Part shown: positions 1 through 64,000 of the stretch, in pieces
How positions within the stretch are numbered: position 1 is the stretch's first letter
Layout: each line of letters opens with the position of its first letter
Assembly (NCBI RefSeq): GCF_016811995.1
Contig: NZ_CP069159.1
Location: 1,054,001-1,118,000 of the forward strand
Reading direction: 5' to 3'
Source of the DNA: Citrobacter sp. R56
GTDB taxonomy: Bacteria > Pseudomonadota > Gammaproteobacteria > Enterobacterales > Enterobacteriaceae
DNA length: 64,000 nucleotides
Notes under the pieces: model-generated
The model's database searches: none
What the model saw: only the letters and a program-made list of their open reading frames with translations
What the model was told of the DNA's origin: nothing
Translations under genes and position numbers: made by a program

Positions 1-232
1 CGCCAACGCGTTTCGCCAGCCATCCGGTGATCGGAATCGAAATGGCGTTTGCCACCCCGAATGAGGTGATCACCCATGTTCCCTGGCTCAATGAAGAGCC
101 AAGGTTCCCGGCGATAGTTGGGATCGCCACGTTAGCAATGGTGGAGTCCAGAACCTGCATGAACGTTGCCATCGACAACGCGATCGTCATAATGACGAGC
201 TGTGCGCCTTCCAGCGGTTTTTGCTGTTGCAT
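1..232 (-). CDS. emrB: EmrB, multidrug MFS exporter (N-terminal part only)
   Basis: This is the first 77 or so codons of the inner-membrane proton-driven drug exporter that works with EmrA and TolC; the rest lies beyond the window edge. The peptide begins MQQQKPLEGAQLVIMTIALS and runs into the first transmembrane segments, ending near a WLAKRVG sequence typical of the MFS loop after helix 2. It starts 16 bases after the emrA stop on the same strand, so emrA and emrB form one transcription unit behind mprA. Identification rests on strong resemblance to E. coli EmrB and on gene order. Only the length cannot be judged. Confidence 0.93.
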   Translation of the reverse strand, partial: MQQQKPLEGAQLVIMTIALSMATFMQVLDSTIANVAIPTIAGNLGSSLSQGTWVITSFGVANAISIPITGWLAKRVG

Positions 233-248
233 CACACGCACCTCAGGA

Positions 249-1421
249 TTAACCCGCGTTGGCCAGGACTATCTCTTCGATCAGCTTATTGACCGGAGCG
301 AGACTGATTTCTCGGGCATCGCTTTCAGAAACGGGCGTTGTGCGCACCTGGCTTGCCAACACCTGCCCATCGCGATTTGAGGTATCTACCGTCACTAATG
401 TCGATAAACCAATACGCAGAGGATGTTGCGCCAGTTGCTGCGCATCCAGTTCAATACGGACTGGCAGACGCTGTACAACTTTGATCCAGTTGCCGGTGGC
501 ATTTTGCGCAGGGAGCAGCGAGAAGGCGCTGCCTGTTCCCATATCGAGACCGACGACTTTCCCGGTATATTTCACGTCATCGCCGTAAATATCGCTGATG
601 ACGGTAGCCGGTTGGCCAATGCGCATATGCGCCAGCTGAGTCTCTTTAAAGTTTGCATCGACCCACAGATTGTTCGCCGGAACGACCGCCATCAGCGGTG
701 TGGTCGGGCTAATCTGGGCGCCTGGCTGAACGGCGCGGCGAGACACGTATCCTGTCATCGGGCTGACAATTTTCGTACGTTCCAGCGCCAGCCATGCATT
801 GCGGACTTCCGTCGCCGCTTGTTGCACGGCAGGCTGATCTTCCAGCCGACTACCGAGGATCATGGCCTGATTAGCGTTATATTGTTGAATCGCGACGTCA
901 AGTTGCGCCTGGGCGCTGGCGACAGCATCACGCGCGTGTTGCAGCTCTTCGCGGCCAATCAGGTTGGCGTTACCCAGCGGAACACGACGATTAAAGTCAC
1001 TTTGTGCCTGGGCCAGCGCGGTTTTCTGCACTTCAATGCTCGCCTGCAACTGCTTGCTGTTGATCATTAACTGGTGTGTTTGACGCACGCTGGAGGCTAA
1101 TGCTGTTTTGGCTTTTTCAAACGCCTGTTTGGCATCGGTCTGATCGAGCGTGACCAGCACATCGCCTTTTTTGACAAAGTCAGTATTATCAGCCCAGACT
1201 TTGGTCACGCTGCCTGATACCTGAGCCATGATTTGCACCTGGTTCCCTGCCACGTACGCATCATCAGTCTCTTCGGCATGACGCAATACTAAAAACCAAT
1301 AAATCCCATATGCCACGGCAATAATAATAAAGAGCAAGGTGAGAAGGATAAGCATACTTTTACGTTTGCCATTCTTCTTAACCGGTTGCTGCGGGGTTTG
1401 AGTCTCCGCATTTGCGCTCAT
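249..1421 (-). CDS. emrA: EmrA, periplasmic adaptor of the EmrAB-TolC multidrug pump
   Basis: Membrane-fusion (HlyD-type) adaptor of 390 residues joining EmrB to the outer-membrane channel TolC. A short cytoplasmic N-terminus (about 1-24) is followed by one membrane anchor (about 25-45), a biotinyl-lipoyl-like region, a long alpha-hairpin of Ala/Gln-rich coiled coil (about 95-210), and a second lipoyl/beta-barrel half containing VSPMTGYVSRR. I chose the ATG that gives MSANAETQTPQ, as in E. coli, not the upstream in-frame codon at 1448. It lies between mprA and emrB, and MprA is known to repress this operon until drugs such as CCCP bind it. Confidence 0.95.
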   Translation of the reverse strand: MSANAETQTPQQPVKKNGKRKSMLILLTLLFIIIAVAYGIYWFLVLRHAEETDDAYVAGNQVQIMAQVSGSVTKVWADNTDFVKKGDVLVTLDQTDAKQAFEKAKTALASSVRQTHQLMINSKQLQASIEVQKTALAQAQSDFNRRVPLGNANLIGREELQHARDAVASAQAQLDVAIQQYNANQAMILGSRLEDQPAVQQAATEVRNAWLALERTKIVSPMTGYVSRRAVQPGAQISPTTPLMAVVPANNLWVDANFKETQLAHMRIGQPATVISDIYGDDVKYTGKVVGLDMGTGSAFSLLPAQNATGNWIKVVQRLPVRIELDAQQLAQHPLRIGLSTLVTVDTSNRDGQVLASQVRTTPVSESDAREISLAPVNKLIEEIVLANAG

Positions 1422-1550
1422 GTTGTTCTCCACGATCTTATTTCTCACATCGGCTGAGCCGACCTGTTTGTCAGAAAGGCCAGCAGTGTCACGTGCTGGC
1501 CTGTCAGTTTTTTTCTTTTATAAATCTGGATTTTTGAGCGTGTCGACGCG

Positions 1551-2081
1551 TTAGCGTAGTGCCTCAAGAACGGCACCGTCCTTATCCATCTGATCGAGAC
1601 GGGTCAGGAGCTTACGCGTGATGTGCTCAAGCTGATCTTTTTCGGCGGTGCTGAGTGATGACCAGAGCTGATGCAGGCAGTGGTGCTGAGGTGGGAGAAC
1701 CTCACGCAAAAAATCATGCCCCTTTTCAGTCAATTGCAGGTGCAGACAACGACGATCGTTATCGCTTTCACGACGTTCGATCCAGCCGCGTTTTTCTAAC
1801 TCATCCGCGATTCGTGTTGCGTTAGTACGGGACGAACCGAGTGCACAACTCAGTTCCGATGGCTGAATACTGTGGTTTTCCTGAGACTCCAGCGTAATCA
1901 ACGCCATAAACAACGTCTCGTTAATCCCTTGAGCTTTCAGCATTTTATTGCGGTTTTCCAGCAACTTACCCTGCATATGCATGCAAAGACGGGTCAGAAG
2001 AATTTCCTGATATGGGAAATCTTCGTAGCGGCTGGCGCGAAATTTTAGCATTTGTTCAATGGGCGTAAACGAACTATCCAT
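1551..2081 (-). CDS. mprA: MprA (EmrR), MarR-family repressor of emrAB
   Basis: A MarR-type winged-helix repressor of 176 residues, the same length as E. coli MprA. The DNA-binding part is visible around residues 70-125 (helix-turn-helix ending in [17 protein letters not shown], then the wing [17 protein letters not shown]). In E. coli it binds its own promoter and releases on binding uncoupler-type drugs, switching on emrAB. It heads the mprA-emrA-emrB operon; 129 bases separate it from emrA. The region upstream, where ygaZH would lie in E. coli, is decayed, so its promoter now sits in or next to the ygaZ remnant. Confidence 0.95.
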
Positions 2082-2213
2082 TTGGGCATGACCTCATTAA
2101 TTTCAGCCGATATAGTAACGACAGTGACAAATAAAGTAAATGTATTATTAAATTAAAACGATTCTTGCTGGTTATAAAATCGCCAGTATTTTCCGGGCTA
2201 ATCCGTAGTCCGG

Positions 2214-2418
2214 AAAACGCAACGATGCGGGGAGCGAGCAAACAACGAATAAGCAGTACGGGAGGCATGAAACCTGACATGACCCCAGCGGGGGGAAACC
2301 CCCGACGGGTAAACGTAAAAGCGAACGGGTTACCGCTGATGACTATCGGTACGCTGTCTTCACATCCCTCAGCGATCGTCGCCGGACTGGGATCAGACAG
2401 GTGGGCAGGGCTTTCCAT
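2214..2418 (-). pseudogene. ygaZ: Remnant of ygaZ (branched-chain amino acid exporter subunit)
   Basis: The frame starting at 2418 opens MESPAHLSDPSPATIAEGC followed by EDSVPIVIS, which closely follows the N-terminus of E. coli YgaZ (MESPTPQ..., EGCKDSLPIVIS). Similarity then weakens (TRRGFPPAGV against TRLGFSPLESV), and the following GFMPPVLL...CLLA resembles a later YgaZ segment (GFMLPALFMSFLLA), suggesting a large internal deletion. No ygaH is present before mprA. In E. coli ygaZH encodes an L-valine/methionine exporter upstream of mprA on the same strand. The end coordinate is approximate. Seen: the N-terminal match; inferred: the internal deletion. Confidence 0.75.
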
Positions 2419-2541
2419 AGGATTATATGATTCGTCACCGATGTTAAATAATCAGGATAAATAATTCCTATAACCTTAACAGACTGGGGGGCACCTTAAC
2501 ACCCTAAGGAGCCCAAACAGGCATAAACGCTTAGCGTCTGC

Positions 2542-3726
2542 TTAATTTACGGCTTCTTGTCGATGAAAACCTCGCCACCAGACCAGAAGGTTAAGTGCGG
2601 CAACGGTCGTCCCCGCCAGACAAACGCCAGTCCACCCTGCATGTTGCCAGGCGGATGCGGACACCAGTGAACCGGCAGCGCCGCCGATAAAATAGCTGGT
2701 CATGTAACCCGCCGTCAGACGGTTACGCGCATCCGGGTGAATGCGATAGATAACCGTTTGGTTGGTGATGTGTACGCCCTGAACCGTCAGATCCAGCACC
2801 AGAATACCGACAATCAGCGCCAGCACGGAGGTGTGTCCATACCAGATTGCCAGCCAGGAGAGCAGCAACAGCAACAGGCCGATGGTGGTCGTAAGATGGG
2901 ATTTTCCTTTATCGGCAAAACCACCTGCAGGCCGTGCGCCCAACGCACCTGCGGCACCTGCCAGACCAAACAGGCCAATCATCCCTTCGGAATAGTTAAA
3001 CGGCGGTGCGGCAAGCAAAAAGGCCATTGAGGTCCAGAGGATGCTGAAGTTGGCAAAGGTCAGGCATCCTAACAGTGCGCGGGTGCGCAGCAGTTTGTCG
3101 TGGAGAAACAGGCTGAATACGGAACCCAGCAGTTGCGGATAGTTGAGATGGGTTTCCGGTTTCATCTTCGGCAGTCCACGCCACAGCGCGATAGCCATCA
3201 GCGCCATCAACACGGAGGCGACCCAGAACACGGTTCGCCAGCCGCCGAGATTCGCGAGCAATCCGGCGACGGTTCGCGCCAGTAAAATCCCCAGCAGCAG
3301 ACCGCTCATGATAGTGCCGACCACCTTACCGCGCTTATCCGGCGTGGCGAGGGTGGCGGCCAGAGGAACCAAAATTTGGGCGACGACCGAGAACAATCCG
3401 GTGAGCGCCGTCCCCAGGATCATCATGGCAAGCGACTGGCTGCTGGCGGTGATCAGCATGCCGCCTGCCGCCAGCAGTGTCATTGAGACAATCAGCGTCC
3501 GGCGTTCAAACATGTCGCCCAGCGGAACCAGAAACAATAATCCGGCCGCATAGCCCAGCTGTGCGGCTGTGACGATAAATCCGGCGGAGCTGGCCGAAAG
3601 CGAGAACGTGCGGGCGATGGTGTCGAGCAGCGGCTGCGCGTAATAGTTGCTGGCGACCGCCAGACCGGTGGCGACAGACATCAGGACAATCAGCGCCGGA
3701 CTCAGTGGATGGGTGGGGTTATTCAT
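2542..3726 (-). CDS. ygaY: YgaY-type MFS transporter
   Basis: An apparently intact 394-residue major facilitator with about twelve hydrophobic segments and the MFS loop motif G-D-M-F-E-R-R after helix 2. I take the ATG that gives MNNPTHPLSPALIV; an upstream in-frame ATG at 3759 lacks an obvious ribosome site. It lies between mprA/ygaZ and proX, the place of ygaY, which is a pseudogene in E. coli K-12. Its substrate is unknown; sequence type suggests a drug/sugar-efflux-like H+ antiporter. The spacing to proX and the hairpin at 3822 suggest its own promoter. Confidence 0.8.
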   Translation of the reverse strand: MNNPTHPLSPALIVLMSVATGLAVASNYYAQPLLDTIARTFSLSASSAGFIVTAAQLGYAAGLLFLVPLGDMFERRTLIVSMTLLAAGGMLITASSQSLAMMILGTALTGLFSVVAQILVPLAATLATPDKRGKVVGTIMSGLLLGILLARTVAGLLANLGGWRTVFWVASVLMALMAIALWRGLPKMKPETHLNYPQLLGSVFSLFLHDKLLRTRALLGCLTFANFSILWTSMAFLLAAPPFNYSEGMIGLFGLAGAAGALGARPAGGFADKGKSHLTTTIGLLLLLLSWLAIWYGHTSVLALIVGILVLDLTVQGVHITNQTVIYRIHPDARNRLTAGYMTSYFIGGAAGSLVSASAWQHAGWTGVCLAGTTVAALNLLVWWRGFHRQEAVN

Positions 3727-3821
3727 TGTTATCAGTATGTTTTGATTGAGTGACAACAATCATAACGAATGAAAATGAATTCAGGTGATGGATTGTGCGG
3801 TTTAGCGGGGGAGGTGAAATG

Positions 3822-3848
3822 TGCCTGATGGCGTCTTGCCATCAGGCA
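3822..3848. repeat. REP-like palindrome downstream of proX
   Basis: A perfect 11-bp stem (TGCCTGATGGC / GCCATCAGGCA) around a 5-base loop, 11 bases past the proX stop. The arms have the usual sequence of enterobacterial REP elements, which protect mRNA 3' ends or end transcription. No T tract follows on the proX strand. Confidence 0.7.
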
Positions 3849-3859
3849 TAAAGCTTACA

Positions 3860-4855
3860 TTACTTCTGAGCGGCCAACGCTTCTTTCACCCAGCCGTCAA
3901 ATTGCTGCTGGTGAGCTTTGATCCAGCCGTCAACATGACCCTGAATATCACCTTCGGAAGCCTTACCTTCATGCATCATCGAGTTTTGGGCGTTGATATC
4001 CGCAACTGACAGTTTCATGACGGCAAACAGTTTCGCCGCCGCCGGGTTTTTCTCAGCCCAGGCTTTGTTGGCGACAATATGCATTGTACTCACCGGGAAG
4101 CCATAGTTCGCACCGTTCGGCAGTTTGGTGTCGATATCTTTCTGCACACCCGGCAGAGAGGAGAACGGGACCTGCAACCAGACCACATCTTTACCTGGTT
4201 TCAACACGTCGCTCACCCAGTACGGTGTCCAGGTGTAGTAAAGCACTGGCTTGCCTTCTTTAAAACGGGCGATGGTATCGGCCATCATCGCCGCATAGTT
4301 ACCCTGGTTGTGGTCAACGGTTTTCGTCAGGTCATAGGCACCTAACTGATGATTAATGGCCGCTTCACAGCCCCAGCCTGGGTTACAGCCGGTTAAGTCC
4401 GCTTTACCGTCGTTGTTGCTGTCGAACAGTTTGGCGATTTTCGGGTCTTTCAATTGCGCGATATTGGTGATGTTGTATTGTTCGGCGGTTTTTTTGTCGA
4501 TCAGATAACCCTGGGCGGCGCCCGTGACGAATACCCCCTCGCGATAGAACTTCTTATCGCCACCCGCAGCGGCGTACATATCATCATGCAGCGGCTGCCA
4601 GTTCACGGCAGTAAACGTGGCATCGCCAGAGGCAATGGAGGTGTAACCCACGTTGTAGTCGACTTCACTCGGTTTACTGACGGTATAACCGAGTTTTTCC
4701 AGCGCCCGGCTGACCAGCAGTGTCTGGAAGGTTTCTTCGGAAATAGTGCTTTGAATTGGCTGTACGGTGACGCCTTTGCCCGGTAGGTCAGCAGCGAAAG
4801 CGCTGGTAGATACAAGGGTGGCAAACGCTGTGGCAATGATTATTTTCTGTCGCAT
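3860..4855 (-). CDS. proX: ProX, periplasmic glycine betaine-binding protein of ProU
   Basis: Substrate-binding protein (331 residues) of the osmotically induced ProU ABC importer for glycine betaine and proline betaine. A Sec signal peptide is visible ([21 protein letters not shown], cleavage after AFA near residue 21). The mature part has the aromatic residues of the betaine cage region ([13 protein letters not shown]) and the two-cysteine loop [11 protein letters not shown] that matches the E. coli protein. It is the last gene of proVWX; the gap to proW (68 bases) is wider than the proV/proW overlap, as in E. coli, allowing separate strong translation of the binding protein. Confidence 0.96.
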
Positions 4856-4923
4856 CGTTGTTCCTTAATTATTGGAGGGACACTGAGGCCCGGCAGGCAT
4901 CGCGCTACCGGGCAACAGGTGAA

Positions 4924-5979
4924 TTACTTGATGAAAGGGCGGGTAAAAAGCCCAACAGGACCGGTGGTATACCAGCGGCGGTTGCCACGGCTGCGCGCGT
5001 CGCGCCCCACGGCTTGTGTCAGACGATCCAGAATGATGGCGAGGATCACTATGCCCACCCCGCCGACAGTGGCCAGTCCCATATCGAGACGACCGATGCC
5101 GCGCAGAACCATCTGGCCCAGCCCGCCAACAGCAATCATGGAGGCGATCACGACCATGGAGAGCGCCAGCATCAGTGTCTGGTTGACGCCTGCCATAATG
5201 GTGGGCATTGCCAGCGGCAACTGAACTTTGAACAGCATCTGGCGAGGACTGGCGCCAAATGAGCGCGAAGCCTCAATCAGGTCCGCTGGCACCTGGTTGA
5301 TCCCCAGAATGGTCAGACGCACAATCGGTGGCAGGGCGAAGATGATGGTCACCACCACGCCTGGCACATTGCCAATGCCGAATAGCATCACAATCGGCAC
5401 CAGATAGACGAACGCTGGCGTGGTCTGCATCGCATCCAGCAACGGGCGGATAATCTTAGATGCCCTGGGGCTACGCGCCAGCCAAATTCCCAACGGTAAC
5501 CCGATAATGACGCAGAACAGCAGCGCGGTGAGCACCAGCGCGAGCGTAATCATCGCCTGCGACCAGGCACCGATCGCGCCAATGGCAATTAGCGAGACCA
5601 GCGTGGCGATCCCCATGCCGAGGCTCGACATTTGCCAGGCGATCAGAGCAAAAAGAATAATCGCCACTGGCGCTGGCATTCCCAGCAGCAGTTGCTGGAA
5701 GGCGCTCAGGATATAATCTACCGGCACACGGATCCCCTGAAAGGCTGGGCGGAGGTGAAGTACTATCCAGTCGATCCCCTGCGTCACCCAGCTATCCAGT
5801 GGGATCAGCGTCTTATGGAAAGGATCCATAATATTAAAATGTTCCGGCGCTGGCGCAGGCGCGCTGTTCAGCCAGTCTGCACCGCCGCTGTTGGCAGGCG
5901 CGCTGCCCCAGGCATCTGCCGATTGTGCGGTGTTCTCTGTTGCCGGTGCGATATCCCACGGATTGTTTTGATCAGCCAT
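4924..5979 (-). CDS. proW: ProW, inner-membrane permease of ProU
   Basis: Permease subunit (351 residues) of the glycine betaine ABC importer. It has the unusual long periplasmic/amphipathic N-terminus of ProW (about 1-95, rich in Asn, Ala, Pro), then about seven transmembrane helices and the EAA loop that contacts ProV (about 225-260, [20 protein letters not shown]). Its start overlaps the end of proV by 8 bases, showing translational coupling. Length and order match E. coli ProW (354 residues). Confidence 0.96.
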
Positions 5980-7174
5980 TATTTGCCCCCTCGCGATCTA
6001 AAGCCTGTAACAGCATGCGTTTTGAAATGATGCCGACATACTGTTGTTCCTCGTCGACGACCGGTACTGCACAGGGCGCCTGACCAACATGAGAAAGCAA
6101 TTCGCTGAGTGGGGTTTGCGCATCTACGGCTAATGGCTGTTCGATCAATGCCGCTTCCATGCCTTGCGCCTGACTTAATGCCGATTTTAAGGAGTCAATT
6201 GACACCACGCCGACATACTTATTTCCGCGTTCAATGACGTAGCCGAATTCGCGGTCTTCATCCTGTAATAATTTCAGCGCAGAACGTGGACCGAACCCTG
6301 GGGTTTTACGAATTAATCCCACGGGACTACGGCGGGCAATATCTTTCGCGCTGAACACCTGGCTAATATCAACGCCACGGAAGAAGGTGCGGACATAATC
6401 ATTCGCCGGATTATTCAGAATCTCATCCGGTGTCCCGACCTGTACGACTTCGCCATTTTGCATAATGGCAATACGATCGCCAATACGCATCGCTTCATCC
6501 AGATCGTGGGAAATAAAGACCACGGTTCGTTGATGTTTCGCTTGCAGTTTTACCAGTTCATCCTGCATCTCAGTACGAATTAACGGATCGAGGGCCGAGA
6601 AGGCTTCATCCATTAATAAGATGTCAGGATTGATGGCTAATGCGCGGGCGAGACCGACACGCTGACGCATGCCCCCGGAAAGTTCATCCGGGTAGCCGTG
6701 AGCATAATTCTCCAGCCCAACCTGGCGTAACGCATCGAGCGCTTTTTCCCGACGTTCATTCGCAGCAATACCGGCTAATTCCATGCCGAATGCTGTATTG
6801 TCCAGCACCGTCATGTGCGGCATTAATGCAAATGACTGGAACACCATCGCAATCTTTTTTCTGCGCACCTCGCGAAGTTCTGCATCGGATATTTTTGCAA
6901 TATCGACACCGTCAATCAGAACTTGCCCGCGGGTGGGTTCAATCAGGCGATTGAGAAGGCGTACCATTGTGGATTTACCCGAACCGGATAATCCCATGAT
7001 GACAAATATCTCGCCTTCTTCAATGGCCAGACTGGCGTCTTTAACGCCAAGCGATAGCCCCGTTTTATCCAGAATTTGCTCTTTCGAAAGTCCTTTTTCA
7101 ATATATTTGAAAGCTCGCTGTGGATGCTCACCAAATATCTTATAGAGATTTTTAACTTCTAATTTAATTGCCAT
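5972..7174 (-). CDS. proV: ProV, ATPase of the ProU glycine betaine importer
   Basis: ABC ATPase of 400 residues. Walker [10 protein letters not shown] lies near residue 60, the ABC signature [15 protein letters not shown] near 165, Walker [15 protein letters not shown] just after, and the switch histidine in [11 protein letters not shown]. The last 120 residues form a tandem CBS module that senses ionic strength in related transporters. It is the first gene of the operon, and the start [15 protein letters not shown] follows a region closely resembling the E. coli proU leader. Confidence 0.97.
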
Positions 7175-7389
7175 GCAATAGATTGTTTCCTGTTATTTAT
7201 ATATGTCAATATGTTACCTGATAGAAATAGTCACCTTTTTCTACCCTAACATACTGAGAATCTGAGACAACCCTGAATTTGTTAATGATGTTAATGCAAT
7301 GGAATGCTATTCGGCAGGATTTCCCGTGATATAAGGGCTGAGCGCCAATGATGATGTGACGATATTTTTTGTAAGGGGCATTTGAAATG
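7175..7389 (-). promoter_or_regulatory. proU promoter and leader
   Basis: On the minus strand, the sequence before proV contains TTAGGGTAGAAA (near 7240-7250) and a leader ending CAATCTATTGC before the ATG, both closely like the E. coli proU P2 -10 region and leader as I recall them. In E. coli this promoter is induced by osmotic shock and silenced by H-NS acting on upstream and downstream curved DNA. The match to P2 is from memory, not from an alignment. Confidence 0.6.
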
Positions 7390-7414
7390 CGCCTGAATTG
7401 TCAGTATTCAGGCG
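7390..7414. terminator. Hairpin downstream of nrdF
   Basis: A perfect 9-bp stem (CGCCTGAAT / ATTCAGGCG, 7-base loop) 116 bases past the nrdF stop, in the nrdF-proV gap. It may mark the 3' end of the nrdHIEF message. There is no strong T tract, so it could also be a REP-like element. Confidence 0.5.
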
Positions 7415-7530
7415 GATAAGACGGAAGATAATGAGTGTAGATCACACAATAATAATTGAATGACAAAAATGTGATCGCGTTAAAAATATTAACGCAAATA
7501 TCAGCGCGATATTTACGTCAATAGCCATTA

Positions 7531-10617
<3,087 letters not shown>

Positions 10618-10645
<28 letters not shown>

Positions 10646-11028
10646 AATTCGTTCACTCCTTTTCGGACCTTATCGATATCGCCCGGCGTTCCCATCAGCT
10701 CAAAGCGATACAGGCAGGGCACGCCGCATTTTTGTGAAATAACGTCTCCGGCGCGGCCATACGCTTCACCGAAATTGCGATTGCCAGAGGCAATAACGCC
10801 GCGAATTAACGCCCGGTTGTGTTCATCATTTAAAAAGCGGATCACCTGTCGGGGTACCGCGCCCGCAGTGCCTCCACCGCCATAAGAGGGCACCACCAGA
10901 AGGTAAGGTTCATCCACGCGGACTCGTTCCCGCTCATTGAGCGGGATACGGATGGCGGGCAACCCCAAACGCAGCATAAAGCGATGCGTATTTTCGGAGC
11001 TGCTGGAGAAGTAGACGAACTGGCTCAT
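10618..11028 (-). CDS. nrdI: NrdI, flavodoxin-like activator of NrdF
   Basis: A 136-residue flavodoxin-fold protein that supplies superoxide/oxidant to assemble the manganese-tyrosyl cofactor of NrdF. The phosphate-binding [10 protein letters not shown] loop near residues 8-17 and the FMN-contact [14 protein letters not shown] and [12 protein letters not shown] segments are clear. Overlaps nrdH by 4 bases at its start and nrdE by 28 bases at its end, within the nrdHIEF operon. Confidence 0.96.
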
Positions 11029-11261
11029 GCGTGGGGTTCGGCGCGCAGACGGTTAATCATGTCGGGGCGGAATCCAGACCAGCTGGTTTCCCCGGCGACC
11101 ACGACTGGCAACTGGCGAAAACCCTGGGCACGCAGGGTTTCTGCCGCATCAGGGAGCCTGTCGACGTTCACCATCTCAAAATCAAAGCCACGGCTTTCCA
11201 TCGCCCGTTTAGTTGCGTGGCACTGAACGCAATTATCTCGAGTGTAAATAGTTATGCGCAT
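11025..11261 (-). CDS. nrdH: NrdH, glutaredoxin-like electron donor of class Ib RNR
   Basis: Small thioredoxin-fold redoxin (78 residues) that reduces NrdE. The redox motif CVQC stands at residues 11-14 and the WSGFRPD segment near residue 60 marks NrdH against ordinary glutaredoxins. Start taken at [11 protein letters not shown] as in E. coli; the upstream in-frame ATG at 11276 adds MEIRI with no better ribosome site. It is the first gene of nrdHIEF. Confidence 0.95.
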
Positions 11262-11334
11262 GATTCGTATTTCCATTTAAAGTTAGAGAACGGCGCGAAG
11301 GTATGCGTCGGGTTGTATGTGTTTCGATAAAGGA

Positions 11335-11385
11335 AATACTAGATGCAGTTGTAAAAAGATTCAAACATACAATATATGGGAAATT
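11335..11385 (-). promoter_or_regulatory. Possible NrdR box pair upstream of nrdH
   Basis: On the minus strand CCATATATTGTATGT (around 11370-11380) resembles the NrdR operator core (CTATATATTGTGT), and about 31 bases closer to nrdH there is a weaker ATCTAGTATTT. NrdR boxes come in pairs about three helical turns apart upstream of nrd operons. The first box is plausible, the second is poor. Confidence 0.35.
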
Positions 11386-11445
11386 TAGATTGGTTACGCC
11401 CCCACTAATGCGCTCAGCGGGGAGGGGGCGTTATTGGGGGAAATT

Positions 11446-11526
11446 GCCGGATAGCGACATAAGCGTGTTATCCGGCCTGGGACATATGCACAGCTGTAAG
11501 CCTGATAAGCGATAGCGCAATCAGGC
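11446..11526. repeat. BIME: two REP-type palindromes
   Basis: Two imperfect palindromes stand side by side: GCCGGATA...TATCCGGC (11446-11476) and GCCTGAT...ATCAGGC (11500-11526), the two common REP arms. They fill the gap between the nrdH promoter region and the 3' end of the AhpD-like gene. Confidence 0.75.
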
Positions 11527-11534
11527 AACAAAAG

Positions 11535-11966
11535 TTACATCCGCATGCTCACTGCCAGACGGTTAAAGCAGTTCATCAGGCCAATCGCAAAGGTCAGATC
11601 GCTTACCTCTCTGGCGCTAAAATGGTCGAGCAACGGCAGATAAACGTCATCTTCCGCGCGGGTGCCGACAATATCCGTGACGGATTCAGCCCAGGCGAGC
11701 GCTGCGCGTTCCTGTTCACTGAAACGATGGCTTACCCGCCAGCCTGCCAGCGCATCCAGTTTGGTTTGCTCAACGCCGGATTTACGCAGCGCTTTGCTGT
11801 GCATTTCAAGGCAAAACGCGCAGCCATTGATTTGCGAAATGCGCAGATAAACCAATTCCATTAGCGTGGTATCCAGCGCACTGTTTTCCAGTGCTTGTTT
11901 CGCCTGAACCAGAGCGTTATAGACTTCAGGGCTAAGTTCATAATAGGGCTGGCGTAATGTTGTCAT
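11535..11966 (-). CDS. AhpD-like carboxymuconolactone decarboxylase family protein
   Basis: A 143-residue all-alpha protein of the AhpD/CMD family. The redox centre is clear: QINGCAFCLEMHSKALRKSG, with the CxxC pair and following histidine near residues 52-60, as in peroxidase-type members that reduce alkyl hydroperoxides. It is divergent from the MocR gene at 12055 (88-base gap), a common arrangement in which the regulator controls its neighbour. This pair is not at this place in E. coli. Substrate unknown. Confidence 0.85.
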   Translation of the reverse strand: MTTLRQPYYELSPEVYNALVQAKQALENSALDTTLMELVYLRISQINGCAFCLEMHSKALRKSGVEQTKLDALAGWRVSHRFSEQERAALAWAESVTDIVGTRAEDDVYLPLLDHFSAREVSDLTFAIGLMNCFNRLAVSMRM

Positions 11967-12054
11967 GGTGTTTCTCCTCGTTTCAATGACTGCACTGTAG
12001 CACTATAATGGACTGTTAAAGAGAGCCATATTTTCACATAAAAAGCAGGCCATA

Positions 12055-13395
12055 ATGATGCCGCGCTATCAGCAAATCGCCCGTCAGTTAAAAAATGCCA
12101 TAGAACAAGGTGAACTCAAACCTGGCGCACGGTTGCCGTCCAGCCGCACGTGGGCGCAGGAGTTGGGCATTTCCCGCTCAACGGTGGAAAATGCGTACGG
12201 TGAGCTGGTGGCGCAGGGCTGGCTGGAACGGCGTGGACAAGCCGGAACGTTTGTCAGTGGCCATCTGCGTTTGGAAAAACCGCATGCCGCGCCGGCTGTT
12301 TTTGCCGGAGAAAGCCAGACGCCGCAGCCTTTTCAGATGGGATTGCCCGCGCTGGATCTCTTCCCACGCGAGATATGGGCACGAGTGATGGGACGCCGTC
12401 TACGTACCCAGACGCGTTTTGACCTGGCGCTGGGCGAGGTTTGCGGCGAATCCGTGCTGCGTCAGGCGATTGTCGACTACCTGCGGGTCTCACGCAGCAT
12501 CGAGTGTGAGCCGGAGCAGGTGTTTGTGACGTCCGGATATGCGTCCTCGATGATGCTCATCCTGCGGGCGCTGGCACAACCTGGGGACGGCATGTGGGTG
12601 GAAGACCCTGGTTTTCCTCTGATTCGCCCGGTTATCGAGCAGGAGCGGGTTGAACTATTGCCCGTGCCGGTCGATGGCGATGGTCTGGATGTGTCGGCGG
12701 GGATCCGCGCTTACCCACAGGCGCGTTTTGTCCTGCTAACGCCCGCGCATCAAAGTCCGCTGGGCGTGGCGCTGTCATTGACGCGTCGCCATCAGCTCCT
12801 GGAGTGGGCCGCCAGTTCACAGGCGTGGATTATCGAGGATGACTATGACAGTGAGTTCCGCTATCACGGTAAGCCGCTGCCTCCGCTGAAAAGTCTGGAT
12901 GCGCCGCAGCGCGTGGTGTATGCCGGAACGTTCAGCAAGTCACTCTTTCCGGCGCTGCGCACTGCATGGCTGGTGGTGCCGATGAATCAGGTCGCGCGAT
13001 TTCGTGAGCAGGCGGCATTGATGGCCAGCAGCGTGCCGGTGTTATGGCAGCAGACGTTGGCGGATTTCATCCGCGACGGCCATTTCTGGCGGCATTTAAA
13101 AAAGATGCGTCAACATTATGCCGAGCGTCGTCACTGGATAGAAGAGGCGTTAACGGAACAGGGCTTTCACGTGGTGTCGCAGGAAGGGGGCATCCAGATG
13201 GTGATTTCAGTAGAAGGTGATGATGTTTCTCTGGTAGAGAAGGCGAATCATGCCGGGTTGGCGGTTCAGGCGTTGAGTCGCTGGCGAATAAGAGAGGAAG
13301 GGCAGGGCGGATTGCTGCTGTCGTTTACCAATATCACCACCGCCGCGATGGCGAAACAGGTCGCGCAACAGCTCAGGCAGGCGATAGCGTCGTGA
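12055..13395 (+). CDS. MocR/PdxR-type transcriptional regulator
   Basis: A 446-residue GntR-MocR regulator. Residues 1-75 form the GntR winged helix (PGARLPSSRTWAQELGISRSTV motif region), and about 95-446 form a fold-type I aminotransferase-like domain with the PLP lysine in GTFSKSLFPALR. MocR proteins bind PLP or its adduct with an amine and switch a divergent target, here most likely the AhpD-like gene at 11535. A second ATG three bases downstream is an equal start. It is not PdxR by context: no pyridoxal synthase genes adjoin. Confidence 0.85.
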   Translation: MMPRYQQIARQLKNAIEQGELKPGARLPSSRTWAQELGISRSTVENAYGELVAQGWLERRGQAGTFVSGHLRLEKPHAAPAVFAGESQTPQPFQMGLPALDLFPREIWARVMGRRLRTQTRFDLALGEVCGESVLRQAIVDYLRVSRSIECEPEQVFVTSGYASSMMLILRALAQPGDGMWVEDPGFPLIRPVIEQERVELLPVPVDGDGLDVSAGIRAYPQARFVLLTPAHQSPLGVALSLTRRHQLLEWAASSQAWIIEDDYDSEFRYHGKPLPPLKSLDAPQRVVYAGTFSKSLFPALRTAWLVVPMNQVARFREQAALMASSVPVLWQQTLADFIRDGHFWRHLKKMRQHYAERRHWIEEALTEQGFHVVSQEGGIQMVISVEGDDVSLVEKANHAGLAVQALSRWRIREEGQGGLLLSFTNITTAAMAKQVAQQLRQAIAS

Positions 13396-13400
13396 AGCAA

Positions 13401-13435
13401 TGCCGGATAAGACGTTTTGGCGCCATCATCCGGCA
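13401..13435. repeat. REP element between convergent genes
   Basis: TGCCGGAT...ATCCGGCA arms with an internal GGCGCC, the usual Y-type REP form, between the convergent ends of the MocR gene and ygaM. Confidence 0.75.
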
Positions 13436-13445
13436 TATCGGCCTG

Positions 13446-13772
13446 TTAGCGACGCCGACTCAGTAGCGCGCCGAGAAAAATACCAACCGCCGCTGCGGTA
13501 CCCACGCTGCACCAGGGTTTGTCGCGTACAAAAGTATCCGCGCAGCCAATGGCGTCCCGGGCTGCCTGCTGGACGCGAGTGCGACCATGCATACGTGCGC
13601 GAGTCTCTTTCAGCAAAGCCTGCGCTCTGCGTCGTGCGTCCTCCGCTTCGTCTTTGGCGTCACTCCCCCAGGACTTAAGCACCTCTTCCAGACTGTCAGC
13701 TAATCGACTGGCATCATTATGAATATCCTGTACATCTTCATCTACGTCGTTTCGGTTGGGTCTGTTAAACAT
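13446..13772 (-). CDS. ygaM: YgaM, DUF883 membrane-anchored protein
   Basis: A 108-residue protein of the ElaB/YgaM/YqjD family: Asp/Ala-rich amphipathic helices (about 10-75), and one C-terminal membrane anchor (about 85-103) ending in RRR. Members bind stationary-phase ribosomes and tether them to the inner membrane. The start is the ATG 5 bases after GGAGG (peptide MFNRPNRND), matching E. coli YgaM, not the in-frame ATG at 13784. Neighbouring ygaC is divergent. Confidence 0.93.
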   Translation of the reverse strand: MFNRPNRNDVDEDVQDIHNDASRLADSLEEVLKSWGSDAKDEAEDARRRAQALLKETRARMHGRTRVQQAARDAIGCADTFVRDKPWCSVGTAAAVGIFLGALLSRRR

Positions 13773-13933
13773 ATGATCCTCCATTGATTTCGATGTGCTT
13801 TTCAGTGTAGACCATAATTTTATCTTCCGACGTTCATCACGCTGTATTCGTATGTTTATGGACTTTTCTGAAAGCGCTGCTAATGCTGAATCAGGTATGG
13901 TAAGGCCGCGGTAAAAGATGACGAGGAAATTAT

Positions 13934-14290
13934 ATGTATTTACGACCAGATGAGGTGGCGCGCGTACTTGAAAAAGTAGGCTTTACCGTCGATGTAGTGA
14001 CACAAAAAGCATACGGTTATCGGCGTGGCGAAAATTATGTCTACGTGAATCGAGAAGCGCGTATGGGACGAACCGCATTAGTGATTCATCCGACATTAAA
14101 AGAACGAAGCTCTTCGCTGGCAGAGCCTGCAACGGATATTAAAACCTGCGATCACTATCAGCAATTTCCACTGTATTTAGCGGGCGAGACGCACGAGCAT
14201 TACGGTATTCCACACGGATTTAGCTCGCGTATTGCGCTGGAACGTTATTTGAATGGGTTGTTTGGCGAGGCGAAACTGAACGCAAACTAA
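13934..14290 (+). CDS. ygaC: YgaC, DUF2002 family protein
   Basis: A 118-residue soluble protein matching E. coli YgaC in length and opening ([17 protein letters not shown]). No catalytic motif is evident; the family is uncharacterized, and in E. coli it is reported as Fur-regulated. It stands between divergent ygaM and convergent alaE; a perfect hairpin follows its stop. Confidence 0.92.
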
Positions 14291-14294
14291 TAAA

Positions 14295-14315
14295 GCGACT
14301 GGCGGGGCCAGTCGC
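14295..14315. terminator. Hairpin between convergent ygaC and alaE
   Basis: Perfect 9-bp stem GCGACTGGC / GCCAGTCGC around GGG, just past the ygaC stop and 11 bases before the alaE stop. Likely shared by both genes; no T tract follows. Confidence 0.6.
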
Positions 14316-14325
14316 CAGTGATGAC

Positions 14326-14763
14326 TCAGGCGTAACTGCTGACCTTAAACAGGCGACGGCAGTAATCGAGAAAATAACCGTACACTGCACCCATCAACAT
14401 CGATACCACAATATTCGAACTCACGGCGGCGGTGATTTGATGCCAGTCAGCGCCAACCGTCAGCAAAATAGCGACATAAACCGGCGACTGGAAGGTTACA
14501 TAAGCCAGAATATCCGCCAGGTTTTTCACCCATCCTGCCGAACTTGCCTTGCGCGAAACGCGCATGAACAGATCCCGGTACATTCCATACGGCCATGCGA
14601 TAAGGATGTTAACCGGTATAGCCACCAGCCTGGATGAAAGTGACTGTTCAAAGGTCATTCCGGAGAGGAATATCTCGATCAACATGTTCACGACAGAACA
14701 GTAAACAACCATCGCGAACGTGTCAGCGACAGCATGACGCAAGCGTGACTGCGGTGAGAACAT
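14326..14763 (-). CDS. alaE: AlaE, L-alanine exporter
   Basis: Inner-membrane exporter of 145 residues with four hydrophobic segments (about 15-35, 45-65, 80-105, 110-135). It relieves toxic alanine accumulation from dipeptides. Sequence closely follows E. coli AlaE (YgaW): [20 protein letters not shown] at the start. I use this ATG; the in-frame ATG at 14781 adds six residues. In E. coli alanine induces it through Lrp. Confidence 0.94.
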
Positions 14764-15459
14764 GTTAATGCTCCTTGTCAAAGGGGATTAATCGTCGTTA
14801 AATACTGCCCTGTAGTGAATTAGCGAAGCCTTTTCGCTTTTGCATAGAGTATATCTCTATATAATAACTAGCAATTAGCGTAAAATTTTTATTTATGCGC
14901 TTTTTGTCGATAAAATGCTCTGTGATGGTCTGTTTTTTGTACGTTTCGGGATTTTCGGTGTCCGTTTGCAGGAAATGTATTTTAAATCAAATCGTTATAG
15001 CGTCTTGTCTTTTCGGTTTTTTTGAGAATCATTGTGAAATGTATCAGATTCAACAGAGAACTCGGCGGCGCAGGCGGTTTTTGTCTTACCAGCATGTTTA
15101 ATGCTGTATTGGGTTATTTTGCAGTATAAAATTCCATCTAAACGATATGGCTAATTAATCGCTTTTTATAAATTTTTATTCATTACAGCTCCAGCGGTGA
15201 GTGAGTGACATTCTCCGTGAGTCGCTTAGTTTTCGCGGATTTTCTGGTACACCACAGGAAAATATATTTTTTTATTTATTCACAAAATGCAATTCGGCTG
15301 CAATATATTCACTGGCGGGTGTTTGATAAATAATCATTATAAAGTGACATTTCATAATATTCTTAAACACGCCTGGGTCTGGAAATATCATTAAATATCG
15401 AATACACTTCCTTCTGTAATACTGTTTTTGGCTTTCTGCGTTAAAAGGTTTTTATTATT
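14764..15459. other. AT-rich gap between divergent alaE and stpA
   Basis: About 700 bases without a convincing gene. A 68-codon frame at 14895 has no ribosome site and a low-complexity Arg run, so I leave it out. The stretch is rich in A/T tracts, which fits the H-NS/StpA-bound curved promoter DNA expected upstream of stpA. Confidence 0.6.
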
Positions 15460-15861
15460 ATGAATTTGATGTTACAGAACTTAAATAATATTCGTACGCT
15501 GCGTGCAATGGCTCGCGAATTCTCCATTGACGTTCTTGAAGAAATGCTCGAAAAATTCAGGGTTGTCACTAAAGAAAGACGTGAAGAAGAAGAAGAACAG
15601 CAGCGTCAACGTGCAGAGCAGCAAGAGAAAATTAATACTTTTCTCGAGCTGATGAAAGCGGACGGCATTAACCCGGAAGAATTACTGGGAATGCAAACTG
15701 CGGCACCTCGCGTAACGAAAAAACGTCAGCCGCGTCCGGCGAAATACCGTTTTATCGATTTTAATGGTGAAACGAAAACCTGGACCGGGCAGGGGCGTAC
15801 ACCTAAGCCGATTGCTCAGGCGCTGGCAGCCGGTAAATCTCTGGATGATTTCCTGATTTAA
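15460..15861 (+). CDS. stpA: StpA, H-NS paralogue
   Basis: Nucleoid-associated protein of 133 residues. The N-terminal coiled-coil oligomerization region (about 1-65, with [20 protein letters not shown]) and the C-terminal DNA-binding domain with the AT-hook-like [12 protein letters not shown] are present. [20 protein letters not shown] identifies it as H-NS/StpA; the position between alaE and ygaP identifies StpA, not H-NS. In E. coli StpA pairs with H-NS in silencing and has RNA chaperone activity. It may silence the AT-rich island to its right. Confidence 0.95.
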
Positions 15862-15876
15862 TACGGGTCGTGATAT

Positions 15877-15914
15877 GCCGGATGGCAGCATTACACTGCC
15901 TCCGGTTTATTACC
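15877..15914. repeat. REP-like hairpins between stpA and ygaP
   Basis: GCCGGATGGCAG...CTGCCTCCGG forms a bulged stem followed at once by CCGG...CCGG, between the convergent 3' ends of stpA and ygaP. It probably serves as a REP/terminator. Confidence 0.6.
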
Positions 15915-15955
15915 GGAAACCGGACTCCACATTACAATACTGACCTGCCGGGTTC

Positions 15956-16483
15956 TTAATGCGCACGACGGTTCCAGGGCATTTTATCGAGCAGACGCGC
16001 CATCCCGCAAAAACCGGTGAATCCGGCCAGCATCAGCCCCACGCCGACGAAACCGCTCAGCAGGAAGAAACCCTGACTTACCGCGTATCCCAGCACAACC
16101 CCGAGCAAAATCAGCCCGCCAGCGGCAATCTGCACCTGACGCATTAGCGGCAACGGCTGCGATGTGTCCTTTGCGACGGGCAACGACGCCGCTTTCCAGC
16201 CATCAATACCGCCTTCCAGCAGCCAGACTTTTGCTGGCGCAGCAACCGCCTGTAGCCTTGCCATACTGTTTTGTGTGCGCCGCCCCGACTGACAATGAAA
16301 GATAACGTACTCCCCGCGCAGACGGTCGGGAAATGCGCCCTGTTCAAGCGTAGTGAGCGGAACCAGATGGGCATCAGGAATATGTTCATGCAGATACTCA
16401 TCGGCATCACGGATATCAATCAGGTTCGCGCCCTGTGCAATGAGTGCCTGCGCCTCGCGTGGGGAAATCGTCCCGTTTGTCAT
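15956..16483 (-). CDS. ygaP: YgaP, membrane rhodanese
   Basis: A 175-residue rhodanese with a membrane anchor: rhodanese domain (about 1-105) with the active-site loop HCQSGRRT, then two hydrophobic segments (about 115-160). E. coli YgaP is a membrane sulfurtransferase whose cysteine can be S-nitrosylated. It follows ygaV by 9 bases; YgaV represses both genes in E. coli. Confidence 0.94.
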
Positions 16484-16492
16484 AGTGGCTCC

Positions 16493-16792
16493 TTATGGGC
16501 AATACAGGGTTTTCAATGTGGCGATAAGTGAACCTACCGCCTCATTTTTAATGAAGTAATGAATACGCTGGGCATCCCGCTGGCTGTCGATAAGTCCTTC
16601 TTCGCGCATCCGCGCCAGATGTTGCGATGTGGCAGAAGGACTGAGTCCTGTCGCCCGCGCCAGTTCGCCGGCACTGGTGCCCGGCGAGCCGCAGAGCATG
16701 CACAAAATCAACAACCGCTTTGGGTTACTCATGGCTTTTAGCAGGGCGGCAGCCTGTTCGGCGCTGGCCTGGAGTTGTTCGAGTTCAGTCAT
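16493..16792 (-). CDS. ygaV: YgaV, ArsR-family sulfide/haem-responsive repressor
   Basis: ArsR-type winged-helix protein of 99 residues. Two cysteines (LCMLCGSPG, residues about 31-34) precede the recognition helix GLSPSATSQHLARMREEGLI. In E. coli YgaV responds to hydrogen sulfide/haem and controls ygaVP. First gene of the ygaVP pair. Confidence 0.94.
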   Translation of the reverse strand: MTELEQLQASAEQAAALLKAMSNPKRLLILCMLCGSPGTSAGELARATGLSPSATSQHLARMREEGLIDSQRDAQRIHYFIKNEAVGSLIATLKTLYCP

Positions 16793-16975
16793 GGTTATTT
16801 AAGTATTATCTAAATTAAGGTAATTCTAAAGTAAGGAGCAACAGTATGCCAGCGTCAAGAGCGTAAAAGAGGGTAAACGAAAAGGGGTAAATTGGCAGAG
16901 TCGGCTAAACTGACTACGCTTAGAGAGAAAATCTCTTTTTTAAACAATGAGTAATTTTACTTTTTTGGAGTGTGT

Positions 16976-17134
16976 ATGGGTTTCTGGAGAATCGTGATTA
17001 CCATCCTTCTTCCCCCGCTTGGCGTGCTGCTGGGGAAAGGATTCGGCTGGGCATTTATCCTTAACATCATTTTGACGCTATTGGGCTATATCCCCGGCCT
17101 TATCCATGCTTTCTGGATCCAAACTCGCGACTGA
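16976..17134 (+). CDS. yqaE: YqaE, Pmp3-family small membrane protein
   Basis: A 52-residue protein, almost wholly two transmembrane helices with a short Gly/Lys turn (LLGKGFGWAF), typical of the Pmp3/YqaE stress family. The ATG at 16976 follows TTGGAGTG. It is convergent with csiR, whose stop lies 26 bases past its own. In E. coli ygaU (kbp) stands between them; it is absent here. Confidence 0.9.
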   Translation: MGFWRIVITILLPPLGVLLGKGFGWAFILNIILTLLGYIPGLIHAFWIQTRD

Positions 17135-17160
17135 TTTTTGCCGTACGGCAAGAACAGACC

Positions 17161-17853
17161 TCAGGTCTGCTCTTGCTGGAGCTTGCCGGACATCGCCTGT
17201 TGAATGATCGGAATCGGCGTCAGTAAGTGCTGGCGCATTAACTCGCTGGCGCGTTGTGCATCCCGCGCCAGAATCGCCTCGGTGAGCGTCTGGTGCTGAA
17301 TGTGTTTGTCCTCCAGCATTTCGACCGACAGCACCGTTTCACGCAGCCAGATAAACCGGTAGCGCGCCGCAAGATCAAACAGGCGTTCACGCATTTGCAG
17401 CAGATAATGTGAACCACATCCGGCGACAATGGCGGAATGAAACGCCTGATGACGCTGATCCCACTCATCCAGCATTCCTTCACTGGCGTCGCTTGATTCC
17501 AGTTTATTCAGCATATGCGCTCTGGCGAGGATCTCGGCTTCCCACGCGTCGTCTCCGCGCTCGATAGCCAGTCGAACCAGCATGGCTTCCGTATTGGCGC
17601 GGGCATCAAATATATCGAGCAGCTCCTGCCCGGACATGGATGCCACACGGTAGCCTTTCTGATTGACGACGGTCACCAGCCGCTCCGCCACCAGTTGGGA
17701 AAGGGCTTCTCGTAACGGCCCCACGCCAAGTTCATAGCGTGAGGTCAGTAAACTCATGCGCAGTTTTTCATCGGGCTGATAAATACCGCGGATGATGTCA
17801 TTTTTAAGCCAGTGGTATCCATCTATGGCCGTCGGTTGGGAAGTGGCGGTCAT
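17161..17853 (-). CDS. csiR: CsiR (GlaR), GntR/FadR-type repressor of the csiD-gab operon
   Basis: FCD-type GntR regulator of 230 residues: winged helix (about 10-80; RMSLLTSRYELGVGPLREALSQL) and an all-helical effector domain (about 90-220) with metal/ligand residues DQRHQAFHSAIVAG and H near the end. In E. coli it represses csiD-lhgO-gabDTP and is relieved by glutarate. Last gene of the operon-like series csiD-lhgO-gabD-gabT-gabP-csiR, all on the minus strand. Confidence 0.94.
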   Translation of the reverse strand: MTATSQPTAIDGYHWLKNDIIRGIYQPDEKLRMSLLTSRYELGVGPLREALSQLVAERLVTVVNQKGYRVASMSGQELLDIFDARANTEAMLVRLAIERGDDAWEAEILARAHMLNKLESSDASEGMLDEWDQRHQAFHSAIVAGCGSHYLLQMRERLFDLAARYRFIWLRETVLSVEMLEDKHIQHQTLTEAILARDAQRASELMRQHLLTPIPIIQQAMSGKLQQEQT

Positions 17854-17880
17854 GGGTACGACTCCTTAAGAAAATCACTA

Positions 17881-17898
17881 TCCCGGCTTGCGCCGGGA
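17881..17898. repeat. Short hairpin between gabP and csiR
   Basis: Perfect 7-bp stem TCCCGGC / GCCGGGA around TTGC in the 51-base gabP-csiR gap. It may partly stop transcription or stabilise the upstream message. Confidence 0.5.
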
Positions 17899-17904
17899 AC
17901 AGGT

Positions 17905-19305
17905 CTAACGTGTATTTTGTAACGGTGCCTTTTGCCACGATAGCAGTTTTTTCCAGCGTGACATAATCGGGACCGTACAAATGATCCCCAGGCCCAGAAG
18001 CCCTGTGGATATCACCTCAAGCTGCTGTGCAGGTCTGAATAACATGGCGATCAGCACGAAGGCGATAAAGGCAATTACCAGCCAGGTTAACCACGGATAG
18101 AGCCACATTCTCAGTTTAATTTCGCTCCCCTGTGCCAGCAGAATTTTGCGCATCCGTAATTGAGAGACCGCAATAACCAGATACACCAACAGCGCGATGG
18201 CGCCTGAACTGTCGATCAGGAATTTAAACACTTTCGCCGGGGCATAATAATTCACGACAACCGTTAAGAATGCCGCGCCCGTCGAGAGCAGCACCGCCAC
18301 ATAAGGCGTTTTGCTGCGGTTGGTTTTGCCCATAAACGCCGGTGCATCGCCGCGATGGCTCAGGGAGTAGAGCATCCTGGAGGCCGTATACAGCGCGGAG
18401 TTCAGGCAACTGGTAACCGACAGTAAAATGACGCAATCCATAATCAGTTTAGCGTACGGAATATTCAGCAGTTCCAGCACCGAACGATATGAACCTACAC
18501 TCTTCAGTCCTGGCATGTTCCACGGGATCAGCGCCACCACCACGAAAATTGAGCACAGATAGAAGATAGAAATACGCCAGATAACCGAGTTGCTCGCCCG
18601 CACGATGTGCTTATCCGGGGTGTCGGACTCTGCGGCGGCGATAGTGACGATTTCCGCCCCCATAAACGAAAACATCGTAATCAGCATGGCGCTCAGTACC
18701 GCACCAAAGCCATTTGGCATAAAGCCGCCATGATCCCATAAGCGTGATACACCGCCCACGTCGGCATACGGATAAAAACCACTGATCGCCACCGCGCCCA
18801 GCGCAATAAACGCCAGAATGGCAACGACTTTGCACAGCGCCAGCCAGAATTCAAATTCACCGTAGTTTTTGACGCTCAGCAAATTACTGCCCGTCAGGGC
18901 GAGCGTGATCACCAGCGAAAACAACCAGATAGGTATGCCCGGGATCCATGAATTCAGGATGATGGCAGCGATATTGGCCTCCAGCGGAATGACCAACACC
19001 CAGAACCACCAGTACAGCCAGCCAATGGTATACCCCGCCCACGGGCCGATAGCTTTATCCGCATAGGTGGAAAAGGATCCGGTGTCTGGCGTGGCGACAG
19101 CCATTTCAGCCAGCATACGCATGATCATCACCACCAACAGACCGGCGAACAGATAGGCCAGCAGAACAGCAGGCCCGGCTTCAGCAATAGCGACGCTGGA
19201 ACCGACAAATAAACTCGCGCCGATAACACCGGCAATAGATAACATGGTGACGTGGCGTGATTTCAGCCCGCCCCCTAAAGCATGTGATTCTGACGATTGC
19301 CCCAT
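17905..19305 (-). CDS. gabP: GabP, GABA permease
   Basis: APC-family proton symporter of 466 residues with twelve predicted membrane helices, importing 4-aminobutyrate. The sequence follows E. coli GabP from MGQSSESHALGGGLKSRHVT to the end (NTR), including the amphipathic region after helix 8 needed for activity. It lies in the gab operon between gabT and csiR, so GABA uptake is co-expressed with its breakdown. Confidence 0.96.
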   Translation of the reverse strand: MGQSSESHALGGGLKSRHVTMLSIAGVIGASLFVGSSVAIAEAGPAVLLAYLFAGLLVVMIMRMLAEMAVATPDTGSFSTYADKAIGPWAGYTIGWLYWWFWVLVIPLEANIAAIILNSWIPGIPIWLFSLVITLALTGSNLLSVKNYGEFEFWLALCKVVAILAFIALGAVAISGFYPYADVGGVSRLWDHGGFMPNGFGAVLSAMLITMFSFMGAEIVTIAAAESDTPDKHIVRASNSVIWRISIFYLCSIFVVVALIPWNMPGLKSVGSYRSVLELLNIPYAKLIMDCVILLSVTSCLNSALYTASRMLYSLSHRGDAPAFMGKTNRSKTPYVAVLLSTGAAFLTVVVNYYAPAKVFKFLIDSSGAIALLVYLVIAVSQLRMRKILLAQGSEIKLRMWLYPWLTWLVIAFIAFVLIAMLFRPAQQLEVISTGLLGLGIICTVPIMSRWKKLLSWQKAPLQNTR

Positions 19306-19342
19306 CTTCTATCCTCTCGAAAGTGTGTCACTTGGGAGAGCA

Positions 19343-19365
19343 CCCCGACATTTCCCGCGTCGGGG
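19343..19365. repeat. Hairpin between gabT and gabP
   Basis: Stem CCCCGAC / GTCGGGG with a 9-base loop in the 121-base gap. Likely an mRNA-stabilising or attenuating hairpin. Confidence 0.5.
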
Positions 19366-19426
19366 CACGCGTATTATTGTTGTATTTACTGCATCGTCAT
19401 CATTCCGTTAGCAACGAGGTATAGCC

Positions 19427-20710
19427 TTAGCGTTGTTTAACCTCATCGAAACACTGGGCGATAATCTCCAGCCCCTGGCGGATCTGCGCATCTTCAATGG
19501 TCAGCGGTACCAGAATACGCAGCACGTTGTAGTAAGGGCCGCAGGAGAGCAGGATCAGGCCTTTGTCGCGCGCGCGGGCGACGATTTCTGCGGTCAGCTT
19601 CGCATCGGGTTTGCTGTGATCGCCGTTTTCAAACAGTTCGATGGCGATCATGGCGCCCAGTCCGCGAACATCGCCGATTTCCGGGTGTGTTTCGGCAATC
19701 GCCAGCAGCCCTTCACGCAGGGTTTTGCCCAACGTGTTGGCCTTTTGCAGCAGATTTTCCTGCTCGAAAATTTTCAGTACTGCCAGCGCGGCGGCGCAGG
19801 CAATCGGGTTACCGGCATATGTACCGCCCAGACCACCTGGGGCAACGGCGTCCATCACTTCGGCACGACCGGTCACGCCCGCCAGCGGGAACCCTCCGGC
19901 AATGGATTTGGCAAAGGTCGTAATATCCGGGGCGACGCCCATTTGTTCCATGGCGAACAGCGTACCGGTACGACCTGCGCCGCTCTGCACTTCATCGGCA
20001 ATCAGCATGATGCCGTGCTCGTCGCAAATCGCGCGCAGGCGTTTCATAAAGGCTGGGGAGGCGGCATAAAAACCGCCTTCGCCCTGGACAGGCTCGATGA
20101 CGATGGCGGCAATGTCTTCCGGCGCGGCATCGTTTTTGAAGATGCGCTGAATGCTGGCAATCGCATCGTCATCGCTGATACCGTGCAGTGCGCAAGGGTA
20201 CAGCGCGCGATAAACGTGGCCCGGCATCAGTCCCATCCCGGCAGAATACGGATTCACTTTCCCGGTCAGCGAGAGCGTGTAGTGGGTGCGACCGTGGTAA
20301 GCGCCGCTAAACGCTATGGTGCCGCTGCGTTTGGTGGCAGCGCGGGCGATTTTCACCGCATTTTCAACAGCTTCTGAACCGGTGGTCACCAGCAGGGTCT
20401 TCTTGGCAAAATCCCCCGGCACTTTCTGGTTCATGATTTCGCACAGTTCCAGGTACGGTTCATAGGCCAGCACCTGAAAACAGGTGTGCGACAATTTTTT
20501 CAGCTGTTGTTCTACTGCCGAGACGATCCCCGGATGCAGGTGTCCGGTATTCAGCACCGCAATGCCGCCCGCAAAATCAAGAAACTCACGGCCTTCAACA
20601 TCCCAGACGCGGCAGTTTTCTGCGCGATCGGCAAAAATGGGGTGAATCTGCCCAACGCCGCGAGGAACGGCGTTGCTGCGGCGCTGCATTAATTCTTTAT
20701 TGGTGCTCAT
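19427..20710 (-). CDS. gabT: GabT, 4-aminobutyrate aminotransferase
   Basis: PLP enzyme (427 residues) converting GABA plus 2-oxoglutarate to succinate semialdehyde and glutamate. Fold-type I class III signature: TTGSEAVENAVKIARAAT, the aspartate of LIADEVQSGAGRTG, and the PLP lysine in TTFAKSIAGGFPLAG. Start taken at MSTNKELMQRR (E. coli N-terminus); the in-frame upstream ATG at 20761 would overlap gabD. Confidence 0.96.
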   Translation of the reverse strand: MSTNKELMQRRSNAVPRGVGQIHPIFADRAENCRVWDVEGREFLDFAGGIAVLNTGHLHPGIVSAVEQQLKKLSHTCFQVLAYEPYLELCEIMNQKVPGDFAKKTLLVTTGSEAVENAVKIARAATKRSGTIAFSGAYHGRTHYTLSLTGKVNPYSAGMGLMPGHVYRALYPCALHGISDDDAIASIQRIFKNDAAPEDIAAIVIEPVQGEGGFYAASPAFMKRLRAICDEHGIMLIADEVQSGAGRTGTLFAMEQMGVAPDITTFAKSIAGGFPLAGVTGRAEVMDAVAPGGLGGTYAGNPIACAAALAVLKIFEQENLLQKANTLGKTLREGLLAIAETHPEIGDVRGLGAMIAIELFENGDHSKPDAKLTAEIVARARDKGLILLSCGPYYNVLRILVPLTIEDAQIRQGLEIIAQCFDEVKQR

Positions 20711-20745
20711 TCGCTTTCTCCAGTCTTCAATCAGGTAAGGTTTAC

Positions 20746-22194
20746 TTAAAGGCCGATACACATGTATTTGATTTCTAAATAATCTTCGATACCGTATTTG
20801 GAACCTTCGCGGCCAAGGCCGGAGGCTTTGATCCCACCAAAGGGCGCGACTTCGTTAGAGATAATGCCGGTGTTGATCCCAACAATGCCGTACTCCAGCG
20901 CTTCGCCGACGCGGAAGACGCGGCTCAGATCGCGGGCATAAAAATAAGCCGCCAGACCGAACTCGGTGTCGTTGGCCTGGGCTATCACGTCAGCTTCATC
21001 GTGAAAGCGGAACAGCGGAGCGAGCGGGCCAAACGTCTCTTCTTTGGCTACTTTCGCATCACGCGGGACATCCGCCAGAATGGTGGGCTGGAAGAAGTTG
21101 CCGCCCAGCGCATGCGCCTCACCGCCCGTGACCACGCGCGCGCCTTTCCCGACGGCATCCGCGATATGTTCTTTTACTTTGGCGACGGCTTTCTCATCGA
21201 TCAGCGGCCCGGTAGTGACGCCCGCCTGTAAGCCATCGCCGAGATGCAGTTTGTTCACCGCTTGCTGCAGTTGTTCCGCAAAGCGCTCATAAACGCCGTC
21301 CTGCACATACAGGCGGTTGGCGCAGACGCAGGTCTGCCCGGCATTACGGAATTTTGAGGCCAGCGCCCCTTCCACGGCTTTATCCAGATCGGCATCGTCA
21401 AAGACGATAAACGGTGCGTTGCCGCCAAGCTCCAGAGAGACTTTTTTGATGTCTTTGGCGCACTGTTCCATTAACTGACGGCCAATTTCTGTGGAGCCGG
21501 TAAAGGAGAGTTTGCGTACCAGCGGGTTGCCGGTCAGTTCATTGCCGACGGCGCTTGCTGATCCGGTAACGACGTTAAAGACGCCGGCGGGAACTCCGGC
21601 GCGATGTGCCAGCTCCGCCAGCGCCAGCGCGGAAAACGGGGTCTGACTGGCGGGTTTGAGCACCATGGTGCAGCCCGCAGCCAACGCCGGACCGGCCTTA
21701 CGGGTGATCATTGCCGACGGGAAGTTCCACGGCGTAATGGCGGCCGTGACGCCAATCGGTTGTTTGATGACGATCAGACGCTTGTCTGCCTGATGACCCG
21801 GAATGGTGTCGCCATAAATACGTTTGCCCTCTTCGGCAAACCATTCAATAAAGGAGGCGGCATAGACGATCTCGCCTTTCGCTTCCGCCAGCGGCTTGCC
21901 CTGTTCCAGGGTCATCAGGCGCGCCAGATCGTCCTGGTGTTCCATCATCAGGTTGTACCAGCGACGCAGAATATTGGCCCGCTCTTTGGCGGTCAGCGCA
22001 CGCCAGGCGGGGAGGGCGCGATTCGCGGCTTCAATGGCCTCGCGGGTTTCGGTGGCCCCCATTTTGGGGACGCTGCCCAGCGGTTGGCCGTTTGCAGGAT
22101 TGTTCACTGCGATCACGTCGCCGCTTTGGGCATCGCGCCACTGGCCTTCAATAAAAGCCTGCTGGCGGAACAAGGTTGGATCGTTAAGTTGCAT
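20746..22194 (-). CDS. gabD: GabD, succinate semialdehyde dehydrogenase (NADP+)
   Basis: Aldehyde dehydrogenase of 482 residues oxidizing succinate (and glutarate) semialdehyde. Catalytic Glu in LELGGNAPF and Cys in NAGQTCVCANR, NAD(P)-binding FTGSTEIGRQL. Start at MQLNDPTLFRQQAF as in E. coli. It lies 23 bases after lhgO and 35 before gabT, so it is co-transcribed. Confidence 0.96.
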   Translation of the reverse strand: MQLNDPTLFRQQAFIEGQWRDAQSGDVIAVNNPANGQPLGSVPKMGATETREAIEAANRALPAWRALTAKERANILRRWYNLMMEHQDDLARLMTLEQGKPLAEAKGEIVYAASFIEWFAEEGKRIYGDTIPGHQADKRLIVIKQPIGVTAAITPWNFPSAMITRKAGPALAAGCTMVLKPASQTPFSALALAELAHRAGVPAGVFNVVTGSASAVGNELTGNPLVRKLSFTGSTEIGRQLMEQCAKDIKKVSLELGGNAPFIVFDDADLDKAVEGALASKFRNAGQTCVCANRLYVQDGVYERFAEQLQQAVNKLHLGDGLQAGVTTGPLIDEKAVAKVKEHIADAVGKGARVVTGGEAHALGGNFFQPTILADVPRDAKVAKEETFGPLAPLFRFHDEADVIAQANDTEFGLAAYFYARDLSRVFRVGEALEYGIVGINTGIISNEVAPFGGIKASGLGREGSKYGIEDYLEIKYMCIGL

Positions 22195-22217
22195 GATTGC
22201 TTCCTGTCTCAAGGTGT

Positions 22218-23486
22218 TTAACGGGTAAATGCGGCGTGTAAGGTGTCCACGCTACGTGCCGCACGCAGCGTGCGTCCGGAATTGTGTTGGCTCTCCAGTA
22301 GCGTCTGCACTTTGCTGACGATATGGGCACCGATCGGAATAGCCGATGTCGCTGCCGGAGAGGGGGCGTTACAGGTATGGATAGAGCGCGGTGTGGTCAC
22401 AAACAGAAAGTCGTCGATAAGCTTTCCGTCTGGCGAAACCGCCTGCGCCCGTACGCCCGCAGGCCACGGCTGGAGATCTTTTAATGTCAGGCTCGGGCAG
22501 TATTTTTGTACCAATCGCAGGTAGCCGCTTTTGCACAGCGAGTTTTTCATTTCACTGAGGCCAGAACGCAGATTGTTTTGCAGTACACGACGGATCCCGG
22601 ACGATCCGAGGATCTCCAGCGTGTCGCTGAAGGAGAAGTCGCGCTTACGATAGCCTTCGCGTTTGAAGGCGAGCACGGCGTTGGGGCCGACGGTGACGCT
22701 ACCGTCGATCATACGGGTGAGATGCACGCCAAGAAACGGCATCGCCGGATCGGGGATCGGGTAGATCAAATGGTTGACGATGTGATTATGCTCGGGCGCC
22801 AGGCGGAAATACTCGCCACGGAACGGGCAGATAATAAAACCGGGATCGACACCCAGCATTTTGACCAGTCTGTCGGCCATCAGCCCGGAGCAGCCGATCA
22901 GCGTTGAGGCTTCAAATTCCTGCCCCTGCCGGGTGTGGACAACCACGCCGGTCGCGTGCTCTTTCAGGGCGCTAACCTCGGCGTGATAAACAATGTCGCC
23001 GCCTTTCGCCTGGAAGATTTTCGCCATTGCTGCGGTGACTTCGCGATAGCTGACAATCCCGCTGGAAGGCACAAAAATGCCGCCCAGTCCGGTAATGTTC
23101 GGCTCGCGTTCGCGCAACTCGTCGGCACTGAGCCACTCGCGCTCAATCCCGTTGGCTGCCGTACGATCCCACAGCGCCCGCATCCGTTCCATTTCCAGTT
23201 CGGAGGTGGCGACCAGCATTTTTCCGCACTCGTCGTAGCGAATGCCGTTTTGAACGCAGAAGGCTTTGGTGGCCTTGTTTCCCGCCAGGCAAAACTGCGC
23301 TTTCAGGCTGCCAGGGGTGTAGTAAACCCCGGCATGAATTACGCCGCTGTTGTGGCCCGTCTGATGACAGGCCGGTGCAGACTCTTTTTCCAGCACCACA
23401 ATTTTGGCGTCCGGGTAGACATCAATCAGCTGCATGGCGGTCGACATGCCGATAATGCCGCCGCCAATAATCACAAAATCATACAT
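22218..23486 (-). CDS. lhgO: LhgO, L-2-hydroxyglutarate dehydrogenase
   Basis: FAD-dependent membrane-associated oxidoreductase (422 residues) turning L-2-hydroxyglutarate into 2-oxoglutarate and passing electrons to the quinone pool. N-terminal FAD Rossmann motif IIGGGIIGMSTAMQL and the conserved HQTGHNSGVIHAGVYY. It directly follows csiD, whose product CsiD makes its substrate from glutarate. Confidence 0.95.
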   Translation of the reverse strand: MYDFVIIGGGIIGMSTAMQLIDVYPDAKIVVLEKESAPACHQTGHNSGVIHAGVYYTPGSLKAQFCLAGNKATKAFCVQNGIRYDECGKMLVATSELEMERMRALWDRTAANGIEREWLSADELREREPNITGLGGIFVPSSGIVSYREVTAAMAKIFQAKGGDIVYHAEVSALKEHATGVVVHTRQGQEFEASTLIGCSGLMADRLVKMLGVDPGFIICPFRGEYFRLAPEHNHIVNHLIYPIPDPAMPFLGVHLTRMIDGSVTVGPNAVLAFKREGYRKRDFSFSDTLEILGSSGIRRVLQNNLRSGLSEMKNSLCKSGYLRLVQKYCPSLTLKDLQPWPAGVRAQAVSPDGKLIDDFLFVTTPRSIHTCNAPSPAATSAIPIGAHIVSKVQTLLESQHNSGRTLRAARSVDTLHAAFTR

Positions 23487-23509
23487 CCGCTCTGTTCCTC
23501 GGGTGGCGC

Positions 23510-24487
23510 TTATTGGTGCGTCTGGTAGCCGTGAGTGGCGTAGGCGAAATAACCGCGCTGGCGCATCAGTTCACGACGTAAATCAGGATGAGCGGTAAAA
23601 CGATCGCGTCCGTGCAGCCAGAACAGGTTGTTAATCAGCAGGAATTTGCCGACCGGAACGGGAACGGAAAGGATGTTTTTACTGGTTTCCAGCGCATCCG
23701 AAAGATCGCTAAGCCAGGTGCCTTCTTCAAAATCTTTCGGCTGCACGAACTGGTCGATGTAACGCATGACCGGACGGCCCAGTGGGTCGACGTCGAACAC
23801 CGGGTGAAAGACATCGTGACTGACGTTTTTGCTTGGCGGTGCTGCCCAGCGCATCGCCCGGCGTGCCAGAGGATGCGAGAAGTATTCTTCCAGGTGTTCC
23901 CAGTCATCAAGATGCAGCAGCAGCGAATTACCGCCTTCCATATTCTGCTCATCGATTTTCATCATCAGCACGTAATCGGTTACCTCTTCGACGAAGGTTC
24001 CGTCGTTGTGCAATTCCAGTACGCGGTGAGGCTGGCGCAGGTAGCTGTCTGAACTGTCGACATTTTTCACCACAAACCGCGCATAGTATTGACCGCTCAT
24101 CGCGTCATAATTGGAACGCCCAATCAGATGCGCCACGGCGGTGGCCAGTTTGACCATGTCGTCAGCCTGCGCCACGTTGTCGACCCCTTCAGCGCCGATC
24201 AACAGAGCGCCTTCGCCTCGCTCCAGCAGCGTTTTGATCAGCAGCGGTTGCAGTTGGTTGCCGCAGAGATCGTCGAGGATCTTGCTTACCTTAAAGCGTA
24301 AAAATGATTTGTATTCCAGCGCCTGCACCGGCCACTGCGCAACCTGCTGTAAGAATTGTTGGGTCGTGTCGGAGCTAAACGTCAGTTCCAGCAGTCGCGG
24401 TGATTGTGCGGACGGGGCGACGGTGAAACCGGTGTAGCTCCGGGCTGAATCCCCAGCGTTGGGTTTTACGGCAGTCAGTGCATTCAT
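23510..24487 (-). CDS. csiD: CsiD (GlaH), glutarate 2-hydroxylase
   Basis: Fe(II)/2-oxoglutarate dioxygenase of 325 residues producing L-2-hydroxyglutarate, succinate and CO2 from glutarate. The HxD metal pair stands in [12 protein letters not shown] and the distal His in WLHGRDRF. I use the ATG at 24487 (MNALTAVKP), which gives the E. coli length and has GAGAGG before it; the frame stays open upstream. First gene of csiD-lhgO-gabDTP, known in E. coli to be driven by RpoS and CRP. Confidence 0.95.
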
Positions 24488-24777
24488 CAGAATCGATCCT
24501 CTCGGTAGATTGTCGTGGGAGACATGGCGATGCTCATTTCGTAGCCATAAATTAAAAATATCTACATTTTTGATAAACGCATATAAAACGGCCAAATTGT
24601 TTAATTTTTGTGATCGACGGCAACAAATATTTAACAATGTGCTTTGTGTGGATAAGGGCGGGAGAGGGACGGCGGGTTAGTTAAATACCATTTAAAACAG
24701 TGTGTTAATTAGAGATAACCGCTAGAGGAACGCTCCAGCGGTGTACTCATAGATAAGTCACAGGAGAGGGGATGCTC
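24488..24777. promoter_or_regulatory. csiD upstream region with a terminator-like hairpin
   Basis: The 290 bases between csiD and the hydrolase gene hold the expected csiD promoter; I could not identify a confident CRP site by eye. A hairpin at 24718-24742 (ACCGCTAGAG / CTCCAGCGGT, one mismatch) lies just past the hydrolase gene's far side and could act in either direction. Confidence 0.45.
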
Positions 24778-26208
24778 TCAGCCAGCGCGGTAGCCCATAA
24801 TGGCGAACAGCGTTTCGCCGCCTTGTGCGCCACTGGCCAGAAAACCTTCAGCAGTGAGCGCTAACGGGCGTCGTGTCACCGAATTCCCGACATTACCGCC
24901 GATAATTTCAATTTCATCAGCACCGACGGAAACCACTAAATCCGTATGGCTGCTGTAATTGCCAAGATGCTGGTGATCGTAGTCGACGACTTTATCGGGA
25001 TCCCGATCCCAGCACACCAGATCGCCCACCTGGGGTTTACGCTCATTCAGCCTGTAACCCCAATACAAGGCATTGGCGTTACCCTGATTTCTGTCCCGGA
25101 TAGACTTACTGATGTAGGTCGCATGCGAGGCCGAATAGGCAAACCGATGATCGGCCCCCGCCTGGCGCATCACCCATGAGATAAACGCCGCTGACCACGG
25201 CCAGTCATGATCCCGCCCGTCCAGATCGTCTCGTCCGATCTTTGCCCAATACAGACCGACGCGCTGCCACCAGCCATCTTCACCCTCTTTACGCCCGGTA
25301 TGGATAATGCCCCCGCTGCGGTTGTAACGCTGATCGCCGAAAAAGCGCCATTCTTCGGTTGCGATTGTCGCCGCACTGGCGGTAAAACCTGTAACGGAAG
25401 AAACCGCAGGTTGGGGTTCTGACGCGGGTGCTGCTGCTCCGTTTCCGCTTGCCGCTTCGTCAATAAACGGCACCGTGCCTTGCTCCGTGAGAGGCATGGC
25501 GACCGGAATTACCGGTATACCGGTCGCCGGTCCCACGGGTATGCCGTGGGCATTAATCGGCACCTGCGAAAGATCCCAATTGCCACGTTCAATTTCGACG
25601 CGCAAACATTTTGTCCGGTAGACCGTGGGATGCAGTACCGGGTTACTATGGTTGGCTAACCATGAATTTCGCACCCTGACATACTCGGAAATCCACGTGC
25701 GTTCATTCCCTCCGCTGGCTGGAGGAACCTCACGAAACCGGGAACGCAGGAACGGCAAAATGCTGCCGCTATGGATAAAAGAGTCATAGATGACCAACAT
25801 GGAAAGCGCTTCTTTAAAGCCAAACGTTTGTGCCCATTTCAGCGCGGGAGTGAAGTAGCGCTCATCAAAAAACAGGTCCTGAACGGTCTTCATTATCGGG
25901 TCGTCGCTGCCTGCGCGACGAAGCAGACTCTTGAACTGCTCATGATCAACCAGCGGTGTATTTCCGATCAGGGGAACGAAGGGGGCAAGTTCGGCGCTGA
26001 ATTGCCCGTTTGCGTTGACGTATCGGGCGACCAGATCTTTCAGTTTGCCGTATTCGGTGGTTTGCGAACGGCCAAACGTTATTTGTCGAATTTGATGCGG
26101 CCCATCAGGGAATATTGCGATGACGGAATAATTCCCCTCGGCTGAACCGGTTTCAAAAGCATTCAGAACGCGTTCACAAATACTTTTTTGCACGGGGGTG
26201 AGTATCAT
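24778..26208 (-). CDS. Two-domain cell-wall/glycan hydrolase (GH46-like plus DUF2272)
   Basis: A 476-residue protein with no obvious signal peptide. Residues 1 to about 220 resemble GH46 chitosanase-type enzymes (ICERVLNAFETGSAEGNYSVI, an early glutamate, then GRSQTTEYG, and a helical region SMLVIYDSFIHSGS). A Pro/Ala/Ser linker (about 235-300) leads to a DUF2272-type domain (about 305-475; WPWSAAFISWVMRQAGA and SHATYISKSI). The start is set by AGGAGG seven bases before the ATG, not the upstream in-frame codon. It follows the membrane-protein gene at 26250 by 41 bases, so the two are probably co-expressed. Function is inferred from fold resemblance alone. Confidence 0.7.
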   Translation of the reverse strand: MILTPVQKSICERVLNAFETGSAEGNYSVIAIFPDGPHQIRQITFGRSQTTEYGKLKDLVARYVNANGQFSAELAPFVPLIGNTPLVDHEQFKSLLRRAGSDDPIMKTVQDLFFDERYFTPALKWAQTFGFKEALSMLVIYDSFIHSGSILPFLRSRFREVPPASGGNERTWISEYVRVRNSWLANHSNPVLHPTVYRTKCLRVEIERGNWDLSQVPINAHGIPVGPATGIPVIPVAMPLTEQGTVPFIDEAASGNGAAAPASEPQPAVSSVTGFTASAATIATEEWRFFGDQRYNRSGGIIHTGRKEGEDGWWQRVGLYWAKIGRDDLDGRDHDWPWSAAFISWVMRQAGADHRFAYSASHATYISKSIRDRNQGNANALYWGYRLNERKPQVGDLVCWDRDPDKVVDYDHQHLGNYSSHTDLVVSVGADEIEIIGGNVGNSVTRRPLALTAEGFLASGAQGGETLFAIMGYRAG

Positions 26209-26249
26209 AAAACTCCTCCTGTTATCGAGAGTGAGTGAATGCACATTGC

Positions 26250-27197
26250 TCATTTTTTCTTACGGGCGGGCTGGTCTGGATCGGGGGGTTTTGGGCCGGT
26301 GGAGCGTATCTGCATGACGCGCTGAAGTGTGTCGAACCAGAATTGGCCGCCGAGCGAGACCGCGAAAATGGTGACCAGCAATCCCGCTGCTTTTGCCAGG
26401 TATTCCCACACGGTGTGCGGCAAACCTTTCCATCCGAATGAGAGGCCGGACGTCTCCAGGGCGGATACCGCCTCTGTATATTTTGTTGTGGCTATTTCGA
26501 CTTGAGCGTTTGCTTGTGCAACGTTGACAACTATCGTTTTGTTCTTCGCTTTTTCAGCCTGATTTTCCGCGCTGGTCAGGGCCTGCTGCGCAGTGCTCAC
26601 CATTTTTTCGCGAGCCGCAGGATTTGAGGCCAGTACTGTCGCGATATTGATAGTGTCGACATTTCCGCTGAGAACCAGAAGCGCGGCGATGATAAGCGTG
26701 ATGGTCTGCGTTTTACGTTTGTACCAGCCGGAGGCGCGGTCCATCACGGCATCGAACTGTTTTGCGACGGCCTGGCGAAACTGAGTTGCATCGTTTTCAG
26801 TCTGCATCACAAATGTTTCAAGGATCCCTTTTATACGGTTATTTTCTGCCGTTCCCGGCAGCGAACTCACCCCTGCGGACAGCGTCGCCATGACGGTTTT
26901 CCCCACCACCAGCGATTCCACAACCTGCCCGACTATTTCTGGGGGAATATAAGAGGGGAGACCGTTTTGACCTTTGCTAAGGGATTGAATCAAAGGATGC
27001 GCATAAAACTGGGTAATAAACTGTTCCTTCGGCGCCAGCTCTCCTGAAAATAACTCTTTCAGCGCCAGGTCAAGATTTTTGCTGCGGATATTGGCCCAGG
27101 CAGAAATGGCTTCAACAATAGCGGTGCAGGCAATTCCGAACGTAAAGTATACGGTCATAAGCCCAATCAGTACGTCGAGCGTCTCCAGTCCAAACAT
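26250..27197 (-). CDS. Membrane protein of unknown function, partner of the hydrolase
   Basis: A 315-residue protein with an N-terminal hydrophobic segment (about 5-30), a helical soluble region, a second hydrophobic segment (about 165-190), a coiled-coil-like Ala/Lys/Gln stretch (about 200-250), and a last hydrophobic segment (about 270-295), ending in a Pro/Lys-rich cytoplasmic tail. I do not recognise the family. The start is the ATG after GAGGAAAACAAC (peptide MFGLETLDVL). It is the first gene of a two-gene unit with the predicted wall hydrolase, and may anchor, export or control it. Confidence 0.7.
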   Translation of the reverse strand: MFGLETLDVLIGLMTVYFTFGIACTAIVEAISAWANIRSKNLDLALKELFSGELAPKEQFITQFYAHPLIQSLSKGQNGLPSYIPPEIVGQVVESLVVGKTVMATLSAGVSSLPGTAENNRIKGILETFVMQTENDATQFRQAVAKQFDAVMDRASGWYKRKTQTITLIIAALLVLSGNVDTINIATVLASNPAAREKMVSTAQQALTSAENQAEKAKNKTIVVNVAQANAQVEIATTKYTEAVSALETSGLSFGWKGLPHTVWEYLAKAAGLLVTIFAVSLGGQFWFDTLQRVMQIRSTGPKPPDPDQPARKKK

Positions 27198-27739
27198 GTT
27201 GTTTTCCTCACCATCAGGCGTGTTCAATCAACCGCTTTCGGAAATCGCATAGATTTCTCCCTGAAATATGAATCAGATACCATTAATAATCGTTAATATT
27301 TTCGTCGTAATTTATCGCGCGATATCAATCATTCGTCGCATCCCGCTGGGGTTCCCGTGTGGAAAACAGTGAGGATGGTGATGCGTCAGGGAAACTGAAT
27401 AACAAAATGATAAGGCGCGCTGGCGCGGGGGAGGCAGGTCGTCGTCTGAACGATTGAGGTGTATTTTACGTTTATTACCTCTCTATTAGTTATAAATAAA
27501 TTTTCTGTAAAAAGAGTTAATCACTTTTGGCATAAACTTAATCTTATCTCAATGCCAATATCAGAATAACGACGTGCTTCTTTGTTGATATAAATATCAT
27601 TGCAGCGGTTGAATGTTTTAACTGAAAAATAAGGCGATAACCGGGGCGCGTTATTATTTGTCCGGCCAGGGCATCACCGGGAATTATCGGCTACTGCCCG
27701 CGCGTTGTCATTTCCGGTATTTTTTCTCAATGTTATCTA
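27198..27739. other. Gap between the hydrolase unit and the LysR gene
   Basis: About 540 bases with no convincing gene. It should contain the promoter for the two-gene unit near 27200-27350, and the 3' end of the LysR gene lies at its right. An open frame at 27658 mostly overlaps the LysR gene antisense and is not credible. Confidence 0.5.
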
Positions 27740-28651
27740 TCAGGCAGACGCGGAATAAGAATGACTCATCAGCTCCTCCAAAAACAGGCGAAGGATCGCC
27801 GGTTGTGTGGCTCCCCGTTTTGTTATCGAAGAAAACGGCCATTTAGAGCCAAATTGCTCAGGCTCCAGCTGGCGCATTTGACCCGCGTTAACCCACTGGC
27901 GGGCATAGTGCCGGGGGAGAAAACCGAGGTACGCGCCGGTCAGAATGAGAATGGCCTGTGCTTCGACATTGTCGACGGTAGCGGCGGCATAGCTTGATTT
28001 GAGCAATTGCAGATCGCGTTGTTGCAGAAAGCCGCGTGCGACAATTTGACTCTCACGAATCGCATCGATGAGGGCATCGCCGCGTGGAGGATTATCGAAA
28101 AGCGGATGATAGCGGCTGCAATACAGACCATCAGGCTCATCGTATAACTGCGTATAACTGAGCCCGGCCACCTCAAACGGGAAATGGCCAATGGCGACGT
28201 GCAATCGCCCGTCAAGGACGCGTCCTTCTAGCTCTGCGGGCGTGCCAATGTAGATATCCAGTTGCACATCGTGACCGTGGGAGACGAACTGGCGCAACGT
28301 ACGCGACAGGACGCTGTCGTTGTCAGTGGCGGTATTGTCAATGATGCCCAGATAGAGCTTGCCGGAGATGTGCCGCTTGAGCGCGGAGGTATCCATACAA
28401 AACGTATCCACCGCCAGAAACAGCCGTTGCGCCGCCTCGTAGGTGGCGGTGCCGTATTCCGTCAGTCGAAACCCGCAACGCCCGCGTTCGCACAATTTGA
28501 CGCCGAGGCGAGTCTCCAGGCTGGTCATGTGTTCGCTGATCGTGGACTGGCTCACATTCAACGCCGCCTGAGCTGCAGAAAAACCGTTACATTTCACTAT
28601 GGTCATGAAAATTCTGAGTAGCTTAAGGTCAATATTCTGCAGTTGATTCAC
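27740..28651 (-). CDS. LysR-type regulator of the guanidino-compound gene set
   Basis: LysR regulator of 303 residues. The N-terminal winged helix (about 5-65) has NGFSAAQAALNVSQSTISEHMTSLETRLG; the rest is the periplasmic-binding-like effector domain. It is divergent from the ureohydrolase gene with a 153-base gap, the standard LysR layout, so it most likely senses a guanidino compound and activates the four genes to its right. The effector is unknown. Confidence 0.85.
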   Translation of the reverse strand: MNQLQNIDLKLLRIFMTIVKCNGFSAAQAALNVSQSTISEHMTSLETRLGVKLCERGRCGFRLTEYGTATYEAAQRLFLAVDTFCMDTSALKRHISGKLYLGIIDNTATDNDSVLSRTLRQFVSHGHDVQLDIYIGTPAELEGRVLDGRLHVAIGHFPFEVAGLSYTQLYDEPDGLYCSRYHPLFDNPPRGDALIDAIRESQIVARGFLQQRDLQLLKSSYAAATVDNVEAQAILILTGAYLGFLPRHYARQWVNAGQMRQLEPEQFGSKWPFSSITKRGATQPAILRLFLEELMSHSYSASA

Positions 28652-28804
28652 GTCTCTATCTCCTCATGCGTTACTTCGGAAAAGCCGATATGAATATCTG
28701 ATGTTTTCTATTTTTATCATGCAAATTGTTGTCCATAGTCATTGTTATGGCAAGTCAACCTGTGCCAGGTCGTTTCAGAAAATTCACAGACTGGGGGAGA
28801 AAGT
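28652..28804 (+). promoter_or_regulatory. Divergent control region between LysR and ureohydrolase genes
   Basis: 153 bases holding the start regions of both genes. The AT-rich part near 28695-28740 likely carries the promoters; GGGGGAGAA at 28793 is the ribosome site of the ureohydrolase gene. No clear T-N11-A operator could be assigned by eye. Confidence 0.5.
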
Positions 28805-29782
28805 ATGGGGAACAATAACTACGAGTCCGGACGATTGAATCTGCCGTTTGTCGGCCATTGTACGTTTGCCAAAGCGCCGGTATGCCTCAACTGGGAAGAG
28901 ATTGATGCCGATGTCGCGATTCTGGGCGCGCCCAACGATATGGGGACGCAGTGGCGCTCTGGTGCCCGCTTCGGACCCCGCGGAATTCGCGAGGCGTCTA
29001 CGTTATTTTCGTTTGGTCATGCTGGTGCCTATGATCATGAAGACGATGCGCTGTATCTGACGCAAGACCAGGTAAGAATGGTCGATGTGGGCGATGCTGA
29101 CATCGTGCACACCGATATGACCAGCAGTAACGCAAACATTGAACTGGCGGTACGTAAGATCCTGGCTTCCGGCGCGATGCCGGTGGTGCTGGGCGGCGAC
29201 CATTCCATTCACGCCCCGGTCATTAAGGCCTATGAAGGGCGCGGGCCGATTCACATCGTCCATTTCGATGCCCACCTCGACTTCGTCGATGAGCGCCACG
29301 GCGTGCGCTATGGCCATGGCAGCCCGCTGCGCCGTGCGTCAGAAATGAATCACATCGCGGGCATGACGCAACTCGGTATCCGCAACGTCTCCTCATCCAA
29401 CCGCAGCGACTACGACGCGGCGCGTGCAGCGGGTTCCAATATTCTGTCGGTACGCGACGTACGCCGTTTAGGCGTTGAAGGCGTGCTGGAGCAGATCCCG
29501 CAGGGCTGCAACTACTACCTCACCATTGATATCGACGGTTTTGACCCGTCGATTGCCCCGGGCACCGGTACGCCGAGCCACGGTGGTTTCCAGTACTACG
29601 AGGTGCTGGAGATTATTCAGGCGCTGGCGAAACGCAGTGGCGGCAACATTATCGGTATGGATTTGGTTGAAGTGGCGCCCGCCTACGATCCCTCCGGCGT
29701 GACCTCGATTCTGGCAGCCCAACTGCTGATGAATAGCATTGGTTTTATTTTCTACGAGCGTAAGCAATCCCAGGCTCGCTAA
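28805..29782 (+). CDS. Agmatinase/guanidino-acid ureohydrolase
   Basis: A 325-residue dimanganese ureohydrolase of the arginase/agmatinase family. Metal-ligand motifs are complete: GGDHSIHAP, FDAHLDFVD (DxHxD), and TIDIDGFDPSIAPGTGTP. It releases urea from a guanidino substrate; specificity among agmatine, guanidinobutyrate and guanidinopropionate cannot be read by eye. The ATG at 28805 follows a strong ribosome site, so I reject the in-frame ATG at 28742. It starts an operon with aldehyde dehydrogenase, NCS1 permease and GMC oxidoreductase genes, which argues for guanidinobutyrase-type catabolism, not polyamine synthesis. Confidence 0.85.
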   Translation: MGNNNYESGRLNLPFVGHCTFAKAPVCLNWEEIDADVAILGAPNDMGTQWRSGARFGPRGIREASTLFSFGHAGAYDHEDDALYLTQDQVRMVDVGDADIVHTDMTSSNANIELAVRKILASGAMPVVLGGDHSIHAPVIKAYEGRGPIHIVHFDAHLDFVDERHGVRYGHGSPLRRASEMNHIAGMTQLGIRNVSSSNRSDYDAARAAGSNILSVRDVRRLGVEGVLEQIPQGCNYYLTIDIDGFDPSIAPGTGTPSHGGFQYYEVLEIIQALAKRSGGNIIGMDLVEVAPAYDPSGVTSILAAQLLMNSIGFIFYERKQSQAR

Positions 29783-29791
29783 GCAACAAGT

Positions 29792-29808
29792 GGGTGGTTA
29801 AACCACCC
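29792..29808. repeat. Hairpin between ureohydrolase and aldehyde dehydrogenase genes
   Basis: GGGTGG TTAAA CCACCC, ten bases past the ureohydrolase stop, in a 90-base gap. It may attenuate transcription or protect the upstream message. Confidence 0.5.
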
Positions 29809-29872
29809 CTCTGAACCCTACCTGCATAACCCGTGAGTTAAAAATCGGGTGTAAAAAAAAGAGGATCATCAA

Positions 29873-31384
29873 ATGGATGCAGCAGTAACGCACTATCTCA
29901 ATCGTTACGGTATTTTAGACGCGACACGACGCTTTTTGAGCAAACCGCAGAAGATGTTTATTGGCGGAGAGTGGGTTGACGGTAGCGAAGGGGAGGTCAG
30001 CGCCGTTATCGAGCCTTCCACGCAGGGTGTGTTGACCACGATCCCGTTGGCTACCGCGTCTGACCTTGATCGCGCCGTGGCGGCGGCTCGCCAACAGTTC
30101 GACCACGGTGAGTGGCGTCGTCTTAAACCGCTGGAGCGCGAGCGTATGCTGCATCGCCTGGCCGATCTGATTGAAGCCAATGCCAGAGAACTTGCTGAGA
30201 TCGAATCCATTGATATGGGGAAATCGGTGAAGCAGGCGCGCGACGTTGATATCCAGGGCACCATCGACACCTTTCGCTACTTCGCGGGCTGGGCCTCAAA
30301 ACTGCATGGCCGCACGGTAGAACCTTCGCTGCCGGGCAATTATCTGGCGTATACCCGCAAAGAGCCGATCGGCGTGGTGGCTGCGATTGTGCCGTGGAAC
30401 TTCCCCCTGCAAACCATGGCGTGGAAACTGGCGGCGGCGCTGGCGGTGGGATGTACTGCGGTGATTAAGCCCGCTGAACTGACCTCATTATCGACACTGC
30501 GTTTTGCTGAACTGGTTCAGGAAGCGGGTATTCCGGACGGCGTGGTGAATATCGTCACCGGATACGGCAGTGTGATTGGCGCGGCCATGACCGCGCATCC
30601 GGGGATCGACAAAGTGACCTTTACCGGTTCGACGCCTGTCGGGCGTTCCGTCGGGCAGACGGCGGTTGAAAACATCAAGCGCGTGACCCTGGAGTTGGGC
30701 GGGAAATCCCCGGTTCTGGTGCTGGAAGATGCCGATATCCCTGCCGCCGCACAGGCGGTGGCCAACGGGGTATTTTTTAACTCCGGCCAGGTCTGCGATG
30801 CGGGGACCCGCGCCTATATTCACCGCAGTATTTACGACCGTTTCCTGGCGGCGCTCGCCGACTATACCGCCACGCTGAAAATGGCCCCGGGCCTCGATCC
30901 GGAGTGCTTCATTAGCCCGCTGGTTTCCGCCAAACAGCAGGACACCGTGCTGTCATACATTGACGCTGGCGTGCGCGAAGGGGCGACGCTTTACTATGGT
31001 GGACGTCCCCAGGACAGAGACGGATTCTTCGTCGAACCGACCATTTTTGCTCACTGTCGCAATGATATGCGTATCGTGCGCGAAGAGATCTTCGGCCCGG
31101 TGCTGGTCACCGCGCCGTTCGATACCGTCGAAGAAGCGGTTGAGCTTGCCAACGACTCGCCGTTTGGTCTGGCTGCGGCGATCTATTCAAACGATTTGGC
31201 CCGCGTGCATACCCTTATTCCCCAGCTACATGCCGGTTCGGTGTACGTCAACGCGCACAGCACCATCGACCCGGCGCTGCCGTTCGGTGGTTTCAAGGAG
31301 TCCGGCTTTGGTAAAGATCTCGGCCCAGAGCAGCTTGACTACCTGATGGAAACCAAAACCGTGTGGATCACCTTGCCTTCATAG
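29873..31384 (+). CDS. NAD(P)+-dependent aldehyde dehydrogenase
   Basis: A 503-residue ALDH superfamily enzyme. Catalytic Glu in LELGGKSPVLV and Cys in NSGQVCDAGTR, cofactor motif FTGSTPVGRSV, and the conserved PWNFPLQ. Resemblance is closest to betaine-/amino-aldehyde types. It probably oxidizes the aldehyde made by the GMC enzyme downstream to the guanidino acid used by the ureohydrolase. Ribosome site AGAGGATC precedes the ATG. Confidence 0.88.
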   Translation: MDAAVTHYLNRYGILDATRRFLSKPQKMFIGGEWVDGSEGEVSAVIEPSTQGVLTTIPLATASDLDRAVAAARQQFDHGEWRRLKPLERERMLHRLADLIEANARELAEIESIDMGKSVKQARDVDIQGTIDTFRYFAGWASKLHGRTVEPSLPGNYLAYTRKEPIGVVAAIVPWNFPLQTMAWKLAAALAVGCTAVIKPAELTSLSTLRFAELVQEAGIPDGVVNIVTGYGSVIGAAMTAHPGIDKVTFTGSTPVGRSVGQTAVENIKRVTLELGGKSPVLVLEDADIPAAAQAVANGVFFNSGQVCDAGTRAYIHRSIYDRFLAALADYTATLKMAPGLDPECFISPLVSAKQQDTVLSYIDAGVREGATLYYGGRPQDRDGFFVEPTIFAHCRNDMRIVREEIFGPVLVTAPFDTVEEAVELANDSPFGLAAAIYSNDLARVHTLIPQLHAGSVYVNAHSTIDPALPFGGFKESGFGKDLGPEQLDYLMETKTVWITLPS

Positions 31385-31398
31385 TCTGACTTATCGGC

Positions 31399-31430
31399 CC
31401 TTCCCGCGCAGCGTCATGCTGCCCGGAAGG
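31399..31430. repeat. Imperfect hairpin after the aldehyde dehydrogenase gene
   Basis: CCTTCCCG...CAGC GTCAT GCTG...CGGAAGG folds into a long imperfect stem in the 140-base gap before the permease gene. Confidence 0.45.
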
Positions 31431-31524
31431 GTCTGGTACGGCACAACACACTGAGCTAACGAGCCGGCAACCGCCTGGCTTAATGAATTCTTATTGCTTC
31501 ACCCTTCCTACCAAGGGGTACCCT

Positions 31525-33066
31525 ATGCAACCAGAATCAACCGCAGTGAAAGGGACAAGCAGTGAACAAAGTCCAATAGAAGGACGCTCGATCGACTTTG
31601 TGCCAGAACAGGAACGCACCGATAAACTCTCCAGTCAGGGACCCTTCTGGTTTGTCGGCAATTTTACTTTTTTTACCATGACCATCGGCTTTGTCGGGCC
31701 GAGCGTCGGACTTGATGCGCTATGGACTACGCTTGCGGGCACTCTGGGCATCATGTTCGGTACGCTGTTCATGGCTTTCCACGGATCGCAGGGACCGCAC
31801 CTGGGGCTGCCGCAGATGATCCAGTCGCGCGCGCAGTTTGGCTATCGCGGCGTGGTGCTCGTGTTGTTAGCAACGCTGTTTGTGTTTGCTGGCTTCAATA
31901 TTGTCAACCTGGTGCTGATGATGCAGGGGTTGAAAACGCTGTTTAGCTGGAACCCGTTCCAGGTCGCGCTGGCGGTGACGGTACCGGCAACCATTCTGGC
32001 CATCCTCGGCCACGACTGGATGCACAAAACCTTCAAATGGTCGTTGTTTTTATCGTTGCCGTTGTACGGTCTGGTGACGCTGGCGGTGCTGATGGGCTGG
32101 GTTCACGATGCTCCGGCCGTCGAAGGGGCGGCGAAGGCGGCACCTTTGGGTTTCAACTGGACGGGCTTTGTTGCTCAGTTTGCGGCCGCCGCCAGTTACA
32201 ACATCGCTTACGCACCGTATGTGTCCGACTATTCGCGCTATCTGCCAAAAAATACCTCCAGCGGTAAATTGATCGCCGCCGTGTTTCTGGGGGCATCGTT
32301 GTCGGGGGCCTGGATGATCTCGGTGGGCGGCTGGTTGGCGTCGCATCTGCGCGCGACGGATGTGCTGGTGGCGCTTAATACGGTTGGCGCTAACTTTTCT
32401 CCTCATCTGGGGACTGCCGTTGTGGCCATCACTATCCTGGCGTTCCTGCCGGTGATTGCGATGAATATCTACAGCGCCAAACTGACAGCTATTACCAGCG
32501 TGGACTCCTTCAGGAAGATAGAGCCGACGGCCAAAGCACGCATCGTGGCCATCATCTTTGTGGTGCTCCTGCAACTGGGCGTGGCGATGAGCATCTACAA
32601 CTCCAGCTCGGGGTTGTCCGTGCTGAATATCTATCTGGTGGTGATGCTGTACTTCCTGGTGCCCTGGACGGCGGTCAATCTGACGGATTATTTCTTTGTA
32701 CGCAGAGGGCGTTACGCCATCCCGCACTTCTTCCAGCCGCACGGCAACATTTATGGCCGTTGGGGGGCGCGTGGTTTGCTCTCTTACCTCGCGGGTTTTC
32801 TCGCGATGGTGCCGTTCTTTTGCATCTTCGACGGCGGTCGTGAGGTGTTTGTTGGGCCGATAGCCCGCGCGATGGGCAGCGTTGATCTGGCCTGGCTGGT
32901 AGGGCTTATTGCCTCCAGCATCGTCTACTACGTCTCCTGCCGTTCACTGAACCTGCATCATGAAGAAGCCGTGATTTCGCATATTGAATTACACATGCCG
33001 GAGTACACCACGGGTAATAAAGGTGTGCCTGTCGCAATTGTCCAGAACCAAAATGGAGCAAGATAA
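31525..33066 (+). CDS. NCS1-family (cytosine/purine-type) permease
   Basis: A 513-residue transporter of the NCS1 family with about twelve transmembrane segments, a hydrophilic N-terminus carrying [15 protein letters not shown], and the family sequence [19 protein letters not shown]. The family imports nucleobases, hydantoins and related nitrogen compounds by cation symport. Here, by context, it would import the guanidino or alcohol substrate. Start at [10 protein letters not shown] after AAGGGG. Its stop overlaps the GMC start by one base. Confidence 0.85.
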
Positions 33067-34757
33067 TGATGTCTACTAAACAGTTCGACTACATCATCGT
33101 AGGGGCAGGATCGGCCGGCTGCGTACTGGCAAACCGCCTGACTGAAGATCCGCGTGTGAACGTACTGGTTATCGAATACGGCGGAAGCGATCGCAACATT
33201 ATTATCCAGATGCCCAGCGCGTTTTCGATACCGATGAACACCAAAAAATTTAACTGGCACTACGAAACCGAGCCGGAACCGCATCTGGATGGGCGTCGTC
33301 TGCACTGTCCGCGCGGAAAAGTGCTGGGCGGATCGTCATCGATCAACGGCCTGGTCTACATCCGGGGTCACGCTTACGACTTCGATGAGTGGGAGTCGTT
33401 AGGGGCCAAAAACTGGGGTTATCGCAACTGCCTGCCTTACTTCCGTAAAGCAGAGAACTACAAGTTTGGCGGCGATGATTATCGTGGTTCAGAAGGCCCG
33501 TTGAGCACCAACAACGGCAACAACATGCAGAACCCACTGTATGGCGCCTGGGTTGAAGCCGGTGCGCAGGCGGGCTATATCAAAACGGATGATACGAACG
33601 GCTATATGCAAGAAGGCTTTGGCGCGATGCATATGACGGTTAAAAATGGCGTGCGCTGGTCTACCGCAAATGCCTATTTGCGACCAGCTATGACACGACC
33701 TAACCTGACCGTCGTCACCAATGCGATGACGCGCAAGCTGGTGCTGGCAGGTAAACGCGTTGTTGGCGTCGAGTATGAGCAGGGGGGAGAAATCCACACC
33801 GTGCGCTGTACGCGAGAAGTGTTGATCTCTTCCGGTCCAATCGGTTCCCCGCACTTGTTACAGCGCTCCGGTATTGGCCCCGCCGAGGTTCTGCGTAAAG
33901 CCGGAATCGAGGTGAAACACGATCTCCCCGGCGTGGGGGAAAACTTGCAGGATCACGCCGAGATTTATATCCAGTTCCAGTGCAAAGAACCGGTCTCGCT
34001 GAACAGCAAAATGGGACTGTTTTCTAAAGCATTAATTGGCCTGCGCTGGCTGCTGTTTAAAGATGGTCTGGGGGCGAGCAACCATTTCGAAGCGGGAGGA
34101 TTCATCCGTTCAGAAAAGGGGTTGCGCTGGCCGGATATTCAGTTCCATTTTTTACCTGCGGCAATGCGTTACGATGGCGATAAGCCGTTCAAGGGACACG
34201 GTTTTATGGTGCTGACCGGCCCTAACAAACCGAAGAGCCGTGGCTATGTGCGGGTACGTTCTGCCGATCCGTATGAGCATCCGGAAATTCGTTTTAACTA
34301 CCTGGAGCGCGAAGAGGATCGTGAAGGTTTTCGCCGCTGCGTGCGTCTGACGCGTGAGATCATCGGTCAGCCCGCGATGGACAGTTTTCGTGGCGAGGAG
34401 TTGGCTCCCGGCCCGAACGTCAACACGGACGAGGAGATCGATGCGTTTGTGCGCGCCAATATGGAAAGCACGATGCATCCGTGTGGCTCCTGCCGGATGG
34501 GGGAAGACTCGCTGGCGGTCGTCGATTCCGAACTGCGCGTGCATGGTCTGCAAGGGGTTCGCGTGATTGACTCTTCCGTGTTCCCAACGGAACCGAACGG
34601 CAACCTGAATGCACCGACGATCATGCTGGCGGAACGTGCGGCGGATCTGGTTCGGGGCCGCGCGATGCTCGTGCCGTCAGAGGTTGAAGTCGGCCTGGCG
34701 GATAAGTGGGAAACGCAGCAACGTACCCACGAACCTCGCCGTAAAGTGGCCGTCTGA
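33066..34757 (+). CDS. GMC-family FAD oxidoreductase (choline dehydrogenase-like)
   Basis: A 563-residue flavoprotein. FAD-binding [13 protein letters not shown] near residues 12-24, GMC signature 1 ([16 protein letters not shown]), signature 2 near [17 protein letters not shown], and the C-terminal catalytic His in [10 protein letters not shown] plus [15 protein letters not shown]. It oxidizes an alcohol, probably feeding an aldehyde to the dehydrogenase at 29873. Choline oxidation is unlikely because no betI/betT are present and the operon carries a ureohydrolase. Last gene before a strong terminator. Confidence 0.87.
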
Positions 34758-34872
34758 ACACATTTCGTAACGCGTACGGTGATGGCCGGTCCGGTGCGCA
34801 AATGGTGCTTCACATGGGAGGATGACCACGCGTGGATTAACAAAACGTATCCCGCCCGCTAAGCGGGGGAGT

Positions 34873-34906
34873 GGCGGCAGTGATTAGGGTCATTGCCGCC
34901 CGTTTT
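34873..34906 (+). terminator. Rho-independent terminator of the guanidino operon
   Basis: Stem GGCGGCAGTGA / TCATTGCCGCC with a G-T pair and 6-base loop, followed by CGTTTT, 115 bases past the GMC stop. A smaller hairpin CCCGC...GCGGG stands just before it. Confidence 0.75.
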
Positions 34907-35146
34907 GGATTTATCCCGGTATTGACGAGGAAAGATAAGAATTATTTTTAAGCAAAACTAAAGCTTGCTATGTTTGGTTAACCATGCGTTAATGACTGTG
35001 CGGTTTGATACAAAATTATCTGAAGTAGTCATTGTAATATTTCTCATCATGATTCCCTCTTGAGATTCCCTTTAGGTTTTTTTCTCTCTGATAAATTTTC
35101 TTTCGGACTATTTTGCCCAAGGGCTAACTCAATAAGGTAATAATTT

Positions 35147-35359
35147 ATGTCTAATAAAATGACTGGTTTAGTAAAATGGTTTAATGCTGATAAGGGTTTT
35201 GGTTTTATCACCCCTAAAGATGGCAGCAAAGATGTATTCGTCCATTTTTCTGCAATTCAAAGTAACGATTTCAGAACGCTTAATGAAAATCAGGAAGTTG
35301 AATTTTCGGTAGAACAGGGCCCTAAAGGTCCAACGGCAGTCAATGTCGTGGCGCTCTAA
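35147..35359 (+). CDS. CspA-family cold-shock protein
   Basis: A 70-residue single-OB-fold RNA/DNA-binding protein. RNP1 KGFGFITP and RNP2 VFVHFSAI are both intact. Ribosome site AAGGTAATAATTT precedes the ATG. The 5' region (35000-35146) is AT-rich and could be a structured cold-shock leader. It is not assignable to a specific E. coli csp by eye. Its end overlaps the small zinc-ribbon gene. Confidence 0.9.
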
Positions 35360-35558
35360 GGTAACTGATATTACTAACCATATTCACTTCCGGTGTCCAT
35401 GTTGTCATGGTTCACAATACAGAACATCAACGTTTGATGTCACTGAAAGCAATCCCTTCGGCGCAAAATGTATTTTTTGCAAGTCGACAATGATGACATT
35501 CGATAATGTCGCGTTGTACGTCCGTTCCGGTCAGGCTCCATTAGATTTCAGAAAATAA
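35343..35558 (+). CDS. Small zinc-ribbon protein coupled to the cold-shock gene
   Basis: A 71-residue frame with two CxxC knuckles (CPCC about residue 18 and CIFC about residue 43), suggesting a zinc ribbon. The annotated ATG lies 17 bases inside the cold-shock gene in another frame, with no separate ribosome site, so translation would be coupled; the true start may be slightly later. Function unknown; a nucleic-acid-binding partner of the cold-shock protein is a guess. Confidence 0.6.
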
Positions 35559-35565
35559 TGCATAT

Positions 35566-35584
35566 TGGCTCCGCACTGGAGCCA
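35566..35584. terminator. Hairpin after the zinc-ribbon gene
   Basis: Perfect 7-bp stem TGGCTCC / GGAGCCA around GCACT, eight bases past the stop; followed by TATTTG, a weak T tract. Confidence 0.55.
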
Positions 35585-35638
35585 TATTTGATTTCAGTAT
35601 GATAACAGATGGCCTGCAGAGGGCATCACGGTGGGGTT

Positions 35639-35866
35639 ATGAAAAAAGTGATTGTATTTTTTAACGCAGAACCTGCTGCTGTTGTTTCCGTTATGAGTGG
35701 CATCACGACAATTTTACGTGAATATCCCAATGGCGAGAAAACGCATTTACCGGTCATGTCTGCTGGATTTCCTTCCCTGACGGGCGATCATCAAGTCGTT
35801 CATGTCGCCTCCGATCGCGATATTAGTTCAGAAGAAATTCTGGATGCCGCGAGAAAGTTTCTTTAG
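35639..35866 (+). CDS. Small protein of unknown function
   Basis: A 75-residue protein MKKVIVFFNAEPAAVVSVMS... with an alternating hydrophobic pattern and no membrane segment or cysteine. GGTGGGG precedes the ATG by three bases; the in-frame ATG at 35609 lacks a site. It belongs to the row of small genes following the cold-shock gene, perhaps co-induced in cold or stationary phase. Unrecognised family. Confidence 0.6.
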   Translation: MKKVIVFFNAEPAAVVSVMSGITTILREYPNGEKTHLPVMSAGFPSLTGDHQVVHVASDRDISSEEILDAARKFL

Positions 35867-36059
35867 CGAAACCGTACATCTCTTCCTCTTTCACTGCTGA
35901 ATCCCGGCCTGTTTTTGCCTAAAGAATGAGCATCGCCAGTTCTCGGGGTTATTGAATGTTTCAGCAGGATAGCTTATAAATATCTGTGCCTTACAGGCAA
36001 ACTGAAATCATTAACCTTGCTGGCGCGTTGCTGCCTTTACAAACCAGAAGAGGTCAACA

Positions 36060-36233
36060 GTGAACATTGAAGACTTAAAAAGAAAAACAGAAGCGGATAT
36101 ATCGGAATTTATCACGAAGAAAATAGTGGAACTGAAAAAGAAGACCGGGAAAGAGGTCTCGGATATTCAGTTTTCCGCTCGTGAGAAGATGAGCGGTCTT
36201 GAAAGCTATGACGTAAAGATTAAATTAATTTAA
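36060..36233 (+). CDS. 57-residue protein with a GTG start
   Basis: Reads VNIEDLKRKTEADISEFITK and onward to DVKIKLI. The GTG follows AGAAGAGGTC with good spacing, and a clear terminator follows the stop by 34 bases, supporting a real short gene. Lys/Glu-rich with predicted helix then strand. No family recognised. Confidence 0.7.
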   Translation: MNIEDLKRKTEADISEFITKKIVELKKKTGKEVSDIQFSAREKMSGLESYDVKIKLI

Positions 36234-36266
36234 TTCTTTTTTCGTTCCTTGAGCTTTATTTATATA

Positions 36267-36299
36267 AAACATCACTTTTCTCTGAAGTGATGTTTTTTT
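36267..36299 (+). terminator. Rho-independent terminator
   Basis: Stem AAACATCACTT / AAGTGATGTTT around a 7-base loop, running into a T7 tract. It closes the 57-residue gene's message. Confidence 0.85.
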
Positions 36300-36368
36300 G
36301 TTTTGCGTTGCATACGATTTGACCACCGCGTGATACGATGAAGCTCATTCATTGAAAGGTTAATCATC

Positions 36369-36542
36369 ATGTCATTTTTCGATTACGCAATGAAATTCAT
36401 TGGTGGCGCTTCTACAACTACCGTCACTTGCCCAGAGTGTGGTCTCAAGTCTTCCCAGTCCGCGTCTAAAATTCGTCTGAAGCAGGCAATGCTTTGCCCT
36501 GGATGTAAGGCCCTGTTTATTGTGCCGCGCTCAGGCTCGTGA
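36369..36542 (+). CDS. YnfU-like zinc-ribbon small protein
   Basis: A 57-residue protein starting MSFFDYAMKFIGG with two CxxC pairs (CPEC near 23 and CPGC near 44) and a Lys/Ser-rich middle. The pattern follows the E. coli small zinc-binding protein YnfU (ITCPRC...VCPKC) as I remember it. AAAGG stands ten bases before the ATG. Isolated; own promoter likely in 36300-36350. Confidence 0.7.
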   Translation: MSFFDYAMKFIGGASTTTVTCPECGLKSSQSASKIRLKQAMLCPGCKALFIVPRSGS

Positions 36543-36742
36543 TGTGGATTCTGGTGGCGGTTAATGACGAGAGACGGGATTTCAGAACCGGTATTTTAAC
36601 ATGTGGAAGTTCCGAATTAACCTGCCGATTTTTTAGTCTGGGTGATGAGGGGCAGTTTGACGATAGGTGATTAACGGGTGAAATGAGGTTCATTTCTGGT
36701 TTATGCTTCGTAGCGGATTTATGGAGCGGGAAGGCCGTCAAT

Positions 36743-37099
36743 ATGAGAATTAATCAACTTTGTTACAGCGTACTGGTGCTCTCATTGATAGCCAGCTATT
36801 TCGTTTTTCATTCGTTCTGGGCATGGTTGTTGCTGGTCAATATATTCACTTTTCTGCTCTATGGCGCAGATAAATATGCTGCACGTCGCGACTGGCAGCG
36901 CGTGCCAGAAAAGACGCTTCTGATCTTTGGCCTTGTAGGTGGGTGGCCCGGTGGTGTGATCGCGCAGCAGTTGTTCCGGCATAAAACCCAGAAACAACCG
37001 TTCAAAACCTGGTTTATGGTGAGTGTTATTGTGAATTTGGTCGTGTTGTTAGGTCTGGTATATCAAAGCGAATTACTTGAGCAAATAACAACACTGTGA
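36743..37099 (+). CDS. DUF1294 membrane protein
   Basis: A 118-residue protein with three hydrophobic segments (about 8-28, 33-50, 95-112) and the DUF1294 core YGADKYAARRDWQRVPEKTLL...GGWPGG. DUF1294 domains are often fused to or near cold-shock domains, as here, where a csp gene lies 1.4 kb upstream. Start taken at MRINQLCYSV; the in-frame ATG at 36683 would add 20 residues without a ribosome site. Confidence 0.8.
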   Translation: MRINQLCYSVLVLSLIASYFVFHSFWAWLLLVNIFTFLLYGADKYAARRDWQRVPEKTLLIFGLVGGWPGGVIAQQLFRHKTQKQPFKTWFMVSVIVNLVVLLGLVYQSELLEQITTL

Positions 37100-37135
37100 G
37101 ACTGGCGTCTGTTTCACGCTTAGAGATTAGTGGCT

Positions 37136-37834
37136 TCAGAACGGGCAGGCATGGTTAGCTGTGATCTTTTCCAGGCTTATGGGATGAACAAAATGCAACT
37201 GACAGGCGTGCAGCATCAACCGTGGCGTCCGCTCGGTGCCTGGCAACAGGCGCCCACCGTACAGGTCGCAGCCCAAAATAGGGTGGCCCAGTTGCTGGCA
37301 GTGAATGCGTAGTTGATGGGTACGCCCGGTCTCCGGGGTTAGCGCTACCCGCGTTACCGGCAGTAACGTTTGATCTTCCCGTTCGTAATACAAGCGCTCA
37401 ATGACCCGATAGCGGGATCGGGCGGGTTTGCCGTTGATTGCGCAAATTGACATCAGCGGGAACAGCGCGGGGTCTTTGGCAATCGCCGCGTCTATTACCC
37501 CTTCATTGTCGTTCAGATGTCCGCAAAGCAGTGCGCTGTACACTTTGGTCACTGTACGCTGACTGAACTGTTGGCAGAGTGCGGCATTGATAGCCTTATT
37601 ACGGGCAATCACCATCAGCCCGGACGTCCCGAAATCAAGGCGGTGGACCAGGGTGCAACCGGGGAATATCTGTACCAGCCGATGATGCACCGAATCGATA
37701 TTTTGCGGATTTTTCCCCGAGAGACTGAGCAATCCTGTGGGTTTATTGATAAGGACCAGGTGATCGTCCTGATAGAGTATTTCTATCTTGTCATGGCACG
37801 GCGGGGCAATAAAGGAATCGAAAATCGTAGACAT
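37136..37834 (-). CDS. RluA-family pseudouridine synthase
   Basis: A 232-residue RNA pseudouridine synthase. The catalytic Asp is in TLVHRLDFGTSGLMV; the PETGRTHQLRIH and GHPILGCDLYGG motifs of the RluA group are intact. No S4 domain. Which RNA it modifies cannot be told. Start set at MSTIFDSFIAPP; the open frame continues to 37906. Confidence 0.85.
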   Translation of the reverse strand: MSTIFDSFIAPPCHDKIEILYQDDHLVLINKPTGLLSLSGKNPQNIDSVHHRLVQIFPGCTLVHRLDFGTSGLMVIARNKAINAALCQQFSQRTVTKVYSALLCGHLNDNEGVIDAAIAKDPALFPLMSICAINGKPARSRYRVIERLYYEREDQTLLPVTRVALTPETGRTHQLRIHCQQLGHPILGCDLYGGRLLPGTERTPRLMLHACQLHFVHPISLEKITANHACPF

Positions 37835-37934
37835 CAGGCTGCCCGGATGGAGAGTGAGGACGGATAATAACGAATTTTTAGCTGACTGGCGAATCTTCAG
37901 TTTCATTGAGTGGACTGGCGGAGTATCGGTTTTT

Positions 37935-38327
37935 TCATGTGCTTTTATCCAGCTCAGCAGTGAGTTTTAGGATTTCATCCTGAATGTATTTTCGCCGCTG
38001 TTTGAATAAATATCGGGAAGGAATCACCCTCTCAATAAGGGTTGGTTTTCTGCTGACATATCGCGAAACCAGCTCTTTGATATCGTCCTCTGACCATTCG
38101 TCTATAACGGGAGTGGGGTTATAAAGAAGGTTTGTCTGCAGAGCGGGGGCGACTTCCTCATCCAGAATAGTAAAAATCTCTTCCCGACTTAGCCCGGAGT
38201 CCTTCAGCACTTGCGCCATCCATCTGTAGTCATAGTCCTGGAGATCACGCCAGGTGAAAAGTTCAGATAACGCATACCAGACAGGGGCACGGGTAATCAA
38301 TTCGGCTTCGCTAAGCTGCATAGACAT
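37935..38327 (-). CDS. DUF7079-like hypothetical protein
   Basis: A 130-residue soluble helical protein: LITRAPVWYALSELFTWRDL, then YRWMAQVLKDSGLSREEIFTILDEEVAPALQTNLL. This pattern matches the DUF7079 family as I recall it; function unknown. It often occurs as a single accessory gene. A second gene product cannot be inferred from the context. Confidence 0.65.
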   Translation of the reverse strand: MSMQLSEAELITRAPVWYALSELFTWRDLQDYDYRWMAQVLKDSGLSREEIFTILDEEVAPALQTNLLYNPTPVIDEWSEDDIKELVSRYVSRKPTLIERVIPSRYLFKQRRKYIQDEILKLTAELDKST

Positions 38328-38734
38328 TTTTTCCCTGTGGTGAAATGTATCGGGTTCCCGCAGATGAAATACCGGGTCGGGCGCGAATGCATACGGCTAA
38401 AATTATGCTGTAAAAGCAACCGATGGCCAGAGCCCGGGCGATTTAACAGCATTGGACATCATCACGAACTTCCGAACCCGTTGCATGCTACTTTCAGTAG
38501 TGCGTTATGAAACATAAAGCCCGTGATTTAGATTTTTCTCTTTGAGTCAGGGTCTCTGTCGATACTGCGATACAAGGCAGTCTACCGTATCACCGCGTTG
38601 TTATATATGCTGTAAATCGTGGGATATAAGGTCTGTACGAAACAAAATCCGCCCATGGGCGGATTTTGGCTGCAACTAATTAGGAACGCGCCGCAGCATA
38701 TCGATGACTCAGGGGAGAATAACCAGAGTTTGGC
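38328..38734. other. Gap with a perfect palindromic terminator
   Basis: About 400 bases without a gene. At 38644-38667 a 24-base perfect palindrome AAAATCCGCCCATGGGCGGATTTT forms a bidirectional terminator for the gene at 38735. The 66-codon frame over it is antisense to that gene and is rejected. Confidence 0.75.
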
Positions 38735-39241
38735 TTACAGTTCGATTTTGCATGCTTTGATGAATTTAGTTACGGATTTTTTAGCAAACGAGACAGATCC
38801 GGAGCCTGATGAGAGTTGATTCCCTTTGCTATCCATAACTCCAATTAAAAAGTCTTGTCTGGAGGTTTGAGCCTGTAGTTGACGTAGAAGAGTCATAATT
38901 TTATCTTTTTCAGTGCTGGTAAGCGCTATAGACTCCGGGCTTCTTCTTATCAATGTCGTGTTCAAGGCTACAGGCTGGTTATCATCAATCTTGATGAGCG
39001 TCTGATAACTCCCTTTTCCTGTGACAACCGTATTTCTATCTGCTTCAACCTGACTGATCGCTAACTTTCCTTCAGAGCAATCAAATACAACCGACTGATT
39101 TTCATTCGATATTTCTCCAATGAGTTCAGCTTTTTTACCAGCAGAGAATATATCGTTCTCGACAACCGTTTTCCATGATGCCTGTGCAACGGGTAAGTAT
39201 GTAAATGAAAATAAACTTATAAGCACTATTTTTCTTAACAT
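38735..39241 (-). CDS. Secreted protein of unknown function
   Basis: A 168-residue protein with a Sec signal peptide (MLRKIVLISLFSFTYLPVAQA, cleavage near residue 21). The mature part has two cysteines (FDCSEGK, IKACKIEL), likely a disulfide, and a pattern like small periplasmic TagO/IalB-type proteins, with TLIRRSPESIALTS. It ends the small-gene block; to its left is a terminator and to its right decayed mobile DNA. Family not certain. Confidence 0.65.
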   Translation of the reverse strand: MLRKIVLISLFSFTYLPVAQASWKTVVENDIFSAGKKAELIGEISNENQSVVFDCSEGKLAISQVEADRNTVVTGKGSYQTLIKIDDNQPVALNTTLIRRSPESIALTSTEKDKIMTLLRQLQAQTSRQDFLIGVMDSKGNQLSSGSGSVSFAKKSVTKFIKACKIEL

Positions 39242-39793
39242 TTAAGACGCCTTTTTTTGGTTGTCTGGCGGTTCGTGTAACATGTTTCCGCAGTAGAGTA
39301 GAGAGTGGATCTGGTATTGAGTCCTGCAAACCGGAAACATTTTAATCAATGTATTGGAATTTATTTTGCTTTTAAGTGGCTTGCCGAAGCGGGGCGGTTG
39401 CTAACCAAACACAGTCAGACCAACGATAAACACCGGGGTTGTAACGGTGCTGGTTGTTACACATCTTGGGAGCTGTTGGTTTAGTTTAATGTCTGGTGGT
39501 ACAACGTCATGACTGTTCATTATTAAACCAGTATCTATAAGCCCACTCTATGATGATAAGGTTACATTACTGCCTTTTTTTAATAATTTAAAAGTGTGGC
39601 TTTGTGTATTATTGAATTTGAGTGTGTAATTCAAATTTATGATGAATGAATTTAATTTTAATGATTTTCTGTTTGGATTGTTTTTCAAGATTTATTATTT
39701 TGGGGTAAGGTTTGTTAATTATTGGCGAGAGGAACGATCGCTGACCCTGGTCCAAAATAAGTGCTGTGATAAATCAGAGATCTTCGCCTTTCT
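39242..39793. other. Gap with no credible gene
   Basis: About 550 AT-rich bases. It holds the promoter region of the secreted-protein gene at its left. A 61-codon frame at 39639 runs into the insertion-sequence remnant and lacks a good ribosome site, so I do not call it. Confidence 0.5.
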
Positions 39794-39840
39794 GGCCGGG
39801 ATCTCAAAAAGTGCGTGGAACTAAAAGTGGTGTGTTTACA
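39794..39840 (+). mobile_element. Right-end scrap of an IS3-family element
   Basis: GGCCGGGATCT...GTGCGTGGAACTAAA...GTTTACA matches, with a few changes, the right end of the IS at 43952-45157 (GGCCGGGATCT...ATGCATGGAACTAAA...TTTACA). It abuts the DNA ligase remnant directly, so an IS copy once inserted there and was then mostly deleted. Confidence 0.7.
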
Positions 39841-39841
39841 C

Positions 39842-39964
39842 ATGGGCCGCATCGTGAAGGTTAACTTCCACGAATACACGCCAGATGGCAGTTTGCGTCA
39901 CCCACGTCTGAAATGGCCGAAATGTTTGCGCGATACCGAAGACCGTATTGGAGATAAAGAATGA
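39842..39964 (+). pseudogene. 3' remnant of a phage ATP-dependent DNA ligase gene
   Basis: The frame GRIVKVNFHEYTPDGSLRHP followed by RLKWPKCLRD and a stop resembles the C-terminal OB-fold end of ATP-dependent DNA ligases of phages (KVxYHExTxDGSLRHP). The 5' part is lost at the IS end. Its stop overlaps the ATG of the next small gene (ATGA), the usual packing of phage genes. Confidence 0.7.
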
Positions 39965-40140
39965 TGCTCGGCTGGATGATTGTCTTTTTAGTCGTCGGCA
40001 TCGCTATCGGCAGTCTGGTGATGTCCAGTAGCATCAACGATTACGTAAAAGCCGGTGTTATGCAAAGGCGCGGCCGCATTTACCGCATTGTAGATATCAC
40101 GTATACACTGAAGGAGATTAAGGATGATTATGTTAAGTAA
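39961..40140 (+). CDS. Small phage-type membrane protein
   Basis: A 59-residue protein: MMLGWMIVFLVVGIAIGSLV is one transmembrane helix, followed by a Lys/Arg/Asp-rich tail ending KEIKDDYVK. It overlaps the ligase remnant by four bases, so it probably belonged to the same prophage operon. Whether it is still expressed is unknown because the upstream promoter is gone. Confidence 0.5.
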   Translation: MMLGWMIVFLVVGIAIGSLVMSSSINDYVKAGVMQRRGRIYRIVDITYTLKEIKDDYVK

Positions 40141-40312
40141 ACGGGAGAAGGAAACCCTGCGTGAAATCAGCAAATAGTCGTGTTTCCATGCTCACAGGTA
40201 GTCAAAGACGCGCGCCAAATTGGAACGCATGAACCTTGTGGCCAACGTTGCGGCAGAAGGTAAAACTGAGAATTACCAACTGACAGAAAAAGGTCTTCGT
40301 CTTCTGCTGTAA
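40124..40312 (+). pseudogene. Broken phage winged-helix protein gene
   Basis: ATGATTATG starts a short reading MIMLSKREKETLREISK that stops; about 40 bases on, in another frame, a second part reads AKLERMNLVANVAAEGKTEN then YQLTEKGLRLLL and stops. Together they look like one small helix-turn-helix protein split by a frameshift. Interpretation is tentative. Confidence 0.4.
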
Positions 40313-40385
40313 CTGACTGAAGCGGGAGCCATTTAAATGATTCCATACATCGTATTGGCCTTTGCTAAAATGGGGAGTCGTTCTC

Positions 40386-40428
40386 GGCATGAGGTCCGCT
40401 TGGAAAACGGAAAATATCCTACGCTAAG
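40386..40428 (+). repeat. Left target duplication and left 38-bp inverted repeat
   Basis: GGCAT (40386-40390) then IR-L 40391-40428, opening GAGGTCCGCTTGG and ending CCTACGCTAAG. Against IR-R it differs at only a few positions; similarity extends a further few bases inward (CCTGTT). Confidence 0.85.
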
Positions 40429-40624
40429 CCTGTTCTTGTTAAAATAACAGCCATGAAAGGCGGCAGTTCGGATATCGAAAATTATTGTATGTTAAGGCTG
40501 TTTTTTTAACCCTTTCGACTTTAGCTGGTCTCAGGCGATGAAACTTACCGGAAGCCGGTATCCTGTTGCTTTTCCAGATATAATCGCCTGTCAGATTGAT
40601 ATGCTCCCAGCCTAACGGGGTTTT

Positions 40625-41095
40625 ATGATAATCAGAAGGTTCAATAATGGTGATGAAATTGCGTTATTCAGCATATTTTTATCATCAGTACATACGATAG
40701 CTTCACACTACTACACACATGAACAAATAGAGGCATGGGCTCCGGCAGATATTGACCCGAAACAATGGGCCATTCACATGAGAGAACTACGGCCATTTAT
40801 CGTTGAGATGGATGGTGAAATAGCTGGATACGCAGATGTCCAGCCGAACGGATACATCGATCACTTCTTTGTATCGGGAACCTATCCGAGACAGGGAGTC
40901 GGGACACTATTGATGAATACCATTCATGAAGAAGCCAGACAACTTGGAATTGGTGAACTTACGTCAAATGTAAGTAAGGCAGCGGAAGCATTCTTTCTAC
41001 GACACGGTTTTCATGTAGTGGAGCGAGGTTTTCCTGTTCGTCGTGGCGTAGTATTGCAAAATGCATTGATGCGAAAAAAACTCTTGAAGCAATAA
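40625..41095 (+). CDS. GNAT N-acetyltransferase (cassette cargo)
   Basis: A 156-residue GNAT-family enzyme. Motif [21 protein letters not shown] (acetyl-CoA pyrophosphate loop) is near residue 95 and the C-terminal [16 protein letters not shown] is typical of the YafP-like branch. Substrate unknown. The upstream non-coding stretch (40429-40624) would carry its promoter. First cargo gene of the Tn3-like cassette. Confidence 0.8.
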
Positions 41096-41391
41096 AAAGC
41101 TGATTGAAAGGAAGTATCGTCCTTTGCATGCAGTTGATATCAGTCAGTATAAAAAATCATCTTAACGTACAATAATTTCGATATCCAAACTGCCCCCTGA
41201 AACGACTACAGGCATTCTACTTCCAGTTAAGAATGTCTGGTGTCAGCAGGAGCGTGAAATAAGGCGCTTCGATGCGGCTTGTCGTTTCGTTTTCAACCAT
41301 ACGCTCGCTCTCCAGGATGAGAACCATGCAAAAATCAGTAATTAATACTCTTCGCAGACATTTTCGTTCCATCTAACCTCAAAGCCCATAC

Positions 41392-42597
41392 ATGAAAAAT
41401 ATGACATCCAAAAAGCTTCCAGCCATCTCATGGCCACAATTTTTGCTTTCTGCTCCGTATTTTACCTCCGCGCTGTCCGATTCGGTCAGCGGCAGCTTCT
41501 CTGACCTACCAGCTTTGCCAAGAGCCGTGCTCTATTGGGATTTGTTTGATGCCGAGATCAGCAATGGTGGCGTGGCGCAGTACTTCTATAACCAAGCGTT
41601 GTCGCTCCCAGGGTTCGACCAGGTGCCCGAGTTCGTTGCGGCTCATCCCGTTCTGAACCAGTATCGGCATTTTGTTGATGAGGTTCACAAGGCATGGTAC
41701 GACGTCTCAGAACAGGTACATGCTGCGGAGGACGAAGGGGATTGGCCCGAAGAGCTATTTAAGAGTCTCAAGCCTAAATTTGAAGCGTTGGAAACAGCGT
41801 TCTTCGCCATCAACCACGATATCTCGCAGGCGTTGAATGCCCATCTACTCGGGGACCCACATGCATATTTCGATATTGCCCCACTTGATGACGTCACCGC
41901 GAATGGTCTGGCGTGGATTGAATGCCGAGGCAAGGGCTTTCGTGGCAAGTTACGCTTCGTTGACGGCTTCCCCGTCGGCCCCAACGTCTTTGAGCGCGGG
42001 AATAATGGAGAATGCGACGTGGTGTGGTTCTCCAGGGATCGCCAGATCATGGTCTGCGAGCGAGTTGGAGAGGGCGGAAAAGCTCGAAATCGTGACACCA
42101 TTCATTACCCAAGTTTTCGTACGCATCAAATGAGATTTAACGGGGTGGGCCTGGAGTCGCAATCCGATGGACGTTCGTTCTGGTACAAGGAGGGGCTGCA
42201 TGAGTCTTACCACGATAACGGGTGTATTAAGTCAAGTAAATTGTATGCGGCGGGTAATGAGCTCGTGATGGAATATTTTCACAAAAGCGGCCAGTTGATG
42301 ATGCGAACAGAGCAACATGAAGGTCAACAATGCTGTGTGCGATATTGGCCGAACGGTCAGATCAATACCCGCAGCACCAAGGAAGATGCTCACGAGGAGC
42401 GATATCAACAGTGCTTCGCTGAGGATGGAACCGACCTGGCTCCCAATGGCAACGGAACTCTGCGTCAGACGATTAGCGATGGAGGTTGGTGTGAGGGTAG
42501 ACTAGTGGATGGCCTCCTTGAGGGTGAGGTCACATGCCATAAGAAGGACGGCTCGCTGGACGGCAAGGCGTTCTTCAAGCGTGGTAGAGATAATTAA
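41392..42597 (+). CDS. DUF4375 (DMP19-like) protein with MORN repeats
   Basis: A 401-residue protein. Residues about 40-150 hold the DMP19/DUF4375 pattern (YWDLFDAEISNGGVAQYFYNQ, a DNA-mimic/regulatory-type helical fold). The C-terminal half has several MORN-like units (GLHESYHDNGCIKSSKLYAAG, GQLMMRT, VRYWPNGQIN, LEGEVTCHKKDGSLDG). Role unknown; such proteins often appear with toxin or immunity loci. Second cargo gene. The start at 41392 has only a weak ribosome site. Confidence 0.65.
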   Translation: MKNMTSKKLPAISWPQFLLSAPYFTSALSDSVSGSFSDLPALPRAVLYWDLFDAEISNGGVAQYFYNQALSLPGFDQVPEFVAAHPVLNQYRHFVDEVHKAWYDVSEQVHAAEDEGDWPEELFKSLKPKFEALETAFFAINHDISQALNAHLLGDPHAYFDIAPLDDVTANGLAWIECRGKGFRGKLRFVDGFPVGPNVFERGNNGECDVVWFSRDRQIMVCERVGEGGKARNRDTIHYPSFRTHQMRFNGVGLESQSDGRSFWYKEGLHESYHDNGCIKSSKLYAAGNELVMEYFHKSGQLMMRTEQHEGQQCCVRYWPNGQINTRSTKEDAHEERYQQCFAEDGTDLAPNGNGTLRQTISDGGWCEGRLVDGLLEGEVTCHKKDGSLDGKAFFKRGRDN

Positions 42598-42701
42598 CCG
42601 CGAACCTGGTAGCACATTTTGTTGGGCTCTGTCGCATTAACGATGGCAGTTCGACCAAATTTGCGTTGTAAAATGGCTGCTATGCCTGCTTAAAAAACAG
42701 G

Positions 42702-42744
42702 CTTAGCGTAGGAGATTTTCCGTTTTCCAAACGGACCCGGGCAT
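42702..42744 (-). repeat. Right 38-bp inverted repeat and right target duplication
   Basis: IR-R 42702-42739, read on the minus strand, opens CGGGTCCGTTTGG and ends CCTACGCTAAG; the copy of GGCAT follows at 42740-42744. The unit's outermost two bases deviate from the usual GGGG of Tn3 ends at both sides. Confidence 0.85.
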
Positions 42745-42759
42745 CATCAAGTACCATAA

Positions 42760-42795
42760 AATAATTAGACCGCCTATTAAGGCGGTCTAATTATT
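42760..42795 (-). terminator. Strong hairpin terminator of the effector-immunity pair
   Basis: Perfect 16-bp stem AATAATTAGACCGCCT / AGGCGGTCTAATTATT with a 4-base loop, 95 bases past the immunity gene stop on the minus strand, and with A/T tracts on both flanks so it can act in either direction. Confidence 0.8.
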
Positions 42796-42889
42796 ACTTC
42801 GAGTTAAGTTAAAATCACCATGATGCTATGTCAGCAAAACGTAATTCAACTACGCCGTAAAGAAACAAATAAGCCGATAACAACATGAT

Positions 42890-43240
42890 TTATTTCTTTA
42901 AATCTACTACGTTATTTTCATTATCGATAATGAACGTGAAGTAATAATTTTCCCCATCAATGGCATAAGTAGCGTTATACGCCACCCCCTTATCAAGATT
43001 GGCATTGAAGCAAGTATCCGGATAAGTAAGCCGGACTGAATCTCTAAACATCAATTCCTTGTAATCCGCTCCATTTGTTGTCAACCCATAGCGAGTAAGG
43101 ACATCTTGCTTGTCGACTGTAAAGCAAACACGCTCGCCATCGATGTATATCGATCTATGTTTACTCATCTTCGCGCCGTCCTTCCCCGGACAACCTGTAA
43201 GCAGAACAATCAAAGGAACTAGTAAAAGCAATTTTCTCAT
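42890..43240 (-). CDS. Putative T6SS immunity lipoprotein
   Basis: A 116-residue lipoprotein: signal with lipobox LLTGC near residue 16, then a compact beta-rich domain (YIDGERVCFTVDK...YPDTCFNAN, two cysteines). The layout fits the family annotated as putative T6SS immunity periplasmic lipoproteins. Its ATG overlaps the stop of the HExxH gene upstream (ATGA), the usual toxin-antitoxin coupling. Inferred role: neutralizes the partner in the periplasm. Confidence 0.65.
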   Translation of the reverse strand: MRKLLLLVPLIVLLTGCPGKDGAKMSKHRSIYIDGERVCFTVDKQDVLTRYGLTTNGADYKELMFRDSVRLTYPDTCFNANLDKGVAYNATYAIDGENYYFTFIIDNENNVVDLKK

Positions 43241-43794
43241 CCGGGGAATCTCCCTAAAACCCGTTCGTATTTCTTCATCAGATCATGTGTTGATTCTGCA
43301 GGGTTATAATCCCTGTAATCAATTAGATACGTGTAGCGGCTGAATCCATATGTTTTTAATAGCCAGTAATCGCTTACGATCGAGGCTTGTTGTTCCAGAC
43401 TGTAATCTAGTAATTTATTCTTATCCAGACTGTATGTGTAATCAGCAAAACGGGAAAACATCCCCCTCATTCTTACCCACATTCCGTGCTGGTGCTGCCA
43501 GACGTGCATCATTTCGTGCATGAAAAGGTGTTGCTGTTCTACTCGGCCCTTTTGCGGAGCCGAAAAATCATCTTCATAATTGTCTTGTCGAAACCACATT
43601 TCACCATTAGGGGCCATAGCAATATTGGCAGGCTGTAGATTAAATGGCAGATAGCTTTCTAAATGAACCCATACTTTGTTGTAATGGATGCTGTAGTGAT
43701 ATAGAGAACTTGCCAGATAAATTTCACCAATTCTTAATCGTCGAAGACCTCCTTCATTTGTCTTCGGCCAAGTTACAGAATTTGGGTTATTCAT
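43237..43794 (-). CDS. Putative T6SS effector with an HExxH metalloprotease motif
   Basis: A 185-residue protein with the zinc motif HEMMH at residues 93-97 in FMHEMMHVWQHQHGMW, followed by E. in a Leu/Glu-rich helix. No signal peptide, as expected of a T6SS cargo. It resembles the short vgr-related/Rhs-tail proteins paired with lipoproteins. Start set by AGGGGGCAAGGA before the ATG; the TTG in frame at 43809 is rejected. No vgrG, hcp or paar gene is near, so it is an orphan pair. Confidence 0.65.
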   Translation of the reverse strand: MNNPNSVTWPKTNEGGLRRLRIGEIYLASSLYHYSIHYNKVWVHLESYLPFNLQPANIAMAPNGEMWFRQDNYEDDFSAPQKGRVEQQHLFMHEMMHVWQHQHGMWVRMRGMFSRFADYTYSLDKNKLLDYSLEQQASIVSDYWLLKTYGFSRYTYLIDYRDYNPAESTHDLMKKYERVLGRFPG

Positions 43795-44030
43795 TCCTTG
43801 CCCCCTCAATAAATTAACACTTAGTCGTAAATCGTATACTAACGGTAGAGCTATTTTTCACGGAAGCCCTTAATAAAGGGGGGAAACCTTGATTTAGGAA
43901 CTTTCCTACACCAGGTCATTGGAGTTAGCGCGACGCAATGGTCTAGTTGTTTGTAAGTATCCCGCATAATCGAGCCATTCACATTTAGAGATCATCCGGC
44001 ATAATCAATCTGCCAACGAAGGAGATCGTT

Positions 44031-44309
44031 ATGCGTAAAGCCCGTTTTACTGAGCATCAGATCATCGCTGTGATTAAGTCGGTTGAAGCCGGACGAACTG
44101 TTAAAGATGTCTGCCGGGAGGTCGGTATTTCTGAAGCCACCTGGTACAACTGGAAGCCCAGATACGGCGGCATGGAGGCTTCTGATATTAAAAAGATCAA
44201 GGGTCTTGAGGGCGAGAACCGACGTCTCAAACAGATGTTTGCCGACCTGAGCCCTGAGAACCGGGCACTGAAAGACGTTATCGAAAAAAGCTTTAAAACC
44301 CGCCTTTAA
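44031..44309 (+). CDS. IS3-family OrfA
   Basis: A 92-residue protein with a helix-turn-helix (about 5-45; SVEAGRTVKDVCREVGISEATWYNWK) and a leucine-zipper region (LEGENRRLKQMFADLSPENRALKDVIEK). In relatives it ends EKKL and a -1 slip on an A7 run gives OrfAB. Here the run has six A's (44283-44288), so OrfA continues EKSFKTRL and the usual -1 shift no longer reaches orfB. Confidence 0.8.
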   Translation: MRKARFTEHQIIAVIKSVEAGRTVKDVCREVGISEATWYNWKPRYGGMEASDIKKIKGLEGENRRLKQMFADLSPENRALKDVIEKSFKTRL

Positions 44310-45123
44310 GCATGAGCTGGTCACTCATCTGATAACGACGTTCAGACTCAGTATCCGTCAGGCCTGCCGGAGTCTGAACCTGAGCAGAACGGTTTACCAT
44401 TACCGCCCGGATACCACGCGTGACGAACCCGTTATTGTCGCGTTGCAGGCAGTGGCAGAGCGATACCCACGATACGGTTTTCCGAAACTCTTCCAGGTTC
44501 TGCGGCGGCAGGGATACCCGTGGAATCACAAAAGGATCCACCGTATTTACTGTCTGCTGAAGCTAAATTTTCGCCGTAAGGGCAAACAACGGCTGCCGGT
44601 GCGTAATCCCTCGCCACTGGTCACGCCGGAAGCGCTGAACCAGAGCTGGTCTGTCGATTTTATGCATGATTCCCTGGTCTGTGGCCATCGTTTTCGCACG
44701 TTCAATGTCGTTGATGACTTTAACCGTGAGGCGTTGTCGATTGAAATCGATCTGAATCTGCCAGCTCTGCGAGTGGTCCGTGTACTCGACAGGATCGCGG
44801 CAAATCGTGGCTATCCGGTCATGCTGCGCATGGATAATGGTCCGGAATTTATCTCACTGGCACTGGCTGAATGGGCAGAGAAACATGCAGTAAAACTGGA
44901 GTTTATCCAGCCGGGTAAGCCGACGCAGAACGCTTTCATTGAGCGCTTTAACCGGACATACCGTACAGAAATACTCGATTTTTATCTGTTCAGAACGCTG
45001 AATGAAGTACGGGAAATCACGGAAAAATGGTTGTCAGAATATAACTGTGAACGCCCGCATAAATCACTGAACAATATGACGCCGGAGGAATATCGACAAC
45101 ACCATTATTTGGCCGGGATCTAA
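44284..45123 (+). CDS. IS3-family OrfB (transposase catalytic part)
   Basis: The frame is open from before 44284 to 45123 without an early ATG, as it is normally made by frameshifting. The rve integrase core shows its DDE residues: D in SVDFMHDSL, D in LRMDNGPEF, E in NAFIERFNRTYR. The N-terminal HTH_21 part is RYPRYGFPKLFQVL...HKRIHRIYCLLKLNFRR. With the broken slip site it is probably not translated as OrfAB; an independent start at 44443 is possible. Confidence 0.75.
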   Translation, partial: KKALKPAFKHELVTHLITTFRLSIRQACRSLNLSRTVYHYRPDTTRDEPVIVALQAVAERYPRYGFPKLFQVLRRQGYPWNHKRIHRIYCLLKLNFRRKGKQRLPVRNPSPLVTPEALNQSWSVDFMHDSLVCGHRFRTFNVVDDFNREALSIEIDLNLPALRVVRVLDRIAANRGYPVMLRMDNGPEFISLALAEWAEKHAVKLEFIQPGKPTQNAFIERFNRTYRTEILDFYLFRTLNEVREITEKWLSEYNCERPHKSLNNMTPEEYRQHHYLAGI

Positions 45124-45157
45124 AAAAATGCATGGAACTAAAGCGGGTCTATTTACA

Positions 45158-45209
45158 GGAGGGCAAGATAGTCTTCACGCGTCATTGATTGGGCGAAACG
45201 TCCGCACAT
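45158..45209 (-). pseudogene. 5' stub of a SRAP-domain (YedK-type) gene
   Basis: Minus strand from 45209 reads MCGRFAQSMTREDYLALL, the diagnostic N-terminus of SRAP/YedK proteins, with the catalytic Cys2 that crosslinks abasic sites. The IS right end cuts it after 17 codons. Its remainder is not left of the IS. Prophages often carry SRAP genes. Confidence 0.8.
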
Positions 45210-45255
45210 AGAAACCTCCAGTCACCAGACTGAAAGTATAGGGAAGGGATACAAA

Positions 45256-45277
45256 AAAGCCCGCATAAGCGGGCTTT
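45256..45277. terminator. Bidirectional terminator before the SRAP stub
   Basis: AAAGCCCGC ATAA GCGGGCTTT, with A tract left and T tract right. It lies in what was the SRAP gene's upstream region. Confidence 0.75.
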
Positions 45278-45916
45278 CATGTCACTAAAGAGCCGCGGCT
45301 CCTTTGCGTATCCTTTTTTGTCTCCTCACCGTCTGGTCGGTGTCCTGCTGAGACTGCTAACTTCCTGTTTTTGCTAGTGCCGTCCTGGCACTGTCCAATC
45401 AAGCTGGCGTCCCTGTGCTTTTAATTATAGTGTATTGATATTTAATGTTTTTGTTTAAATTAATTTCGTTATGGGTTCCAAAAAGGAACCATAAAGTAGA
45501 ACCACAGAACCTCGCATGGCTCCAACATGCCTAGCGACTTCAAAATAACACGCTCTATGGCAAACTAAATGTAAGTGTGGCTGGATATTTAGCGTCTGAT
45601 TACTGAGAGGGTCAATAAAAACTGCTCTATCTCAAATACTGTAGTGGCCCATAAACTTGTCCGCTTGAGTCGATGGTGTACCTCGTCCGTTCAGGCCCGG
45701 AGTGGCCAATTAGCAGAGTATTCATGTCTGCTATGAGCGAGGATCGGACGTAAAACAACTGTAAAAAACTATTTAACTCAGGCAGACATGTCAAGATTCA
45801 GTGAAAATGTCTAATCACTGGTTCGTTAGAAATGCCCATATGTTGAAAAGGCTGCTGCAAAAAAGCCTCTCGCAGCGGCCTCTTTAATATAACGTCATTG
45901 TGTGCATCATCTTTAA
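45278..45916. other. Gap between prophage remnant and SIR2 gene
   Basis: About 640 bases without a gene. Short hairpins occur near 45375 (AGTGCCGTCCTGGCACT). A terminator for the SIR2 gene stands at 45849-45881 (AGGCTGCTGC / GCAGCGGCCT with one G-T pair; on the minus strand it runs into TTTT). The rest (45470-45840) shows nothing recognisable. Confidence 0.55.
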
Positions 45917-47269
45917 TTATGGGTTTAACTCAAACTGTTCCCCGTTTATTAATTTTCGCAATAAGTCAAGTGCCTCAGATGAGTATTTTCCGACACCACT
46001 TTTCCCAGATTTAATGAAAACATGATAATTGTTGTCTGATGCTTTAATGTTAAAGTCGGTTAGTTTTCTTAATTTTTCGAATTCTTGATTAACATAGTGC
46101 CACGATCCCATGTCGAGAATCCTTGCCAGATCAGACATTGTATATGGAAAACTAGCATTTAGTGCCTGCCCATTATTGAGTTCAGCGATACCATACATTT
46201 TTGCTAATGCATCATCATGCTCTGCAATATTGCGGAACATCTCAAAATCGTATGGAAGTTCTTGTTTAACAAGGGATTCTGATGCGAATGTGTACGTTCT
46301 GGCTAGAAATGCACGCACAAGTTTTGGATTAACGCTAATTTCCGGTGTATTAGATGATAACGCATCAAAAATCCAACCAAAATTATTTGCGTATATCACC
46401 TTGATTCGAACGCTTTTATTCTCACCAACACCGATTAGCAATTCCTTTTGATGAGAACCAGTGGCCTCGCAGTCCTTACTGAAGGAGACAAGATAAATAT
46501 TTGGAATCAATGCATTATTGGGAGCGATGATTTCATCTATATCAGAGAGAATTGCCTTTATGTTTTCATCATTGATACTGTACCCAAAGAAAAACAAGGG
46601 GTGTTCAGCAAAATATGTTAGCAACTTAGCACTGATATATTTCTTACGTTTATAGAAATCAACATAATCTTCATTTGTAATAACAATACTTTCAACTTCA
46701 TGACTGCTACCATGAATTTTCATGATTTCGCCATAAGATGAATAATTCACTTTAACAACGTTATGACCAACTATTGCCTGATAATTGTCAAATATTTTTT
46801 CTAATGTGTCGTCATAATTTGTTGTGATTATTGCATGAGGTTTTACTTTCCTTAATTTCTGAACTTCCTCTGTATATTCCATGTTCGAGAAATCAACGGA
46901 GTTTGATAATTCATTCAGAATGGATGCAATTTCATGCTTAATATAAATATCTTTTGGAGTCGTTCCTTCAAAGTATGTCTCTGGATAGCGATCCTTGCCA
47001 TCATCCCAAGCCCATTCAGCATAGAAGTCACAAAAATCGCTAGCAATCAAAGGTTTGTTATCACCCTTTGTTTGGCTGTAGTAACCATAAGGGCGTTTGA
47101 TCAAGGGGCATATTTCCGCTAGTTGCTTTAATAGACCTTCCCAGTCAGGCGCTTTTATATATCGTTGTGAAATACCTGCACCCATGAATAAAATGGGTTG
47201 GACTTGTAAGTTTTCAAGGCAAGATTTAACATCTTCGATTATTTCTTCTTGATATTCCGTAAAGTCCAT
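45917..47269 (-). CDS. SIR2-like domain protein, putative antiphage NADase
   Basis: A 450-residue protein. SIR2_2 core motifs: FMGAGIS at 28-34, TTNYDD at 149-154, IHGSS at 185-189 (catalytic His region) and FFGYSIND at 227-234. The remaining 200 residues are helical with a possible winged-helix (FPYTMSDLARILDMGSWHYVNQE). In defence systems such as DSR, Thoeris and SIR2-Argonaute this domain depletes NAD+ on phage infection. The gene stands alone, so it would be a single-gene system. Base composition is AT-rich, unlike the core. Inference: defence; not shown by the sequence itself. Confidence 0.75.
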   Translation of the reverse strand: MDFTEYQEEIIEDVKSCLENLQVQPILFMGAGISQRYIKAPDWEGLLKQLAEICPLIKRPYGYYSQTKGDNKPLIASDFCDFYAEWAWDDGKDRYPETYFEGTTPKDIYIKHEIASILNELSNSVDFSNMEYTEEVQKLRKVKPHAIITTNYDDTLEKIFDNYQAIVGHNVVKVNYSSYGEIMKIHGSSHEVESIVITNEDYVDFYKRKKYISAKLLTYFAEHPLFFFGYSINDENIKAILSDIDEIIAPNNALIPNIYLVSFSKDCEATGSHQKELLIGVGENKSVRIKVIYANNFGWIFDALSSNTPEISVNPKLVRAFLARTYTFASESLVKQELPYDFEMFRNIAEHDDALAKMYGIAELNNGQALNASFPYTMSDLARILDMGSWHYVNQEFEKLRKLTDFNIKASDNNYHVFIKSGKSGVGKYSSEALDLLRKLINGEQFELNP

Positions 47270-48157
47270 ATAGTTACCTCAGGGATAGGTGATTGCTATG
47301 TGATGCACCGCGAAACGGTTCGGGGCTTTGTGACACCCAAACTTTACCCCGGTTTCCCAGCGTTTCCTTTGTATATAATATCATTGAAGTTAATTGCGTT
47401 TCTCAGAAATCTTCTTAGGATGTGATTGCAATAACGGCAACACAGCGCACACATCGCGGCTGATCAGTGAGTATGAAGTGGTTTACTGAATTTGGCCGCC
47501 TGAATCGAGAGACAAAATGTCCGCTCCTGGCACTAAGCAGAAGTTCCCGAACAACGTAAGCTGGCATATGCCCTCGTTCCTCCGTGGGGACTATCGATCT
47601 ATTTGCCGGTTGTGTTTAAGCAATATCGCCAGCGGCGTGAGCTCTCAGTGCATTCAATCAAGCTCACAAATCACACAGTCTTTACTTTTTTTAGATTCCC
47701 TAATGGTTTCGCGTCATAGCCTCAGCCAGATAAACCTGAGCTGCTTTAGGGGTATATGCCTTTCCGAGCATAAAGGATACTGTTTCTATGAAAACTGATC
47801 GCGAGAGCACGATTAGGAGATCAGAACCTGATTTGACATTGATACTGGCTATCAGCGATGGGCAGTTCTCGAATACATCTGACAATCATTTACCTCATTA
47901 AGTTTTATTTCCAGAAGTGCCGTGATCCAGCACGAGTGCTGATAATCAATATCACTTGGGTAATGATTGACAAGTTCACTAAACAACGAGCAGATATTTT
48001 AAAATTGCCTGCAGCTTCCACATCACCAGGCAGAGGCGTCAGACCCTTAGCACCATACGATTCATAGAGTAATTCCCAATATAGTTGATGCTGAATTTCT
48101 TTGTTCATGTTGAGGCAGTATATTGAAACAATGAGAATGAATCACACATATAAGCTC
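47270..48157. other. Decayed stretch with no confident gene
   Basis: About 890 bases. A 67-codon minus-strand frame at 47905-48108 (MNKEIQHQLYWELLYESYGA...) is the only candidate and lacks a clear ribosome site. The 47460-47560 part (TTTGGCCGCCTGAATCGAGAG) looks like an eroded insertion-sequence end, but I could not place it. Confidence 0.4.
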
Positions 48158-49150
48158 TCACAATCTTCCGCCGTTTTTGACTGTTGCAGATATACTTTTA
48201 GCAGGTTTTAAATGCCTGGAGATTTCTTTCTGTTCTCGACGGATTTTGTATGAATTAATTTCTTCATAATCCTTGTGTTTATTTATTTTTGATAAATCAA
48301 CCAAGAGATTATTTCTTATCATCCACTTTACAATTCGCTTGTCGATATCTTTATAGAGAGGGCCGCCTTTATATTTATAGAAGTGAATATCATGAATTTC
48401 ACTGATGAAATCAAGTATGGATAAGATTTCTTTATAATCACCAATGTAACTGTTAATGGTGAAATGGTCTTTATTAAGTTCTATTTTGAATCCATGTTCA
48501 GAAAGGTAATACAAGAAAAAGGCTGAGTCGAGATCACAAAAATCTACATGCAGCGTTCTTCTGTCAAATTTATCAATATGCGAGAGAATGATATCATGTA
48601 ATTCATAATCATATACATTTTCAATAAATCCTTTCCCTGAATGATCAATTTGATTGACATTGCATCCAGCATCTATTGCTACGGATAAAACTTCCGGGGA
48701 AAGGGGCATGAAGAGAATATTCATTCCTTTTTTATCGATGTGATTTATATCACAACCAGCATTAATTAATTCTGTCAATCCTTCAGCATTCCTGTAATGT
48801 TCAAAAATGCATGTGTAGCCATTAGTATCCGTATGCGAGGTGTCTAAACCCAGTTCAATCAGTTTCTTCAGTATTTCTGGATTTTTTTGATGAAAGAGCG
48901 CATTTTGCCCATGTCCGTTGATATGGTGTATATTAATTCCATAACTGAGCAGGCAATCCATGGCTTCCAGGGTTCTGCAGGCAAAAATGGCATTGTTGCC
49001 GTTACTGTTAACAGCATTAATGTCATAGCCTATTTTTAAAGCTTTCTTTATATCATCAGGTGATCTTGCATTGAAGAATAATTCAGAAATGGCAAGGTCT
49101 AATGCCTTTTCTAATAATCCCTTTTGTAATAAGGATATGACTAATTCCAT
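48158..49150 (-). CDS. Ankyrin-repeat protein 1
   Basis: A 330-residue protein. Residues about 30-190 are six or so degenerate ankyrin repeats of 30-33 residues with recurring units such as GYDINAVNSNGNNAIFACRT, GLDTSHTDTNGYTCIFEH and GCDINHIDKKGMNILFMP. The C-terminal third is unrelated to ankyrin and matches, by pattern, the other two ankyrin genes here (LVDLSKINKHKDYEEINSYKI; ends KNGGRL against KRL). Start at the ATG six bases after GGGGG. Role unknown; scaffold or immunity-like partner is possible. Confidence 0.75.
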   Translation of the reverse strand: MELVISLLQKGLLEKALDLAISELFFNARSPDDIKKALKIGYDINAVNSNGNNAIFACRTLEAMDCLLSYGINIHHINGHGQNALFHQKNPEILKKLIELGLDTSHTDTNGYTCIFEHYRNAEGLTELINAGCDINHIDKKGMNILFMPLSPEVLSVAIDAGCNVNQIDHSGKGFIENVYDYELHDIILSHIDKFDRRTLHVDFCDLDSAFFLYYLSEHGFKIELNKDHFTINSYIGDYKEILSILDFISEIHDIHFYKYKGGPLYKDIDKRIVKWMIRNNLLVDLSKINKHKDYEEINSYKIRREQKEISRHLKPAKSISATVKNGGRL

Positions 49151-49339
49151 AAACACCCCCATGAAAAAATGTTTAAGTCATTAGATATCAGAAATTCTGT
49201 GAAATGCAACAACTGGGGAAAGGTGTTCATGATGTGCGGAATAAAAATTTCCACAAACCACCCGTGGATACATCAGAAACACCTGCAGTAAATTTACGCC
49301 TGTAACCTGCCGTCCGGACTATAGGACCAAACCTTCGCG

Positions 49340-49472
<133 letters not shown>

Positions 49473-49517
49473 ACAAGGTGGATCAACATTAGACCGTCGG
49501 TGGTGGCGGTATGCGGA

Positions 49518-49763
49518 TCACTTTTTACCCGTTGTTGACCCCTGGCGCTCCCAAACCATTTCCAGTGCTCTGATGGTAAGTTTGTTGTCAGGTGAGAATT
49601 GAATTTCATTGCCCACCCCTCCGGTTTTTCTGGCGAACAGGTCGAGAACAACGACAAGATACGCCCAGAGTAAAGTAAGAGGCAGGGCGTAGTCGGTCCA
49701 TGTCCCTGCCTCTCCTTTCCTGACAGGACGTAGACCCTGGCAAGTTGCATCAAAAGATAACAA
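49518..49763 (-). pseudogene. IS3-type transposase fragment
   Basis: The frame contains YLVVVLDLFARKTGG...SPDNKLTIRALEMVWERQG, which follows the IS3 OrfB core YLAVVLDLFARKPVGW...SPDSRLTxKALEMAW around the first catalytic Asp. Both ends are missing. Confidence 0.75.
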
Positions 49764-49907
49764 ATTTCTCAGTTCAACTTCCTTCTGGCTAGGTTAACTT
49801 GCAAGCAGGAACTGCTTTTCATCGATTAGTGAATACGGTAGTTTTTTCAAACTAACTGAACTCTATTCGTATGACTTAAATCTTTAAGAAGGCAGGAGAT
49901 TTGAATT

Positions 49908-50762
49908 TTGAAAAACTGGTCACCAGAGCATACTAAAGAAATCAAAGCTTGGCTTGACATAGATAACTATCGCAAGCTCGAAGACATCAGTTTAAATGCC
50001 TTGTATCACGAACTTTGGGCAAGAGCACTTCTGTACAAGCCTGGGCCTACTGACGAAGAAAAGAAAGGGCTATGGGTGTACATGACTGAAATTTTCAGTG
50101 GGAACCCCCATCTTTTCAAAGGGAAGCATCTCGATTATCCAACAGTTAACGATACTCTCTACAGTCCTCCACACATTTTTATCACGGATATCACCAGGCT
50201 TGCTGAACTTAGTGTGATGGCTCTTAGTGTGAATCTTTTCACCTGGGAGGAAGGAAACGATGAATATTGTGTTAATGCGCCTCATCACGAAGCTTATGTG
50301 TCACAACTCTTGTCCCCCTTATGTGAGAAAACGGTGTTGTTTGAAATCGATCTTGGTAGTGGTACTGACGATGAAATAGCCGAATCGATAAAAGCGGCCC
50401 TGCCACAATGGAGATCGGTAAAAGGAGTGGAAGTTAATGAAACCGGTATCGTTCGTTTCGGCTATGGAACCATTAAAAAAATCATAAATTACAGGTTGGT
50501 TGCGATGCTGGACATCTTACTTTGGGCAAAAAGGAAAGAACTAAGAATCTCAGATGATCGCCTCTCCCGGCTTCTTTATACTGATGAAGATGAAGAAACA
50601 ACTACCCGTTTAGGGTATCACATTAAAGACTCAGATCGTCCGCTTGCGATGAAAGCTGCAACGATAGACTTCATTAGGCAGTTCAATTTTTTCATGAACC
50701 GAAATCCCCACCTGAAAAACATGAGAGTTTCAGATGTGATGAAACTCTCTGATTCTAACTGA
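49908..50762 (+). CDS. DUF6387-like protein of satellite/island elements
   Basis: A 284-residue acidic soluble protein (PEHTKEIKAWLDIDNYRKLED... and VRFGYGTIKKIINYRLVAMLDILLWAKRKEL). I assign DUF6387 from memory of island genes next to alpA; confidence in the name is moderate. It starts with TTG, chosen because AGGAGA stands eight bases before it. Its stop lies 122 bases before the AlpA gene on the same strand. Confidence 0.6.
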   Translation: MKNWSPEHTKEIKAWLDIDNYRKLEDISLNALYHELWARALLYKPGPTDEEKKGLWVYMTEIFSGNPHLFKGKHLDYPTVNDTLYSPPHIFITDITRLAELSVMALSVNLFTWEEGNDEYCVNAPHHEAYVSQLLSPLCEKTVLFEIDLGSGTDDEIAESIKAALPQWRSVKGVEVNETGIVRFGYGTIKKIINYRLVAMLDILLWAKRKELRISDDRLSRLLYTDEDEETTTRLGYHIKDSDRPLAMKAATIDFIRQFNFFMNRNPHLKNMRVSDVMKLSDSN

Positions 50763-50884
50763 TCTCGAATTCCCGAAGTCTACTACTGCAGGGCAGACCG
50801 TAACCCTGCAGTTAGGAAGCTCGCTCCTTTCTTTTCCCAACTGTTCGTATAGTGATCCCATCACAACGACAAAGGGAAAACAAA

Positions 50885-51091
50885 ATGAACAATCAAAATA
50901 CCCGCCTAATTCGCTTGCCAGAAGTTATGAACAGAACCGGCTATGGCAAGGCCTGGATTTATCGTCTAATCAACGAAGGTTTATTTCCACAACCAATAAA
51001 AATTGGTTCGCGTGCAATTGCATTTGTCGAAAGCGAAGTTGATGAATGGATCGCATCTGCAATTGAACGTTCACGTAAAAATGCAGCCTGA
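50885..51091 (+). CDS. AlpA-family excisionase/regulator
   Basis: A 68-residue winged-helix protein: LIRLPEVMNRTGYGKAWIYRLINEGLFPQPIKIGSRAIAF..EVDEWI is the full AlpA/Vis pattern. In CP4-57 and P4-like elements AlpA drives excision or late gene activation. ATG at 50885 after AAAGGGAAAACAAA. Together with its island setting this suggests an integrative element; no integrase gene is inside the window. Confidence 0.88.
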   Translation: MNNQNTRLIRLPEVMNRTGYGKAWIYRLINEGLFPQPIKIGSRAIAFVESEVDEWIASAIERSRKNAA

Positions 51092-51295
51092 TTACGGGGC
51101 TAATGATGAGTGTATTAAATTTGGTGTGTAAAAATAAATGGTGCTATTCAACAATGAGCCGAGGGCCGCCTGATATTTTATAAGTAGTATTAGGTTAGGC
51201 TTTGGTATTAAGAAGTAATAACAATAGTCATTGGTGGAAATTATGATGGCATTTTTACCGTGACATTATAAATTAATAAGTACAGGAGATTTAAA

Positions 51296-51571
51296 ATGAA
51301 TAATTCAATCAGAGTACCGGAAGATAAAGATTTTGTATGTGCATTTGTGACTTCACCGGATAGCTTGTATGAGGCTATTGAAACCTATCGTAATTATGTA
51401 GATCCAGTCGAAGAGATAGAGTTTGAGCACGTCCTTCTTTATTTGTTGTGTTCTATACTGGTCGAAGGTGCTACAGATGTTACCATTAATGATGAAGTAC
51501 GAATGTGTATTGAGCACCTTGTCAATGAAAAAAATATTATCAGAAAGAATAACGCAGGTAAAAAGGTGTAA
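51296..51571 (+). CDS. Small acidic protein of unknown function
   Basis: A 91-residue acidic protein (MNNSIRVPEDKDFVCAFVTS... CIEHLVNEKNIIRKNNAGKKV) with an excellent ribosome site, ACAGGAGATTTAAA, before the ATG. Helical prediction, no known domain. It follows the AlpA gene by about 200 bases and may belong to the same element. Confidence 0.65.
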   Translation: MNNSIRVPEDKDFVCAFVTSPDSLYEAIETYRNYVDPVEEIEFEHVLLYLLCSILVEGATDVTINDEVRMCIEHLVNEKNIIRKNNAGKKV

Positions 51572-51693
51572 AGTCTGTAATAAATTATCATGGGTACAGA
51601 CAGCACAAGTCTGTACCTTCTTATTTTAATCCTACTGGTAATGATATATAAAAATTATGTGCTTTTGATAGCGGTCATGTGGTTTTGCTATAG

Positions 51694-51720
51694 TAAGCAT
51701 TGCAGGATAGGAATATCCTA
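51694..51720 (-). other. Candidate oriT nic site
   Basis: The minus strand here reads CCTATCCTGCA, matching the nick-region core of RP4-type (MOBP) origins (YATCCTG). A 5-bp inverted repeat AGGAT...ATCCT adjoins. A MOBP-type relaxase pair lies 4 kb away. The match is short and could be chance. Confidence 0.3.
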
Positions 51721-51744
51721 AACTTTCATTCTCTGCCCTTTGTT

Positions 51745-52050
51745 TTATTTAAGATAACTGAAAAATACAGGGTTTAAACGATACTGGTATTTAAACTCAG
51801 TAGGTATAATAACATTCGTATCAATCAGTTCATCGATGGCCCGATAAAATCGGGCTGGCGTAATATGTATATCTTCCTGCTGTGCGATGGATGTTGCACG
51901 GTGAAAGTTCAGGTAAACAGTGTTTTTATCTGGTGTGTATGAAGCGATTAATGTGAGAAGCCAAAACACATAGTGAGCAGTATTGTTCAGATTGCGTTGT
52001 TCATCTGATAATTTATTCTGGTAAAGGTAAGCAGGGAGTCTTTGCTTCAT
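51745..52050 (-). CDS. Small winged-helix protein, RepL-like
   Basis: A 101-residue protein with a helical N-terminus and a winged helix (ITPARFYRAIDELIDTNVIIPTEFKYQYRLNPVFF). It resembles the second half of the protein encoded upstream at 52136, so the two may be paralogues or partners. Possible plasmid-type replication control or transcription factor. Confidence 0.6.
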   Translation of the reverse strand: MKQRLPAYLYQNKLSDEQRNLNNTAHYVFWLLTLIASYTPDKNTVYLNFHRATSIAQQEDIHITPARFYRAIDELIDTNVIIPTEFKYQYRLNPVFFSYLK

Positions 52051-52135
52051 AAAGATATCCTTTGTTTTGTTAAGTTTTTCGCTGGTGTGGGGCGTAAAAT
52101 CACCGCGCTGTTATGTCTTTTAAAAGGGAATGCCG

Positions 52136-52684
52136 TCAGTTGGATATCTGTTTCTGGATTTTTTTTACAGGCTTTGTTTTGCGCCCTGCGCGATAAAAGT
52201 TGAATGAAGTGGCAAAATCTTCAGTCTCAAGTCTGGATTTACTGAATTTATCCATCAGATCTTCATTGAAACGATGAGGAATACCTTTTACGCATAAATT
52301 AGAATTCAGGTAAACCTGACCGTCTTCAGCGTTACGGATCAGTATTTTCCTCTCAAATAATTCTCTGAATGCACGTGAAACATTCGATTTATTCAGTCCT
52401 AACTCTCTGGCAGTACGTGACTGTGAAAAGTCAGGGATAATATTTCCATAATCAATGACTGAGAAAAGATAAAGAACAATTCTGAATGCCGTTGGTGTCA
52501 GATCCATTCGGGCGAGTGTGGCCGTATTATCTTTGAAGATCATCGAAAAATCGTCACGAAAGGATGTCTTTTTACAGGCACTTGCTTTAACTTTTATTTC
52601 TTCCAGATCTTCGGGCATAACATCTAATGCTTCTGCAATGATTGCTTTTTGTTCTTTAGTTAACATAACACTTGTGTTTGACAT
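52136..52684 (-). CDS. RepL/replication-type winged-helix protein
   Basis: A 182-residue protein: acidic N-terminus, then winged helix with RMDLTPTAFRIVLYLFSVID and RELGLNKSNVSRAFRELFERKILIRN, wing DGQVYLNSNLCVKGIP. This follows the RepL pattern of small-plasmid replication proteins and some satellite regulators. The C-terminus is Lys-rich. The gap to the next gene is 85 bases, so the two are probably one operon, divergent from the non-coding region at 52685. Confidence 0.6.
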   Translation of the reverse strand: MSNTSVMLTKEQKAIIAEALDVMPEDLEEIKVKASACKKTSFRDDFSMIFKDNTATLARMDLTPTAFRIVLYLFSVIDYGNIIPDFSQSRTARELGLNKSNVSRAFRELFERKILIRNAEDGQVYLNSNLCVKGIPHRFNEDLMDKFSKSRLETEDFATSFNFYRAGRKTKPVKKIQKQISN

Positions 52685-53679
52685 AATGGCTCCTTTTTTA
52701 TTATTGTGATAACAGATATGGCATATTAAATTTGTTTGTCAATATTATTAGTAATAAAAATTTAAAAATATTATATTTATTGCTCTGTGATTATTTTTTT
52801 TAGTGAAATATTAAGGGTTGTCAGAGTTATTACGAAGGGTGCTAAATTTCACCATCACCCGTTATGTCATTAATAATTTTTGGTTCTGAAAGATACAACC
52901 AATATTCTATCTTAACTTGTTGATGTAATTGATTAATTTTCTTTTTGTATTTGCAAGATAAAAGAGTGATAAAGAAACAAGAAACCGAAATTTAGCTTTA
53001 GACTGACACAAAATTCAATTGTACACAGTTTGATAAACACTGCTATTGCTGATTTTCCTTCGTAATATTATTCCTTAAGTGAAGCCTGCGCACCTGTATG
53101 TTGCGCCACTGGGCTTCAGAACATTGCTATAGTGTTTAACTGTCAGTAGAAATACGCTTCGCGCAGGAGTTCAGACAGTTGGGTTTAGCTCTCAGCACAA
53201 ATACGCTTCGCGCAGAGATTCAGACTGCTGAGTTTAGCGAAAGAGTGGACCCGACTACATGATTTACCCGTTAACTTAATACGGCTCACGCCGGAACCCC
53301 TTCGGAAAAATCCTTTCTGCTTCAGCGAGTGAGTGCTGTGGGCACTCAGCGGCGCTGCAAGAGGGATTAAACGTTGGGTTTTCATCTGACGGGTAAAAAT
53401 AATCTACATATATCTGTCGTCGGGGGCGTGAGCCGGTGCGTAGCACTCTCTCAAAAAAATTCCTGAAGGGGTTTTATCTGAAATATGGAAACTACCTGGC
53501 TTTTGAAAAAAAGAAGTGGTAATGCAATCGATCGGACTCAACATTGCAACAGCGTAAGCTGTTTTCAGTATTAAAAGAATAAATAGTTGTCATTTTAAAA
53601 TAAAACATTTTCAATTTTGTATTGATTTAAATTTTAAAGCTGATAGTACTTAATTATAAAAACAAAAAAGGAGAGGGTT
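52685..53679. other. Large non-coding region with structured repeats
   Basis: About 1 kb with no credible gene. It holds a run of palindromes: GAAGCC...GGCTTC near 53080-53117, the two covarying hairpins at 53138-53232, GAGTGC...GCACTC near 53330-53346, and two short motif pairs in opposite orientation (CGGCTCACGCC at 53282 with GGCGTGAGCCG at 53425; AACCCCTTCGGA at 53295 with TCCTGAAGGGGTT at 53461). The layout suggests a control or replication locus. The 66-codon minus frame at 53185 reads across the hairpins and is probably not a gene. Confidence 0.6.
53138..53232 (+). ncRNA. Two tandem hairpins with identical core and covarying stems
   Basis: Unit 1 (53138-53180) has stem AACTGTC / GACAGTT; unit 2 (53191-53232) has stem CTCAGCA / TGCTGAG. 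Between the arms both carry the same 17-base AAATACGCTTCGCGCAG (53150-53166 and 53199-53215), with an inner CGC-TTC-GCG mini-hairpin and a common G.TTCAGAC; a shared GTTTAGC follows each. All seven stem pairs are kept although the bases differ, the sign of selection on structure. P4-type satellites regulate immunity with small RNAs and paired target sites; this is a possible analogue. Confidence 0.6.
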
Positions 53680-54105
53680 ATGAGTAATATTTGTGTTTCT
53701 TCTCAGGAAGAAAAGTTTATATTTGTTGTTGATAAATATATAACACACCATCGCGACAGTGTTAATAACAATATTTTTTACAGAAAACTTTATGTGCTTT
53801 TCGCTGGATACCATCTGAAGTATTTTTATTCACGGGCGCAATATCGCAATTCGTGTTATCACGTTGATAATATCATGCAGATGTTTATGGGTGTCGTTTC
53901 TACCCTGAAGGCCCCTCTGCTCAGGCAACTCGCAAACAGTGACACATTACTGCATTGCCTGAATTCGCTCGTGAATTATATTTCAGGCAATCTGGATGAA
54001 GCAGAGCACATTTATGCTGATTTACTGGCACAGTATGAAAAGAAACGCATTGCACGTTCTCTGGCTTATACACCACCAGGATCCGTGGTCAGGAAAAGGC
54101 TGTGA
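53680..54105 (+). CDS. Hypothetical protein of the mobilizable element
   Basis: A 141-residue soluble helical protein (SQEEKFIFVVDKYITHHRDS... NLDEAEHIYADLLAQYEKKRI). AAAAAGGAGAGGG precedes the ATG at ideal spacing. It reads away from the structured repeats and towards the lipoprotein genes. No family recognised. Confidence 0.65.
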   Translation: MSNICVSSQEEKFIFVVDKYITHHRDSVNNNIFYRKLYVLFAGYHLKYFYSRAQYRNSCYHVDNIMQMFMGVVSTLKAPLLRQLANSDTLLHCLNSLVNYISGNLDEAEHIYADLLAQYEKKRIARSLAYTPPGSVVRKRL

Positions 54106-54241
54106 GGCAGCGGATACGTACTGGACAGGGGATGGCAGAGTGACATAAAAGCAGTCGTTTCCCGCAAGACATTACCGGGCATTAAAAAGGCAGGAGCCAC
54201 CGGTCTGGTGTCCTGCCTGGCGGGATTGTTTTACTGTGGTC

Positions 54242-54562
54242 TTACTTATCAATGACCTGCCAGCCATCATCCGTTTTGATCAGCGTGACAGCCGCTGTGC
54301 GTTTTTCGTTATCGACAACAGCTGTTACATTGCATTTGTAGCTTTTATCCGATAGTTTTTCGCAGTCATGCTTTTTGACAGATTTTAATTCCCGCAGTGC
54401 GTCTTTCGGGACATCTTTACCTGCTATGGATTTAACGATGGCATTCGTCTGCTCCATGACCTTATTCATCGCAGTGTAAATATCCTGCTCAGACGGTTCA
54501 CCGGTACAGCCACTCAGCAAAAAAATGGACGCAATGAGTGTGGTAAATGCATATGTTTTCAT
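54242..54562 (-). CDS. Small lipoprotein
   Basis: A 106-residue lipoprotein with the lipobox LLSGC near residue 18; the rest is charged helix then a beta-hairpin with one cysteine pair (HDCEKLSDKSYKCNV) and TLIKTDDGWQVIDK at the end, like NTF2/DUF4878-type folds. It may be part of a surface-exclusion or stress pair with the following lipoprotein. Confidence 0.65.
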   Translation of the reverse strand: MKTYAFTTLIASIFLLSGCTGEPSEQDIYTAMNKVMEQTNAIVKSIAGKDVPKDALRELKSVKKHDCEKLSDKSYKCNVTAVVDNEKRTAAVTLIKTDDGWQVIDK

Positions 54563-54588
54563 AAAATAATCCCAGACTGTAGAGTACG

Positions 54589-54975
54589 TTATTGAATAAG
54601 GCCGGTTTTCATCTTGCTGTTGTTTTCAGAGAACGTCCACTTACTGACCGTTTCGCCTTTAAATTCGATTTCCAGCGTTTTGGCCTGCGTCTGTGAACCG
54701 CCTGTCAGCAACCCGACCACTGGAATGAATGTGGTGGCATCAAACTGATTGTTATCCATCGAATAAGTCCATTCTTCATTGCCACTATCAAGTGTAGTTT
54801 TGGTTTCGGGCTCACCTAATGCGGTAATGATTTCTGATTTCGTTGTTTTATTTTTTATAATTTTCGACTGCAGACTTTGTGCTGTTTCGTTTTTTAGATG
54901 CTGGTTGCCTGATGTTGAACAACCAGAAATAAGGAAAGCAGAAATAAAAAACACAGAAATCATGAATCTGTTCAT
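54589..54975 (-). CDS. BamE/SmpA-like lipoprotein
   Basis: A 128-residue lipoprotein: lipobox LISGC near residue 18, then KTTKSEIITALGEPETKTTLDSGNEEWTY, which is the BamE/SmpA fold pattern, and VVGLLTGGSQTQ. The ATG at 54975 has GAGAG six bases before; the one at 54987 has no site. Adjacent to another lipoprotein and a zinc-ribbon membrane protein on the same strand. Confidence 0.7.
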   Translation of the reverse strand: MNRFMISVFFISAFLISGCSTSGNQHLKNETAQSLQSKIIKNKTTKSEIITALGEPETKTTLDSGNEEWTYSMDNNQFDATTFIPVVGLLTGGSQTQAKTLEIEFKGETVSKWTFSENNSKMKTGLIQ

Positions 54976-55024
54976 AAGTTCTCTCATATTAATTTTTTAT
55001 GTTTACGGTGGTATGAAATTAATA

Positions 55025-55300
55025 TCACCGTATAAAAACAACTCTGTCTGCATATTTCTTTTTAATAATGCAGATAAGAATAATGACGCTGGCAAAAAAC
55101 GTAATGACTGAGACAGGAGTGCTGCCGGTCAATGAAAATACTAACCAGGCGAGAGCTAATGCCACGAATTGAAACAGGAATGCCACACTGAGCGGACTCT
55201 CACCGTAGGCGACTTTTGCATGGCATCCTTTGCAAATCCGCACGCCGTGCGGGCTTTGTGTAAAGCAGAAGGGGCAGCTAATCGTTTTATTATCCATCAT
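55025..55300 (-). CDS. Zinc-ribbon membrane protein
   Basis: A 91-residue protein: N-terminal zinc ribbon with CPFC (residues 9-12) and CKGC (about 23-26), then two transmembrane helices (about 38-58 and 62-80) and a basic tail. GGAGTC stands before the double ATG. Function unknown; probably part of the same cargo as the lipoproteins. Confidence 0.7.
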   Translation of the reverse strand: MMDNKTISCPFCFTQSPHGVRICKGCHAKVAYGESPLSVAFLFQFVALALAWLVFSLTGSTPVSVITFFASVIILICIIKKKYADRVVFIR

Positions 55301-55485
55301 GACTCCGTGGCCTGATTTAAGGTGATGTATTTTTGAACATTTTCGATGAATGATCCGCTTTAGTAAAATTGCTTGTACCGATCGATGGATCTCTGTTAAT
55401 AGGATATAACTATCATAACAAGATTATCGATCTATATAAACGATCAATATTTTATTGACTATCACTAAAGTATGGATTAGTTAAC

Positions 55486-56745
55486 TTATGGTGCAGGATG
55501 GGGGTTATTTTTAACTAATTGTTCTTTAATGGGATTTGTTGTCATGGAATGACAGGGTGTCAGAAGATGCAGGTGCAGGATTTGGTGGAAAGGATGTGCA
55601 GTGGCATGTAACAGAGACATGCCCCTGCGCCTGAGAAGTGCCACAATATGGCCGAGCAATACAAGCCACGAATGCAGACGACGCTGGCGGGGTATCTGAC
55701 GAGCTGTATTGTGCAGTTTGCTCCTGAGTTGAATGACACCCACTGTTTCCTGTTGTCTTTCCAGACGAATTTTTTCTTCAAGCTGAAGGATTTTCTCCAG
55801 AATCGTTTCCCGGTTTGCAACCTGTTCTTCAGGCTCGCATGATGGCACTGGCACTGGCACTGGCACTGGCACTGGCACTGGCACTGGCACTGGCACTGGC
55901 ACTGGCACTGGCACTGGCACTGGTACAGTCTGTTGTTGCTCTTTTTTCAGTAAGGCCAGGTGCTCTGGTGTAAAATCAATCTGCGTTTGCAGAGAAGACC
56001 AGCCATACTTTTTTCCAAGCTGAGACGCTTTAAAGGCAATACCCTGGTACTGAAATGAAAATCCATTCATTTTTCCGGTCGACGCGATATTGGGTTTACA
56101 GGTCACACCTTTCTGTTCCAGCATGTCGATAAAAGTCAGTAAATCGGGACGATGCGTTAAGACATTATCAATCAGGGTCTGCAACTGAGACTTAGGGCAG
56201 GGAACTGCTGTTCGTTCTGCCATCATCAGCTCATTGCGTGAGGGTTTTCTTTTAGCCTGAGGGCGACTGCTGGTTGCAGGTGTTGTTTCAGTGAGTCCGT
56301 GTATTCGCTCCAGTTCGCTGATAATGCGGGTGCTGATGAGATTTTCATTTTTCCCCATGTACAGCTTTCCACCGGCCATGTTAATGCGACTTGCAATGAT
56401 ATGGATATGCTGCCCGTCGGTATCATCGTGAAGGATATAACAGCGAAGGTGCGTTTCAGTGAACCCCATCCGGGTCATATAATCGTCGGCGAATGCCGCC
56501 CATTGTCTGACTGACAGTGTTTCTCCCTTTGGCAGGCGAAGCGAATTATGCCAGACAGGTTTGGCGACACCGGGGCGCAGTAGTCTTGTGCCTTCAAATT
56601 CACTGATAAGTTCAGCAGCAGTGCTTCCCGTCATGTTGCCACCGATAATATAAGGCGTGATTTTGTGGTGAGATCCTGACTTAAGGCTATAGAGAACCAC
56701 ACCTGCAAACTGTTTACCCCGCTTTATTTTCTGCATGCCTTTCAC
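55486..56745 (-). CDS. mobA: MOBP-type relaxase (MobA)
   Basis: A 419-residue mobilization nuclease. Residues 1 to about 165 are the relaxase domain: KRGKQFAGVVLYSL, IIGGNMTG, PVWHNSLRLPKGE, and the histidine motif DGQHIHIIASRI; the nicking Tyr is probably in YSLKSG near residue 20. A second region (about 190-265) resembles a DNA-binding extension. Then comes a run of about 13 Pro-Val pairs and a basic C-terminus. Its ATG overlaps the mobC stop by four bases. It would nick oriT for transfer in trans by a conjugative plasmid. Confidence 0.85.
   Translation of the reverse strand: MKGMQKIKRGKQFAGVVLYSLKSGSHHKITPYIIGGNMTGSTAAELISEFEGTRLLRPGVAKPVWHNSLRLPKGETLSVRQWAAFADDYMTRMGFTETHLRCYILHDDTDGQHIHIIASRINMAGGKLYMGKNENLISTRIISELERIHGLTETTPATSSRPQAKRKPSRNELMMAERTAVPCPKSQLQTLIDNVLTHRPDLLTFIDMLEQKGVTCKPNIASTGKMNGFSFQYQGIAFKASQLGKKYGWSSLQTQIDFTPEHLALLKKEQQQTVPVPVPVPVPVPVPVPVPVPVPVPVPVPSCEPEEQVANRETILEKILQLEEKIRLERQQETVGVIQLRSKLHNTARQIPRQRRLHSWLVLLGHIVALLRRRGMSLLHATAHPFHQILHLHLLTPCHSMTTNPIKEQLVKNNPHPAP
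55844..55921. repeat. GGCACT hexanucleotide tandem repeat inside the relaxase gene
   Basis: Thirteen perfect copies of GGCACT on the plus strand (CCAGTG read as Pro-Val on the coding strand), flanked by one imperfect unit GGTACA. Copy changes leave the frame intact but alter linker length. Confidence 0.9.
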
Positions 56746-57146
56746 TGGTCTTGCTCCAGAAAGGTTGATGGAATAAGGTGATCCCTGAGAGTTTTGATTT
56801 GTCTGCGCAGGGCGAAGAGTTCTGTACGGGTCAGTTCGCTGTCAGGGCTTTTGCTGTCGAGATGATTCAGCAGGCGGTTTAAATCCTGTGAAAGGTTGCC
56901 GAGTTTAACCCATGCTTCACGATTGATTTCAGGTAATACCGGTGGGAGTTTGTTGAGGGATGCCATTCTTAGCCATTCCCCTTTTTTATAAGGGCCTCTT
57001 TTACTATCGAGAATAGATAATTCTTCTTCGTTTAACCGAACGCTGACGCAGTGAGTTCGAACTTCATTAGGTGAATATTTTGCTGTATGGAATTTACCTC
57101 TTCTTGAGCTTCTTGATAGATCTTCTTTACTTTCATTTTTATGCAT
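56742..57146 (-). CDS. mobC: MobC, mobilization accessory protein
   Basis: A 134-residue ribbon-helix-helix MobC-type protein: basic N-terminus, VSVRLNEEELSILDSKRGPYKKGEWLRMASL (RHH), then NREAWVKLGNLSQDLNRLLNHLD, the family core. MobC opens oriT for the relaxase. First gene of mobCA, with a 4-base overlap. Confidence 0.82.
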   Translation of the reverse strand: MHKNESKEDLSRSSRRGKFHTAKYSPNEVRTHCVSVRLNEEELSILDSKRGPYKKGEWLRMASLNKLPPVLPEINREAWVKLGNLSQDLNRLLNHLDSKSPDSELTRTELFALRRQIKTLRDHLIPSTFLEQDQ

Positions 57147-57239
57147 ATCTAACCTTTTTTAAAATGTGTTCATGATCTACAGTTAGCGCATTGGTAAAAT
57201 AAGTCAAGGCAGTGTCGAAATTTATAAATAAGAGAGGTG

Positions 57240-57268
57240 GAGCAGATTGCTAATTAGGTAATCTGCTC
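57240..57268. terminator. Hairpin between ankyrin gene 2 and mobC
   Basis: Perfect 9-bp stem GAGCAGATT / AATCTGCTC with an 11-base loop, 56 bases past the ankyrin gene's stop on the minus strand. Confidence 0.65.
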
Positions 57269-57323
57269 TGGGTAAAAATAGGGTTCATATTAAATTCATT
57301 ATGACAGTGAGGAGGGGCGGAGG

Positions 57324-58268
57324 TTACAATCTACGTTTTACTGGCATTAAAGAGATTGTTTGTTTCATAATTTCGCTAAGTTTCTTTCTCTCATGTTCTG
57401 CTATATATTTACAAATCTCATCATGTCGAATATGCTGTTCCAGTTGTTTTTTATCTATTTTGATGTCATTGCGGATAAACCATTTAATGGTTTCAATGTC
57501 CCCGCGTAAATCATAACCTCGCAGTACAATATGGCGAAAATGTGTGTTGCTGATATCTGTCTTCTTCTTTAGTTCACTGAAGAAAGAGCTCATTTCATTT
57601 TCATTGGCACTTAGATAAACCTGGCAGTTATCAGAGATAGTAAAGTTAAGGTTTTTCTTCTGAAGCAAATCCATTATCTGCAGACTTTCGCTGTTGAGGT
57701 AGTTGAAAATTACTGGACTGCTATCCTTCATACTAATATGACGAATGAGCATTTTGGCTTTGAAATCGCCTAATGAATAGCAAATTTCAAAAATACCGTG
57801 ACCCTGGTTATCTTTGTGGTTTATATCGCAACCGGCCTGTACCATCAAATCAAAGATAGAGTGATTTTTTACGTAAAAAAGTATTGTTCTTCCGCATTTA
57901 TCCACATTGTTGACATTAATTCCAGCATTGATCAGGGTTTTGCAACAGGATATATTATCAGCTAACGAGCATAAACAGGTTTGGCCGAGACCATTTTTGT
58001 GGTGTATATCTACGCCGGAATCAATCAATTTTTTCAGTATGTGAGGATTTCGCTGGTTAAACAAAACATTGTGACCATAGTTGTCAGAATGGTTAAAATC
58101 TATTCCTGCTTTAACCAGAGTGTCAATCATTTTTGGGTTTTTACAGTAAAACAGTATATTTCTTCCAAACGAATCCAGTGTATTAATATCGGAGCCTGCA
58201 TTAATGCAAGCCTGAATGTCTTTTGGAGTTTTACAAGAGAGTAATGCATTTATTGCGTTGTTATTCAT
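57324..58268 (-). CDS. Ankyrin-repeat protein 2
   Basis: A 314-residue protein with about six ankyrin units (SDINTLDSFGRNILFYCKN, GIDFNHSDNYGHNVLFNQRN, GVDIHHKNGLGQTCLC, GINVNNVDKCGRTILFYVKN, GCDINHKDNQGHG) and a non-ankyrin C-terminal third containing LRGYDLRGDIETIKWFIRNDIKIDKKQLEQHIR. The end (MKQTISLMPVKRRL) matches the endings of the other two ankyrin genes. Downstream of a separate 146-residue gene, same strand, 15 bases apart. Confidence 0.78.
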   Translation of the reverse strand: MNNNAINALLSCKTPKDIQACINAGSDINTLDSFGRNILFYCKNPKMIDTLVKAGIDFNHSDNYGHNVLFNQRNPHILKKLIDSGVDIHHKNGLGQTCLCSLADNISCCKTLINAGINVNNVDKCGRTILFYVKNHSIFDLMVQAGCDINHKDNQGHGIFEICYSLGDFKAKMLIRHISMKDSSPVIFNYLNSESLQIMDLLQKKNLNFTISDNCQVYLSANENEMSSFFSELKKKTDISNTHFRHIVLRGYDLRGDIETIKWFIRNDIKIDKKQLEQHIRHDEICKYIAEHERKKLSEIMKQTISLMPVKRRL

Positions 58269-58283
58269 AATTTTTCTCCTCTG

Positions 58284-58724
58284 TTAAGCGACTAATCTGA
58301 TATAGTTGTCATGGTTGGTTTTATATTCCTTTATTTTTTTAATGTCTTCGTAAATTCGAGCGAGTGAAAACCATGAGATCTCTTTCAACATGTTTTTGTT
58401 GCTTACATACAAAATGTTACCACCGCGAAATGAAAAAGCATTATGGAATGTACTTTCATTCGTCGTTTTGAGAAATCGAATGAAATTTTTTATTGTCTCT
58501 TTTTTGTTCATGTTATAAGAGGTGAATGTATAGATAGAGAATACGGTTAAAATATTTCTCTTCGAGACCATATGTCTTGAGAAATAATCGAAATAAAATC
58601 TTTGCTCCTGAGTGTCACTTTTGCAGAAAAAAGAAAATTGTGGATTATATAATCTATAAAGATCTGCGTTCTTTTTTGTTTTGGCGAGATAGTTAGTCAG
58701 GCTTGGATATTTTGTTTTATTCAT
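58284..58724 (-). CDS. Hypothetical protein paired with ankyrin protein 2
   Basis: A 146-residue basic protein (MNKTKYPSLTNYLAKTKKNADLYRLYNP... SWFSLARIYEDIKKIKEYKTNH). No motif recognised. It ends 15 bases before the ankyrin gene and has TAAAGGAGAACTAAA before its ATG, so the two are very likely co-translated. A toxin or binding partner is a possible guess. Confidence 0.6.
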   Translation of the reverse strand: MNKTKYPSLTNYLAKTKKNADLYRLYNPQFSFFCKSDTQEQRFYFDYFSRHMVSKRNILTVFSIYTFTSYNMNKKETIKNFIRFLKTTNESTFHNAFSFRGGNILYVSNKNMLKEISWFSLARIYEDIKKIKEYKTNHDNYIRLVA

Positions 58725-59080
58725 TTTAGTTCTCCTTTATTTAATTAACAAAGGAAATATATATTATTAAATAAACAAAATGCAAATATATTTTTATATT
58801 TATTTAATTAAATAGTTATATTTTTATTATATTTCATATAAGGTGTTGTTTTTCATTGTTATTTTATTTTTATCAAAAAGTGCTGTGTTTTATTTGATTG
58901 ATTTGGTTTGAGAGTAGTGATTGATATAGTATGAATTGGCGATGAGGGTGTTTTAAAAAATAAATTTATCAAAGTGCAAAGGTGCAATGTGGGGCTTTGT
59001 ATTAAATTAATGATGTTAGCGCCCCTTGGCTATCTAACTAAAGGTTAAAGCCAAGGGGAGAGTGTTCAGGCAGATTCAAT
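58725..59080. other. AT-rich gap with a hairpin
   Basis: About 355 very AT-rich bases. A 10-bp stem CCCCTTGGCT / AGCCAAGGGG (59022-59058) stands past the ankyrin gene 3 stop as a probable terminator. The rest would hold the promoter of the 58284 gene. Confidence 0.55.
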
Positions 59081-60067
59081 TCATAATCTTTTTTTTGTAA
59101 TTGCTTTACAGGTAACTGGTTGAAGCGTTGTTCGTAAAACCTTTTGCTCTCTCTGTAATTTGTCCTGGAGGATTTCTTCATAAAAGTAGCGTTCTTTTAG
59201 CGATTCTATATCAACTTTTATATCATTACGTATTAACCATTTAATTAGCAGTCTTCCTGCATAGTGCGTCAGTAGATATGTACTGCTTATGTAAAACCAA
59301 ACATGACTAATGTCTGTCAGCTTCTTTAGTTGTAAAATTAATTTTTTAGCGTCGGCATTTGTTGGTGTGATAATGCACTTATCACTTATCTCAAATTCAT
59401 TTTTTTGCTTTATAAGTAACGACAATAGCTCAATTGATTTAAATGTAATGTTCGTGAATACAATTTTTGAACTGTCTTTAAGATGAATATTACGGATAAG
59501 AAAACGAATGTAGTTATCGTTTTTAGATTCCCAGTGCGTATATTTACCAACTATGCTATTATTTTCTGACTGCCAGTGATCGAATGCTGTCTGTCCACTT
59601 ATATTTTTATGATTAATGTCGCAACCAGCCTCAATTAGTGCATCGTACACATATCCTTCAAATGGAATGAAAAGAAAGGAATTGCCATAGCTATCTTTGG
59701 TATGGATATCTAGTCCTGCTTTGATAAGATATTTTACTAACCCTGGTGAAACATCAATATGTTGAATCGCAAGGGTGCCTGACTTATTCCGGTGGTTAAC
59801 ATTAATACCATTGCTGACAAGAAGTTCCACTGTTTCAACATTTTGAGCATAGAATAATGCATTATTACCGTCATTATCCAAGTGGTGAATGTCAATGTCA
59901 GCGTCAATCATTGCCTGTATAGCTTCAGGTACATTACAGGTAAAAAGAGCAGTTTGACCTTTACTATTGCACATATTTATATCCATGCCAGCCTTAAGGC
60001 AACGAAGGACACCATTTTTAGACTTTACACGGAATAGGTTATTTTTATTATTTTCTCTTGATATCAT
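59081..60067 (-). CDS. Ankyrin-repeat protein 3
   Basis: A 328-residue protein with ankyrin units GMDINMCNSKGQTALFTCNV, DIDIHHLDNDGNNALFYAQN, GINVNHRNKSGTLAIQHID, GLDIHTKDSYGNSFLFIP and GCDINHKNISGQTAF, and a C-terminal part (SDKCIITPTNADAKKLILQLKKLTDISHVWF, RLLIKWLIRNDIKVDIESLKE) clearly related to protein 2. It ends KAITKKRL. ACAAAGGAGATAAACA is a good ribosome site. Confidence 0.78.
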   Translation of the reverse strand: MISRENNKNNLFRVKSKNGVLRCLKAGMDINMCNSKGQTALFTCNVPEAIQAMIDADIDIHHLDNDGNNALFYAQNVETVELLVSNGINVNHRNKSGTLAIQHIDVSPGLVKYLIKAGLDIHTKDSYGNSFLFIPFEGYVYDALIEAGCDINHKNISGQTAFDHWQSENNSIVGKYTHWESKNDNYIRFLIRNIHLKDSSKIVFTNITFKSIELLSLLIKQKNEFEISDKCIITPTNADAKKLILQLKKLTDISHVWFYISSTYLLTHYAGRLLIKWLIRNDIKVDIESLKERYFYEEILQDKLQREQKVLRTTLQPVTCKAITKKRL

Positions 60068-60531
60068 TGTTTATCTCCTTTTTTGTTGTTTTCAAGATAT
60101 TAATGACACCAGATTTTACGGTATTCAAATTTATTTTTGTTTTATTAGGGGGTATCTGATTTGGTTTGCTTAAGGTTATTCTTAACTTAATGGAACATAG
60201 GGACGTTAAGGTTATCCTATGTGATGTGGATTAACCATTTTCACAAGAATATTTATCCATATTGGAACTAATCTGTATAAAGGAGATAATTAGAGGCTCA
60301 GATATTAATACTATAGAGAGTAATGCTATAGGATATGGAAAAGATCATGTAATATAATGGTGGTTATTAATGTTCATCTTAATTTTGGAAATTAAATGAG
60401 TAGTGTTTTTTATGAGGTTTTTTGCTGTTGATAATTCTTATTAAAATTTGAAGAGCATCCTTTAAGTTATTCGGCTTGAGGATGCTCATTTAAAATTTAA
60501 GCAGCGTAGTCTTTTTCAACAGCCAGGAAGG
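60068..60531. other. Gap between ankyrin gene 3 and IS1
   Basis: About 460 AT-rich bases with no gene. A stem GAGCATCCT / AGGATGCTC (60453-60487) sits near the IS1 end; the promoter of the ankyrin gene should lie at 60070-60200. Confidence 0.5.
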
Positions 60532-60586
60532 GGTGATGCTGCCAACTTACTGATTTAGTGTATGATGGTGTTTTTGAGGTGCTCCA

Positions 60587-60988
60587 GTGGCTTCTGTTTA
60601 TATCAGCTGTCCCTCCTGTTCAGCTACTGACGGGGTGGTGCGTAACGGTAAAAGTACTGCCGGACATCAGCGCTATCTCTGCTCTCACTGCCGTAAAACA
60701 TGGCAACTGCAGTTCACTTACACCGCTTCTCAACCCGGTACGCACCAGAAAATCATTGATATGGCCATGAATGGCGTTGGCCTCAACACGATTTTACGTC
60801 ACTTAAAAAACTCAGGCCGCAGTCGGCAACCTCGCGCATACAGCCGGGCAGTGACATCATCGTCTGCGCGGAAATGGACGAACAGTGGGGCTACGTCGGG
60901 GCTAAATCGCGGCAGCGCTGGCTGTTTTACGCGTATGACAGGCTCTGGAAGACGGTTGTTGCGCACGTATTCGGTGAACGCACTATAG
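60587..60988 (+). pseudogene. insA: InsA of IS1, deleted and read through
   Basis: GTG start, [20 protein letters not shown] as in InsA, with the zinc-finger cysteines intact. The 11 residues CRATARIMGVG normally in the helix-turn-helix are missing (MAMNGVG joins LNTILRH). The normal stop after NSGRSR is changed (TAA to CAA), so the frame runs to 60988. Normal InsA is 91 residues; this is 133. Confidence 0.85.
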
Positions 60989-61251
60989 CGACGCTGGAGC
61001 GTCTTATGAGCCTGCTGTCACCCTTTGACGTGGTGATATGGATGACGGATGGCTGGCCGCTGTATGAATCCCGCCTGAAGGGAAAGCTGCATGTAATCAG
61101 CAAGCGATATACGCAGCGAATTGAGCGGCATAACCTGAATCTGAGGCAGCATCTGGCACGGCTGGGACGGAAGTCGCTGTCGTTCTCAAAATCGGTGGAG
61201 CTGCATGACAAAGTAATCGGGCATTATCTGAACATAAAACACTATCAATAA
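60781..61251 (+). pseudogene. insB: InsB of IS1, start lost
   Basis: The catalytic InsB frame is intact from about [19 protein letters not shown] to the end ([14 protein letters not shown]-like), including the DDE-type region [13 protein letters not shown]. The normal InsB ATG (ATGCCGGGCAAC) lay in the deleted 33 bases; the A6C frameshift stretch (TTAAAAAACTC) remains, so an InsAB fusion could still be made but with a broken HTH. Confidence 0.82.
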
Positions 61252-61296
61252 GTTGGGACCATTACCAAATAGTTTATATGCTAAAAATTTAGGGAA

Positions 61297-64000
61297 TCAT
61301 TTTCCTAATTCTCCAGCTAAAAGTTCAGCCTGCTTCAAAACAGTCTCTGTGGCGAGCAATGACATATCAGGCGGATAACCATATTTTTTGAGCAGACGTT
61401 TTACCACCACGCGAATTTTTGCTCTTGCTGCTTCTTTCACTGTCCAGTCAAGACTGACATTGTTGCGGATAGCCTCCGTAAGTACGACTGCCAGTTCTCG
61501 TAGTTTTTCCTTTTCCATTAACTCGCGAGCACTGTCGTTATCTGCAACAGCAGAATAGAAGGCATATTCATAAGCGCTGAGGTTTAACTGGCTGGCAAGG
61601 CTGTCAGATTCCTGGATAGTCTTGGCAAGCTTGATTAGCTCATCAATTACCTCCGCTGCGGTCAGTACCTTGTTCTGGTAGCCATTGATTGCAGAGGTCA
61701 GCATATCAATCAGTTTTTTGCCTTGGGTGATACTTTGATTCGAGCGAACCTTGATCTCGTCAGAAAGCAGTTTTTTAAGCGTTTCCAAAGCAATATTTCT
61801 GTGTTGGTAATCCTTCATTTCCTGAAGGAATTCTTCAGAAAGAACGGAAATATCAGGTTTTTGTATCCCAGCAGCGTCAAAAATATCAACAACTTTATCG
61901 GTAACCAGAGCCTGATCGATAGTCTGTTTTACCCGAACTTCGAGACTGTCATTGTGTTCTTCTTCTGATCCGTCTGAGTTTTCAGTAAATTTATTCAGTC
62001 TGGCTTTTACTGCCTGGAAGAATGCTACTTCGGGTGCCGCTTCCATTGCTTTATCGTGCGGTGTCGCCAATGCAAATGCCTGCGATAAGGCTGCAACCGC
62101 AGCGAGGAAACGCATTTTACCTTTACCGTTATCCAGCCCTAAAATATGGTTTTCTGATTCAAGAATAATTGTCAGGCGTTGTGAGGTAGTTGCGGCAAAG
62201 TAAGCTTTGTAATCGTATCCATGCATCATGCCTTCCAGGATTTCCAGCTTTTCCTGCATGAGCGTTACGGCTTCTTCCTGAACCTCAGCAGGATCTCCAC
62301 GTCCACCTGCATCAGAGTAAAAGGAGAGGGCTTCTTTTAAATCAGAGGCAATGCCCAGATAGTCAACAACCAGACCGCCTATCTTATCTTTATACACACG
62401 GTTCACACGGGCAATTGCCTGCATAAGGTTGTGGCCTTTCATTGGTTTGTCGATATACAGCGTATGCATGCTGGGAGCGTCGAAGCCGGTTAACCACATA
62501 TCACGCACTATCACCAGTTTCAGCTTGTCGTCGTCATCCTTCATACGGTTAGCCAGAACCTGACGTTCTTTTTTTGTGGTGTGGTGTTTGGCAATTTCTG
62601 GCCCGTCAGCAGCAGAAGAGGTCATGACGACTTTTATTATACCGTCATTTAAATCATCGCTGTGCCATTCAGGTTTTAAGGCTATGATTTCTTTATATAG
62701 TTCAGCAGCAATACGGCGGGACATGGTAACAATCATGCCCTTACCATGATCGGCATTGGATTTTAAGCGCTGCTCAAAGTGCAGAACCATATCCGCCGCA
62801 ATCGCTTTAATACGTTTTGAACTGCCAATCAAACCTTCGATTCTGGCCCATTTAGAACGTTCTTTTTGCGTGAGCGTCAGTTCGTCCTCGTTAAACTCAT
62901 CATCAAAGTCTTCAATAAGCTGACGACCTTCATCACTGATGGCAATTTTGGCAAGACGGCTTTCATAAAAGATACGAACTGTTGCACCATCTTCAACGGC
63001 CTGCGAGATATCGTAGATATCAACATAGTTACCAAAAACAGCAGGCGTGTTGACGTCCGTTTTTTCTATGGGGGTTCCGGTAAAGCCGAGATAGGTCGCA
63101 TTAGGTAAGGCATCACGCATATATTTGGCAAAGCCGTAAACGGTGCGTTTACCTGTTACGTTGCCTTCGCTGTCTTTCACGTCAACTTCTTTGGCGCTGA
63201 AACCGTACTGGGAACGGTGTGCTTCATCAGCGATAACGACAATATTGGTTCTGTCTGACAACAACTCATAGATATTGCTGCCATCATCAGGCTGGAATTT
63301 TTGAATAGTAGTAAACACCACACCGCCAGAGGCGACACGCAAATATTCTTTGAGTTCTTCCCGGTTGTTGGCCTGTTTTGGTGTCTGACGAAGTAGCTGG
63401 GTCGCGGAAGAGAACGTACCGAATAGCTGATCATCTAAGTCGTTACGGTCAGTAATCACAACAACTGTCGGATTATCCAGCGCCAGCACAATTTTCCCGG
63501 TATAAAACACCATCGAAAGCGATTTACCGGAACCCTGAGTATGCCAGACTACGCCCGCTTTGCGATCTCCGGTTTTTTGCGCATTAACAAGATCTTTACT
63601 GTTACGTCCCTGCTGGCGCAGTGCCACTTCGGCAGAGGGGGAGTCCGCATTCACCGCTGAGGCACGAATAGTGGAAAGAACTGCTGCATTGACCGCGTAG
63701 TACTGGTGATAAGCCGCCATTTTTTTAACAGTACGGATACTGATAATCCCTTTGCTGTCTTCATGTTTGCTGGCCTCAAACACGATAAAGTGGCGGATTA
63801 TATCCAGCAGCGTTACAGGATTAAGCAACCCCTGTAATAAAACTTCAAGCTGTGGTTGGGTACTGGTGGCTTGCGTTTTACCGTTAGCAGTTTTCCACGT
63901 CATATAACGACTGAAATCGGCAGAAACCGTCCCCGCTTTGGCTTCCAGCCCGTCAGATATCACATTAAAAGCATTGTAGTTAAACAGACCGGGGATTTGG
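61297..64000 (-). CDS. hsdR: HsdR, type I restriction enzyme subunit (5' end beyond window)
   Basis: About 900 C-terminal codons of the motor-nuclease subunit; the frame stays open to the window edge and reads QIPGLFNYNAFN just before VISDGLEAKAG, so the PD-ExK nuclease domain is outside. Superfamily 2 motor motifs: Walker A HTQGSGKSLSM, DEAH box IADEAHRSQYG, GFTGTPIEKTD, and motif VI QAIARVNRVYK. It needs HsdM and HsdS, which must lie upstream beyond the edge. Stop is just after the IS1 end. Confidence 0.93.
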   Translation of the reverse strand, partial: QIPGLFNYNAFNVISDGLEAKAGTVSADFSRYMTWKTANGKTQATSTQPQLEVLLQGLLNPVTLLDIIRHFIVFEASKHEDSKGIISIRTVKKMAAYHQYYAVNAAVLSTIRASAVNADSPSAEVALRQQGRNSKDLVNAQKTGDRKAGVVWHTQGSGKSLSMVFYTGKIVLALDNPTVVVITDRNDLDDQLFGTFSSATQLLRQTPKQANNREELKEYLRVASGGVVFTTIQKFQPDDGSNIYELLSDRTNIVVIADEAHRSQYGFSAKEVDVKDSEGNVTGKRTVYGFAKYMRDALPNATYLGFTGTPIEKTDVNTPAVFGNYVDIYDISQAVEDGATVRIFYESRLAKIAISDEGRQLIEDFDDEFNEDELTLTQKERSKWARIEGLIGSSKRIKAIAADMVLHFEQRLKSNADHGKGMIVTMSRRIAAELYKEIIALKPEWHSDDLNDGIIKVVMTSSAADGPEIAKHHTTKKERQVLANRMKDDDDKLKLVIVRDMWLTGFDAPSMHTLYIDKPMKGHNLMQAIARVNRVYKDKIGGLVVDYLGIASDLKEALSFYSDAGGRGDPAEVQEEAVTLMQEKLEILEGMMHGYDYKAYFAATTSQRLTIILESENHILGLDNGKGKMRFLAAVAALSQAFALATPHDKAMEAAPEVAFFQAVKARLNKFTENSDGSEEEHNDSLEVRVKQTIDQALVTDKVVDIFDAAGIQKPDISVLSEEFLQEMKDYQHRNIALETLKKLLSDEIKVRSNQSITQGKKLIDMLTSAINGYQNKVLTAAEVIDELIKLAKTIQESDSLASQLNLSAYEYAFYSAVADNDSARELMEKEKLRELAVVLTEAIRNNVSLDWTVKEAARAKIRVVVKRLLKKYGYPPDMSLLATETVLKQAELLAGELGK

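What the first reader, a model, noticed from the sequence alone, without database searches (positions are those of the whole stretch)
53138..53232. Tandem hairpins with identical 17-base core and compensating stems
Two units 49 bases apart carry the same AAATACGCTTCGCGCAG inside, but their 7-bp stems are completely different in sequence and both pair perfectly. Independent change on both arms while keeping pairing is what a selected RNA (or cruciform) shows. It lies in a 1-kb non-coding region of a mobilizable/AlpA-type island, where P4-like satellites keep RNA-based immunity. It may be a new small-RNA or replication-control element.
Basis: partly seen in the sequence, partly recalled or inferred. 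Interest (0 to 1): 0.75.

Follow-up and report, generated by a model that had tools for sequence, protein, structure and literature searches.

The report
Repeats in a mobile island's replication origin

Summary
The repeats and both 7-bp arms are real. The arms sit in different registers in the two units, so they are not one stem with compensating changes. Of 38 units compared (26 distinct), 5, from three loci at least 97% identical, form either described stem fully. Islands carry 0 to 3 units, spaced 49 bp in 20 of 20 spacings among 14 arrays; one further locus has 39 bp (by eye). Some covariation exceeds shuffles, in the described registers and in a shorter 5-bp stem, but pairing is often broken.

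The surroundings point to a replication origin. The neighbouring HTH gene is homologous to Rep proteins of the small plasmids pHW126, pIGRK and pIGMS31. A CR-like sequence lies at a similar distance from rep as in related 2.7-2.8-kb plasmids. A hairpin at 53320-53359 recurs, paired through changes on both arms, upstream of Rep relatives in three other loci. The expected four iterons were not found, so I do not file it as a pHW126-type replicon.

Best reading: origin/priming region of an integrative mobilizable element; the 49-mers are accessory DNA repeats. P4-type RNA immunity is not supported.

The parts
53134..53182 (.). 49-bp unit 1 (core 53150-53166; arms 53138-53144/53174-53180)
53183..53231 (.). 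49-bp unit 2 (core 53199-53215; arms 53191-53197/53226-53232, in another register)
53081..53117 (.). interrupted palindrome GAAGCC..GGGCTTC; one C-G to T-A double change in 3 of 11 distinct sequences
53320..53359 (+). conserved hairpin (CAGCG/CGCTG outside, TGAGTGC/GCACTCA inside); 3 of 12 pairs change on both sides over 16 copies; ssi-like position
53282..53293 (+). small hairpin CGGC-N4-GCCG with variable loop
53425..53446 (+). two mini-hairpins GGC-GTGA-GCC and GTGC-GTA-GCAC, stems nearly invariant in 18 sequences
52953..52987 (-). CR-like conserved block, in Rep orientation CGGTTTCTTGTTTCTTTATCACTCTTTTATCTTGC; its first 16 bases match the 2.7-2.8-kb plasmids at 15 of 16
52136..52684 (-). 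winged-HTH protein homologous to Rep of pIGMS31, pHW126 and pIGRK; presumed replication initiator
53680..54105 (+). conserved 141-aa ORF of unknown function bounding the non-coding region

Best explanation
The 1-kb gap is the replication-origin and priming region of an integrative mobilizable element. The divergent HTH gene (52136-52684) encodes its Rep initiator, related to that of pHW126/pIGRK plasmids. After excision Rep would act near the CR-like block (52953-52987). The hairpin set at 53282-53446 would fold when single-stranded and prime the second strand (ssi-like). The 49-bp units lie between the hairpins and the CR-like block; they are tandem DNA repeats present in 0 to 3 copies, most likely accessory protein-binding or copy-control sites. 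Shown: the homologies, the order of parts, the repeat copy-number variation, and the hairpin's pairing. Inferred: that the element replicates, that the hairpin primes, and what the 49-mers do.
For: The HTH protein matches 62 plasmid records by tblastn at E up to 0.1, among them pIGMS31 (40.5%, 3e-23), pHW126 (33.7% over about half the protein, 1e-8), pIGRK (26.5%, 2e-7) and 2.67-2.83-kb plasmids at 43-46%. An E. coli H240 protein bridges them: 28% to the window protein and 38% to pIGRK RepR. An island relative (L003) and pIGRK RepR pass Pfam's RepL cut-off. The CR-like block starts at -303 from rep; it matches three 2.7-2.8-kb plasmids at 15 of 16 bases at -292/-293, and 0 of 200 shuffles reach the score for each. 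Hairpin 53320-53359: 98.4% of 192 cells paired, 3 pairs with double changes, covariation score above all 500 shuffles. Covariance models found it near Rep relatives in L153, and in L093 and L102; in these and in the island it is on the strand opposite rep and upstream of it. In pIGRK the order is ssi, CR, iterons, repR (PMC6854812, section 5 read). The 49-mers vary as whole units (0-3) with 49-bp spacing.
Against: No four-fold 20-bp iterons were found in 52700-53700. The CR-like match is not significant against pIGRK, pIGMS31, pHW126, L102, L153 or L093. Hairpin model R3 had no match up to E 10 in the eight small plasmids searched (L088-L091, L098-L101), so the ssi equivalence rests on position. 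No replication, excision or priming was tested. The window protein itself does not reach Pfam's RepL cut-off; pHW126 Rep falls just below it. Two of the three covarying hairpin pairs mainly reflect one split between the islands and the rest, and the number of pairs with double changes is not above shuffles (232 of 500). A third hairpin copy in G031 (L157) has no Rep relative within its 1740-bp locus. G012, weakly HTH-positive, had no hairpin match; L094 (G650) had only a weak one (E 0.19). One R2 match (G022) has no Rep relative beside it. The 49-mers are absent from islands whose Rep and hairpin remain (L003, L010, L011, L080), so they are not essential.
Confidence: 0.62

Rival explanations
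1. Each 49-mer is a structured single-strand element (RNA or ssDNA): an outer stem, best as 5 bp (alignment columns 10-14 with 48-52), around a near-invariant TTC/GAA-triloop mini-hairpin.
For: 5-bp stem plus 3-bp core: outer stem 87.8% of cells paired over 18 units, 2 of 5 outer pairs with changes on both sides, covariation score above all 500 shuffles. On the minus strand the core reads TGCGC-GAA-GCGTA-TTT and is terminator-like. In the 5-bp stem the one-sided changes (UA to UG 6 and 4 cells, GC to GU 2 cells) are wobble pairs on the plus strand.
Against: The units form about three position classes, so independent events are few and shuffles overstate. Pair 11-51 fails in 7 of 18 and 13-49 in 3 of 18 units, including units that look like recombinants. 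Any-register 7-bp pairing with G-T allowed is found in 9 of 26 distinct units against 5.7 in flank shuffles, 21 of 200 shuffles as high. RNAalifold keeps only the 3-bp core. Some cores change in stem or loop (L004, L002, L129, L131).
Confidence: 0.2
2. A P4/C4-like antisense-RNA immunity or other trans-acting small RNA made from the units.
For: Non-coding region in an AlpA-type island; the 421-nt region 53060-53480 folds better than shuffles (z -4.07).
Against: No Rfam match up to E 5 in 52600-53800. No antisense copy of the core in the window. In the genome the core's only exact matches are the two units; at up to 3 mismatches there are 13 forward and 14 reverse matches against 11 and 7 for the pattern read backwards, a reverse excess, but none of the reverse matches has fewer than 2 mismatches. 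No promoter excess. The two units alone give z -0.69.
Confidence: 0.06
3. The units are operator sites for a dimeric DNA-binding protein of the island (TACGC-TTC-GCGCA is a near-dyad), regulating a promoter rather than replication.
For: Near-invariant 16-bp core with diverged flanks and 49-bp spacing.
Against: No promoter-like site of the simple scan lies next to the units; both flanking genes start about 450 bp away. The protein is unknown.
Confidence: 0.12

Closest known systems
pHW126-like plasmids (pIGRK, pHW126, pIGMS31) REP module
   Same: Homologous winged-HTH Rep; CR-like block about 300 bp upstream of rep (shared with the 2.7-2.8-kb relatives); palindromic element beyond the CR on the side away from rep (PMC6854812 section 5)
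   Different: Chromosomal island; no four 20-bp iterons found; hairpin model does not match the plasmids; extra palindrome and 49-mers between hairpins and CR-like block
SGI1, an integrative mobilizable element with its own oriV and rep
   Same: Mobilizable island with a plasmid-type Rep beside a repeat-bearing non-coding region (PMC7826253, passages)
   Different: SGI1 uses an IncN2/N3-related RepA with oriV downstream of repA and integrates at trmE (abstract start in a listing)
P4/P1 C4-type antisense RNA immunity (recalled)
   Same: Non-coding hairpins in an AlpA-type island
   Different: No Rfam match, no antisense copy of the core in the window

Membership tests
pHW126-like REP module | Rep protein homologous to RepR/Rep | tested here: met
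pHW126-like REP module | CR, a ~20-bp region shared by all members | tested here: inconclusive
   15 of 16 bases match in L088, L089 and L091 (0 of 200 shuffles each), but no significant match to pIGRK, pIGMS31 or pHW126
pHW126-like REP module | four ~20-bp iterons between CR and rep | tested here: not met
   no such direct-repeat family in 52700-53700, though four 20-nt copies are present in each of L088, L090 and L091
pHW126-like REP module | ssi-like palindrome beyond CR | tested here: inconclusive
   hairpin in the equivalent position, but the eight small plasmids do not match model R3
pHW126-like REP module | autonomous replication from CR plus iterons with Rep in trans | not testable with these tools
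   needs a bench test
P4/C4 antisense RNA | match to an Rfam family | tested here: not met
   52600-53800, E up to 5; whole window at gathering scores, two matches, both elsewhere
P4/C4 antisense RNA | complementary target sites of the shared core nearby | tested here: not met
   genome-wide only matches with 2 or more mismatches besides the units
structured tandem small RNA | the two described stems are kept in homologues | tested here: not met
   full stems in 5 of 38 units; 66.7% and 65.1% of cells paired in the described registers, though covariation scores exceed 500 and 496 of 500 shuffles
replicating integrative mobilizable element (SGI1-like in action) | relaxase, Rep and integrase in one element | tested here: inconclusive
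   relaxase and Rep relative in the window; integrase seen beside ssrA in the related island L002 but not sought or located for this island; ssrA lies about 10 kb beyond the window

The most novel reading that the evidence does not exclude
A family of enterobacterial integrative mobilizable elements replicates with pHW126/RepL-type initiators and an undescribed hairpin priming module that is shared, through compensating changes, by Rep-bearing loci in several genera; the 0-to-3-copy 49-bp array is a recombination-adjustable copy-control or incompatibility device.
Probability: 0.3. Interest if true: 0.62.

Novelty: new variant of a known kind. Interest (0 to 1): 0.42.

Why it matters
If right, these mobilizable islands, some with defence-type cargo, are not passive passengers but carry a replicon related to one described from tiny cryptic plasmids. 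That makes their copy number, stability and incompatibility testable, and gives a structural marker (the 53320-53359 hairpin) for finding such origins in DNA annotated as empty intergenic sequence.

Tried and rejected
Compensating 7-bp stems: rejected as described (registers differ; complete in 5 of 38 units), while noting the covariation above shuffles. RNA fold of the two units: not better than shuffles. Rfam: nothing at E up to 5 in 52600-53800; on seven related loci only three sub-threshold microRNA-model matches, at the palindromic repeats of L102 and L153. Long-range pairing of 53282-53292 with 53425-53435, suggested: not conserved in the alignment and not in its consensus fold; local hairpins explain it better. 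Exact core search: 56 genome and 6 viral stretches; 12 were read in context (6 genome, 6 viral), of which six are island loci (L014, L032, L036, L048, L049, L064), and all loci fetched by then were compared by blastn with 53041-53500; other exact matches look like chance. A plasmid match of the non-coding DNA: none. Rep in phages: none. The 141-aa ORF on plasmids: none. AlphaFold of the Rep with a shallow alignment: mean pLDDT 51.6, too low, so no fold search was run. PDB sequence search: two weak HTH matches. R2 match G022: treated as chance. Papers: PMC6854812 sections 5 and 11 and passages; PMC2831885 and PMC7826253 passages; others were seen in search listings only. No paper describing a pHW126-like Rep in an ssrA island appeared in the listings of searches of this open-access library; that is not proof of absence. 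The extra stability of GCGAAGC DNA mini-hairpins and the C4 RNA family are recalled; only listed papers.

Full report
OBSERVATION. The two units exist as described: 49-nt direct repeats at 53134-53182 and 53183-53231, 80% identical, with the 17-base core at 53150 and 53199 and no other copy in the window even at 3 mismatches. Both pairs of 7-bp arms are perfect. Flank shuffles give arms that long in 0.29% and 0.68% of 20,000 cases, so the arms in this lineage are unlikely by chance taken alone. However, aligned on the core, the arms occupy positions 5-11/41-47 in unit 1 and 9-15/44-50 in unit 2. They are not two states of one stem. RNA folding of the two-unit stretch is ordinary (z -0.69) and its best structure uses neither stem. 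As DNA, unit 1 forms its stem on both strands; unit 2's stem is in the plus-strand MFE but not the centroid.

HOMOLOGUES OF THE UNITS. The 990-bp gap has a match in 181 of 5426 complete E. coli genomes (145 over at least 80% of it), all on chromosomes, and occurs in other enterobacterial genera. I extracted the Rep-to-ORF interval, or part of it, from 29 loci, window included. Among these, 14 distinct arrays have two or three pattern-recognised cores, and all 20 spacings are exactly 49 bp. L079 and L084 have one core. L131 has one plus, by eye, a second with one change. L129, by eye, has two degenerate cores 39 bp apart. L003, L010, L011 and L080 have none. In 38 units from the first 22 loci (26 distinct), the described stems are complete in 5, from the window, L004 and L064, the latter two 97.6% and 98.3% identical to the window over 460 bp. 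L004's second unit keeps its arms one base shifted. In any register and with G-T allowed, 9 of 26 distinct units reach 7 of 7, against 5.7 in flank shuffles (21 of 200 as high).

On an 18-unit alignment, register 1 pairs in 66.7% of cells (shuffled 59.0%), with 4 of 7 pairs changed on both sides and a covariation score above all 500 shuffles; register 2 pairs in 65.1% (shuffled 60.9%), score reached by 4 of 500. A shorter stem, columns 10-14 with 48-52, pairs in 87.8% of cells, with double changes at 2 of 5 pairs and a score above all 500 shuffles. I weigh this lightly. The units fall into about three position classes, so the events are few, and the tool warns that related sequences can exceed every shuffle. 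Pair 11-51 fails in 7 of 18 and 13-49 in 3 of 18 units. Several two-unit arrays (L005, L032, L036, L014) look like recombinants carrying one class's left half and another's right half, with mismatched stems (inference). RNAalifold predicts only the 3-bp core. A covariance model of the units found only loci already known, in 5 of 392 genomes.

WHAT THE REGION IS. The gap lies between a minus-strand winged-HTH gene and a plus-strand 141-aa ORF in an island with AlpA, a relaxase and a weakly NikA-like protein. Syntenic E. coli loci start beside an AIDA-type/ypjA gene, and L002 ends with an integrase next to ssrA; here ssrA lies about 10 kb beyond the window. The HTH protein is homologous to the Rep proteins of pIGMS31, pHW126 and pIGRK. 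Among small plasmids its best matches are 2.7-2.8-kb ones whose listed genes are this one and, in two of four fetched, a recombination protein; the best match of all, 69%, is a 3.7-kb linear Salmonella record (L087). Pfam's RepL cut-off is passed by an island relative (L003) and by pIGRK RepR, not by pHW126 Rep (just below) nor by the window protein, which gave weak HTH, Rep3_N and phage-O matches. In pIGRK the order is ssi, CR, four iterons, repR; CR plus iterons are the origin, and losing ssi raises copy number and causes multimers (PMC6854812 section 5). Read in Rep orientation, the island has hairpins, 49-mers, a palindrome, a CR-like block, then rep. The CR-like block is conserved in the 22 aligned sequences and matches three 2.7-2.8-kb plasmids at 15 of 16 bases (0 of 200 shuffles each), but pIGRK, pIGMS31, pHW126, L102, L153 and L093 not significantly. 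Iterons were not found here, although three small plasmids examined have them. I therefore do not call this a pHW126-type replicon, only a likely relative that works alike.

THE HAIRPIN THAT DOES COVARY. The block at 53282-53361 is the part that matches most widely. A covariance model of it hit 9 of 392 family genomes, own included; G367 (L153) and G022 were new. G367 encodes a Rep relative (29%, 2e-18) nearby; G022 does not. L153 holds three copies with another inner stem. L102 (E. coli H240 record) and L093 (G031, found first by its Rep) hold two each. In these loci and the island the hairpin lies upstream of rep on the opposite strand; L102, L153 and L093 also show about four iteron-like repeats between it and rep. 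A further copy in G031 (L157) has no Rep relative in its 1740-bp locus. Over 16 copies, L157 included, 98.4% of 192 cells pair, 3 of 12 pairs change on both sides, and no shuffle of 500 reaches the covariation score, although 232 of 500 reach the number of such pairs. Two of those pairs mainly reflect one split (islands against the rest); the third (G-C, G-U, A-U) shows intermediate states. A model of the hairpin alone found 2 of 266 order genomes, the own one and G031; G012, weakly HTH-positive, had none, and L094 (G650) only E 0.19. It did not match the eight small plasmids up to E 10. The palindrome at 53081-53117 has one double change in 3 of 11 distinct sequences.

MECHANISM. Most likely (0.62): origin and priming region of an integrative mobilizable element that can replicate when excised, as shown for SGI1 with a different Rep (PMC7826253 passages). 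The covarying hairpin and its neighbours would be the single-strand priming site. The 49-mers, dispensable and variable in number, would be accessory Rep- or host-protein sites tuning copy number. All steps of function are inferred. Rivals are listed with their odds; RNA immunity is the least supported.

VERDICT. The locus is more interesting than the units: a probable new variant of a known kind, a plasmid-type replicon inside a mobilizable island with its own structured element.

Noticed in passing
window 44295-44437 (-): Rfam isrN small-RNA match (144.7 bits) beside a transposase-like ORF at 44443-45123.
   Followed up: no
window 45917-47269, 48158-49162, 57324-58268, 59081-60067 (-): Possible defence-type cargo: 57324-58268 has Pfam ankyrin repeats; in the syntenic E24377A island (L001) the annotation lists a SIR2-family protein, three ankyrin-repeat proteins and a Kiwa KwaB-like gene.
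   Followed up: no
window 55486-56745 (-): The relaxase has a long VPVPVP dipeptide tract in its C-terminal half.
   Followed up: no
L003 73-3460: In E. coli AH65 the slot next to the rep-like gene is annotated as a retron Eco8 system; in L007 a tyrosine recombinase next to mutS lies there instead.
   Followed up: no
L129 about 2470-2556: An IMG/VR contig whose two degenerate units are spaced 39 instead of 49 bp, about one helical turn less (by eye).
   Followed up: no
L102 3558-3645, L153 about 1810-1910, L093 2143-2225: Rep relatives with about four iteron-like repeats, palindromic in L102 and L153, of different sequence in L093.
   Followed up: partly
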